A stretch of 47,347 bases of DNA. Origin: Streptantibioticus rubrisoli. GTDB taxonomy: Bacteria > Actinomycetota > Actinomycetes > Streptomycetales > Streptomycetaceae. Position numbers and translations under genes: made by a program. Under the pieces are notes generated by a model that searched no databases, was not told the origin of the DNA, and saw nothing but the letters and a program-made list of their open reading frames with translations. Position 1 is the stretch's first letter; every line of letters begins with the position of its first letter. This document shows positions 1 through 47,347 of this stretch, one piece after another. The stretch lies in assembly GCF_024436055.1 (NCBI RefSeq), contig NZ_JANFNH010000056.1:1-47347 (forward strand), read 5' to 3'.

Positions 1-381
1 GGCCCGTACCGGAACCTCCGGCAGCGGCGAAGCCGCTGGGCCCTGCTCGACCGCGCCGGTCAGGGCATTGAAGCGGCTGCCGTGGCAAGGGCAGGAGACG
101 GCTGTGCCCTCAACGGTGTCCACCACGCACCCCGCGTGCGTGCAGACCGCGCTGAACGCCTTGTACGTCCCCTTGGTCGGCTGAGCGACGACAACCTTGT
201 CGTCGCGGAACAGCATGGCGCCGCCGACCGGGATCTGGTCGGCGGATCCCAGCTCGGTGGGCGCGGTCGGAGCCGACGACGGCGTACCGCCGCCGGAGCA
301 GGCGGTAAGGCCGAGGCCAGCTACCCCGGCGAGGGCTGCTCCCTGCAGCAGGGTGCGGCGGCAGGTGTGCTGTTCGGTCAT
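1..381 (-). CDS. Rieske (2Fe-2S) lipoprotein, partial (C-terminus off the window)
   Basis: The reading frame begins at ATG 381 and runs off the left edge after 127 codons. It opens with a twin-arginine signal (CRRTLLQG), a hydrophobic stretch and a lipobox ending LTAC at about residue 27, so it should be a Tat-exported lipoprotein. A low-complexity Ser/Pro/Thr linker follows, then the two Rieske cluster boxes CTHAGC and CPCHGS, whose Cys and His residues ligate the 2Fe-2S centre. Small actinobacterial Rieske lipoproteins are about 140 residues, so only the last strands are missing. A GGAGAG ribosome site lies 7 nt before the ATG. The electron-transfer partner is unknown. Fold is secure; function is inferred from the motifs. 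Confidence 0.9.
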   Translation of the reverse strand, partial: MTEQHTCRRTLLQGAALAGVAGLGLTACSGGGTPSSAPTAPTELGSADQIPVGGAMLFRDDKVVVAQPTKGTYKAFSAVCTHAGCVVDTVEGTAVSCPCHGSRFNALTGAVEQGPAASPLPEVPVRA

Positions 382-433
382 GGTGAAGCTCTCCGCGCTC
401 GGTACCAGGCCGCGCGCGGCAGCGTGCGCGCGT

Positions 434-469
434 ACTCGCCGACGCGCGGAACGCGTCACGTCGGCGAGT
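434..469. terminator. Hairpin between uvrA and the Rieske gene
   Basis: An 11-bp perfect stem (434-444 with 459-469) continues into a CGCG/CGCG inner stem with a GAA loop. It lies 34 nt beyond the uvrA stop codon on the minus strand and upstream of the Rieske start, so it fits a factor-independent terminator of uvrA. No clear T-tract is present, which is usual in these genomes. Confidence 0.6.
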
Positions 470-502
470 CGTACCCTACGCCTCGCGGCTGGGGGCCAGC
501 GC

Positions 503-3580
<3,078 letters not shown>

Positions 3581-3740
3581 GCCGGTCCGTACCTTTCGTA
3601 GAAACGGAGGGGCAGCACCCCCCGATCAGCGTAGCCGGGGCGCCTTCCGTTCTTCCTGTCGTCTTCTTCGAGTCTGTCATCGATGTGCTTCCATCGAGCC
3701 TATAGCACGCGCATTCGATTTACGGCCGTCTCGCGCCATG

Positions 3741-3770
3741 TTCACCCGACCGAGTGAGCCGCGCTAGCGT
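3741..3770 (+). promoter_or_regulatory. Candidate promoter for the isomerase-like gene
   Basis: TTCACC at 3741-3746 and TAGCGT at 3765-3770 are separated by 18 nt and would give a leader of about 90 nt before the GTG at 3867. The match to consensus is moderate, so this is a suggestion only. Confidence 0.35.
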
Positions 3771-3866
3771 CGTACGTGATCGGGATCGTTCCGTGCGGAT
3801 CGTCCGTTGAAGATCGGCAGAGGGCGACGAAGATCGCAGAGCAGAGCCGACGAGCGGGAGGCCTCC

Positions 3867-4595
3867 GTGTCCGTCCAACGACCTGATCCCGTCAGCGACG
3901 CGGCCGCCGTGCGCGACGCCACGCGGCAGCTCATCGACGCGGTATCGGCACTCGACCCGCCAGCCGTCGCCGAGCCCTCGCTGCTCCCAGGCTGGACCCG
4001 CGGCCACGTACTGGCCCATCTCGCCCGCAACGCCGATGCCCTGGTCAATCTGCTGACCTGGGCGCGCACGGGCGAGGAGACGCCGATGTACGTCAGCGAG
4101 GAGGCGCGGGACAAGGACATCGAGGACGGTGCCGGACGCGCCCTGCCTGAGCAGTTGGACGACCTGCGGCGCAGCGCCGAACGGTTCGACGAGGCCGTCG
4201 CCGCGTTGCCGCCGCAGGCGTGGGCGGCCCAGGTCCACACCCGGCAGGGCGGGGTGCTCCCCGCCGCCGAGATTCCGGCGAAGCGGCTCGCCGAGATCCA
4301 TCTGCACCACGTCGACCTCGGCATCGGCCGTACCTGTGAGGATCTGCCTGAGGACTTCGCGGCCCGCGAGGTCGCCTCGATCATCGACCGGCTCTCCGGT
4401 CATGAGGGGATCGCCGCGGTGCGGCTGCACGACACCCGCACCGGCGAGACCTGGGACATCGGCGCGGCCGAGACTCCCGAGCTCACCGTCAGCGGGAGCA
4501 CCCACGCCCTGCTCGGCTGGCTCAGCGGCCGCGGCGGCGGGGAGTTGAGCCGCGATCCCGACGTGCCCCTGCCCACACTCCCACCGCTAGGGTGA
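3867..4595 (+). CDS. Maleylpyruvate isomerase-family mycothiol-dependent protein
   Basis: The protein is 242 residues and belongs to the DinB/MDMPI fold, whose members often use mycothiol or bacillithiol and bind a metal through histidines. The N-terminal bundle has the characteristic LPGWTRGHVLAHLARNADAL segment, and a later HLHHVDLG segment supplies further histidines; a C-terminal MDMPI_C-like domain follows. The GTG at 3867 is chosen because GGGAGG precedes it by 5 nt; an in-frame extension to 3807 has no ribosome site. The next gene starts 4 nt after its stop, so the two are probably translated as a pair. The substrate is unknown. Confidence 0.85.
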   Translation: MSVQRPDPVSDAAAVRDATRQLIDAVSALDPPAVAEPSLLPGWTRGHVLAHLARNADALVNLLTWARTGEETPMYVSEEARDKDIEDGAGRALPEQLDDLRRSAERFDEAVAALPPQAWAAQVHTRQGGVLPAAEIPAKRLAEIHLHHVDLGIGRTCEDLPEDFAAREVASIIDRLSGHEGIAAVRLHDTRTGETWDIGAAETPELTVSGSTHALLGWLSGRGGGELSRDPDVPLPTLPPLG

Positions 4596-4599
4596 CGCC

Positions 4600-5256
4600 A
4601 TGTCATACACCGGAGCAGTAAAGGTCGGCGGCCCGCCCGACGTGCACGAGCTCACCGACCTCATAATCTCCAAGGTCGCCGTGGGTCCGATGGACAACAA
4701 CGCCTATCTGTTGCGCTGCCGTGCGACCGACGAGCAGCTGCTGATCGACGCCGCCGCCGAGCCGCACACCCTGCTGGCCATGATCGGCGACAGCGGCATC
4801 GCGTCCGTGGTCACCACGCACCGGCACGGCGACCACTGGGGCGCGCTGCGCGAGGTGGTGGATGCCACCGGCGCGCGTACGTATGCCGGGCGGTATGACG
4901 CCGAGGGCATTCCGGTTCCGACCGATGTGCTGGTGGACGACGGTGACACGGTGCTGGTCGGTCGGGTGGAGCTGACCGCGCGGCATCTGGTGGGGCACAC
5001 CCCGGGCAGCATCGCGCTGGTCTACGACGACCCGCACGGTCACCCCCATGTCTTCACCGGTGACTGCCTGTTCCCGGGAGGGGTGGGCAACACGCACAAC
5101 GATCCGAAGGCGTTCACCAGCCTGATCGAGGATGTCGAGACGAAGCTGTTCGGTGAGCTTCCCGACGAGACGTGGGTGTATCCGGGGCACGGTGGCGACA
5201 CCACGCTGGGCGCGGAGCGGCCGCATCTGGCGGAGTGGCGCGCCCGGGGGTGGTGA
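4600..5256 (+). CDS. MBL-fold metal-dependent hydrolase (glyoxalase II-like)
   Basis: This 218-residue metallo-beta-lactamase-fold protein has the two-metal motif HRHGDH at about residues 74-79, then GHTPGS, TGDCLFPG and YPGHGGDTTLG, all typical of hydroxyacylglutathione-hydrolase-like enzymes. Actinobacteria lack glutathione, so a mycothiol thioester is a likely substrate. That is inference, supported by its position 4 nt after a mycothiol-dependent-family gene. The ATG at 4600 is the first start after that stop. It is followed by a strong hairpin. Confidence 0.87.
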   Translation: MSYTGAVKVGGPPDVHELTDLIISKVAVGPMDNNAYLLRCRATDEQLLIDAAAEPHTLLAMIGDSGIASVVTTHRHGDHWGALREVVDATGARTYAGRYDAEGIPVPTDVLVDDGDTVLVGRVELTARHLVGHTPGSIALVYDDPHGHPHVFTGDCLFPGGVGNTHNDPKAFTSLIEDVETKLFGELPDETWVYPGHGGDTTLGAERPHLAEWRARGW

Positions 5257-5259
5257 GCT

Positions 5260-5283
5260 GCGCGGCTGGGGAGCCAGCCGCGC
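5260..5283. terminator. Bidirectional terminator hairpin
   Basis: A perfect 10-bp stem (5260-5269 with 5274-5283) closes a GGAG loop between the convergent MBL gene and the DUF3761 gene, which ends at 5301 on the minus strand. Confidence 0.7.
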
Positions 5284-5300
5284 CGCGCGGAAGGGGTCGC

Positions 5301-5633
5301 TTACTTGAACCAGTAGCGGACGCCGCGGTGGTGTGAGCAGGTGCCGGAGAAGTGGGCGGAGTAGCTGAAGGTGCCGTCCTTGCACTGGGCGGTGGCGCCG
5401 CGCGGATGCCTGATCCAGGGGGCGCACTTCCCGGTGGTGTGGTGTGCGCAGTGGGCGACGGTGCGGGTGGTGGCCGCGTGCGCTTCGCCCGCTGGCAGCA
5501 GGAGGGCCGCTGCGGCCATGGCGGCCGCTGCGGCCTTTGTGAGTTTGCGTGCCCGGGGAAGGGCGCGGGTGGATATGACGGTGGATATGGCGCTTGGGTA
5601 CGCGCGCTCAGACGGTGTGCTGGTGCGGCTCAT
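5301..5633 (-). CDS. Small secreted DUF3761-type protein
   Basis: From ATG 5633 the product is 110 residues. A positively charged N-terminus, a long alanine/leucine core and an AHA-type cleavage site near residue 53 form a signal peptide. The mature part carries several cysteines and ends in the family signature CKDGTFSYSAHFSGTCSHH followed by GVRYW, which I recognise as DUF3761. No biochemical role is known to me. A purine-rich AAGGGGG lies 6 nt upstream of this ATG; another ATG at 5639 is too close to it. The gene is convergent with the MBL gene. Confidence 0.8.
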   Translation of the reverse strand: MSRTSTPSERAYPSAISTVISTRALPRARKLTKAAAAAMAAAALLLPAGEAHAATTRTVAHCAHHTTGKCAPWIRHPRGATAQCKDGTFSYSAHFSGTCSHHRGVRYWFK

Positions 5634-5827
5634 GGCCATCCCCCTTCGGGTGGTGTCGAGGCACCGATCCTCGTCGCACCGCCAGGTCGAGAGTGGGGGA
5701 ACTCCGCGGTTGTGATGGTTCGGTGACGGTGCCGCGACCGTGTTGTGCCCGGTTGAGGTCGCGGCGGTAAGGGGTTTGACTTGCAGCCGCGGCGCTGCGG
5801 GTTCCAGCCTCCGTCGGGGCAGGGCGC

Positions 5828-6847
5828 CTATCGGCGGCCGGTGTTGCGGCGGACGCGTGCGGCCACCTCGCCGCCCTCGGTTTCCCACCAGGGGCGGACC
5901 ATCTCGGGGGCGGCGGCAGGAGCGGCCGCGCCCGCGGGGGTGGCGGTCGTCGTGGCGGCCGGGACGGTGACCAGTTCGCGGTCCAGCCGGGCGTCCAATT
6001 CCGCGGTCTTGGCACGTTCGGCGCGCCACCACTCGGTGAACACGGCGAACAGGAACGGCAGTCCGACCAGTTCGGCGATGGTCAGCATCAGTCCGCCGCC
6101 GATCTGCTGGTCCCGTTGCAGGGTGGGACCCCAGTTGCGGGGGTGGGTGGCGTACCAGTGGCCAGCCACCAGGGTGCCGCTGAGCATCACCACGATGCCG
6201 GGGATGGAGTCGAACAGTCCGTCGACGAACACCAGCAGCGCCCGTACCGGATGGGTGCACCAGCGGGGCAGCATCTCCTGCCGGGTGAGCATCGGCAGTA
6301 CGAACAGGCAGCCGGTGACCAGCAGTTGAAGGTGCATGAGCTGGCGTACGACGTCATCGCGCAGCGCCGTCTGGAAGTACGGCGTGAAGTAGATGGACAG
6401 TTCGGAGGCGAGCACCAGGACCGTGCTGACGAACGGGAAGGTGAGCAGCCGCACCACCTTGCTGCCCATCGCGGCGTCCAGTCGGCGTCGTCCGGGTTCG
6501 GACAGTGCGCGTCCGGCCAGGGCCAGTGGGTCGCCGAGGGCGAGGCCGAGCGGGGCGATCAGGTCGAGCACGATGTTCTGCACGGCGGCGGGCCAGAACA
6601 GCACTCTGCTGTACACCATGAGGGCGCCCATGGTGGCGAAAGCGATCATGCCCAGGCCCATGATCGCGAAGGCGACCGTCCGGGCGAGCGGCCAGCTCTC
6701 GCCGCGCTGGCGCAGCCATACCAGCGCGGTCGCGTACAGCGCGCCGAGCAGCACGATGAACGCGAGCGCGACCGGGTCGAGTTCCCAGCTGCTCAGGAAG
6801 CGGGAGACCGTCAGTTCCGGCAGACTCCGCACCGCCACTGTGCTCAC
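5828..6847 (-). CDS. Cytochrome c oxidase assembly (Caa3_CtaG-type) membrane protein
   Basis: The 339-residue protein has about seven hydrophobic segments and the CtaG-family pattern: an FATMGALMVYSR motif, the LDLIAPLGLALGDPLALA segment, MHLQLLVTGCLF, and a conserved histidine in AGHWYATHPRNWG. CtaG-type proteins assist copper insertion or assembly of cytochrome oxidase in the membrane; members outside oxidase operons are less well defined. An Ala/Pro/Thr-rich cytoplasmic tail covers the last 60 residues. The GTG at 6847 follows AGGAGG by 7 nt. It lies about 90 nt downstream of the TerC gene on the same strand. Confidence 0.88.
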   Translation of the reverse strand: MSTVAVRSLPELTVSRFLSSWELDPVALAFIVLLGALYATALVWLRQRGESWPLARTVAFAIMGLGMIAFATMGALMVYSRVLFWPAAVQNIVLDLIAPLGLALGDPLALAGRALSEPGRRRLDAAMGSKVVRLLTFPFVSTVLVLASELSIYFTPYFQTALRDDVVRQLMHLQLLVTGCLFVLPMLTRQEMLPRWCTHPVRALLVFVDGLFDSIPGIVVMLSGTLVAGHWYATHPRNWGPTLQRDQQIGGGLMLTIAELVGLPFLFAVFTEWWRAERAKTAELDARLDRELVTVPAATTTATPAGAAAPAAAPEMVRPWWETEGGEVAARVRRNTGRR

Positions 6848-6938
6848 CGGCGTCCTCCTGCCCTCTTGTGGGATGTCTGATTCGGCTGGATTGCCGCATC
6901 CACGTTAGACGCTGGGCGGCGCCGCACTGTACGCGACC

Positions 6939-7898
6939 CTACGGTTGGGCGTCGGCTGCGTTCTTCTTGGAGGTCAGCAGGCTGGTGGCGGTGGTCACCG
7001 CGAGGACGACGATGATGACGCCGAGCGAGACGGGGACGGAGATCTCGGGTGCCGGTACCCCGGACTCGTGCAGGGCGTGCAGCACCAGCTTGACGCCGAT
7101 GAAGCCGAGGATGACGGACAGCCCGTAGGACAGGTGCACCAGCCGCTTGAGCAGGCCGCCGATGAGGAAGTACAGCTGGCGCAGTCCCATCAGGGCGAAG
7201 GCGTTGGCGGTGAAGACGATGTACGGGTCCTGGGTGAGGCCGAAGATGGCGGGAATGGAGTCGAGGGCGAACAGGATGTCGGCGCTGCCGATCGCCAGGA
7301 CGACGATGAGCATCGGCGTCATCAGCCGCTTGCCGTCCTGGACGACGAGCAGTCGGGTGCCGTGGTAGGCGCCGGTGGACGGCACCCGCTTCTCGATGGC
7401 CTTGAGGACCTTGTTCTCCTCGTACTCCTCGTCGGGCTTGTCGGCTCTGGCTTCCTGGATCAGCTTCCACGCGGTCCAGATGAGGAAGGCGCCGAAGATG
7501 TAGAAGACCCAGGAGAAGCTGGCGATGAGCGCGGCGCCCGCGGCGATGAACGCGGCGCGCAGCACCAGGGCGATCAGTACCCCGATGAGCAGGACGCGTT
7601 GCTGGTACCTGCTGGGCACGGCGAACTTGGCCATGATCAGGACGAAGACGAAGAGGTTGTCGACGCTGAGTGACTTCTCGGTGATGAAACCCGCGAAGAA
7701 CTCTCCGGCTGATTGTCCGCCCTTGAAGGCCAGCAGACCGAACCCGAAGAGGACGGCGAGCACGGTCCACACCACGGACCAGATCGCGGCTTCCTTGATC
7801 GAGACCTCGTGCGGCTTGCGACCGATGAAGAAGTCGACCGCGATCAAGGCGCACAGCCCGAGGATGGTCGCGACCCACAGGCCGAGAGAGACGTCCAT
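6939..7898 (-). CDS. TerC-family integral membrane protein
   Basis: This 319-residue protein has eight or nine membrane segments and the TerC hallmarks: EKSLSVDNLFVFVLIM early on and ADILFALDSIPAIFGLTQDP in the second half, with acidic residues inside membrane helices. The family (TerC/Alx/MeeF) is linked to metal export, notably Mn, and to tellurium resistance. A charged loop of about 40 residues lies between the two halves. The ATG at 7898 sits 7 nt after a TACTGT -10 box, so the mRNA may be leaderless. I saw no yybP-ykoY manganese riboswitch upstream. Confidence 0.93.
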   Translation of the reverse strand: MDVSLGLWVATILGLCALIAVDFFIGRKPHEVSIKEAAIWSVVWTVLAVLFGFGLLAFKGGQSAGEFFAGFITEKSLSVDNLFVFVLIMAKFAVPSRYQQRVLLIGVLIALVLRAAFIAAGAALIASFSWVFYIFGAFLIWTAWKLIQEARADKPDEEYEENKVLKAIEKRVPSTGAYHGTRLLVVQDGKRLMTPMLIVVLAIGSADILFALDSIPAIFGLTQDPYIVFTANAFALMGLRQLYFLIGGLLKRLVHLSYGLSVILGFIGVKLVLHALHESGVPAPEISVPVSLGVIIVVLAVTTATSLLTSKKNAADAQP

Positions 7899-7905
7899 CC
7901 CCGAG

Positions 7906-7935
7906 ACAGTACAGGAATCACCAAGTCAAGGTAAA
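7906..7935 (-). promoter_or_regulatory. Candidate promoter of the TerC gene
   Basis: On the minus strand TTTACC and TACTGT are separated by 18 nt. The -10 (7906-7911) ends 7 nt before the ATG at 7898, so transcription should start on or beside the first codon. Confidence 0.45.
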
Positions 7936-7978
7936 GTAAACGCCAAATGCGCAGGTCATATGGCGCGTCGATGGTTCA

Positions 7979-10078
<2,100 letters not shown>

Positions 10079-10084
10079 GGATTC

Positions 10085-10107
10085 ACCGTACGACCCACCA
10101 CTGACAA
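10085..10107 (-). promoter_or_regulatory. PafBC-type (RecA-independent DNA-damage) promoter of uvrB
   Basis: On the minus strand TTGTCAGTG (10107-10099), 8 nt, then TACGGT (10090-10085) matches the recalled mycobacterial RecA-NDp/PafBC consensus tTGTCRgtg-N8-TAnnnT. The -10 ends 6-7 nt from the ATG at 10078, predicting a leaderless mRNA. It mirrors the ogt promoter. Confidence 0.75.
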
Positions 10108-10175
10108 CGGGCGTACCAAGCCACTCGATTGTGATGCTGGTGGGGCTGAAGTGACGGAAGACAACGCGGCGGCCG

Positions 10176-10198
10176 TTGTCAGTGCCCGGTTCTAGGCT
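10176..10198 (+). promoter_or_regulatory. PafBC-type (RecA-independent DNA-damage) promoter of ogt
   Basis: TTGTCAGTG (10176-10184), 8 nt, then TAGGCT (10193-10198) fits the same consensus as the uvrB element. The -10 ends 6 nt before the GTG at 10205, predicting a leaderless mRNA. The two elements contain a perfect 12-bp inverted repeat, 10099-10110 with 10173-10184. Confidence 0.78.
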
Positions 10199-10204
10199 GG
10201 CCGC

Positions 10205-10747
10205 GTGACGGAATCGAACCGGACCGTGAGCTGGTCCGTGCAGGACACCCCGATCGGGCCGCTGCTGCTCGCCGCGACGCGGGAGGGCCTGGTCAACGTC
10301 GTCTTCCGGGCCGGGGAGGAGACGGCGCGGGACGCCGTGGCCCGGCTCGCCGCCCGGTTCGGCACCGAGCCGGTGCGCGACCGGTCCAGCCATCTGGACC
10401 AGGCGATAGGTGAGCTGCACGGATACTTCTCCGGCACGCTGCGCCAGTTCACGGTGGCACTCGACTGGTCGCTGTGTGCCGGGTTCAACCGCCGGGTGTT
10501 GCATGAGCTCGCCGACGGCGTCCCGTACGGCACGGTCGTCGGCTACCAGACGCTGGCCGACCGGGTGGGCGAGCCGGGCGCGGCCCGCGCGGTCGGCATG
10601 GCGATGGGCGCCAATCCGCTTCCGGTGGTCGTGCCGTGCCACCGGGTGGTGGAGAGCGACGGTGGGATCGGCGGCTTCGGCGGCGGCCTGGAGATCAAGC
10701 GGGCGCTGCTGGCGCTGGAAGGGGTGCTGCCGGAACCGCTGTTCTGA
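10205..10747 (+). CDS. ogt: Methylated-DNA--protein-cysteine S-methyltransferase
   Basis: This 180-residue suicide enzyme removes alkyl groups from O6-alkylguanine by transfer to its own cysteine. The active-site motif is intact: [17 protein letters not shown], with the acceptor Cys in PCHRV at about residue 145, preceded by the helix-turn-helix segment [15 protein letters not shown]. The small N-terminal domain is present, and there is no Ada-type regulatory domain. The GTG at 10205 is where a leaderless transcript from the upstream PafBC-type promoter would begin. A strong hairpin follows at 10783. Confidence 0.95.
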
Positions 10748-10782
10748 ACGGCCGCGCGGCGGGCGACGGAGCGGGCGGGAGC

Positions 10783-10813
10783 GGACTCGGGGGCGTAGCC
10801 TGCCCCCGAGCCC
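10783..10813. terminator. Bidirectional terminator after ogt and after the Y-RNA-like gene
   Basis: A 12-bp stem with one G-T pair (10783-10794 with 10802-10813) closes a 7-nt loop. It can end the ogt transcript on the plus strand. On the minus strand it lies 8 nt beyond the last base of the long stem of the tRNA-like RNA. Confidence 0.75.
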
Positions 10814-10820
10814 TCGGAAT

Positions 10821-10979
10821 GCCGCCGTACGTGGGCACACCGAACCGGTTGAGAGCGCGGATCAGTTTCATGTCGTCGTGTTCTGCCTTTGAACTACCAC
10901 GCATCGTTGGCTGCGCGGGCCGGACTTGAACCGGCATCCGACGACCAAGCCCGGCTCGGTCGGTTCGGCGATCGGCGGC
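10821..10979 (-). ncRNA. Y-RNA-like (YrlA-type) RNA: circularly permuted tRNA mimic on a long stem
   Basis: Read on the minus strand, all tRNA helices are present in permuted order. Anticodon-type stem 10943-10939 pairs with 10878-10874 and extends to 7 bp. A 3-nt variable loop precedes T-arm GCCGG/TTCAAGT/CCGGC (10935-10919). Acceptor strand 10918-10912 pairs with 10903-10897 (7 bp, one U-G). The two acceptor strands are joined by an 8-nt loop containing GCCA. U8-A9-like TA and a D-arm GTTC/AAAGGCA/GAAC (10894-10880) follow. Outside the anticodon stem, 10957-10951 pairs with 10860-10853, 10969-10961 with 10847-10839, and 10979-10973 with 10827-10821. The U-G pair would be A-C on the other strand, which fixes the minus strand. 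This is the architecture published for bacterial YrlA RNAs bound by Ro60 orthologues. GCCGAA in the closing stem resembles the remembered Ro-binding motif. Ends are approximate. Confidence 0.8.
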
Positions 10980-11134
10980 GAATGCTGAGTCTGGAGCGAG
11001 AGTCTGAGATTGATCGTGTTCCGGTTCGAGTGCCCGGAGCACGCCGTCACGACAAGCTTCAGCTTCAGCTTGCGCTCCTCGCGCACCCCAACCGCACTGG
11101 GGCGGCCGGGGAGTTCACCACGGTATACGAGGTG

Positions 11135-11866
11135 CTACCCGAAGAGGTAGCCGAATACCTTCTCGCCGACGCGCTGGTCGGTGACCTCGGTGCCGTTCGC
11201 CTCCTCTCGGGCGAACTTCACCGCCTGCTGCAACTTCTCCACCCGGGCCAGCAGTTCGTTGACCCGTCGGGCCGGGAGCGCGCCGGAGAACTTCACGGTG
11301 GTCCAGTAACCCACCGGCACGTCCTCGTAGTACACCTCCACCTGAGCCGGATGCTTGTCGGTGGCCTCGGCCTTGACGTGGTTGCGCGGCACCTTCTTCG
11401 TCCGCACGGTGCGCACCGGCTCGGTGCGCCACCAGTCGGTGGACGGGTCGAGCGACCAGGACTCGGCGCCGTCAAGCACCGGCAACTTGCGCAGGAAGGT
11501 GGCCAGTTCGGCCAGCTGCTTCTCCAGGAACAGCAGGTAGGACACGGGCACCTCGCGCAGCAGTACCTGTCCGTCGACGGTGATGTCGGCGCGCGCGGTG
11601 CGGTTGGCCCAGTCCTTGGTGGCGGTGATGTCGAACAGCCGGGTCAGCGTGGTCGCGGTGTCCCGCAGTACGTCCTCGGCCTTGACCTGCACCCGGGTGG
11701 ACTCCGGCGGCAGTTGCTCGCCCTCCTCGTCCTTCGGCTGGTAGGTACGGGATATCCCGGCCAGCAACGCGGGCTTGGTGAGCCCGTGGTGAGCGGCCGC
11801 CAGATCCTGGTGGGAGCTGGCCTTGACGCCCTTCTCGACTGCGATGATCTGATTGAGTTTCGCCAC
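11135..11866 (-). CDS. Conserved hypothetical protein (DUF7873-like) next to the tRNA-mimic RNA
   Basis: The 243-residue protein begins MAKLNQIIAVEKG from the GTG at 11866. It has no signal peptide or membrane segment and is rich in charged residues, with a lysine/arginine patch RTVRTKKVPRNHVKAEA in the middle and a helical, coiled-coil-like C-terminus ending VGEKVFGYLFG. I recognise it as a widespread actinobacterial family, which I recall as DUF7873; no function is known to me. A TACCGT -10 box ends 7 nt before the GTG, supporting a leaderless start there; in-frame upstream ATG codons lack ribosome sites. The Y-RNA-like gene begins about 155 nt downstream on the same strand, so the two could be co-transcribed. 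Confidence 0.75.
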   Translation of the reverse strand: MAKLNQIIAVEKGVKASSHQDLAAAHHGLTKPALLAGISRTYQPKDEEGEQLPPESTRVQVKAEDVLRDTATTLTRLFDITATKDWANRTARADITVDGQVLLREVPVSYLLFLEKQLAELATFLRKLPVLDGAESWSLDPSTDWWRTEPVRTVRTKKVPRNHVKAEATDKHPAQVEVYYEDVPVGYWTTVKFSGALPARRVNELLARVEKLQQAVKFAREEANGTEVTDQRVGEKVFGYLFG

Positions 11867-11873
11867 GCCATGG

Positions 11874-11879
11874 ACGGTA
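11874..11879 (-). promoter_or_regulatory. -10 box of the DUF7873-like gene
   Basis: TACCGT on the minus strand ends 7 nt before the GTG at 11866. No consensus -35 is seen. It supports that start codon as a leaderless one. Confidence 0.35.
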
Positions 11880-12094
11880 GCAGGCATGGCCGAAACGCAT
11901 CGAACGGTTATCCACACGGTCGCCAGCCCGACGTCCGCACCGGAGGTCCGGGACTGCTCCTCGGCGGGTGCGCGGCAGCGGACCGGGTACTCGGCGCAGC
12001 GTCCGCCGCGACCCGTCCGCCTGGTATCCGATGCGCGACGGCGGCCCCGGCCCTGGCAGCGGGACGGATCGGCCGCCGTGTGGTAGCCGCCCGA

Positions 12095-12463
12095 TCAGCT
12101 CTGTCCGCCGAACCCCGCCGCCTGCACGTACTCCGGTTTCGGGTCGAGGGCGGCGGCCAGGCGGAAGTGGCGTTTGGCCTGGTCGGCCCGGTTGGCGCGC
12201 TGCAAGGTACGGGCCAGGGCGAAGTGGGCGTAGGCGTTGGTCGGCTCGCGTTCCAGCACCATCTGGAAGTCCTCTTCGGCGGAACGCAGTTGGGCGGCCA
12301 TGAAGTAGGCCCGGGCGCGCAGCAGCCGAGCGGAGATGCTTTCCGGATGGGCGGCTATGACCGCGTCCAGTAGCTTCACCGCCCCGCGCGGATCGCGGGC
12401 AGCCAGCAGCCGCTCCGCGGCGCGGAAGTCTATGACGTTGGTCTCCGGGGTGCGCTCGGGCAC
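12095..12463 (-). CDS. Tetratricopeptide repeat protein
   Basis: From the GTG at 12463, which follows AAGGAGG by 6 nt, the product is 122 residues. After a short leader (PERTPETNVIDF) it consists of roughly three TPR units, with the usual small/large residue pattern in segments such as ISARLLRARAYFMAAQ and AYAHFALARTLQRANR. TPR arrays bind other proteins; the partner here is unknown. There is no export signal. The open frame continues upstream to 12706 but without a start as good as 12463. Confidence 0.88.
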   Translation of the reverse strand: MPERTPETNVIDFRAAERLLAARDPRGAVKLLDAVIAAHPESISARLLRARAYFMAAQLRSAEEDFQMVLEREPTNAYAHFALARTLQRANRADQAKRHFRLAAALDPKPEYVQAAGFGGQS

Positions 12464-12767
12464 GTCCGCCTCCTTCCAGGGGCGCGGCCGACTGCCGTCC
12501 ACCGTCCCAGCACTACCCAACATCGACTCGCACAACCGCATTCCCGGCCGACTGCCAGGGGTGCCCCATCTGGAGCAACGCCCACGACCGGCTCGCGGCG
12601 CCCGGCGCGGCCCGCTCCGGGGCGGGCCGCGACCGCCGTACCGCGCTACTAGCCGGTGCGAGGAGCTAGCGTCCGTCGCACGGTGGGCCCGTGAGCCTGA
12701 ACGCACGGGTCACCGACTGCGCACATGAACATGCGCATCGTGGCCGGGTCGGATCGAGGAGCACCTC
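12464..12767. other. Divergent intergenic region (304 nt)
   Basis: This gap separates the TPR gene and the dimethylformamidase-like gene, which point away from each other. It holds a 9-bp hairpin (12607-12615 with 12622-12630, 6-nt loop) and an 11-nt direct repeat GGCCGACTGCC near 12486 and 12546. A possible -10 box TAGCGT is near 12667. No gene is supported here. Confidence 0.5.
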
Positions 12768-14327
12768 ATGGGCGACGTGGGCTGGGACCGTCGACACTTC
12801 CTCGGGGCCGCGGCCGGCGTGGGCGTGGGGGCGCTGGCCGCCGGATGCATCACAGGTGGCAGCACGGGCGGCGGGTCGACGCGGCCGGGCCACGCGGACC
12901 CGCTGGCGGCGGAGAACGCACTGCCTGGCGACCACGACTGGGGGCTGGCCCGCCGGGGCACCGACCGGGCGGTGGAAGGCTACGCGGACCGGATCAGCGT
13001 GCTGCCCGGCGAGACGTTCCACCTCCATGTCTCCACCACCGCCAAGGGCTTTCGCGCCGAGGCGTTCCGGATGGGCTGGTACGGCGGTGCGCAGGCGCGC
13101 AGGGTATGGGCCAGCGAGCACATACCCGGCGGCGCCCAGCCGGTTCCGGCGGCACACGGCGACACCCGTACCGTCTCGGCGGGCTGGCAGCCGTCCCTGG
13201 CGATCAGCACCCGGGGCTGGCCAGAAGGTGCCTATCTGATCCGGCTCACCTCGGACTCCGGGGAGCAGCGGTACGTGCCCCTCACCGTCCGCTCCGCGTC
13301 CACCGCGGGCAAGCTGGTGCTGGTCAACGCGGTCGGCACCTGGCAGGCGTACAACACCTGGGGCGGACACAGCCTCTACCAAGGGCCCGGCGGCAAGTCC
13401 GACTACGACAACCGCTCGCTGGCGGTCAGTTGCGACCGTCCGTACGACCGGGACGGCGCGCCGCTGTTCACCACCTACGAGCAGCCCGCGATAGCGCTCG
13501 CGGAGAAGCTGGGCCTGCCGTTGGCCTATGTGACGAACATCGACATCGACCGCGACCCCCAACTGCTGTACGGCGCGAGGGCGATCGTCTCGCTCGGCCA
13601 TGACGAGTACTGGACCCCGGCGATGCGGGACCGGGTGACCGCCGCCAGGGACGCCGGGTGCAACCTCGCCTTCCTGGGGGCGAACGCCTGCTTCCGCCGG
13701 ATCCGCCTGGAGGCCACCCCGGCCGGCCAGCGCCACCTGGTGGTCTGCTACAAGACCGACTGGCCGCACGACCCGATGAACGGCAGGGACGACGCGGCCG
13801 TGACCACCGACTGGCGGGCAGCTCCGCACCCCCGGCCGGAGAACTCGATGACGGGCACGCTGTACGAGTCCAATCCGACCTCCGCGCCCTATGTGGTGGC
13901 CGATCCCGGGCACTGGCTGTTCGAGGGGACCGGCGCCAGCCGTGGCACGAGCTTCGCCAACCTGGTCGGCACCGAGTACGACCGGGTCAACTCCGGTCAG
14001 GACACACCCCGCCCGATGGAGATCGTCGCCCACTCCAAGCTGGTGTGCCGTGGAGTGCGCTCCTACGGGGATTCCGCTTACTACACCACGGCCAGCGGCT
14101 CCGGGGTGTTCAACACCGGCACCATGCGCTGGGTCGAGTCGCTCACCGACGACCCGGGGCACGGGATTCCGCCGCACACCGCCGAGTTCACCTCACGGGT
14201 CACCGCGAACCTGTTCCGCGTCTTCGCCGCGGGGCCCGCCGGGCACACTCATCCGGCGAGGGACACCGTGGAGCAGTACCACCCGTACGACGGTGATCCC
14301 ACCTGGACCAAGCAGAACCTGTGGTGA
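12768..14327 (+). CDS. Tat-exported N,N-dimethylformamidase beta-subunit-like protein
   Basis: The 519-residue protein starts at an ATG 8 nt after GAGGAG. It has a twin-arginine signal (DRRHFLG) and a lipobox-like ALAAGC near residue 27, so export and lipid anchoring are likely. The mature protein resembles the large (beta) subunit of N,N-dimethylformamidase: a beta-rich N-terminal part, then NAVGTWQAYNTWGGHSLY, SLGHDEYWTPAMRD and NLAFLGANACFRRI in the hydrolase-like core. True dimethylformamidase also needs a small alpha subunit, and none is present here. The substrate is therefore unknown, and this family is common in actinobacteria outside formamide catabolism. Confidence 0.83.
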   Translation: MGDVGWDRRHFLGAAAGVGVGALAAGCITGGSTGGGSTRPGHADPLAAENALPGDHDWGLARRGTDRAVEGYADRISVLPGETFHLHVSTTAKGFRAEAFRMGWYGGAQARRVWASEHIPGGAQPVPAAHGDTRTVSAGWQPSLAISTRGWPEGAYLIRLTSDSGEQRYVPLTVRSASTAGKLVLVNAVGTWQAYNTWGGHSLYQGPGGKSDYDNRSLAVSCDRPYDRDGAPLFTTYEQPAIALAEKLGLPLAYVTNIDIDRDPQLLYGARAIVSLGHDEYWTPAMRDRVTAARDAGCNLAFLGANACFRRIRLEATPAGQRHLVVCYKTDWPHDPMNGRDDAAVTTDWRAAPHPRPENSMTGTLYESNPTSAPYVVADPGHWLFEGTGASRGTSFANLVGTEYDRVNSGQDTPRPMEIVAHSKLVCRGVRSYGDSAYYTTASGSGVFNTGTMRWVESLTDDPGHGIPPHTAEFTSRVTANLFRVFAAGPAGHTHPARDTVEQYHPYDGDPTWTKQNLW

Positions 14328-14350
14328 CACCTGGAATGAAGCGCTCACTA

Positions 14351-14390
14351 ACTTAGCGTTCGCTGCTTTGACTTAGCGCTCGCTGCTTTC
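14351..14390. repeat. Tandem 20-nt direct repeat
   Basis: Two adjacent 20-nt units (14351-14370 and 14371-14390) differ at 2 positions. They lie between two convergent genes, the dimethylformamidase-like gene and coaE. Each unit contains an AGCGNTCGCT near-palindrome. Function unknown; a transcription-termination role is possible. Confidence 0.7.
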
Positions 14391-14498
14391 CGGAAAGTTG
14401 GCGTCTGTGCTCCAACGACCGTTATCCCGAAGCCCGTTGACACCTTTCGCGGTTCCGGCCACCGCGCGCGGCCTGGGAGTAGACCTCGGTGTTCAAGG

Positions 14499-15113
14499 TC
14501 AGTTGGGGCGGCTGGGGTTCCCGGCGCGCTCCCGCAACGCTTCCCAGACCTTGCGCACCTGCGGTTCCAGGGCTTCCAGCGGTCCGTCGTTGTCGATCAC
14601 GAAGTCGGCGATGGCGAGCCGCTGGCCCCGGTCGGCCTGGGCGGCCATCCGGGAGCGGGCCTCGTCCTCGGCCATGCCGCGCAGCCTGACCAGCCGGTCG
14701 AGTTGGGTCTGCGGGGCGGCGTCCACCACGACCACCAGGTCGAAGAGGGGGGCGAGGCCGTTCTCGGTCAGCAGGGGGACGTCATGGATGACGATCGCGT
14801 CATCGGCCGCGGCGGCTTCCAGTTCGGCGGAGCGGTCGCGGACCAGGGGATGCACGATGGCGTTGAGCGCCTTGAGGCGGTCGGGATCGGCGAACACGAT
14901 GCCGCCGAGCTTCGGGCGGTCCAGGCTGCCGTCGGCGGCCAGTACCGCTTCCCCGAACTCGGCCACCACGGCGGCCAGGCCGGGCGTGCCCGGCTCCACC
15001 ACCTCCCGGGCGATCCGGTCGGAGTCGATCACGACTGCGCCGTATGAGGCGAACAGCCGCGACACCTCACTCTTGCCGGCGCCGATTCCGCCGGTCAGTC
15101 CCACCTTCAACAC
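14499..15113 (-). CDS. coaE: Dephospho-CoA kinase
   Basis: This enzyme catalyses the last step of coenzyme A synthesis, phosphorylating the 3'-hydroxyl of dephospho-CoA. From the GTG at 15113 the protein is 204 residues, the normal family length. The P-loop [14 protein letters not shown] is at residues 5-18, followed by [15 protein letters not shown], the HPLVRD substrate segment, and the LID-like [17 protein letters not shown] frame extension to 15365 is not credible because the family starts immediately before the P-loop. A TACGCT box ends 6 nt before the GTG, so the mRNA may be leaderless. Confidence 0.95.
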
Positions 15114-15225
15114 GACCCCAGCGTATTGCCCTTCCGGCGGATCTGGGGGGTCGGGGTGCGAAGACCCGGCCCCGCCGGACCCCCGAGGCCACCGCGGCCC
15201 AAGCGCCGCACCGCCGACCGACGTG

Positions 15226-16158
15226 TCAGCCGCCGTCCGCCTCACGCTCAGCGAGGAACCGCTCGAACTCCGCCCCCAGATCGTCGGCGGTCGGCAGATC
15301 CGTGGGCTCGGCGAGCAGGTTCTCTCGGGCCCCAGCGCCCGCCAGGGCGTCGTACTGGTTCTCAAGCCCGCGCACCACCGACGTCAACTCCGCGTCACCC
15401 TCGGCGATCTGCCGCTCGATCTCCGCCTGGACGGTGTATGCCTGGGCGCGCAGCGCGTGCGCCGGGCCGGGCAGCACCAGTCCGGTGGCGGCGATGATCG
15501 CCTCCAGCACCGCCAGCGAGGCGTCCGGATACGGCGAACGGGCCAGATAGTGCGGCACATGGGCGGCCAGGCCCAGCACGTCGTGACCGGCCTGAGCCAG
15601 CCGCAGTTCGATCAGCGAGTCCGCGCTGCCGGGCACCTGCGCCTCATCGAACCAACTGCGGTGCCCGGGTGTGAGATCGGTGCGGTTGCCGTGCGGAGTC
15701 AGCCCGACCGGGCGGGTGTGCGGCACACCCATCGGAATGCCGTGGAAGTTGATCGAAAGCCGCACCCCGAACCGCTCGACCAGCCCGCCGACCGCCTCGG
15801 CGAACCGCTCCCACTGCACGTCCGGCTCCGGCCCGGACAGCAGCAGGAACGGCGTGCCCGTGGCGTCCTTCATCAGCCGCAGCGCCAACTCGGGCGCCGC
15901 GTAGCCCGACCAGTGGTCGCGCTGGAACGTCATCAGCGGGCGGCGGGCCCGGTAGTCCAGCAACTGGTCCACGTCGAACCGAGCCACCACCTGGTGTTCG
16001 AGGTTCTCCAGCAGCTCGTCCACCAGTTGCTCGCCGGTGTCACCCGCGTCGATGAAGCCCTCCAGGTGGTAGAGCAGCACCAGCCCACCGGCGTCCGCGG
16101 TATCGACCGCGTGGACGCCGTCCGGCTCGAACTCGTAAAGGCTCTGCGGATCCAGCAC
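15226..16158 (-). CDS. PAC2-family protein
   Basis: The protein is about 310 residues and belongs to the PAC2 (proteasome assembly chaperone 2) superfamily, seen in [20 protein letters not shown], the [16 protein letters not shown] strand, and [15 protein letters not shown]. In eukaryotes PAC2 helps assemble the proteasome. In actinobacteria, which have proteasomes, the role of these soluble homologues is not established as far as I know. I chose the GTG at 16158, preceded at good spacing by GGAAGGGA and giving [11 protein letters not shown] at the N-terminus as I remember for relatives; a GTG at 16176 is possible. Confidence 0.85.
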
Positions 16159-16259
16159 CGTGACCGTCCCTTCCACTCTCCCCTGTCATCAACGTAAGAC
16201 GCGGCACTGACATTCCCGGGCCGTCAAACCGCGGACCGTCAGCCTTAGTTGACGCGACC

Positions 16260-16289
16260 TTGACAGTGCAGGTCAGCGGGGCCGAAGAT
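16260..16289 (+). promoter_or_regulatory. Candidate promoter of the GH92 gene
   Basis: TTGACA (16260-16265) and a weak GAAGAT (16284-16289) are 18 nt apart, 46 nt before the chosen ATG. The -35 is perfect and the -10 poor. Confidence 0.4.
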
Positions 16290-16335
16290 CCACCGAGCAG
16301 CTGTGCGCTACCCCGGGACTGACAACGTTGTCGCC

Positions 16336-19122
16336 ATGAAGGGACGCCGAGCCTTGAGCCATCGACCGACGCACCGCGGCATCATCGGACCGTTCGCCGT
16401 CCGGCACGACAGAACCCCGCGCCGGACGAGATCCCCGCACAGCGTGAGAGCACTCGGCCGACACCTGAAGTCGCCTCTGGTCGCCGTCTTCGCGGCGGCC
16501 TTCTTCACAGGCACACTGATTCCCATGGCGCACGCCGCACCCCCCTCGCAGAGCCAACTCACCAATCTGGTCAACCCGTTCATCGGGACGCAGAACGCGG
16601 GGAACACCTTCCCGGGCGCCGCCGTGCCGTTCGGGATGGTGCAGCTCTCCCCCGACACCGGGCACGACACCGGCTACGACTACGACCAGAGCGCCATCCG
16701 CGGCTTCAGCGCGGTACACCTGTCGGGGGTGGGCTGCGGGATCGGCGGCGACCTACCGGTGCTGCCCACCACCGGAGACATCTCCTCCACCGACTACGCG
16801 AAATACGCCGCCTCGTACTCTCACGCCCAGGAGCAGGCCTCGCCGGGCTACTACCGGGTGGGCCTGTCCTCGTACGGCGGCATCACCGCGGAGTTGACGG
16901 CCTCCACCCGCACGGGGTGGCAGCGCTACACCTTCCCCGCCACCACCAAGGCCAATGTGCTGCTCAACAGCGGGCAGGCGCTGCACGCCGTCAGCACCAG
17001 CACGGTCACCGTGCTGGACGACCGCACGGTGGCCACGGCCATTACCGGCCATGGCTTCTGTCAGGACACCAGGCCCTACACCGTATACACGGTCACCCGC
17101 TTCGACCGGCCGTTCACCGCTCACGGCACCTGGAGCGGCGGTACGGTCACCGACGGCTCCAACTCCTCGTCCGGCGGCGGGCCGCGCGGCGCCTACGTGC
17201 GCTTCGACACCACGTCGCAGCGCACGGTGACCGCCACCACGGCGATCAGCTATGTGAGCGTCGACGGCGCCAGGCGCAACCTCGCGCAGGAGGGCCGCGG
17301 CACCTTCGACAGCACCGCCCAGGCGGCACAGCGGTCCTGGGAGCAATGGCTGGAGCGGGTACGGGTACAGGGCGGCAGCGACGAGCGGCGCCGTACCTTC
17401 TACTCCTCGTTGTACCGCGCGCTGCTGTCCCCCAACACCGGCAGCGACGTGGACGGTTCCTACACCGGCTGGGACGGCCGCGTACATAGAGCCGCTGGGT
17501 TCACGTACTACCAGAACTGGTCGCTGTGGGACATCTACCGCACCCAGGCGCAGTTGCTGTCCCTGCTCGCTCCCGCGGAGATGCGGGACATGGCCATATC
17601 GCTGCTGAAGGTGAACGAGCAGGGCGGCTGGCTGCCCAAGTGGGCCTACGCCACGGTCGAGACCAACATCATGACCGGCGACCCGGTCACCCCGTTCCTG
17701 GTGAACGCCTACAACCAGGGGCTGTTGGCGGGCCATGAACAGGAGGCGTACCAGGCGCTGAAGAAGAACGCCGATTCGGTACCGCCGGCCAGCTCCCCCT
17801 ACGAGGGCCGTGGCGGCAACCCGCGCTACCTGGTGGACGGTTACGTACCGCTGGACCCCAACGCCCCCCACAAGCCAGGCGACTTCGACTACGACCACGG
17901 CCCCTCGGCCACCTTGGAGTACGCGTTGGCGGACGCCGCCCTGGGCACGATGGCGCACAAGCTCGGCCACGAGGCGGACGCCCGGCGCTACCTGGCGCGC
18001 GGCCAGAACTACCGCAATGTCTTCGACCCGCGCACCGGGTTCTTCCGGGCCCGCGACCCGCAGGGGGTGTTCACCGGTCCTGCCGACCCCAAGAAGAGCG
18101 TGGGATTCCACGAGGGCACTGCCTGGCAGTATCTGTGGCTGGTTCCGCAGGACATCCCGGGGCTGGCGAAGCTGGTGGGCGGCTCGGAGGCCACCAACAA
18201 GCGGCTGGACTCCTTCTTCGCCTACCCGCAGTTGCTCAAGGACCCGGCCGGAACCGCCCGCAATATCTGGGTGAACGGTCCCTACACCTACTACAACCAG
18301 GACAAGTACAACCCTGACAACGAGCCGGACATCGTCGCCCCGTACACCTATCTGTCCACCGGACAGCCGTGGAAGACCACGGACGTGGTGCACGCGGCGC
18401 TGACCCTGTTCAGCGACACCCCGGACGGTATCACCGGAAACGACGACCTGGGCACGATGTCCGCGTGGCACGTGCTCTCCGCGATCGGGATCTTCCCGGT
18501 GACTGCCGGGATGGACACCTGGGGCCTGACCACCCCGGTCTTCGCCCGGATCGACCTGGCCCTGGACCAGCGGTACTTCCCGCACGGACATCTCACCATC
18601 ACCGCGCCGGGCACCTCGGACAGCAAGCGGTACATCCAGTCGGTGCGGATCGATGGTCGGGCGCATTCGGCGACGTATGTCACGACCGGTGAGCTACGGG
18701 CGGGACGGGATATCGCCTTCACCGTGGGAGGTACACATTCCGCCTGGGGGACCAAGCCCTCCGACGCTCCTCCGGCGATCGTCGGCCGCCCGGTCGACCA
18801 GCACCACCTGGCGCTGGGCCTCACCCCGCCGACCGCGACAACACCGGCGGGCGGCACCGTGACCCTGACCGCCGACGCGGTGTTCACCCAGCCCGGCACC
18901 GCGACCGGCACACTGACCGTCTCCCCCGGTGGCCCGCTCACCGCCGACCCGGCGCAGCGGCGGCTGAGCCTGCGCTCCGGCAATCTGCCCGCTACGGCCG
19001 AGGTGCCGGTTCAGGTGAGCGTCCCAGCTGACACGGCGCCCGGAACGTACCAGGTGGTGGCTCGGCTGAAGGACGGACAGGGCACGACCGTCGACCGTAC
19101 CGTCACCATCACCGTCACCTGA
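16336..19122 (+). CDS. Secreted GH92 alpha-mannosidase
   Basis: The protein has 928 residues from the ATG at 16336; a GTG at 16303 is an alternative and neither has a clear ribosome site. A long basic N-region leads into a signal peptide ending at MAHAAPP near residue 70. The catalytic part has GH92 hallmarks: VNPFIGTQNAGNTFPGA, the PFGMVQLSPDTG strand, HLSGVGCG, GFHEGTAWQY and GNDDLGTMSAWHVLSAIG, the last containing acidic catalytic residues. GH92 enzymes are calcium-dependent exo-mannosidases acting on alpha-1,2- and related linkages. About 100 C-terminal residues form an NEW3-like beta-sandwich. The likely role is trimming fungal or yeast mannan outside the cell. Confidence 0.93.
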   Translation: MKGRRALSHRPTHRGIIGPFAVRHDRTPRRTRSPHSVRALGRHLKSPLVAVFAAAFFTGTLIPMAHAAPPSQSQLTNLVNPFIGTQNAGNTFPGAAVPFGMVQLSPDTGHDTGYDYDQSAIRGFSAVHLSGVGCGIGGDLPVLPTTGDISSTDYAKYAASYSHAQEQASPGYYRVGLSSYGGITAELTASTRTGWQRYTFPATTKANVLLNSGQALHAVSTSTVTVLDDRTVATAITGHGFCQDTRPYTVYTVTRFDRPFTAHGTWSGGTVTDGSNSSSGGGPRGAYVRFDTTSQRTVTATTAISYVSVDGARRNLAQEGRGTFDSTAQAAQRSWEQWLERVRVQGGSDERRRTFYSSLYRALLSPNTGSDVDGSYTGWDGRVHRAAGFTYYQNWSLWDIYRTQAQLLSLLAPAEMRDMAISLLKVNEQGGWLPKWAYATVETNIMTGDPVTPFLVNAYNQGLLAGHEQEAYQALKKNADSVPPASSPYEGRGGNPRYLVDGYVPLDPNAPHKPGDFDYDHGPSATLEYALADAALGTMAHKLGHEADARRYLARGQNYRNVFDPRTGFFRARDPQGVFTGPADPKKSVGFHEGTAWQYLWLVPQDIPGLAKLVGGSEATNKRLDSFFAYPQLLKDPAGTARNIWVNGPYTYYNQDKYNPDNEPDIVAPYTYLSTGQPWKTTDVVHAALTLFSDTPDGITGNDDLGTMSAWHVLSAIGIFPVTAGMDTWGLTTPVFARIDLALDQRYFPHGHLTITAPGTSDSKRYIQSVRIDGRAHSATYVTTGELRAGRDIAFTVGGTHSAWGTKPSDAPPAIVGRPVDQHHLALGLTPPTATTPAGGTVTLTADAVFTQPGTATGTLTVSPGGPLTADPAQRRLSLRSGNLPATAEVPVQVSVPADTAPGTYQVVARLKDGQGTTVDRTVTITVT

Positions 19123-19137
19123 ACGGGCGAACAAATG

Positions 19138-19176
19138 ACGAGGTCCCGCCTCCCTTTCCGGGAGGCGGGACCTCGT
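19138..19176. terminator. Bidirectional terminator between GH92 and rpsA
   Basis: A perfect 17-bp stem (19138-19154 with 19160-19176) closes a 5-nt loop between two convergent genes. It lies 15 nt past the GH92 stop and 25 nt past the rpsA stop. Confidence 0.88.
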
Positions 19177-19201
19177 ATCAGCTAGCCCTCAGAGAGAAGC
19201 T

Positions 19202-20701
19202 TCAGCTCTGGCCACCGGCGAGCTTCTCACGAAGCGCGGCGAGCGCCTCGTCCGAAGCCAGGGCGCCGGAGTTGTCGGCCGACTCCGAGGAGTACGAGCC
19301 GCCGGACGCCTGGCCGCCGCCCTGCGGAGCGGCCTGGCCAGCCTCGGCCGCAGCCTCGGCGTCGGCCTCGCGGGACTTGATGACCTGCTGCTGGTGCTGC
19401 TCGAAGCGGGCCTGCGCCTCGGCGTACTGGCGCTCCCACTCCTCGCGCTGCTTCTCGTAGCCCGGCAGCCAGTCGTTGGCCTCCGGGTCGAAGCCCTCGG
19501 GGTAGATGTAGTTGCCCTGGTCGTCGTAGGACGCGGCCATGCCGTAGAGGGTCGGGTCGAACTCGACCGAGGCCGGGTCGGCGCCGAAGGACTCGTTGGC
19601 CTGCTTCAGCGAGAGGCTGATGCGGCGGCGCTCCAGGTCGATGTCGATGACCTTGACGAAGATCTCGTCGTTGACCTGGACGACCTGCTCCGGGATCTCC
19701 ACGTGGCGCTCGGCCAGCTCGGAGATGTGGACCAGGCCCTCGATGCCCTCGTCCACGCGGACGAACGCACCGAACGGCACCAGCTTGGTGACCTTGCCCG
19801 GAACGACCTGGCCGATCTGGTGGGTGCGGGCGAACTGCTGCCACGGGTCTTCCTGGGTCGCCTTCAGCGACAGGGAGACGCGCTCGCGGTCCATGTCGAC
19901 GTCCAGGACCTCGACCGTGACCTCCTGGCCGACCTCGACGACCTCGGACGGGTGGTCGATGTGCTTCCAGGACAGCTCGGAGACGTGCACCAGACCGTCG
20001 ACGCCGCCCAGGTCCACGAAGGCACCGAAGTTGACGATGGAGGAGACGACGCCGGAGCGCACCTGGCCCTTCTGCAGGGTGGTGAGGAAGGTCTGGCGGA
20101 CCTCGCTCTGGGTCTGCTCCAGCCAGGCGCGGCGGGACAGGACCACGTTGTTGCGGTTCTTGTCCAGCTCGATGATCTTGGCCTCGAGCTCCTTGCCGAC
20201 GTACGGCTGCAGGTCGCGGACGCGGCGCATCTCGACCAGGGAGGCGGGGAGGAAGCCGCGCAGGCCGATGTCGAGGATGAGACCACCCTTGACGACCTCG
20301 ATGACGGTACCGGTGACGATGCCGTCCTCTTCCTTGATCTTCTCGATGGTGCCCCAGGCACGCTCGTACTGGGCGCGCTTCTTCGAGAGGATCAGGCGGC
20401 CTTCCTTGTCCTCCTTCTGGAGGACCAGGGCCTCGATCTCGTCACCGACGGCGACGACCTCGTTGGGGTCGACGTCGTGCTTGATCGACAGCTCACGCGA
20501 GGGGATGACGCCCTCGGTCTTGTAACCGATGTCGAGCAGGACCTCGTCCCGGTCGACCTTCACGATGACGCCGTCGACGATGTCGCCGTCGTTGAAGTAC
20601 TTGATCGTCTCGTCGATCGCGGCGAGGAAGGCTTCCTCGGAACCAATGTCGTTGACCGCCACCTGCGGGGTGGTACGAGGGGCCTCGGTGCTGCTCGTCA
20701 T
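19202..20701 (-). CDS. rpsA: 30S ribosomal protein S1
   Basis: The 499-residue protein has four S1 RNA-binding domains, recognisable by GDIVDGVIVKVDRDEVLLDIG, the degenerate second repeat ending GFLPASLVE, SIVNFGAFVDLGGVDGLVH and KLVPFGAFVRVDEGIEGLVH. This is the short actinobacterial form; E. coli S1 has six. The last 110 residues are an acidic, glutamine-rich tail, partly low-complexity, ending in a conserved helix (DEALAALREKLAG). S1 binds mRNA on the 30S subunit and helps initiation, although leaderless mRNAs, common in this window, depend on it less. The ATG at 20701 is preceded by a leader of about 200 nt. Confidence 0.97.
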   Translation of the reverse strand: MTSSTEAPRTTPQVAVNDIGSEEAFLAAIDETIKYFNDGDIVDGVIVKVDRDEVLLDIGYKTEGVIPSRELSIKHDVDPNEVVAVGDEIEALVLQKEDKEGRLILSKKRAQYERAWGTIEKIKEEDGIVTGTVIEVVKGGLILDIGLRGFLPASLVEMRRVRDLQPYVGKELEAKIIELDKNRNNVVLSRRAWLEQTQSEVRQTFLTTLQKGQVRSGVVSSIVNFGAFVDLGGVDGLVHVSELSWKHIDHPSEVVEVGQEVTVEVLDVDMDRERVSLSLKATQEDPWQQFARTHQIGQVVPGKVTKLVPFGAFVRVDEGIEGLVHISELAERHVEIPEQVVQVNDEIFVKVIDIDLERRRISLSLKQANESFGADPASVEFDPTLYGMAASYDDQGNYIYPEGFDPEANDWLPGYEKQREEWERQYAEAQARFEQHQQQVIKSREADAEAAAEAGQAAPQGGGQASGGSYSSESADNSGALASDEALAALREKLAGGQS

Positions 20702-21059
20702 TAGGGAAAGGACTCCGGTACGGACAGTAAGTCGTAGGTACTGCTACGCCGAGAGCCCGTATCGCCTCTGCCGATTCCGGACAGCTTCGAGGCGGGGATC
20801 CGAGATCTGGAATCTACGGACATCGCCTCAACAACCGAGAGGTCTACAACAGATGCGAGCGCGGCCTGCTCCGTCCGAGGCGCGCAGGCCCGCAGCGCAA
20901 CTTGTAGCATACGGGGGCAGCCGGGCATGGTCAATGCGCGAAGAGGCATACCAGGGACGCAACGCCCCATACCCGGCGCAAACCGCCCAGCTGAAGCTTC
21001 CTCAGGCCCGCGACCTGCGGAGCCGAGAATCCTCCGATGAGAGTACGACGACCGCCGCG
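20702..21059. other. rpsA leader and divergent intergenic region (358 nt)
   Basis: Between rpsA and the methyltransferase gene lie the rpsA promoter and about 200 nt of transcribed leader. I do not see an obvious known riboswitch. Several short GC-rich stems are possible. No small gene is supported. Confidence 0.5.
20906..20934 (-). promoter_or_regulatory. Strong housekeeping promoter of rpsA
   Basis: On the minus strand TTGACC (20934-20929) and TATGCT (20911-20906) are separated by exactly 17 nt, an excellent match to the principal sigma factor consensus. Transcription should start near 20899, leaving a 5' leader of about 200 nt. Confidence 0.8.
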
Positions 21060-21887
21060 ATGATCCAAGACTCCCCGTCCGACACCGTCGACGAGCCCGA
21101 ACCGGAAGCGGTGCGGCGCACCGCGGACGCCGCCGAGAGCAGCCGGGCGAGCCGGGGCTGGTGGGACCGCAACGCCGACGAGTACCAGGCCGAGCACGGA
21201 GCGTTCCTGGGCGACGACCGGTTCGTGTGGGGCCCCGAGGGCCTGGACGAGGCCGACGCCGCGCTGCTCGGCCCGGCGCGGGAGCTGGCCGGACGGTCGG
21301 TGCTGGAGATCGGCTGCGGCGCGGCGCAGTGCTCGCGCTGGCTGGCCGGGCAGGGCGCGCGGCCGGTGGCGCTGGACCTGTCGTACCGGCAGTTGCGGCA
21401 CTCCCGCCGGATCGGCGGCGGCTTCCCGCTGGTGCAGGCGGACGCGGGCGCGCTGCCGTTCGCGGACGGCTCGTTCGACCTGGCGTGCTCGGCGTACGGC
21501 GGGGTGCCGTTCGTGGCCGACTCCGCACGGGTGATGCGGGAGGTGCACCGGGTGCTGCGGCCGGGCGGGCGCTGGGTCTTCTCGGTCACCCACCCGATCC
21601 GCTGGGCCTTCCCCGACGAGCCGGGTCCGGAGGGGTTGACGGTCAGCGCGTCGTACTTTGACCGCACCCCCTACGTCGAGCAGGACGAGCACGGCGCCGC
21701 GGTGTACGTGGAGCACCACCGCACGGTCGGGGACCGGGTGCGGGAGATAGCGGCGGCCGGGTTCCGGCTGGTGGACCTGGTCGAGCCGCAGTGGCCGCGG
21801 TGGAACACTCAGGAGTGGGGCGGCTGGTCCCCGCTGCGTGGCGCGCTGCTGCCGGGCACCGCGATCTTCGTGTGCGTACGGGACTGA
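21060..21887 (+). CDS. Class I SAM-dependent methyltransferase
   Basis: The 275-residue protein has the Rossmann methyltransferase motifs: VLEIGCGAAQCSRWLAG (motif I, AdoMet binding), PVALDLSYRQLRHSR (motif II), VQADAGALPFADGSFDLACS (motifs III/IV) and VHRVLRPGGRWVFSVTHP. The FDRTPYVEQDE segment and C-terminal WPRW are typical of a conserved actinobacterial subgroup of unknown substrate. ATG 21060 is the most plausible start; the frame is open upstream to 20529, but that part overlaps the rpsA leader. The helicase gene starts 4 nt after its stop, so the two are probably translationally coupled. Confidence 0.87.
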   Translation: MIQDSPSDTVDEPEPEAVRRTADAAESSRASRGWWDRNADEYQAEHGAFLGDDRFVWGPEGLDEADAALLGPARELAGRSVLEIGCGAAQCSRWLAGQGARPVALDLSYRQLRHSRRIGGGFPLVQADAGALPFADGSFDLACSAYGGVPFVADSARVMREVHRVLRPGGRWVFSVTHPIRWAFPDEPGPEGLTVSASYFDRTPYVEQDEHGAAVYVEHHRTVGDRVREIAAAGFRLVDLVEPQWPRWNTQEWGGWSPLRGALLPGTAIFVCVRD

Positions 21888-21891
21888 CCGC

Positions 21892-24387
21892 GTGATCCGG
21901 ACCGCGGCACTCGACCTGCCGGTACGCGAGGCGCTGCCCGCGCTGCTGGCCGCCTTGGACGAGCACGGCGGCGCGGTGCTGGCGGCACCGCCTGGCACCG
22001 GTAAGACCACGTTGGTGCCGCTGGTGCTGGCCGGGCTGCTGGACGGCGCCCCGGCGCGGCGGGTGCTGGTGGCCGAGCCCCGGCGGATGGCGGCCCGGGC
22101 GGCGGCCCGCCGGATGGCCTGGCTGCTGGGTGAGGACGTCGGGGACCAGGTCGGTTTCACGATTCGCGGCGAGCGGAGGGTTTCGCGCCGCACCGTCGTA
22201 GAAGTGGTGACGACGGGCGTGCTGCTGCAGCGGCTGCAGCGCGATCCCGAACTGCCCGGGGTGGACGTGGTGCTGCTCGACGAGTGCCATGAACGGCACC
22301 TGGACGCGGACACCGCCATGGCGTTCCTGCTGGACGTCCAGGCCGCGCTGCGGCCGCGGTTGCGCCTGGTGGCGGCGTCGGCGACGACGGACACCGCGGC
22401 CTGGGCGCGGCTGATGGGCGGGGTGCCGGTGGTCGAGGCGCGGGGGGTGCCGCACCCGGTGGACGTGGTGTGGGCGCCCCCGGCACGTCCGGTGCGGCCG
22501 CCGCACGGGATGCGGGTGGATCCGGCGCTGCTGGAGCACACGGCGGCCGTGGTACGGCGTGCGCTGCGGGAGCGCGAGGGGGATGTGCTGTGCTTCCTGC
22601 CGGGCGTCGGGGAGATCGCCAAGGTCGCCGCGGCGCTGGGGTCCGTCGAGGGGGTGGAGGTGTCGCAGCTGCACGGGCGGGCGCCCGCCGCGGTGCAGGA
22701 CGCGGCGCTCGCGCCGGGCTCCCGGCGCCGGGTGCTGCTGGCCACCTCGGTGGCCGAGTCCAGCCTGACGGTGCCGGGCGTGCGGGTGGTGGTCGACTGC
22801 GGTCTGGCCCGTGAGCCGCGCACCGACCACGCGCGCGGCCTGGGCGCGCTGACCACCGTCCGGGTGTCGCACGCGGCGGCGCACCAGCGCGCCGGCCGGG
22901 CGGGGCGCGAGGGGCCGGGAACGGTGTACCGCTGCTGGTCGCAGGCCGACGACGCGGGCCGTCCGGCCCGGCCCGCGCCGGAGATCGCGGTGGCGGACCT
23001 GGCCGCGTTCGCGCTGCAGGCGGCGTGCTGGGGCGACCCGGACGCGTCGGGGCTGGCCCTGCTGGACGCCCCCGCGGCGGGCGCGATGGCGGCGGCCCGG
23101 GAGACGCTGCGGGCGGTCGGGGCGATCGGCGCGGACGGCCGGGTGACACAGCGCGGGCGGCGGATGGCCGCGATGGGTCTGCATCCGCGGTTGGCGCGGG
23201 CGCTGTTGGACGGCGCGCGGATGGTCGGCGTGCGCCGGGCGGCCGAGGTGGTGGCGCTGCTCAGCGAGGAGCCGCCCCGGGAGTACGGGGACGACCTGGC
23301 CGCGGCGTGGCGCTCGGCCCGCCGGGGCGGCGACGGCTACGCCGGCCGCTGGCGGGTGGAGGCCAGGCGCCTGGCGGCGGCGGTGGATCAGGACGTCTCC
23401 GCCGGGGAGCGCGAGGTCGTGGACGACCTCGCCGCCGGACTGATCGCCGCTTTGGCGTTTCCGGAGCGGGTGGCCAGGAAGCGTGGCGGCGGGTATCTGA
23501 TGGCTTCGGGCACGGCGGCCGAACTGGCTGACGGCACCCGGCTGTCGGGGGCGGACTGGCTGGCGGTGGCGGTGGCGGACCGTCCGGTTTCGGCCGCTTC
23601 GGCGCGGGTGCGGCTGGCCGCGGTGATCGACGAGGAGACGGCGAGCACGGCGGCGGCGCCGTTGCTGTCCTCGTACCAGGAGGTGGCGTGGGACGGGGAC
23701 GTGGTGGCGCGCGAGGTGCGGCGGCTGGGGGCGATCGAGTTGTCGTCGCGGGCGCTGCCCTCCCCCGCTCCACAGGCGGTGCGGACGGCGCTGCTCGACG
23801 GGCTGCGCCGGGAGGGCACCGGTGTGCTGCGGTGGACCCGGGAGGCTAAGGGGCTGCGGCAGCGACTGGCCTTCCTGCACCGGGAGTTGGGCGAGCCGTG
23901 GCCGGATGTGTCGGACGGGGCGCTGCTGGAGCGGGTCGAGGAGTGGCTGGGCCCGGAGTTGGCGGCGGCTCGGCGGCGCGCGGATCTGGAACGGGTGGAC
24001 GCGGGTGCCGCGCTGTCCCGGCTGCTGCCGTGGGCGAGCGGGGACGCGGCACGGTTCGAGGAACTGGCGCCGGAGCGGATCGAGGTGCCCAGCGGGTCCC
24101 GGATCCGGGTGTCATACGGCGATGGCCAGCCGGTGTTGGCGGTCAAGCTCCAGGAGTTGTTCGGCTGGCAGCGGACACCGCGGATCGCGGGCGGCAGGGT
24201 CCCGCTGCTGGTGCATCTACTCTCCCCCGCTGGGCGTCCGGCGGCGGTCACCGCGGATCTGGCGTCGTTCTGGCGGGACGGGTACCGGTCGGTGCGGGCG
24301 GAGTTGCGCGGCCGCTATCCCAAGCACCCCTGGCCGGAGGATCCGTCGTCGGCGCGGGCGACCCGCCGGACGAACGGGCGGGCGTAG
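21892..24387 (+). CDS. hrpB: HrpB-type DExH ATP-dependent helicase
   Basis: From the GTG at 21892 the protein has 831 residues. Helicase motifs occur in order: Walker A APPGTGKTTLVPL near residue 36, TTGVLLQRL, the motif II box LLDECHERHLDADT, SATTDT, then domain 2 with FLPGVGEIAKV, LATSVAESSLTVPGV and motif VI HQRAGRAGREGPG. The helicase-associated domain and the HrpB C-terminal domain follow, giving the usual family length. HrpB belongs to the DEAH/RHA group of RNA helicases; its cellular role in bacteria is poorly defined. It is coupled to the methyltransferase upstream, suggesting a joint job on RNA, which is inference. Confidence 0.93.
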   Translation: MIRTAALDLPVREALPALLAALDEHGGAVLAAPPGTGKTTLVPLVLAGLLDGAPARRVLVAEPRRMAARAAARRMAWLLGEDVGDQVGFTIRGERRVSRRTVVEVVTTGVLLQRLQRDPELPGVDVVLLDECHERHLDADTAMAFLLDVQAALRPRLRLVAASATTDTAAWARLMGGVPVVEARGVPHPVDVVWAPPARPVRPPHGMRVDPALLEHTAAVVRRALREREGDVLCFLPGVGEIAKVAAALGSVEGVEVSQLHGRAPAAVQDAALAPGSRRRVLLATSVAESSLTVPGVRVVVDCGLAREPRTDHARGLGALTTVRVSHAAAHQRAGRAGREGPGTVYRCWSQADDAGRPARPAPEIAVADLAAFALQAACWGDPDASGLALLDAPAAGAMAAARETLRAVGAIGADGRVTQRGRRMAAMGLHPRLARALLDGARMVGVRRAAEVVALLSEEPPREYGDDLAAAWRSARRGGDGYAGRWRVEARRLAAAVDQDVSAGEREVVDDLAAGLIAALAFPERVARKRGGGYLMASGTAAELADGTRLSGADWLAVAVADRPVSAASARVRLAAVIDEETASTAAAPLLSSYQEVAWDGDVVAREVRRLGAIELSSRALPSPAPQAVRTALLDGLRREGTGVLRWTREAKGLRQRLAFLHRELGEPWPDVSDGALLERVEEWLGPELAAARRRADLERVDAGAALSRLLPWASGDAARFEELAPERIEVPSGSRIRVSYGDGQPVLAVKLQELFGWQRTPRIAGGRVPLLVHLLSPAGRPAAVTADLASFWRDGYRSVRAELRGRYPKHPWPEDPSSARATRRTNGRA

Positions 24388-24430
24388 CGGCTGCCCGGCG
24401 GCGCCGAACCATCGGCGAGTCCACCGGGCC

Positions 24431-25411
24431 CTAAGCGGGCACCGGTTCGGGTGCGGGCTTAGCGGTCCTCGCGGCCCCGGGGCGGCCGCGGACCTCCAGC
24501 AGGAGGGCGGCGGTCAGCAGTGCGCCGCCGAGTCCCAGGAGTCCCCACGGCAGGTAGCTGGTGAGCGCGAGCACCAACTGCCGCTTTTCCTTGACGAGTT
24601 CGACGGTCGAGCCGACGTAGTCGGGTCGCATTTTGACGTCGCCCGCGAAGGCGACCAGCGGTTTCTTCTCCGGGTGGCCGATGTAGCGCATCTCCTCCTG
24701 GTGGATTTCCTCGCCGTTGACCGGTGCGCCGGTTACCGGGTCGACCCAGAACATCCGCTTGGTGGTGTACCAGCGCTCCATTCCGGCGGCGGTGACGACG
24801 GCTGGTGTGACGCCCAGCGGCATCTTCTTCGGCAGCGGCACCTTCGTCCACGGAACGGTCTGTTCGAAGTAGTAGACCTTCAGCCCGTGGAATTGCTCAG
24901 TGTCCCGGTAGTGGATGGGTGCCGAGGTGCGGGTCTGGGCGTCGAAGTAGTAGTAGTCGCGTTTCTGGGTGAGGAAGGGCCACTTGAACTCGATGCCCTG
25001 GCGGCGCACCGGGTCGCCGTCCACGCTCTCGCCACCGGCGTGTACGGGTGCCTGGGAGTGGGCGTCGAAGACGTAGCGTTCGGGGATTTCGGAGACCATG
25101 GCGCCGTGCGGGTCGGCGATGTAGGACAGCGCGTCCCAGACGACGACATCGCGGCCGGTTTCCTTCCTTACCTGTTTCGCGGCCGCCACATTGCCGCGCA
25201 GTGTCTGCACGATGCTCACTTCGGGAACGGTGACGTCCTTCATCCGCGTGTAGTCGAGCAGGGTGGGGTTCTTCGCCTGGAGGACGACGGCCTGGTATTC
25301 GTTGGCGGGGATCCTCGCCAGCCGGGGAAAGGCGTACCAGCGCAGCAGCGGTGACAACGCGGTGCAGAACGCGGCGATTCCGAGGAGTACCAGGCTGGCT
25401 TTGCGGCGCAT
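24431..25411 (-). CDS. DUF3068 (PorA-like) membrane protein
   Basis: From ATG 25411 the product is 326 residues with one N-terminal membrane segment (LVLLGIAAFCTALSPLL), a large extracellular part and a second membrane segment (GLLGLGGALLTAALLL) near the C-terminus, followed by a short basic tail. The layout and motifs such as DVTVPE, WDALSYIADPHGAMVS and RRQGIEFKWPF are those of the actinobacterial DUF3068 family, some members of which are named PorA family proteins. Function is not known to me. The stop of the small upstream peptide gene lies 14 nt before its ATG, so they form an operon. Confidence 0.85.
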   Translation of the reverse strand: MRRKASLVLLGIAAFCTALSPLLRWYAFPRLARIPANEYQAVVLQAKNPTLLDYTRMKDVTVPEVSIVQTLRGNVAAAKQVRKETGRDVVVWDALSYIADPHGAMVSEIPERYVFDAHSQAPVHAGGESVDGDPVRRQGIEFKWPFLTQKRDYYYFDAQTRTSAPIHYRDTEQFHGLKVYYFEQTVPWTKVPLPKKMPLGVTPAVVTAAGMERWYTTKRMFWVDPVTGAPVNGEEIHQEEMRYIGHPEKKPLVAFAGDVKMRPDYVGSTVELVKEKRQLVLALTSYLPWGLLGLGGALLTAALLLEVRGRPGAARTAKPAPEPVPA

Positions 25412-25425
25412 TCTCCCGGCCCCCT

Positions 25426-25560
25426 TCACGGATGCCGCGGAACGGTGGTCAGCAGCGGCTTGGGCGAGGTGCTGCCGGTCGGCGCGCCGATCGCCGTGAC
25501 CGTCAGGATCAGGGCCAGCGCTGCGGCGAGTCCGATGACCGCGGCGATCAGTGCGCGCAT
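25426..25560 (-). CDS. Small membrane peptide of the SPW_0924 family
   Basis: This 44-residue product starts at ATG 25560, 6 nt after GGGAGG. It consists of one hydrophobic helix (LIAAVIGLAAALALILTV) followed by a short polar tail ending VPRHP. I recognise it as the small SPW_0924-type peptide commonly found in this position in streptomycetes. Function is unknown. It is too short for ordinary gene callers, but its ribosome site, in-frame stop and 14-nt spacing to the DUF3068 gene support it. Confidence 0.78.
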   Translation of the reverse strand: MRALIAAVIGLAAALALILTVTAIGAPTGSTSPKPLLTTVPRHP

Positions 25561-25646
25561 GGGCGGCCTCCCGGTGTGGGCTGGCTGGCCCGTCGCACGG
25601 TAGCAACCGGAACACCAAAAGAGAACACGTTCGCTGACGCAACGTC

Positions 25647-25679
25647 AGGAGGGCCGGGTCGTTTGGACCCGGCCCTCCT
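25647..25679. terminator. Terminator hairpin downstream of the transglycosylase
   Basis: A perfect 14-bp stem (25647-25660 with 25666-25679) closes a GTTTG loop. It lies 15 nt past the stop codon of the transglycosylase on the minus strand and upstream of the small peptide gene. Confidence 0.85.
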
Positions 25680-25693
25680 TATGTGCCCGTGCG

Positions 25694-26938
25694 TCAGTGC
25701 GCCGACTGGCTGGGCGCCGCGGAAGGGGACGGCGACGGGCTGGCGTCGCCGCTCGGCTTCGGGGTGGGACACAGGCCACCGCTCGGCGACGGTGACGGCG
25801 AGGGCGACGCGGACGCGCTGCCGCTCGGCGAGGGCGACGGGCTCGGCGACGGCGAAGCACTGGCGCTACCGGATGGCGAGGGCGACGGGCTGGGCGAACC
25901 GCTGGGGCACCCGCCAGAGGGCGAGGGGCTGGGGCTGCCGCTGCCGGACGGGTGCGGCGAGGGGCTGCCGCTGGGCCCGGGGCCGATGCTGCCGCTGGCT
26001 GAGACGGTAGGCAGCGGGCTGTGCGACGGGGGCGCTGACGGTCCGCCGCCCGGTCGGCCACCGCCGCTGGGCGATGCCGACGGCGACGGCTGCGCAGACG
26101 GCACCCGGCCGCCCCCGGCACCGGTCGCCGAGCCGCCACCGGAGCCGTCCGGGACCTCGTGCGTGCCGTTGAGGTAGTACTGGTACCAGTCCTTGACGGT
26201 GTTCAGATAGTCCTGGGAGTGGTTGTAGCCCAGGATCGCGCGGTCCAGGCCGTTCGGGTCGGCCAGGTCGCCGCCCGCCGCGCACAGGTAGCCGGCGGCG
26301 GCGAGCGACGCGTCGTAGATGTTGTTGGGGTCCTTGATGCCGTCGCCGTTGCCGTCCGCTCCCCACTGCGCCCAGGTGGACGGGATGAACTGCATGGGGC
26401 CGACCGCGCGGGCGTACGCCAGGCCGCCGTCGTAGTAACTGGTGCCGCTGGCCGCGATGTTGGCGTTGCCGCCGGTGCCGTCCAGCACCGGGCCCAGGAT
26501 CGGGGTGCGGGTGGTTCCGTTGGCGTCCACGTTGCCGCCGTCCGCCTGGCCGGACTCCACCTCGCCGATCGCCGCGAGCAGTTGCCAGCGCAGCTGGCAG
26601 CCGGGGCTGCTGCTGCGGAGCGCCGCCTCGGCCCTCTGGTACGCGGCTAGTACCGTCGCGGGGATGCCCGCACCGCCCGCTCCGACACCCGTGCCAGGAC
26701 CGGTGCCGGGCTGCCCGCTACCGCCGGGCCGCACCGGCGAGTTGAGCGGCGGCAGATTGGTGATGTACGGCTTTCCACCGTCGATCGGCGGTCCGGGAGG
26801 CGGGGCCACGGTACTGCCGTGTGCCACCCCCAGGGCCACGCCCGGGGCCTGTGAGGCGGTGAGCGCCGCCATCGCCAACGCCGCGATCGCGGTGCCCGCC
26901 GCCCCCTTGCGTATCCGTCGGCCGAACGGCACAGACAT
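25694..26938 (-). CDS. Secreted lytic murein transglycosylase with Ser/Pro-rich tail
   Basis: From ATG 26938 (GGGAGGG upstream) the protein has 414 residues: a signal peptide, a proline-rich linker, then an SLT_2/MltB-like domain. The catalytic glutamate lies in LLAAIGEVESGQ, followed by AVGPMQFIPSTWAQWG, DGNGDGIKDPNNIYDAS, AAAGYLCAAGGDL and ILGYNHSQDYLNTV, all diagnostic. It cleaves peptidoglycan glycan strands outside the cell. The last 140 or so residues are Pro/Ser/Gly/Ala low complexity with many PSPSPSGS-like units, probably a wall-spanning or spacer tail. The open frame upstream to 27577 is a shadow of the divergent gene. Confidence 0.92.
   Translation of the reverse strand: MSVPFGRRIRKGAAGTAIAALAMAALTASQAPGVALGVAHGSTVAPPPGPPIDGGKPYITNLPPLNSPVRPGGSGQPGTGPGTGVGAGGAGIPATVLAAYQRAEAALRSSSPGCQLRWQLLAAIGEVESGQADGGNVDANGTTRTPILGPVLDGTGGNANIAASGTSYYDGGLAYARAVGPMQFIPSTWAQWGADGNGDGIKDPNNIYDASLAAAGYLCAAGGDLADPNGLDRAILGYNHSQDYLNTVKDWYQYYLNGTHEVPDGSGGGSATGAGGGRVPSAQPSPSASPSGGGRPGGGPSAPPSHSPLPTVSASGSIGPGPSGSPSPHPSGSGSPSPSPSGGCPSGSPSPSPSPSGSASASPSPSPSPSPSGSASASPSPSPSPSGGLCPTPKPSGDASPSPSPSAAPSQSAH
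25730..26100 (-). repeat. Low-complexity Ser/Pro-encoding repeat tract
   Basis: About 370 nt inside the transglycosylase gene consist of imperfect 6- to 18-nt units encoding PSPSPS and GSASAS runs. Such tracts expand and contract by slippage, so length is expected to vary among strains. Confidence 0.75.
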
Positions 26939-27082
26939 ACGCCTTTTCCCTCCCGAATGGTGTGTCGTGTGCGCTCCCCAGCGCGACAACGAAACGGACA
27001 CTACGGCAACTTGTGAACCGGAGCCACCGTCCGTGACGGAGATGGTGATGAACAGTGCGAAACACGGCGACGGGAGGCACGG

Positions 27083-27964
27083 ATGCCCTTCACCTTCAGC
27101 CATCCCGCGGCGGTGCTGCCCCTGCTGCGCACCGACGCCTCGGGCACCGTACGGGGGCGTGGGCCGCTGCTGGCGGCGGGGCTGGTCGCCGGGTCGCTCG
27201 CCCCTGACGTGCCGTTCTTCCTCGACTCGTTGCTCCCCGGAACCGGCCAAAGCGGCCGTGCCACCCACGCGTTGGCCGGTGCGGTCGTGCTCGACCCACT
27301 GCTCGCGGTGGGGCTCGCGGGCGGCTGGTGCGCGGTGCGCGGGCCGTTGACCGCCCTGCTGCCGCCGCGGCTCGGCGGCCGAGCGGCGCTGCTGCTGGGC
27401 GTGGCGCCGGGCGGGGTGCGGATGCCGACGGTTCGGGACGCCGGATGGTTCTGGGTCTCGGCGGCGACCGGCGCGGCCACTCATCTGGGCTGGGACGCCT
27501 TCACCCATCAAGGGCGCGGCGGCGTACGCCTGTTGCCGGTGCTGGACCGCACGGCGTGCGGCGTACCGCTGTACCACTGGGCGCAGTACGCGGGTTCGGC
27601 CGCGGGGCTGGCCGCCCTCGGGCTGTGCACGGCACGGGCGTTGCGGCGCGCGCCGCGCGTACCGCCGCCCGCGGTGCCGCGGTTGACGGTGCGGGGCAGG
27701 CGGGCGGGCGGCGGGGCGCTTGCGGTGGGCGCGGTGGCGGGGGCGGCGCTGCGCTGCCGACGGGACCGGCCGCGTGACATGGCGTCGTTGATCGCCTCCG
27801 CCACCTTCGGCGCGGGCGCGGGCCTGGCGCTGGCCACGGCGGCGTTCACCGCGGTGGTCCGCGCCGGGCGAGTGCGCTCGCGCCGAAGGGGCGGTCAGTG
27901 CGCGGCGGACTCCCAGTCGGGGCCGTGGCCGACGGAGACGTCGAGCGGGGCGCGCAGCGGGTAG
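27083..27964 (+). CDS. DUF4184 membrane protein
   Basis: The 293-residue protein starts at an ATG 6 nt after GGGAGG. The N-terminal MPFTFSHPAAVLPLLR and the middle THLGWDAFTHQG are signatures of the DUF4184 family; histidines and an aspartate lie near predicted membrane segments, a little like other membrane metal hydrolases (LMWC-type YdjM). Four to five hydrophobic segments are visible. The catalytic role is unproven. The last 70 nt overlap the 3' end of polA on the opposite strand, and the final residues look less conserved. Confidence 0.82.
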   Translation: MPFTFSHPAAVLPLLRTDASGTVRGRGPLLAAGLVAGSLAPDVPFFLDSLLPGTGQSGRATHALAGAVVLDPLLAVGLAGGWCAVRGPLTALLPPRLGGRAALLLGVAPGGVRMPTVRDAGWFWVSAATGAATHLGWDAFTHQGRGGVRLLPVLDRTACGVPLYHWAQYAGSAAGLAALGLCTARALRRAPRVPPPAVPRLTVRGRRAGGGALAVGAVAGAALRCRRDRPRDMASLIASATFGAGAGLALATAAFTAVVRAGRVRSRRRGGQCAADSQSGPWPTETSSGARSG

Positions 27965-30645
27965 GCACCGGCCATCTCCCGGCGGACCAGTTCCTCCACC
28001 TGCTCACGCTCGCCGGGCGCCACCTCCAGCACGATCTCGTCGTGCACCTGCAGCAGAGTGCGGGACCGCAGCTGCTCCTTGGTCAGCGCCTCGTCCACCC
28101 GCAACATCGCGATCTTGACGATGTCGGCGGCCGAACCCTGGATCGGCGCGTTCAGCGCCATCCGCTCGGCCATCTCCCGGCGCTGCCGGTTGTCGCTGTT
28201 GAGGTCCGGCAGATACCGGCGGCGGCCCAGCAGCGTCTCGGTGTAGCCGGTGACCCTGGCCTCCTCCACCACCCGCTGCAGATAGTCCCGGACGCCGCCG
28301 AACCGCTCGAAGTAGGTGTCCATCAGCGCCCGCGCCTCGGCGGCCTCGATGCCCAGCTGCTGGGAGAGGCCGAACGCCGACAGCCCGTAGGCCAGCCCGT
28401 ACGACATCGCCTTGATCTTGCGGCGCATCTCGGCGTCCACGTTCTTCCGCGGAACGTCGAACACGTACGAACCCACCGTGGTGTGCAGGTCCTCGCCGGA
28501 GGTGAAGGCGGCGATCAGGCCCTCGTCCTCGGACAGATGGGCCATCACCCGCAGTTCGATCTGGCTGTAGTCGGCGGTCAGCAGCGACTCATAGCCCTCC
28601 CCGACCACGAAGCCCCGGCGGATCGCCCGTCCCTCGTCGGTGCGCACCGGGATGTTCTGCAGGTTGGGGTCGGTGGACGACAGCCGTCCGGTGGCGGCCA
28701 CCGTCTGGTTGAAGGTGGTGTGGATCCGGCCGTCGGGCGCGATGGTCTTGATCAGGCCCTCAACAGTGGAGCGCAGCCTGGCCTGTTCACGGTGGCGCAG
28801 CATGATCACCGGCAGCTCGTGGTCGGTCTGCCCGGCGAGCCAGGCCAGCGCGTCGGCGTCCGTGGTGTAACCGGTCTTGGTCTTCTTCGTCTTGGGCAGC
28901 CCCAACTCGCCGAACAGCACCTCCTGCAACTGCTTGGGCGAGCCCAGGTTGAACTCGTGCCCCACCGAGCGGTGCGCCTCGGCGACCGCCTGCTGAACGG
29001 CGGCGGCGAACTGCTGCTCCATCCGCTCCAGCCACTCGCGGTCGGCGCTGATGCCGTGCCGCTCCATCCGGGCCAGCAGCGCCGAGATCGGCAGCTCCAC
29101 GTCCCGCAGCAGCTCCAGCGCCCCGTCCGCGGCCAGCCGGGCGCTGAACACCTCGCCCAGGTCAGCCACCGTACGGGCCTGGAGCATCAGCTCCTGCGCC
29201 TCGGCGCCGTCGTCCACGCCGAACGCCAACTGCCCGCCGTCGCCCTCGGAGATGCTCAGCTCACGGCCCAGGTACTCCACCGACAGCGCGTCCAGGGCGA
29301 ACGAGCGCCGCCCGGGCTTGATCAGGTACGCGGCCAGCGCGGTGTCCATCACCACGCCGTCCACCGTCCAGCCGTGCTCGGCGAAGACCCGCATGGCGCC
29401 CTTGGCGTTGTGCAGCACCTTGGGACGGTCCCGGTCGGCGATCCACCGCGCGAACGCCTTCTCGTCGCCCTCCACCAGGTGCGCCGGATCGAACCAGGCC
29501 GCCGGTCCCTCCTCGGTGGCCAGCGCGATCTCGGTGACCGTCCCGGAACCCAGCGCCCAGGAGTCGACGGTCGCCACCCCGACCGTGCCCCGGCCGTGCT
29601 GCTCCAGCCAGCCGGCCAGCTCACCGGCGCCCAGTACCTGACCGTCGATCTCCACCCCGTCGGCGACCGCCTCCGCTGCCTCATTGGTGCCGGGGTCGGC
29701 CGCGTACAGCCGCTCACGGAAGTTGGCGTGCCGGAACTCCAGCGCCTCCAACACCACATCGAGCGAAGCCCGGTCGTAGGGTTGACGCCCAAGTCCCTCC
29801 GGACCCACCGGCAGTTCGACATCCCGCACCATCTCGGTCAGGCGGCGGTTCAGCTTGACCGCCTCCAGATGGTCGCGAAGGTTCTGCCCGACCTTGCCCT
29901 TGACCTCGTCGACCCGCTTGACCAACTCGTCGAACGAGCCGAACTGGATGATCCACTTGGCCGCGGTCTTCTCACCGACACCGGGAATGCCCGGCAGGTT
30001 GTCCGACGGGTCACCGCGCAGCGCCGCGAAGTCCGGGTACTGCCGGGGGCTGAGGCCGTACTTCTCCTCGACCTTCTCCGGAGTGAACCGGGTCAACTCG
30101 GACACGCCCCGGGTCGGGTACAGCACCGTCACATGCTCGCTGACCAACTGGAACGAATCCCGGTCACCGGTGACGATCAGCACCTCGTAACCCGCCTGCT
30201 CGGCCTGGGTGGCCAAGGTGGCGATCACATCGTCGGCCTCGAAGCCGTCCACGGCGAACCGCGGCACCCGCATCGCGTCCAGCAACTCGCCGATCAGCTC
30301 GACCTGGCTGCGGAACTCGTCCGGAGTCTTGGAACGGGTGGCCTTGTACTCCGGGTACTCCTCCATCCGCCACGTCTTACGGGACACATCGAACGCCACC
30401 GCCAGATGCGTCGGCTGCTCGTCACGCAACGTGTTGGCCAGCATCGAGGTGAACCCGTAGATCGCGTTCGTCGGCTGGCCGGTGGCGGTGTTGAAGTTCT
30501 CCACCGGCAGCGCGAAGAACGCCCGGTACGCCAAGGAGTGCCCGTCCAGCAGGAGCAGGCGCGGCCGCCCTCCCTTCTGGCCCCCGGTCGTCCCCGTGGT
30601 CGTCGCGGTCTTCTTCGCCGTCGTCTTCGATGCCTTTGCTGCCAC
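27895..30645 (-). CDS. polA: DNA polymerase I
   Basis: From the GTG at 30645 the protein has 916 residues. A Lys/Ala/Thr-rich N-terminal extension of about 25 residues precedes the 5'-3' nuclease domain (LLLLDGHSLAYRAFFAL; acidic FEADDVIA; GDRDSFQLV). The polymerase motifs are intact: A, TADYSQIELRVMAHLSEDEG near 690; B, RRKIKAMSYGLAYGLS near 742; C, QVHDEIVLEV near 867. The middle 3'-5' exonuclease-like domain lacks the DxE motif (TVDSWALGSG stands there), so proofreading is probably absent, as in mycobacterial PolA. It fills gaps in excision repair and replaces RNA primers. The start lies 7 nt past a -10-like box. Confidence 0.97.
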   Translation of the reverse strand: MAAKASKTTAKKTATTTGTTGGQKGGRPRLLLLDGHSLAYRAFFALPVENFNTATGQPTNAIYGFTSMLANTLRDEQPTHLAVAFDVSRKTWRMEEYPEYKATRSKTPDEFRSQVELIGELLDAMRVPRFAVDGFEADDVIATLATQAEQAGYEVLIVTGDRDSFQLVSEHVTVLYPTRGVSELTRFTPEKVEEKYGLSPRQYPDFAALRGDPSDNLPGIPGVGEKTAAKWIIQFGSFDELVKRVDEVKGKVGQNLRDHLEAVKLNRRLTEMVRDVELPVGPEGLGRQPYDRASLDVVLEALEFRHANFRERLYAADPGTNEAAEAVADGVEIDGQVLGAGELAGWLEQHGRGTVGVATVDSWALGSGTVTEIALATEEGPAAWFDPAHLVEGDEKAFARWIADRDRPKVLHNAKGAMRVFAEHGWTVDGVVMDTALAAYLIKPGRRSFALDALSVEYLGRELSISEGDGGQLAFGVDDGAEAQELMLQARTVADLGEVFSARLAADGALELLRDVELPISALLARMERHGISADREWLERMEQQFAAAVQQAVAEAHRSVGHEFNLGSPKQLQEVLFGELGLPKTKKTKTGYTTDADALAWLAGQTDHELPVIMLRHREQARLRSTVEGLIKTIAPDGRIHTTFNQTVAATGRLSSTDPNLQNIPVRTDEGRAIRRGFVVGEGYESLLTADYSQIELRVMAHLSEDEGLIAAFTSGEDLHTTVGSYVFDVPRKNVDAEMRRKIKAMSYGLAYGLSAFGLSQQLGIEAAEARALMDTYFERFGGVRDYLQRVVEEARVTGYTETLLGRRRYLPDLNSDNRQRREMAERMALNAPIQGSAADIVKIAMLRVDEALTKEQLRSRTLLQVHDEIVLEVAPGEREQVEELVRREMAGAYPLRAPLDVSVGHGPDWESAAH

Positions 30646-30652
30646 GCCTCCG

Positions 30653-30675
30653 ATCCTCCCACGGACCACTGACAG
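30653..30675 (-). promoter_or_regulatory. PafBC-like promoter of polA
   Basis: On the minus strand CTGTCAGTG (30675-30667), 8 nt, then GAGGAT (30658-30653). The -35 half and spacing match the DNA-damage consensus; the -10 deviates at its first base. It ends 7 nt before the GTG, so the mRNA may be leaderless. Confidence 0.5.
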
Positions 30676-30704
30676 CCCCGCCCGCGACGCCGCCCCCGCC
30701 CCCA

Positions 30705-30727
30705 CTGTCAGCGCTCCGTGGCAGGAT
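30705..30727 (+). promoter_or_regulatory. PafBC-like promoter of the FdhF/YdeP gene
   Basis: CTGTCAGCG (30705-30713), 8 nt, then CAGGAT (30722-30727). Extended to 25 nt it matches the polA element in inverted orientation at 22 of 25 positions. Confidence 0.45.
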
Positions 30728-30801
30728 CGACCCAGACAGCATCGAACACGCGCCGCCGGCCGCGGCCAGCGGCGTACCGGCACGCAGTGAAGGGGACGAC
30801 G

Positions 30802-33114
<2,313 letters not shown>

Positions 33115-33143
33115 ACACCTGATAGGACGCTGCTGACGCACTC

Positions 33144-33173
33144 TCCCGGGGGCCGCGACCGGCGCCCCCGGGA
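33144..33173 (+). terminator. Terminator of the FdhF/YdeP gene
   Basis: A perfect 10-bp stem (33144-33153 with 33164-33173) closes a 10-nt loop, 30 nt past the stop codon. Confidence 0.75.
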
Positions 33174-33248
33174 CCCACGGCGGTGCCGGTCCCGGAACAA
33201 CCCGGAACCCCCACCGCGACCGACCGAAGACGATCGGAGCCGACCGAC

Positions 33249-33737
33249 ATGGGCGAGCAGGCCGCCACCCAGGCCCCCACCAAGTTCCCGCCGGAGATCA
33301 TCGAACAGTACGCAGGACTCGGCATCGACCTGCCGTCCCTGTTCTCCGCCGGAACACTGGGCACCCGCATGGGCATCCAGGTCCTCGAAGCCTCCGCCGA
33401 GCGGGTCGTCGGCATCATGCCGGTCGAGGGCAACACCCAGCCCTACGGACTGCTGCACGGCGGCGCCTCAGCGGTACTCGCCGAGACCCTCGGCTCGGTC
33501 GGCGCCATGATGCACGCCGGACCCCACAAGATCGCCGTCGGCGTCGACCTCAACGCCACCCACCACCGCGGCATCCGCTCCGGCACCGTCACCGGCGTAG
33601 CCACCCCGGTCCACCGCGGCCGCTCCACCGCCACCTACGAGATCGTCATCACCGACGAACAACAGCGCCGCGTCTGCTCGGCCCGACTGACCTGCATGCT
33701 GCGCCCCTCGACACCCGGCGGCAACCAGACCGCCTGA
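33249..33737 (+). CDS. PaaI-type hotdog-fold thioesterase
   Basis: The 162-residue protein starts at ATG 33249, 9 nt after GGAG; the frame is open to 33183 but lacks a better start. The hotdog thioesterase core is clear: NTQPYGLLHGGASAVLAETLGS (the HGG catalytic segment), then VDLNATHHRGIRSG and VTGVATPVHRGRSTATYEI. Members hydrolyse acyl-CoA or aromatic acyl-CoA thioesters. The YGLLHGG segment places it with the EntH/PaaI group. The substrate is not determined by context. It converges on the phosphatase gene 7 nt away. Confidence 0.9.
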   Translation: MGEQAATQAPTKFPPEIIEQYAGLGIDLPSLFSAGTLGTRMGIQVLEASAERVVGIMPVEGNTQPYGLLHGGASAVLAETLGSVGAMMHAGPHKIAVGVDLNATHHRGIRSGTVTGVATPVHRGRSTATYEIVITDEQQRRVCSARLTCMLRPSTPGGNQTA

Positions 33738-33744
33738 CCACCGC

Positions 33745-34908
33745 CTACCGCCCACGCGGGGCGATCGCCAAGATCGCCACATCGTCATGGAGCACCCGGG
33801 CATGCCGCGGCAGATCGGTGTCAAGAAAGTCGATCACATCCATGGGCGTGGGCACCGGCCGCCCCGCGAAACGGCTGCGCAACCGGTCCAGCAGCGGATA
33901 GAAGCCCCCGTCGTGATCACGGGCCTCTATCAAGCCGTCCGTGCACAACAACAGCACATCCCCCGGAGCGAGCCGGTGCTCATAGGCGACCGGACGCTCC
34001 GGGGCCAGCACCCCCAACCCCAACGGCAGCGCGGGCGGCCCGGTCAACTCGTTCACCTCGCCACCCGAGATCACCACCGGCTCGATATGGCCGTGGTTGA
34101 CGATCGTCACGCGCTGCGCGAGCGGGTCATACTCGACCAAAGCGGCCGTGACGAACAACTCGTCGTCGAGGACCGCCTCCGCCTCCCGCGTGATCCGCCG
34201 CTCCATACTGACCGCGACCTGCCGCAGATCGCCCGGATCATAGGCAGCCTGCCGAAAACTGCCCAGCACATCGGCGACCGTACGCACCGCCTGCAAGCCC
34301 TTGCCGCGCACATCACCGATGATGGCCCGCTCACCCGCCGGGGTGGCGCAGATGTCGAACAGATCCCCGCCCACCATCGTCCCAGCCTCCGCAGGGTGGT
34401 ACAAACTCGCCGCCAGCACATGCCCCACCTGGTGCGGAACCGGCCGCAGCAGCGTGTGCATCAGCGCCTCGGCCACCGAGTTGGCATGCAGCAGATGCGC
34501 CTCCTGCCGCTTACGGTGAGCGGACAGCGCGGTACCGATCAAACCGACGATGGCGGTGGAGACGTACGCGCCGACGTAGTGCTTCTCCCACAGGTCGTTC
34601 GCCATACGCCCCGCACAGCACGGAGTCCCGGCCAAGACCGCCTCGAACACCACCGCGAACAGCGTCACCGCGGCGACCCCCACCGGACCCTGGGTGTACG
34701 CGGCGATCACCGGCAGCGCGATCAACAGGAAACTCACCGGCCACTGCACCGGAGTCACCGGCTCCAGGACCAGCACCAGCACCACATACGCCACCGGCAG
34801 CCAGCGCATCCAGGCCGGTGCGGCAGGCATGTGCAAACCTGCATCACTCAACCTCGCCGCACGGCGGCGCTCGGCCTTGCCGGCCTCGCCGCGGTGTTGC
34901 TGGTTCAC
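33745..34908 (-). CDS. Membrane PP2C (SpoIIE/RsbU-type) serine phosphatase
   Basis: The 387-residue protein starts at a GTG preceded by GGAG. After a short cytoplasmic N-terminus, three to four membrane helices (MRWLPVAYVVLVLVLEPV through VSTAIVGLIGTALSA) are followed by a linker helix and a SpoIIE phosphatase domain. The metal-binding residues lie in GTMVGGDLFDI, AIIGDVRGKG, LLLCTDGLIEARD and HDDVAILAI. Such proteins dephosphorylate anti-anti-sigma factors in partner-switching cascades. No anti-sigma partner is adjacent, and there is no GAF or PAS sensor, so the signal would be sensed by the membrane part. Confidence 0.92.
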   Translation of the reverse strand: MNQQHRGEAGKAERRRAARLSDAGLHMPAAPAWMRWLPVAYVVLVLVLEPVTPVQWPVSFLLIALPVIAAYTQGPVGVAAVTLFAVVFEAVLAGTPCCAGRMANDLWEKHYVGAYVSTAIVGLIGTALSAHRKRQEAHLLHANSVAEALMHTLLRPVPHQVGHVLAASLYHPAEAGTMVGGDLFDICATPAGERAIIGDVRGKGLQAVRTVADVLGSFRQAAYDPGDLRQVAVSMERRITREAEAVLDDELFVTAALVEYDPLAQRVTIVNHGHIEPVVISGGEVNELTGPPALPLGLGVLAPERPVAYEHRLAPGDVLLLCTDGLIEARDHDGGFYPLLDRLRSRFAGRPVPTPMDVIDFLDTDLPRHARVLHDDVAILAIAPRGR

Positions 34909-35111
34909 CTGTCACTCCAGCGGTGTGCAGCGGGTGTGCGGTGCCCAGGAGAGGAGGTGATGCGCGGCGTGGACGCCGATAACGCCGATAACGCCGACGG
35001 AACTCCTGGGCGGCGGCTACTGCCTCAGCGCCGGACGGACCAGCGCCGTCACCATCATCTTCCCCAGCACCCCGCCGCGCACGGCCAGCGCCCGCCGCCG
35101 GGCGACGCGGC

Positions 35112-35789
35112 TCAGCCCGACGTACCCTTCTCGGCGTTACCGCCGGTGACCTCCTCGATCACGGCCTGCGCCACCTGCTGCATCGACATCCGGCGATCCA
35201 TCGACGTCTTCTGGATCCACCGGAAGGCGGCAGGCTCGCTCAGCCCGTACGCCGTCTGCAACGCGCTCTTCGCCCGGTCCACCAGCTTGCGGGTCTCCAG
35301 CCGCTGGGCCAGGTCCGCGACCTCCGCCTCCAGCGCGCGCAGCTCGGTGAAGCGGGAGACGGCCATCTCGATGGCCGGCACCAGGTCGCTCTTGCTGAAC
35401 GGCTTGACCAGGTACGCCATCGCACCCGCCTCCCGCGCCCGGTCGACCAGTTCGCGCTGCGAGAAGGCGGTGAGCATCAGCACCGGGGCGATGCGCTGCT
35501 TGGCGATCCGCTCGGCGGCCGAGATGCCGTCCAGGACGGGCATCTTCACATCCAGGATCACCAGGTCGGGCCGGTGCTCCTCGGCCAGTTCCACGGCCCG
35601 CTGGCCGTCTCCGGCCTCGCCGACGACGGAGTACCCCTCTTCTTCGAGCATCTCCTTGAGGTCGAGGCGGATCAGCGCCTCGTCCTCGGCGATGACGACC
35701 CGCGTGGTGTGCGGCGGAACGTGCGACGGTTCGCCTTCGGCAACGGCGGCCGGGGGCGTGGTCCCATCGGGGGCGTCAGCGGCGGTCAC
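35112..35789 (-). CDS. ANTAR-domain response regulator (PdtaR-like)
   Basis: From the GTG at 35789 the protein has 225 residues. A receiver domain (VVIAEDEALIRLDLKEML; phospho-acceptor Asp in VILDVKMPVLDG near residue 79; LTAFS and YLVKPFSKSD) is followed by a coiled linker and a C-terminal ANTAR RNA-binding domain (RKLVDRAKSALQTAYGLSEPAAFRWIQ). ANTAR regulators bind paired hairpins in nascent RNA and prevent termination. No kinase gene is adjacent. An ATG at 35825 lies 5 nt after a TAGGCT box and could be a leaderless start giving 237 residues; homologues as I remember them favour the GTG. Confidence 0.94.
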   Translation of the reverse strand: MTAADAPDGTTPPAAVAEGEPSHVPPHTTRVVIAEDEALIRLDLKEMLEEEGYSVVGEAGDGQRAVELAEEHRPDLVILDVKMPVLDGISAAERIAKQRIAPVLMLTAFSQRELVDRAREAGAMAYLVKPFSKSDLVPAIEMAVSRFTELRALEAEVADLAQRLETRKLVDRAKSALQTAYGLSEPAAFRWIQKTSMDRRMSMQQVAQAVIEEVTGGNAEKGTSG

Positions 35790-35830
35790 TGGGCTTCGGC
35801 TCCTCATTTCGGTGCGGGGATGCATGCACG

Positions 35831-35855
35831 AGCCTACCTACGTCCTGTAGGTTTG
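35831..35855 (-). promoter_or_regulatory. Candidate promoter of the response regulator with inverted repeat
   Basis: On the minus strand a TAGGCT -10 box (35836-35831) lies directly after an inverted repeat CCTAC-AGGAC-GTAGG that occupies the spacer. A very similar layout is found upstream of pyk. Confidence 0.45.
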
Positions 35856-35893
35856 AGTCATGGCGGGTATCCGCTATCCTTCATTTCGAAGGG

Positions 35894-35968
35894 GCCCCGG
35901 TAGCCCAACTGGCAGCAGGCAATGGATTCAAAACCCATACAGTGTCGGTTCGAATCCGACCCGGGGCA
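35894..35968 (+). tRNA. tRNA with CAA anticodon (Leu-type anticodon, class I shape)
   Basis: A 7-bp acceptor (GCCCCGG 35894-35900 with CCGGGGC 35961-35967), a short D-arm of 3 bp with an enlarged loop, an anticodon arm and a perfect T-arm GTCGG/TTCGAAT/CCGAC form a cloverleaf. The anticodon at 35929-35931 is CAA, which would read UUG (Leu). But the variable loop is only 5 nt (35939-35943), whereas bacterial leucine tRNAs carry a long variable arm. The anticodon stem has an A-C mismatch next to the loop. CCA is not encoded. The structure may be a nonstandard or decaying tRNA. Confidence 0.8.
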
Positions 35969-36043
35969 CTCTCCTTTCTTTCCAAGGTCATCGAACCATT
36001 TGCGATCTTCACTGGTTAGAGTGAACAGCCCTTCGATTCGGCC

Positions 36044-36672
36044 ATGGGTGGTTCACTCTCCGCCAGGATCGATCGGGTGTACGACCTTCCGACGCGCAAG
36101 CGCACCCTGGCCCTGGTCCACCAAGGCCGCAGTCTCAACTCGATCAGCAGGCAGACGGGTGTCTCCCGCTCCGCCATACGCGCCTGGTGAGCTCGCCTGG
36201 AGCCGCTGCGTCCAAGTGCCTGCTGCCGGTGCGGAGATCGACCCGCGCTCCCCCAACCCACCGACGCATACGCCTACTTGCTCGGCTTGTACCTCGGCGA
36301 CGGCTGCGTCAGCCCGCACCCGCGCGGTGGCTGCTATCTCCGCATCGCCTGCGCCAACGGCTGGCCCGGTCTCATCGCCCTGGCAAAGGGAAGTGGTCAA
36401 CGCTTACCCCCTGGGAGTTCGTCCGCGGGCTGGTCCACTCCGACGGCTCCCGCACCATCAACGGGACCGAGCGCACTATCGCGGGGCGGCGCAGACGCTA
36501 CGAGTACCCCCGCTACTTCTTCACCAACAAGTCGGAGGACATCCGACGCCTCTACACCGACACCCTCGACCGCCTCGGCGTCGAGTGGAAACAGGCGAAC
36601 GCCTGGAACATCTCCGTTGCCCGCAGGGCATCCGTGGCCATGATGGATCAACACATAGGTCCCAAGTACTAA
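36044..36672 (+). pseudogene. Broken HTH / LAGLIDADG homing-endonuclease-like gene
   Basis: ATG 36044 opens a helix-turn-helix region (TLALVHQGRSLNSISRQTGVSR) that meets an in-frame TGA at 36188. The same frame then reads a zinc-pair-like CCRCGD and the LAGLIDADG-like YLLGLYLGDGC. Near 36380 coding jumps to another frame, reading PWQREVVNAYP, and after a C5 run near 36406 to a third, with EFVRGLVHSDGSR, YEYPRYFFTNKS and a C-terminal VGPKY-like end. A central stretch present in intact relatives, as I recall them, is missing. At least three lesions therefore make it nonfunctional. It lies about 75 nt downstream of the tRNA. Confidence 0.8.
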
Positions 36673-36683
36673 GGCGGGAGCGG

Positions 36684-37859
36684 ATGGTGCGGATCGACGT
36701 CGAGCGGGTGCGTGAGGATACGGCGGGCTGCGAAAGGGTTGCCCATCTCAACAACGCCGGGGCCGCCCTGCCGCCCCGGCCGGTGGTCGACGCCGTTGTC
36801 GAGCATCTGCGGCTGGAGGAGGAGATCGGCGGCTACGAGGCCGCGGCCGCGCGGGCCGAGCGCATCGAGCACACCTATGACGCGCTCGCCCGTCTGGTCG
36901 GAGCCGCCCGTGAGGACATCGCGGTGATGGAGAACGCCACCCGCGCCTGGGACCTGGCCTTCTACTCGCTGCCCTGGTCGGCGGGCGACCGTATCCTGAC
37001 CGCCCGGGCCGAGTACGCCAGCAACGCCATAGCCTTCCTGCAGACCGCCCGCCGGCACGGCGTGCAGGTCGACGTGGTGCCCGACGACGAACACGGTCAG
37101 CTCGATGTGGACGCGCTGCGGCGGATGGTCGACGACCGGGTCAAGCTGATCGCCGTCACTCATGTGCCGACCCAGGGCGGGCTGGTCAACCCGGCTGCGG
37201 AGATCGGAAAGGTGGCCCGGGAGGCGGGAGTTGTGTATCTGCTGGACGCGTGCCAGTCGGTGGGCCAGATGCCTGTGGACGTGCGGGAGATCGGCTGTGA
37301 TCTACTCACCGCGCCCGGCCGCAAGTTCCTGCGCGGCCCGCGCGGCACCGGGTTCCTGTACTGCTCACCGCGGGTCCGCGCCCAGTTGGAGCCGCCGTTC
37401 CTGGACCTGCACGCCGCCGAGTGGACCTCCGGCGACAGCTACCGGGTGCGGGAGGACGCCCGCCGGTTCGAGAGCTGGGAGACGTTCTTCGCTGGGAAGA
37501 TCGGTCTGGGCGTGGCCGTCGACTACGCGCTCGACCTGGGTCTGGACGCCATTGAGGACCGCGTCACCCTGCTCGCCGACGCGCTGCGCCACCGGCTGAG
37601 TGCTCTGCCGGGAGTGCGCCTGCACGACCGGGGCGTGCGGCAGTGCGGCATCGTGGCCTTCACCGTCGACGGGCATGACAGCCATCGCGTGGCCGAGGAG
37701 CTGCGCGGGCAGCGGATCAACGTCTCGGTCTCGGTGGCCGGTTCGGCGCGCTGGGACTTCGATGCGCGTGGTCTGGAGTCCGTGGTGCGTGCCTCCGTGC
37801 ACTACTACAACACCGATGGCGAGATCGACCGGCTGTGTGCCGCGCTGCTCCGCCCCTGA
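36684..37859 (+). CDS. Class V PLP-dependent aminotransferase
   Basis: The 391-residue protein resembles the cysteine desulfurase/isopenicillin epimerase branch of class V aminotransferases: LNNAGAALPPRPV near the N-terminus, a cofactor-contacting ATRAWDLAFYSL, THVPTQGGLVNP, YLLDACQSVGQMPVDV with the PLP-binding Asp, and the cofactor lysine in TAPGRKFLRGPRGTGFL. The SufS/IscS catalytic cysteine loop is not evident, so desulfurase activity is doubtful. ATG 36684 and GTG 36687 are both near GGGAG. It converges on pyk. Confidence 0.88.
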   Translation: MVRIDVERVREDTAGCERVAHLNNAGAALPPRPVVDAVVEHLRLEEEIGGYEAAAARAERIEHTYDALARLVGAAREDIAVMENATRAWDLAFYSLPWSAGDRILTARAEYASNAIAFLQTARRHGVQVDVVPDDEHGQLDVDALRRMVDDRVKLIAVTHVPTQGGLVNPAAEIGKVAREAGVVYLLDACQSVGQMPVDVREIGCDLLTAPGRKFLRGPRGTGFLYCSPRVRAQLEPPFLDLHAAEWTSGDSYRVREDARRFESWETFFAGKIGLGVAVDYALDLGLDAIEDRVTLLADALRHRLSALPGVRLHDRGVRQCGIVAFTVDGHDSHRVAEELRGQRINVSVSVAGSARWDFDARGLESVVRASVHYYNTDGEIDRLCAALLRP

Positions 37860-37869
37860 GCTCAGGGGC
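37852..37869. terminator. Palindromic terminator between the aminotransferase and pyk
   Basis: An 18-bp perfect palindrome overlaps the aminotransferase stop codon and lies 13 nt beyond the pyk stop on the minus strand. The geometry allows only a very tight hairpin, but as a bidirectional stop it fits. Confidence 0.5.
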
Positions 37870-37881
37870 CCAACGGCTGTG

Positions 37882-39315
37882 CTACTTGGGCGAGTCGTCC
37901 TCGCCGATGTGGTGGACCCGGACCATGTTCGTCGTGCCGGGGACGCCGGGGGGTGATCCCGCGGTGATGACCACCACGTCGCCGCGGTTGCAGCGGCCGA
38001 GGCGGAGGAGGTGTTCGTCGACCTGCTCGACCATCTCGTCGGTCGTCTGGACCATTGGGCCGAGGAAGGTCTCCACGCCCCAGGTCAGGCTGAGTTGGGA
38101 GCGCGTCGCCGGTTCCGGGGTGAACGCCAGGACCGGGATCGGCGAGCGGTAGCGCGACAGCCGTCGTGCGGTGTCGCCGCTCTGGGTGAACGCCACGAGG
38201 AACCGTGCGCCGAGGAAGTCACCCATTTCGGCGGCCGCCCGGGCGACGGCGCCGCCCTGGGTGCGGGGCTTGCCGCGCTCGGAGAGCGGGGGTAGTCCGG
38301 CGGCGAGCATGTCCTCCTCGGCTGCGGCGACGATCCGGCTCATGGTCTTGACGGTCGCCACCGGGTACTTGCCGACGCTGGTCTCCCCGGAGAGCATCAC
38401 CGCGTCCGCTCCGTCCATCACGGCGTTGGCGACGTCGGATGCCTCGGCGCGGGTGGGCCGGGAGGCCTCGACCATGGAGTCCAGCATCTGGGTGGCGACG
38501 ATGGCTGGTTTGGCGTTCCGCTTGGCGAGTTTGACGGCGCGTTTCTGCACCATCGGCACGGTTTCCAGGGGCATTTCGACACCGAGGTCGCCGCGCGCGA
38601 CCATGATGCCGTCGAAGGCGTCGACGATTTCGTCGAGGTGCTCGACTGCCTGCGGTTTCTCGATCTTGGCGATGACGGGGATGCGCCGCTGTTCCTCCGC
38701 CATGACGCGCAGTACGTCCTGCGCGTCGTGCGCGTTGCGTACGAAGGACAGGGCGATGATGTCGGCGCCGATGCGCAGTGCCCAGCGCAGGTCTTCGAGG
38801 TCCTTGTCGGAGAGCGCGGGGACGCTGACGGCGACGCCCGGCAGGTTGAGGCCCTTGTGGTCGGAGACGAGTCCGCCCTCGATGACCATGGTGTGGACGC
38901 GTGGGCCTTCGACGTCGGTGACTTCGAGGGTGACGCGGCCGTCGTCGACGAGGATGCGTTCGCCGCGGCTGACGTCGGCGGCCAGGCCCTTGTAGGTGGT
39001 GCCGCAGATCTGTCGGTCGCCTTCGATGTCCTCGACGGTGATGGTGAATTCGTCGCCGCGTTCAAGGAGTACGGGGCCTTCGGCGAAGCGGCCGAGGCGG
39101 ATCTTCGGGCCTTGAAGGTCGACGAGCACGCCGACGCTGCGCCCGGTCTCGTCGGCGGCCTTGCGGACGCGGCGGTAGCGGTCCTCGTGTTCGGCGTGCG
39201 AGCCGTGGCTGAGGTTGAACCGGGCGACGTCCATTCCTGCTTCGACCAGGGCCTTGATCTGGTCGTATGAGTCTGTGGCGGGGCCCAGAGTGCAGACGAT
39301 CTTTGCTCGGCGCAT
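37882..39315 (-). CDS. pyk: Pyruvate kinase
   Basis: The 477-residue enzyme converts phosphoenolpyruvate and ADP to pyruvate and ATP at the end of glycolysis. Catalytic motifs are complete: TLGPATDSYDQ, ARFNLSHGSH, VDLQGPKIRLG, the signature IAKIEKPQAVEHLDEIVD with its lysine and glutamate, MVARGDLGVEMP and the ATQMLDSMV / MLSGETSVGKYPV segments. The C-terminal allosteric domain is of normal length. The ATG at 39315 follows a TAGGCT -10 box by 7 nt, so the mRNA is probably leaderless. Confidence 0.97.
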   Translation of the reverse strand: MRRAKIVCTLGPATDSYDQIKALVEAGMDVARFNLSHGSHAEHEDRYRRVRKAADETGRSVGVLVDLQGPKIRLGRFAEGPVLLERGDEFTITVEDIEGDRQICGTTYKGLAADVSRGERILVDDGRVTLEVTDVEGPRVHTMVIEGGLVSDHKGLNLPGVAVSVPALSDKDLEDLRWALRIGADIIALSFVRNAHDAQDVLRVMAEEQRRIPVIAKIEKPQAVEHLDEIVDAFDGIMVARGDLGVEMPLETVPMVQKRAVKLAKRNAKPAIVATQMLDSMVEASRPTRAEASDVANAVMDGADAVMLSGETSVGKYPVATVKTMSRIVAAAEEDMLAAGLPPLSERGKPRTQGGAVARAAAEMGDFLGARFLVAFTQSGDTARRLSRYRSPIPVLAFTPEPATRSQLSLTWGVETFLGPMVQTTDEMVEQVDEHLLRLGRCNRGDVVVITAGSPPGVPGTTNMVRVHHIGEDDSPK

Positions 39316-39322
39316 GCTTCCG

Positions 39323-39347
39323 AGCCTACGACCTACCTGCCGGTAGG
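39323..39347 (-). promoter_or_regulatory. pyk promoter with inverted repeat in the spacer
   Basis: On the minus strand a TAGGCT -10 (39328-39323) follows by 3 nt an inverted repeat CCTACC-GGCA-GGTAGG (39347-39332) that covers the place where a spacer and -35 would be. No -35 is visible, suggesting activator control. The layout resembles that of the ANTAR regulator gene. Confidence 0.5.
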
Positions 39348-39444
39348 GCGCCGTCTGGCGGAGAAGGGGGAACGTCCGCTTCGTTAAGGGTTGTTGACGT
39401 GAATCGCAACGGTGTACGCCACCCCCAAGGGCATTCAGTGTGAC

Positions 39445-40146
39445 TCACGGTGTCCGTAGGTCTGGTGGGGTCATGGTGAAATGCGCGGTGACCTGGGCGT
39501 GCACGGTCTGGCGTTGGGGTTCGAGGGTGATCGCCGGGGTTTGGGCTCCGGCCGTGCCGCCGGGGGCGGCGGGGGCGAACGACCGGTTGTGGTGGGCGGC
39601 GCTCGATTCCACCCCGGTGTCGGCGAGTTCGAGGAGTGCGGTGACCTCGCCGCCGAGCGCTTCGGCGTACTCCCGGGCGCGCCGTACGGCGTCGTGTACC
39701 GCCTGGGTTCTGGCGGTGCGGTAGGCGGGTGAGTCGGGCCGCAGCGACCACCACGGGCCGTCGATGCGGGTGAGGTCGAGTTCGGTGAGGCGGGTGATGA
39801 GTTCGCCGAGTGCGGTGAAGTCGTTGAGGGTGACGTCGAGCTGGACGCGGCCGTGGTAGGAGCGGATGCGTTCGCCGCGTCCCTTGGCGAGTTCGGGGGT
39901 GATGACCAGGGCGCTGGTCTGGGTCTTCTCGATGGCTTCCGGGTGGGTTCTGATGAGGTCCAGGACGGTGTTGTTGCGCCGGGTGAGGTCGTCGAGCGCG
40001 GCGCGGCGGTCGGTGCCGCGGGCGTTGACGGTGATGGTGATGCGGGCGAGTTCGGGTTCGGCTTCGGTGTGGGCCTCACCGCGGACGCCGAGGCGTGGGG
40101 CGTTCTGGTGGGGTTGGTCCTGGGGTGCCGGTGGTGTTGTGGTCAT
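39445..40146 (-). CDS. SIMPL-domain protein
   Basis: The 233-residue protein has the SIMPL (DUF541) fold: GEAHTEAEPELARITITVNARG at the first strand and AVHDAVRRAREYAEALGGEVTALLELADTG in the helical region typical of the family. Most Gram-negative members are periplasmic; this one has no signal peptide and is predicted cytoplasmic. A short Pro/Gln-rich leader precedes the domain. Its function is unknown. It follows the hydroxylase gene by 81 nt on the same strand and may belong to that operon. Confidence 0.85.
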   Translation of the reverse strand: MTTTPPAPQDQPHQNAPRLGVRGEAHTEAEPELARITITVNARGTDRRAALDDLTRRNNTVLDLIRTHPEAIEKTQTSALVITPELAKGRGERIRSYHGRVQLDVTLNDFTALGELITRLTELDLTRIDGPWWSLRPDSPAYRTARTQAVHDAVRRAREYAEALGGEVTALLELADTGVESSAAHHNRSFAPAAPGGTAGAQTPAITLEPQRQTVHAQVTAHFTMTPPDLRTP

Positions 40147-40227
40147 GTCTCCACTGTGGCAGGTGGGTTGGCGCCCGAGGGCCGTGTGTCGGTGGTGTGC
40201 GGGGTGTCGCCTGGGGTGGCTGGTGGC

Positions 40228-41688
40228 TCAGCCGCGTGGGAGTGCGGCGGTTCTGATGGTGGGGGTGCCGGTGCCGGGGCGGTGTACGGCGGGGCGGGTG
40301 GGGCGGTGGGCGGGGTGGGGGTCCAGGCCGAAGGTGGTGAAGGCGGTGCGTTGCGGTAGGTCGTAGGCGGTGTCGCCGGTGAGGGAGTTGAGGATGACGG
40401 CGGAGCGCCAGGCGCCGAGTCCGAGGTCGGGGGTGCCCACGCCGTGGGTGTGGATTTCGGCGTTCTGTACGTGGATGGCGCCGTGGATGGAGGGGTCGAG
40501 GACGAGCCGGTGTCGTTCGTCGACGCGTGGGCGGCCGGCGGAGTCGCGGCGCAGGTACGGGTCGATGGGGGCGAGCAGGGGGTCCAGGGGCCGTTGCCGG
40601 TAGCCGGTGGCGAGGACGACGGCGTCGGTGGTGATGCGGCTCTGGGTGCCCTGCTGGATGTGTTCGAGGTGGAGTTCGACGCGGTCGGCGCCCATGCGGC
40701 CCGCGGTGCGCACGGAGACGCCGGGGGTGAGGGTGACGTCGGGCCAGGCTGGTTGTCCGGACTCGGTTGTCAGTGTGCGCTGGTACAACTCTTCATGGAT
40801 GGCGCTGATGGTTTCGTGGTCGATGGCTTTGTGGAGTTGCCATTGGGTTGGGAGGAGTTGGTCGCGTACGGGTTCGGGGAGGGAGTGGAAGTAGCGGGTG
40901 TAGTCGGGGGTGAAGTGTTCCAGGCCGAGTTTGCTGTATTCCATGGGGGCGAAGGCCGCGGTGCGGGCGATCCAGGTGAGTCGTTCGCGGCCGTGGGGGC
41001 GGTGGCGCAGTAGGTCGAGGAAGATCTCGGCGCCGGATTGTCCGGATCCGACGACGGTGACGTGGCCTGCGGCGAGCAGTTGTTCGCGGTGGGTGAGGTA
41101 GTCGGCGCAGTGGTAGACGGGGACGTTGGGTGATTCGGCGAGTGGGCGCAGCCGTTCGGGTACGTGGGGGGTGGTGCCGATGCCGATGGCGAGGTTGCGG
41201 CTGTGGGCGCGGCCGACGGCGGTGGCTTCGCCGTCGGGGTCGAGGCGGGTGAAGTCGACCTGGAACAGTTCGCGTTCGGGGTTCCAGCGCACGGCGTCGA
41301 TCTGGTGGCTGAAGTGGCAGGTGGGCAGTGCGTCGGCGACCCAGCGGCAGTAGGCGTCGTACTCGGTGCGGGGGATGTGGAAGCGCTCGGCGAAGTAGAA
41401 GGGGAACAGGCGGCCGCGGGCTTTGAGGTAGCGCAGGAACGACCAGGGGCTGGCGGGTTCGATGAGGCTCACCAGGTCGGCGAGGAAGGGGACTTGGAGG
41501 GTGGTGCCCTGGATGAGTTGGCCGGGGTGCCAGCTGAACGTGGGGCGCTGGTCGTAGAAGGCGGTGCGCAGGTCGGGCACGCCGTCGGCGAGGGCGGCGA
41601 GGGAGAGGTTGAACGGGCCGATTCCGATGCCGAGCAGGTCCAGGGGTTCGTCGGTGGAAGGGGTGTCGGCGGGCTCGACGGGGTTCAT
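40228..41688 (-). CDS. L-lysine/L-ornithine or diamine N-monooxygenase (siderophore)
   Basis: The 486-residue flavoprotein belongs to the SidA/IucD/PvdA/DesB family, which N-hydroxylates amino groups for hydroxamate siderophores using FAD, NADPH and oxygen. Visible are the FAD motif LLGIGIGPFNLSLAAL, SWHPGQLIQGTTLQVPFLADLV, the NADPH-binding VTVVGSGQSGAEIFLDLL, and DAVVLATGYRQRPLDPLL. Its gene begins 19 nt after the decarboxylase, with GGAAGGA 8 nt before the ATG. Together they resemble DesA-DesB of desferrioxamine synthesis, so the probable substrate is cadaverine or putrescine. Confidence 0.9.
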   Translation of the reverse strand: MNPVEPADTPSTDEPLDLLGIGIGPFNLSLAALADGVPDLRTAFYDQRPTFSWHPGQLIQGTTLQVPFLADLVSLIEPASPWSFLRYLKARGRLFPFYFAERFHIPRTEYDAYCRWVADALPTCHFSHQIDAVRWNPERELFQVDFTRLDPDGEATAVGRAHSRNLAIGIGTTPHVPERLRPLAESPNVPVYHCADYLTHREQLLAAGHVTVVGSGQSGAEIFLDLLRHRPHGRERLTWIARTAAFAPMEYSKLGLEHFTPDYTRYFHSLPEPVRDQLLPTQWQLHKAIDHETISAIHEELYQRTLTTESGQPAWPDVTLTPGVSVRTAGRMGADRVELHLEHIQQGTQSRITTDAVVLATGYRQRPLDPLLAPIDPYLRRDSAGRPRVDERHRLVLDPSIHGAIHVQNAEIHTHGVGTPDLGLGAWRSAVILNSLTGDTAYDLPQRTAFTTFGLDPHPAHRPTRPAVHRPGTGTPTIRTAALPRG

Positions 41689-41707
41689 GGCGGTGTCCTT
41701 CCGTGGG

Positions 41708-43204
41708 TTACTGACCGGTCCGGGATGCGTTTCCGCCGGGCGGGTCTTGGCCGGTGGAGGGTTGCTGGCTGTTCGACGGCGGTCGGCTGGTCCGGGTGTC
41801 GCGGGCGGTGCGGGCGACGAGGTCGAGGAGGGCGGTGAAGTCGGTGGGTTCGGTGGTGGGGTTGAGCAGGGTGGCTTTGAGCCACAGGCGCCCGGCGGCG
41901 TGGGTGCGGCCGAGTACGGCGGTGCCGGAGGTCACCAACGCGCGGCGGGTGGCGGCCAGTTCGGTGTCGGTGGCGCCGCTCGGGCGGAACAGCACGGTGG
42001 TGATGGTGGGCCGGGCGTAGAGGGTGAGGTCGGGGTGGGCTTCGATGAGGTCGGCGAGTCGCTGGGCCTGCTGGCAGACGTTTTCCACGAGTTGGGCCAT
42101 TCCGTCGCGGCCCAGGGCCCGCAGGGTGACGGCGATCTTGAGGATGTCGGGGCGGCGGGTGGTGCGCAGTGAGCGGCCGAGCAGGTCGGGGAAGCCCGCC
42201 TCGACGTCGTCGTGGGCGTTGAGGTAGTCGGCGTTGGTGGCCAGTGGCCGTAGCGCGGTGGTGTCCGGTACGGCGAGCAGTCCGGCGGCGATGGGTTGCC
42301 AGCCGAGTTTGTGCAGGTCGATGCCGACGGAGGTGGCGGACTGCAGGCCGTTGAGCAGGTCGCGGTGGTGTCTGCTGAACAGCAGCGATCCGCCGTAGGA
42401 GGCGTCGATGTGGAGTTCGGCGTCGTGTGCGGTGGTGACTTCGGCGATGCCGGGCAGGGGGTCGATGGCGCCGGTGTCGGTGGTTCCGGCGGTGGCGACG
42501 ACCAGGGCTGGGCCGTGGAGTTCGGCCAGGGCGCGGTCGACGGTGGCGGGGTGCAGGGTGCCGTCGTGGGTGGGCAGGGTGTGTGGTTCGGGCAGGCCGA
42601 GCAGCCAGGCGGCGCGGTGGACGCTGTGGTGGGCGTTGTCGCCGCACACGATGTGCACTGCGGGTGCTCCGCAGGCGCGGGCGCGTTCCCGGGCGAGCAG
42701 CAGGCCGAGTTGGTTGGATTCGCTGCCGCCGGTGGTGACCAGGCAGTCGGGTTGCGGTAGGTCGGGGTAGACCAGGGCGGCGAACGCGGCGGTGGTCTCG
42801 ACCTCCAGGGCGGTGGCGGCGGGGGCCTGGTCCCAGGAGTCCATGGAGGGGTTGAGCGCGGACGCGGCGAGGTCGGCGGCGACCGCGAGGGCGAGCGGCG
42901 GGCAGTGCAGGTGTGCGGCGCAGTACGGTTCCGCGGGGTCGGCGGAGCCTTCGGTGACGGCGCGTACCAGGGTGCGCAGCGCGTCTTGGGCGCCGGTGCC
43001 GTTGGCGGGCAGTACGGGGGCGGCTTGGGCGCGCAGCCGGTCGGCGACCGAGCGGGGGCCGCCTGCCGGGATGGGTCCGCCGCGGGCCGTGGCGCCTTGG
43101 GCGAGGGCGCCCAGCACGGTGTCGATCAGTGGCCGCAGTTGGCTGGGGCCAACCGCGCCCCCGGCGAGTGCGGGCGGGTCCCCGGGGTCGTTCGGCGTCG
43201 GCAT
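41708..43204 (-). CDS. PLP-dependent lysine/ornithine decarboxylase (DesA-like)
   Basis: From ATG 43204 the protein has 498 residues and is a group II PLP decarboxylase: CPPLALAVAADLAASALNPSMDSWDQ, VTTGGSESNQLGLLLAR, VHIVCGDNAHHSVHRAAWLLG, the ATAGTTDTGAIDPL segment, HIDASYGG and the cofactor lysine in GIDLHKLGWQP. DesA makes cadaverine from lysine; the L-2,4-diaminobutyrate decarboxylases are close relatives, so the diamine product is uncertain. A TTG at 43255 could give a longer product. The next gene on the same strand is the N-hydroxylase, but neither an acyltransferase (DesC) nor an NIS synthetase (DesD) is adjacent. Confidence 0.87.
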   Translation of the reverse strand: MPTPNDPGDPPALAGGAVGPSQLRPLIDTVLGALAQGATARGGPIPAGGPRSVADRLRAQAAPVLPANGTGAQDALRTLVRAVTEGSADPAEPYCAAHLHCPPLALAVAADLAASALNPSMDSWDQAPAATALEVETTAAFAALVYPDLPQPDCLVTTGGSESNQLGLLLARERARACGAPAVHIVCGDNAHHSVHRAAWLLGLPEPHTLPTHDGTLHPATVDRALAELHGPALVVATAGTTDTGAIDPLPGIAEVTTAHDAELHIDASYGGSLLFSRHHRDLLNGLQSATSVGIDLHKLGWQPIAAGLLAVPDTTALRPLATNADYLNAHDDVEAGFPDLLGRSLRTTRRPDILKIAVTLRALGRDGMAQLVENVCQQAQRLADLIEAHPDLTLYARPTITTVLFRPSGATDTELAATRRALVTSGTAVLGRTHAAGRLWLKATLLNPTTEPTDFTALLDLVARTARDTRTSRPPSNSQQPSTGQDPPGGNASRTGQ

Positions 43205-43267
43205 GGCTGCGGTGCCCTTCGGGACGGCGGCTTGAGGAGGCACAGACGTCCCCAAGTCTTGTGGCGT

Positions 43268-43285
43268 TCAGGTGCGTTCACCTGA
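43268..43285. promoter_or_regulatory. Inverted repeat upstream of the siderophore pair
   Basis: TCAGGTG and CACCTGA are separated by 4 nt, 64 nt upstream of the decarboxylase ATG. It resembles a DtxR/DmdR iron box in its AGGT/ACCT arms, but the spacing between the arms is one base shorter than the iron-box consensus I remember. Confidence 0.45.
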
Positions 43286-43376
43286 CGAGCACAACGATCT
43301 CGACCCGAAAGGGGTATTGCATCGGAATGTATGTCCATATCCTGGACCGCGGTGGCGGCGGTTCCGCGTCGTGGGT

Positions 43377-43710
43377 TCAGTCCGGGCCGGTCGTCGGCGG
43401 GTGGTCCGGGCCCGGGACGCGGTCGCTCCAGCCTCCGGGGAGCGTGCGGTGTTGTTGGGCGCGGAAGCGTATCGGTGCGACGCCCACCCGGCGGGTGAAC
43501 AGTCGGCTGACGTAGGCCGGGTCGTGGTATCCGACCCGGCGGGCCACCACGGATCCAGGCCGTCGGGGTGAGCCGTCGCTGCTGGTGTCGGCGCGGGAGC
43601 GGCGCAGGGTCGCCAGGAATTCGTGGACGGCGGCGGATGTCTCGACTTCCAGCAGCTGGCGGGATGCCCCGGCGGCGCCGGTCAGCGCCCGGTGCGGGTG
43701 CCGGGGAGGG
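43377..43710 (-). pseudogene. AraC-type regulator remnant
   Basis: On the minus strand an open frame ending at 43377 carries a good AraC second helix-turn-helix (RRVGYHDPAYVSRLFTRRVG followed by VAPIRFRAQQ). Upstream in the same frame come a degenerate linker and a plausible regulator segment (ALTGAAGASRQLLEVETSAA), but there is no credible start or intact first HTH. It is upstream of the siderophore pair on the same strand. I take it as a decayed regulator. Confidence 0.65.
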
Positions 43711-43725
43711 TTTCGGCAGGTGGGG

Positions 43726-44257
43726 TCACGCGTGCCGGTCGGCGTGCGCGACCACCGCCTCGTGCGGGGTGACCGGGGTGATCAGCTGCGGTCGTGCCGT
43801 CGCGGCGGACTGGGGGCCGGGCTCGGCGACGGGCCGCGGCGGTGTGCCGGAGGTGGTGGGTTCGACGTCGGTCACCGAGGAGCAGACGTGGGTGCCGTCG
43901 GCGCGGGATATCGATATCTCGACCGCGTCGTGCGGGCGCGGCCGGGGCAGCCCATGGAAGGCGGCCCGGTCACCGGTGATCACCGAACGTCCCGGGTCAC
44001 CGGGGGCGGCGCTGGCGGCGTGCCAGCCCGCGCAGCCGGGCGGCAGCGCGGCCGGGGTCCCGCCGAGGGGGGGGCCGTCGTGGCATGGACATCCCCACGC
44101 GGGATGTCGATCCGCACCGGTGCGCCGCCGGTGCTGGCGGCCGTCGCGCGTATCCGCCGTGCGCCCGGGTGCCGGAGCCGTCCGGGCTGGACAGCGGCGC
44201 CCAGGCGACGAGGGCGGCCGAGATCAGGAGCAGCGCGACGGCGGCTTTCGTTGACAC
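43726..44257 (-). pseudogene. Frameshifted secreted-protein gene
   Basis: GTG 44257 opens a signal-peptide-like segment (STKAAVALLLISAALVAW). Protein-like sequence then moves to a second frame (PVRIDIPRGDVHATTAPP) and, across a run of eight Gs near 44080, to a third frame (PGCAGWHAASAAPGD, then AVEISISRADGTHVCSSV) ending at 43726. Two frame changes are needed to read one protein. The second coincides with a homopolymer, so a sequencing error there cannot be excluded. The family is not recognised. Confidence 0.55.
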
Positions 44258-44345
44258 GGAGCTCGGAGGAACGGGCGGAGGCGCTGCGCACACCGTTGAC
44301 GCTACGTGGCCGCGCGGGAGGCCGCGTCCGCCTTGTGGCCACCGT

Positions 44346-44379
44346 GCCATCGTCCGAAAGGACGATGGCGCCGTAGGCT
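44346..44379 (+). promoter_or_regulatory. Serpin promoter: palindromic operator and -10 box
   Basis: A 10-bp perfect inverted repeat with a GAAA centre (44346-44355 with 44360-44369) lies just before a TAGGCT -10 box (44374-44379), which ends 6 nt before the serpin ATG. The palindrome occupies the -35 and spacer, so a regulator binding it should control the gene. The mRNA is probably leaderless. Confidence 0.6.
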
Positions 44380-44385
44380 GACGGT

Positions 44386-45468
44386 ATGCGTCAACTCGCG
44401 CACCGCTGGCTGGAGTCCGTGGCCCGCACGCCCGGCGGGGACTTCGCGGCCTCACCCGCGGGCTTGTGGCTCGCCCTGGCCACGGTCTCGGTGGGGGCGC
44501 GCGGCCGGACCGCCGCCGCGTTCGAGGACGTGCTGGAGACCGGCCAGGAGCCCGCCGCCGCGGTCGCCGCGGCGGTGCGCGCGCTGGAGAAGACCGACGC
44601 CCTGACCATGGCGACCGGGGTGTGGAGCCGCTCGCCGCTGCGCGAGGGGTTCCGCGGCGCGCTGCCGGACGTCGACTTCGGGGTGCTGGACGACGCCTCC
44701 CCGGCCGTGATCGACGCCTGGGTGCGCGACGCCACCGGTGGGCTGATCGAGCGGCTGCCGGTGCGGATCGCGGCGCGAACCCGTCTGCTGCTGGTCAACG
44801 CGCTGGCTTTGAAGGCGCGTTGGGCCGATCCGTTCGACACGGTGAACACCCGTGACCGCCGGTTCACCGACGCGGCCGGGGCCGTGCACCAGGTGCCGAC
44901 GATGTCCAAGACGTTCTCGGCGCACTCCGCGTGGACCGTACCGGAGCTGTCCGGCGGCCTGACCAGGGTGGTCGAACTGCGGTGCGCGGCCGAGGGGTTC
45001 ACCCCGGCCGTCGTGCGGTTCGTCATCGGCTCGCCGGAACGGGGTGCGACCGAGGTGCTGCCCGCGGCGTGGGCGCCGAGCGGGATGCGCGGCCGGATCG
45101 ACGCCGACCAGGTGCGGGTGCTGCTGCCGCGGCTCGCGCTGCGCAGCACGATCGAGGTGACCGAGCACCTTGGGGCGCTGGGCCTGGAGATCGCCACCGG
45201 GGACCACGCCGATTTCTCCGGGCTGTCGCCGGATCCCCTCACCATCGACCAGGTGGTGCAGGAGGCGGTGGTCAAGGTGGCCGAGGAGGGCATCGAGGCG
45301 GCCGCCGCCACGGTGGTCAGGATGAGGTACGCGAGCATGGTCACCTCGCGGCCGCGGGTGGTGGAGATCGCGTTCGACCGGCCCTTCGGGCTCGTGGTCC
45401 TCGACTCGACCGGGGAGCTGCCGCTGTTCACCGCCTGGCAGGCGAGCGCGCCACGCTTTGCCGAGTAG
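44386..45468 (+). CDS. Serpin-family protease inhibitor
   Basis: The 360-residue protein shows the serpin fold: FAASPAGLWLALATVSVGARG, NALALKARWADPFDTVNT (the NALYFKGxW-like breach region), and the C-terminal FDRPFGLVVLD / PLFTAWQASAP strands. The reactive-centre hinge is good, EEGIEAAAATVV around residues 300-311, with small residues as inhibitory serpins need, followed by a loop reading VRMRYASMVTSRP. A trypsin-like or subtilisin-like target can be imagined from the basic loop. There is no signal peptide, so it should act inside the cell. It is shorter than animal serpins (about 380) but typical of bacterial ones. Confidence 0.92.
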   Translation: MRQLAHRWLESVARTPGGDFAASPAGLWLALATVSVGARGRTAAAFEDVLETGQEPAAAVAAAVRALEKTDALTMATGVWSRSPLREGFRGALPDVDFGVLDDASPAVIDAWVRDATGGLIERLPVRIAARTRLLLVNALALKARWADPFDTVNTRDRRFTDAAGAVHQVPTMSKTFSAHSAWTVPELSGGLTRVVELRCAAEGFTPAVVRFVIGSPERGATEVLPAAWAPSGMRGRIDADQVRVLLPRLALRSTIEVTEHLGALGLEIATGDHADFSGLSPDPLTIDQVVQEAVVKVAEEGIEAAAATVVRMRYASMVTSRPRVVEIAFDRPFGLVVLDSTGELPLFTAWQASAPRFAE

Positions 45469-46152
45469 CTACGGCGACACCGCGCGCAGCGCGTCCCCCG
45501 CCCCTTGCAGGATCGGTTCGCCATGGCCGAAGCAGGCGATGTCCACGTCGAGTTCGGCGATCCTGCGGAATGACTGCGCCGCCTGCTCGCGGTCGACGTT
45601 GAACACGCCGAGCATCAGCCGCTCCACGTTCGCCACCGTGTCGCCGGTGAACACCACCCCGGCGTCCGGCAGATGGACGGCGACGCTGCCCGCCGTGTGC
45701 CCGGGGATGTGCAGGACCCGGGCCGCAACGCCCCAGTCGAGCAGGTCGCCGTCGGCCAGCTCCCGGTCGACGCGGCACGGCGGCATGGGCGGGACGGTGG
45801 CCGCGACGCTGTCGAAGATCGGGCGCTCCCAGTCCAGCAGTACCGGTGGCGGTTCGGGGACGGTGCCGCGGATGACCGGTGCGTCGGCGGCACCGGCGGC
45901 GACCGTGGCGCCGGTGGCGGCGACCAGCGCGGCGGCCGAGCCCGCGTGGTCGTTGTGGGAGTGGGTCAGCACGATCTGTCGCAGGTCCTGCGGGCGGGCG
46001 CCGAGTCCGCTCAGCGCGGCGAGGATGTCCCGCTCCGCACCGGCCGCGCCGCAGTCCACCAGGGCGAAGCCGTCGGCGATGCGCACCGCGTACGCCTGGC
46101 CCACGGCGAAGCGCAACATCCAGATGTCAGTGGTGAGTTGTACGGTCTCCAT
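45469..46152 (-). CDS. MBL-fold metallo-hydrolase
   Basis: From ATG 46152 the product is 227 residues. The metal-binding motif THSHNDHAGS is followed by IPGHTAGSVAVH, VFTGDTVANVE and a terminal CFGHGEPIL, covering all ligands of the glyoxalase II-like metallo-beta-lactamase fold. The substrate is unknown. A TACCGT -10 box ends 7 nt before the ATG, so the start is likely leaderless; the frame is open to 46224 without a better start. The stop codons of this gene and of the convergent serpin gene abut. Confidence 0.9.
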   Translation of the reverse strand: METVQLTTDIWMLRFAVGQAYAVRIADGFALVDCGAAGAERDILAALSGLGARPQDLRQIVLTHSHNDHAGSAAALVAATGATVAAGAADAPVIRGTVPEPPPVLLDWERPIFDSVAATVPPMPPCRVDRELADGDLLDWGVAARVLHIPGHTAGSVAVHLPDAGVVFTGDTVANVERLMLGVFNVDREQAAQSFRRIAELDVDIACFGHGEPILQGAGDALRAVSP

Positions 46153-46261
46153 GACGCAGACGGTAGATCGCGGAAGGGGGTGGTGCGGCGTGGTTGAGCC
46201 GAGGGCGAAACATGGCGGCGGCACGTAGGCTCGTAAGGGCGACAGCCCTGGGGAGGTGCCC

Positions 46262-47209
46262 GTGACGCGTCATGCCGTACCCGAGGACCGGTCAGGACCG
46301 GACTCCGGGCCGATCGTGCACGGTTTCCCGCACCTGGAGACCATCCAGGCGTCCTTGACCGCGCTCTACCGGAGACTGTCGTACGACACCATCAGCACGT
46401 TCGCGGTCAGCGTACTGCCGGACGAGGTGCGGGTGCCGCCGGACACCGACATCTACCTGGGCACCCAGCAAGTGGCGCGCAGCATCGTGCAGCACCTGCG
46501 GCTGCCGGACGCGCGGATGATCGTGGCGTTCCGCGACATGGTGCACGCCGGGAACGTCGAGCTGGAGGCCGGGCCGGAGTACTTCATCGAGCTCAACTCG
46601 CGGTTCAAGGAGGACCGGCGGGACATCGGGGCCTGTCTGGCGCACGAGGTGATGCACGTCTACCTGCACCGGCTGGGGCTGGAGTTCGCCGGTACCCGGG
46701 ACAACGAGATCCTCACCGACACCGCGTCCGCCTATCTGGGGGCGGGGTGGCTGCTGCTGGACGCCTACCGGGAGGAGAGCAACGTACGCGGGGACCGGCT
46801 GGTGCGGCAGGCGTGCAAGCTGGGGTATCTGACTCCGGAGGAGTTCGGGTACGTGCTGGCCAAGCGGGCGCTGGCGTTCGGGGACGACATCGAGCCGTGG
46901 TTCTCCAGCGCGCAGGCGCGGGACGCGTACCGGGCGGGGATGGCGCGGGCCCAGGCCGATCTGCGGCAGCCGCCGCTGGCGCGGTGCGGGTGGGCCGGTC
47001 GGCGGCGGTATGCGGCGGACCGGCGGATCGTGCAGCGGGGGGACGGGGTCTCGGCGGTGCGGGCGGGGGGGTACGCGTTCGAGGGTGGGTCGCCGTTGCG
47101 GGTGTCGTTTCCGTGTCCCACGTGTCATCAGCGGATTCGGGTGCCGGTGCGGGGGAGGTTTACGGCGCGGTGTGGGGTGTGTGGGTCGGAGCTCCAATGC
47201 GACACGTAA
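46262..47209 (+). CDS. HExxH putative metalloprotease with C-terminal zinc ribbon
   Basis: The GTG at 46262 follows GGGGAGG at normal spacing; an earlier GTG at 46256 abuts that site. The 315-residue protein has an HEVMH zincin motif near residue 124 (GACLAHEVMHVYLHRLGL) with a possible third ligand in DNEILTDTASAYLGAG. About 50 C-terminal residues after a basic linker form a four-cysteine ribbon, CPTC and CGVC. No signal peptide is evident. I do not recognise the family by name; the combination suggests a cytosolic metallopeptidase with a nucleic-acid- or protein-binding ribbon, which is inference. Confidence 0.75.
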   Translation: MTRHAVPEDRSGPDSGPIVHGFPHLETIQASLTALYRRLSYDTISTFAVSVLPDEVRVPPDTDIYLGTQQVARSIVQHLRLPDARMIVAFRDMVHAGNVELEAGPEYFIELNSRFKEDRRDIGACLAHEVMHVYLHRLGLEFAGTRDNEILTDTASAYLGAGWLLLDAYREESNVRGDRLVRQACKLGYLTPEEFGYVLAKRALAFGDDIEPWFSSAQARDAYRAGMARAQADLRQPPLARCGWAGRRRYAADRRIVQRGDGVSAVRAGGYAFEGGSPLRVSFPCPTCHQRIRVPVRGRFTARCGVCGSELQCDT

Positions 47210-47234
47210 CCCATCCGCCCGCCCTTCCGGGGCT

Positions 47235-47279
47235 CCGCCCCGGCACCCCGTCTGGGGTGCGCCCCCGGGGCGGGGTTTT
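47235..47279 (+). terminator. Terminator after the metalloprotease-like gene
   Basis: An outer 9-bp stem (47235-47243 with 47265-47273) encloses an inner 6-bp stem with a GTCT loop. GG and a TTTT run follow at 47274-47279. This is one of the few hairpins here with a T-tract. Confidence 0.75.
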
Positions 47280-47347
47280 CGCCCACCCGCCCGCACTTTT
47301 GGGGCTTCGCCCAAGCCCTGGTGGGGGCGCTTGTGGTGGGCTGGGGT

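Follow-up and report, generated by a model that had tools for sequence, protein, structure and literature searches.

A DUF7873-linked RNA with circularly permuted tRNA-like modules in bacteria and phages

A permuted tRNA body on the minus strand

What kind of RNA is encoded where the 3' half of a tRNA precedes its 5' half? We addressed this question for a locus of Streptantibioticus rubrisoli; the window is the whole stretch of 47,347 nt that was analysed. A preliminary description had proposed an RNA of the YrlA type here, about 160 nt long. Inspection of the sequence recovered all the tRNA helices that it had claimed, with their order, coordinates and strand: positions 10935-10880 of the minus strand constitute a complete circularly permuted tRNA body, carried by a long stem. 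Many relatives possess a second permuted module (module 1) 5' of this one; the one described here is referred to as module 2. Its parts are as follows.

10935-10919, minus strand: T-arm of module 2, GCCGG TTCAAGT CCGGC (helix 8; scanner and covariation)
10918-10912, minus strand: acceptor 3' strand, CCGCGCA
10911-10904, minus strand: acceptor joining loop, GCCAACGA, a discriminator-like G and then CCA
10903-10897, minus strand: acceptor 5' strand, TGCGTGG, with one G-U pair
10897-10918, minus strand: acceptor stem as a whole (helix 9; changes on both sides in 7/7 pairs)
10896-10895, minus strand: TA at positions 8-9 (scanner)
10894-10880, minus strand: D-arm, GTTC AAAGGCA GAAC (helix 10; scanner and covariation)

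On the same strand, the anticodon-type stem continues into more helices. We scanned both strands of the 47-kb window for the succession of T-arm, 7-nt acceptor strand, joining loop, complementary acceptor strand, TA or TG, and D-arm, and obtained a single match, 10935-10880, with 16/16 scored pairs formed; this scanner and the GGN' rule used below were both devised after the sequences had been seen. The 159-nt fold yielded a z-score of -2.83 (1/200 shuffles was equally stable) and a wider fold of 342 nt a z-score of -3.94 (0/100 shuffles).

ARAGORN was silent at the module, in agreement with the claim that ordinary tRNA searches would overlook it, and Rfam at its cut-offs gave no match there; the RNA is also missing from the ordinary annotation. 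The module has neither the anticodon loop nor the score of a tRNA. In the permuted tRNA genes of red algae, the 3' half likewise comes first and a short intervening loop joins it to the 5' half. The module shares this order and the short joining loop but differs in having no anticodon and in helices that extend outward.

The module follows a DUF7873 gene in bacteria and phages

The gene immediately 5' of the RNA belongs to Pfam family PF25283 (E = 3.4e-119; 397.4 bits against a cut-off of 27 bits), and searches of this ORF against NCBIfam and PHROG gave no match.

11135-11917, minus strand: DUF7873 gene, a 260-codon ORF with GTG at 11917 and its conserved part from ~11866

About 200 nt separate its stop codon from the T-arm of the module. 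We gathered relatives from the genus, the family, the class, phage records, IMG/VR (80 of 189 relatives sampled) and GTDB genomes (80 of at least 574); the phage sample comprised ten regions from phage records, 73 of which carry DUF7873. Modules were counted when they lay on the strand of the DUF7873 gene and no more than 900 nt 3' of it, and one locus without DUF7873 (L069) was dropped before counting. Modules were found at 157/173 loci and at 76/80 further bacterial loci. Since some loci are one place sampled twice, we clustered them at <80% protein identity: modules followed DUF7873 in 87/102 clusters of bacteria and phages, and the control flanks of the same 102 clusters yielded one module upstream, one antisense and none upstream-antisense.

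Within the family, DUF7873 was present in 92/150 genomes and a strong match to the RNA in 87/150, all of which had DUF7873 (Fisher p = 3.6e-36). This count sets aside eight weak DNA matches (E = 4.4e-5 to 9.3e-4), seven in genomes without DUF7873 and one with it (G043). Four genomes had DUF7873 but no DNA match to the RNA query: G018 (a partial protein), G029, G123 and G145. G123 had two DUF7873 copies of equal score, and G129 had a divergent copy in addition to its first. In the class search, 14/197 genomes carried DUF7873.

Among the bacteria with modules are Actinomycetota, Cyanobacteria, an Acidobacteria MAG and Ktedonobacterales, and phage loci with modules come from phages recorded for Arthrobacter, Gordonia, Rhodococcus, Klebsiella, Rhizobium and Vibrio. 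No module was detected within 900 nt of DUF7873 in Herpetosiphon (L197, L201 and L248), a cyanophage (L076) and two viral loci (L106 and L134). The MGMT, TPR and UvrB genes of the window recurred beside DUF7873 in only 2, 3 and 2 of 69 family loci, respectively, and in 0/80 other bacterial loci, the UvrB count being limited by the reach of the 1.5-3 kb flanks. Because these neighbours rarely recur, the DUF7873 gene and the RNA travel as a pair without them. We are nearly certain that this is a real, conserved and undescribed RNA tied to DUF7873.

The conserved structure is longer than the module

We aligned actinomycete RNAs (alignment A5), excluding cyanobacterial and viral ones. The conserved structure spans ~305 nt (~11089-10785, minus strand), about double the element first described. 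The proposal of a ~160-nt RNA thus stands for the structure, which corresponds to module 2, and fails for the extent, as this structure is part of the longer RNA. The layout of the RNA in the window is as follows.

11072-11089, minus strand: 5' GC-rich stretch with a small hairpin (GCGC..GCGC), mapped from alignment A5
11047-11071, minus strand: motif A, YTNA repeats with a 6-nt period (AAGCTGAAGCTGAAGCTTG...), scored in relatives with the window excluded
~11015-11046, minus strand: plain hairpin at the place of module 1 in relatives (alignment A5 and fold)
10981-11014, minus strand: motif B, between the modules (AATCTCAGACTCTCGCTCCAGACTCAGCATT), near-invariant columns of A5
10823-10977, minus strand: module 2 and its closing helices (helices 5, 6 and 7)
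10974-10977 with 10823-10826, minus strand: helix 5 of module 2, both-side changes in 4/4 pairs
10965-10970 with 10838-10843, minus strand: helix 6 of module 2, both-side changes in 5/6 pairs
10949-10956 with 10854-10861, minus strand: helix 7 of module 2, both-side changes in 7/8 pairs
10838-10864, minus strand: motif C, after module 2 (alignment A5)
10785-10813, minus strand: 3' hairpin with loop CAGGCTACG (helix 11), both-side changes in 10/11 pairs

The RNA of the window is without the tRNA part of module 1 and has the plain hairpin instead. RNAalifold predicted 65 pairs from 36 actinomycete RNAs. Compensatory changes, which the preliminary description had named as a check, are abundant in these sequences: 49/65 pairs changed on both sides, a level of covariation reached by 0/500 shuffles, and the acceptor stem, T-stem, D-stem and three closing helices all covary. 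Across the 36 RNAs, 96.8% of cells were paired, compared with 81.9% in shuffles and 40.8-50.0% when partners were slid; the structure was predicted from the same sequences, so this score favours the unslid version. Double changes are the stronger evidence, with 336 such cells observed against 91.0 in shuffles.

Neighbouring copies of a tRNA can pass for a permuted module, and the locus could in principle hold remnants of tandem tRNA genes. This explanation is scarcely credible: there are no flanking tRNA halves, and the long covarying closing stem contradicts it, as does the association with one gene in 87/102 clusters.

A 3' hairpin may read the discriminator of module 2

The loop of the 3' hairpin has the consensus GGN'YA, in which N' tracks the discriminator-like N73 of module 2. 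In the window, the GGC of this loop is able to pair with the G-C-C of the acceptor loop. Pairing of GGN' with N73-C-Y is feasible in 142/143 loci, a count that leaves aside 19 loci in which a type-2 module has no matching hairpin. The N73-N' combinations were U-A in 71 loci, G-C in 41, U-G in 26, A-U in 4 and another in 1. Watson-Crick combinations numbered 116, compared with 60.2 after permutation (sd 4.7, maximum 79; 10,000 permutations), although related loci are not independent. The A-U cases are all phage or viral (L074, L077, L139 and L158), and the G-C cases include the genus of the window, a Rhizobium phage and a cyanobacterial MAG. In the sole exception (L217), the wrong hairpin was apparently picked, because A5 has C73-G there. 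In A5, the three docking pairs were standard in 102/102 cells, against 2.8-82.7% in slid versions. Under a looser rule, which also matches 57/253 gene bodies, a GGN'-type hairpin followed the last module at 196/228 loci, compared with 47/228 antisense and 63/228 shuffled. By the same test, the N73 of module 1 had no hairpin partner. Comparison across relatives shows the fold of the RNA, the docking pair and the link to DUF7873. Alternatively, the covariation at the docking site could arise if the hairpin and the mimic both track one real tRNA.

In T-boxes and in the L15 loop of RNase P, GG plus one base pairs with the N73-C-C of a tRNA end. The 3' hairpin resembles the T-box antiterminator and L15 in this pairing and differs from both in that its partner is the RNA's own mimic. 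The likeness raises the possibility of a cis-acting 3' element of the DUF7873 mRNA that senses the state of tRNA through the GGN' hairpin. The RNA lies close 3' of the gene, and a sigma-70 scan found no promoter-like site between the two, although this is a weak test in a high-GC actinomycete. However, the pairing is satisfied within the RNA, N73 varies while the D-arm stays, a scan for intrinsic terminators (a weak test here as well) found none, and Rfam gave no T-box match at E up to 10 in the RNA region of the window. We consider regulation of this kind improbable.

Relatives often carry two tandem modules

A strict scan identified two modules in tandem, spaced as expected, in 125/253 DUF7873 loci, and this is an undercount, as modules missed by the scanner are visible by eye in L102 and L192. 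Module 1 has A73 in 127/148 cases and usually a D-stem of 3 bp; module 2 has a D-stem of 4 bp and mostly U73, sometimes G73 or A73. Judged by eye and unscored, module 2 resembles tRNA-Gly and module 1 a short-arm tRNA-Leu. The window itself contains a tRNA-Leu(CAA) (35894-35969, plus strand) that is 76 nt long, against 83-88 nt for the other Leu tRNAs listed in the genome, and has a short variable region; its D-arm (GCCCAACTGGCAG..AGGC) and the CAGTG ahead of its T-stem recall, by eye, module 1 of relatives.

At least two in-phase YTNA repeats (6-nt steps) were found in motif A of 96% of 115 two-module loci, which do not include the window, compared with 3% of mononucleotide shuffles. This periodicity is weak in motif B (22% against 5% shuffled) and in motif C (21% against 4%). 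Two ideas judged by eye were dropped: a pairing of motif A with motif B, which failed in L099, and a coding role of the repeats (K/R-L/F codons), given the in-frame stops in several loci.

The sequence NCCA opens the acceptor loop in 48/157 type-1 and 38/146 type-2 modules, and in type-2 modules with loops of 7-9 nt the base preceding the acceptor 5' strand is mostly T. Both features would fit processing by RNase P and 3' trimming that opens the acceptor loop and releases two-piece, perhaps charged, tRNA-like RNAs. In the permuted, two-piece tmRNA, the acceptor strands are joined by a loop and the 3' part lies ahead of the 5' part. The modules share both properties with this RNA (RF04321) and differ from it in their full D-stem and in the rarity of G3-U70 (20/303 modules; 7/157 type-1 and 13/146 type-2). 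The 601 nt searched with Rfam contained no tmRNA match, and three phage modules matched beta_tmRNA weakly (24-25 bits; cut-off 84). Processing is further opposed by acceptor loops that are mostly short, patterned and conserved across modules, by the missing anticodon loop, and by the hairpin that engages N73-C-Y. We regard it as decidedly unlikely.

The RNA resembles YrlA but does not pass as a member

In YrlA RNAs, a basal stem carries a permuted tRNA-like domain made up of D, T and acceptor arms, and the RNA is encoded beside a protein gene (PMC8394870, PMC7790460). They are reported to measure 90-150 nt, to bind Rsr and PNPase, and to be modified by DusA and TruB (PMC8394870). Module 2 shows the permuted domain with all three arms and a large closing stem (helices 5-7), and the unit likewise adjoins a protein gene. 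The preliminary description was therefore right about a permuted mimic on a long stem of the minus strand, with no tRNA call there and with compensatory changes, and the identity as YrlA is what was not supported. The covariance model RF02553, whose use had been suggested, scored 24.5 bits (E = 0.0068) against a gathering cut-off of 69, and the best of 20 DUF7873 loci scanned reached 42.2 bits. No match passed the cut-off anywhere in the three genomes of the genus (0/3), and a TROVE/Ro60 gene is absent from this genome and its two congeners (0/3). The RNA is about twice the length of YrlA, often has two modules, has DUF7873 rather than rsr as its partner, and carries the YTNA repeats and the docking 3' hairpin. 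It resembles YrlA in its module and does not pass as a member.

Could it still be a divergent Y RNA that acts with the Ro60/Rsr protein and PNPase? Besides the shared module on a stem, matches to RF02553 below the cut-off coincided with modules at 6/10 phage loci (29.3-38.2 bits) and 7/10 bacterial loci (26.3-42.2 bits). TROVE was found in 89/150 family genomes and was somewhat commoner in those with DUF7873 (62/92) than in those without (27/58; p = 0.017), a mild overlap; it was above cut-off in 17/29 genomes behind DUF7873 loci. Against this, TROVE is absent here, in both congeners and in 30/92 DUF7873 genomes of the family, the gene partner is DUF7873, and no match reaches 69 bits. Such matches are also unspecific: one of 32.9 bits straddles two adjacent tRNA matches (G000), another of 42.5 bits, below the cut-off, lies elsewhere in the genome of a congener (G001, C15:37548-37660), and 13/14 control genomes gave matches at E up to 10. 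Since tandem tRNAs and other places also give matches below the cut-off, a score of ~25 bits alone proves nothing. We find a divergent YrlA very improbable.

A proposed protein-RNA pair presenting tRNA mimics

The AlphaFold2 model of DUF7873 has a pLDDT of 95.0, and the median pI of the protein is near-neutral rather than basic (6.27; n = 171). The DUF7873 profile searched against PDB sequences gave a best E of 0.12. With Foldseek, the model had 0 matches at E<=0.001 in the PDB (best 0.024; the match 3kdq had a probability of 0.84 and TM 0.34/0.49) and one match among viral models (E = 1.3e-4; TM ~0.2); a protein of Vibrio phage Vp_R1 matched with a probability of 0.99 and TM 0.43/0.58. We judged these matches unconvincing as relatives. 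As the protein is non-basic and has no convincing fold match, homology does not indicate RNA binding. The literature searched, which comprised CC-licensed papers, contained no account of DUF7873 or its RNA.

The gene and the RNA recur together in unrelated bacteria and phages, and the pair therefore has the look of an RNA-protein machine, so far undescribed, that mimics tRNA. Our best reading is a putative mobile protein-RNA pair presenting tRNA mimics. The unit would consist of the DUF7873 protein and a structured noncoding RNA of ~300-400 nt directly 3' of its gene. Each module would offer a permuted tRNA body whose acceptor end is capped by a short loop and whose anticodon loop gives way to a helix, and could thereby mimic the tRNA elbow and acceptor to enzymes while being unable to decode. 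The GGN' loop may dock on the N73-C-Y of module 2 and fix the pose of the mimic, and DUF7873 presumably binds the RNA, for which the single-stranded YTNA repeats of motif A are a likely place. By analogy with YrlA, which serves Ro60/Rsr and PNPase, the particle might recruit or sequester tRNA-handling factors, and the mimic may recruit tRNA-binding enzymes. Phages may benefit through the management or takeover of tRNA. We assign a probability of roughly 45% to such a two-component particle, for which we infer expression, binding, recruitment and benefit. Nearly even odds likewise apply to its fuller form in bacteria and phages: a protein of unknown fold on two side-by-side mimics, one locked by a T-box-like hairpin that reads the RNA's own discriminator, with both presented to a tRNA-handling enzyme or the ribosome.

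The phage loci bear on another explanation, in which the mimic, mainly to the benefit of phages, is a decoy that absorbs toxins directed at tRNA, nucleases of defence systems or tRNA enzymes of the host. DUF7873 occurs in the 73 phage records mentioned above; tRNA genes were found in 24/25 viral records searched (up to 43 among the matches listed), and tRNA density beside DUF7873 was 0.52-0.86 per kb in viral loci against 0.04 in bacterial ones. At least one tRNA was present in 41/80 IMG/VR loci, and DUF7873 is frequently located within or close to a tRNA array (viral loci L071-L174); in some other viral records the array is far from DUF7873, among the matches listed. However, tRNA arrays are common in large phages anyway, the unit is chromosomal in many hosts, and anticodon nucleases usually attack the anticodon loop, which the module is missing. 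A decoy is an unlikely explanation, if one with some claim to attention.

If the reading as a protein-RNA pair presenting tRNA mimics is true, an unannotated RNA family accompanies DUF7873 genes of 'unknown function' across several bacterial phyla and phages, and DUF7873 gains a testable role. tRNA mimicry by permutation would then extend beyond the Ro60 system, and discriminator reading of the T-box kind to an internal lock; the RNA would also be a natural scaffold with paired tRNA mimics.

Other structured RNAs were observed in phage loci of DUF7873. Gordonia phage GodonK has a tmRNA match of 90.3 bits (L072:450-978), and Pseudanabaena phage PA-SR01 a permuted tmRNA match near DUF7873 (L075:5763-5942) of 31.9 bits, below the cut-off of 47. 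In Microcoleus phage My-WqHQDG, a HEARO RNA (L076:3941-4150; 129.1 bits, cut-off 83) lies directly 3' of DUF7873, at the position that the twin RNA occupies in other loci.
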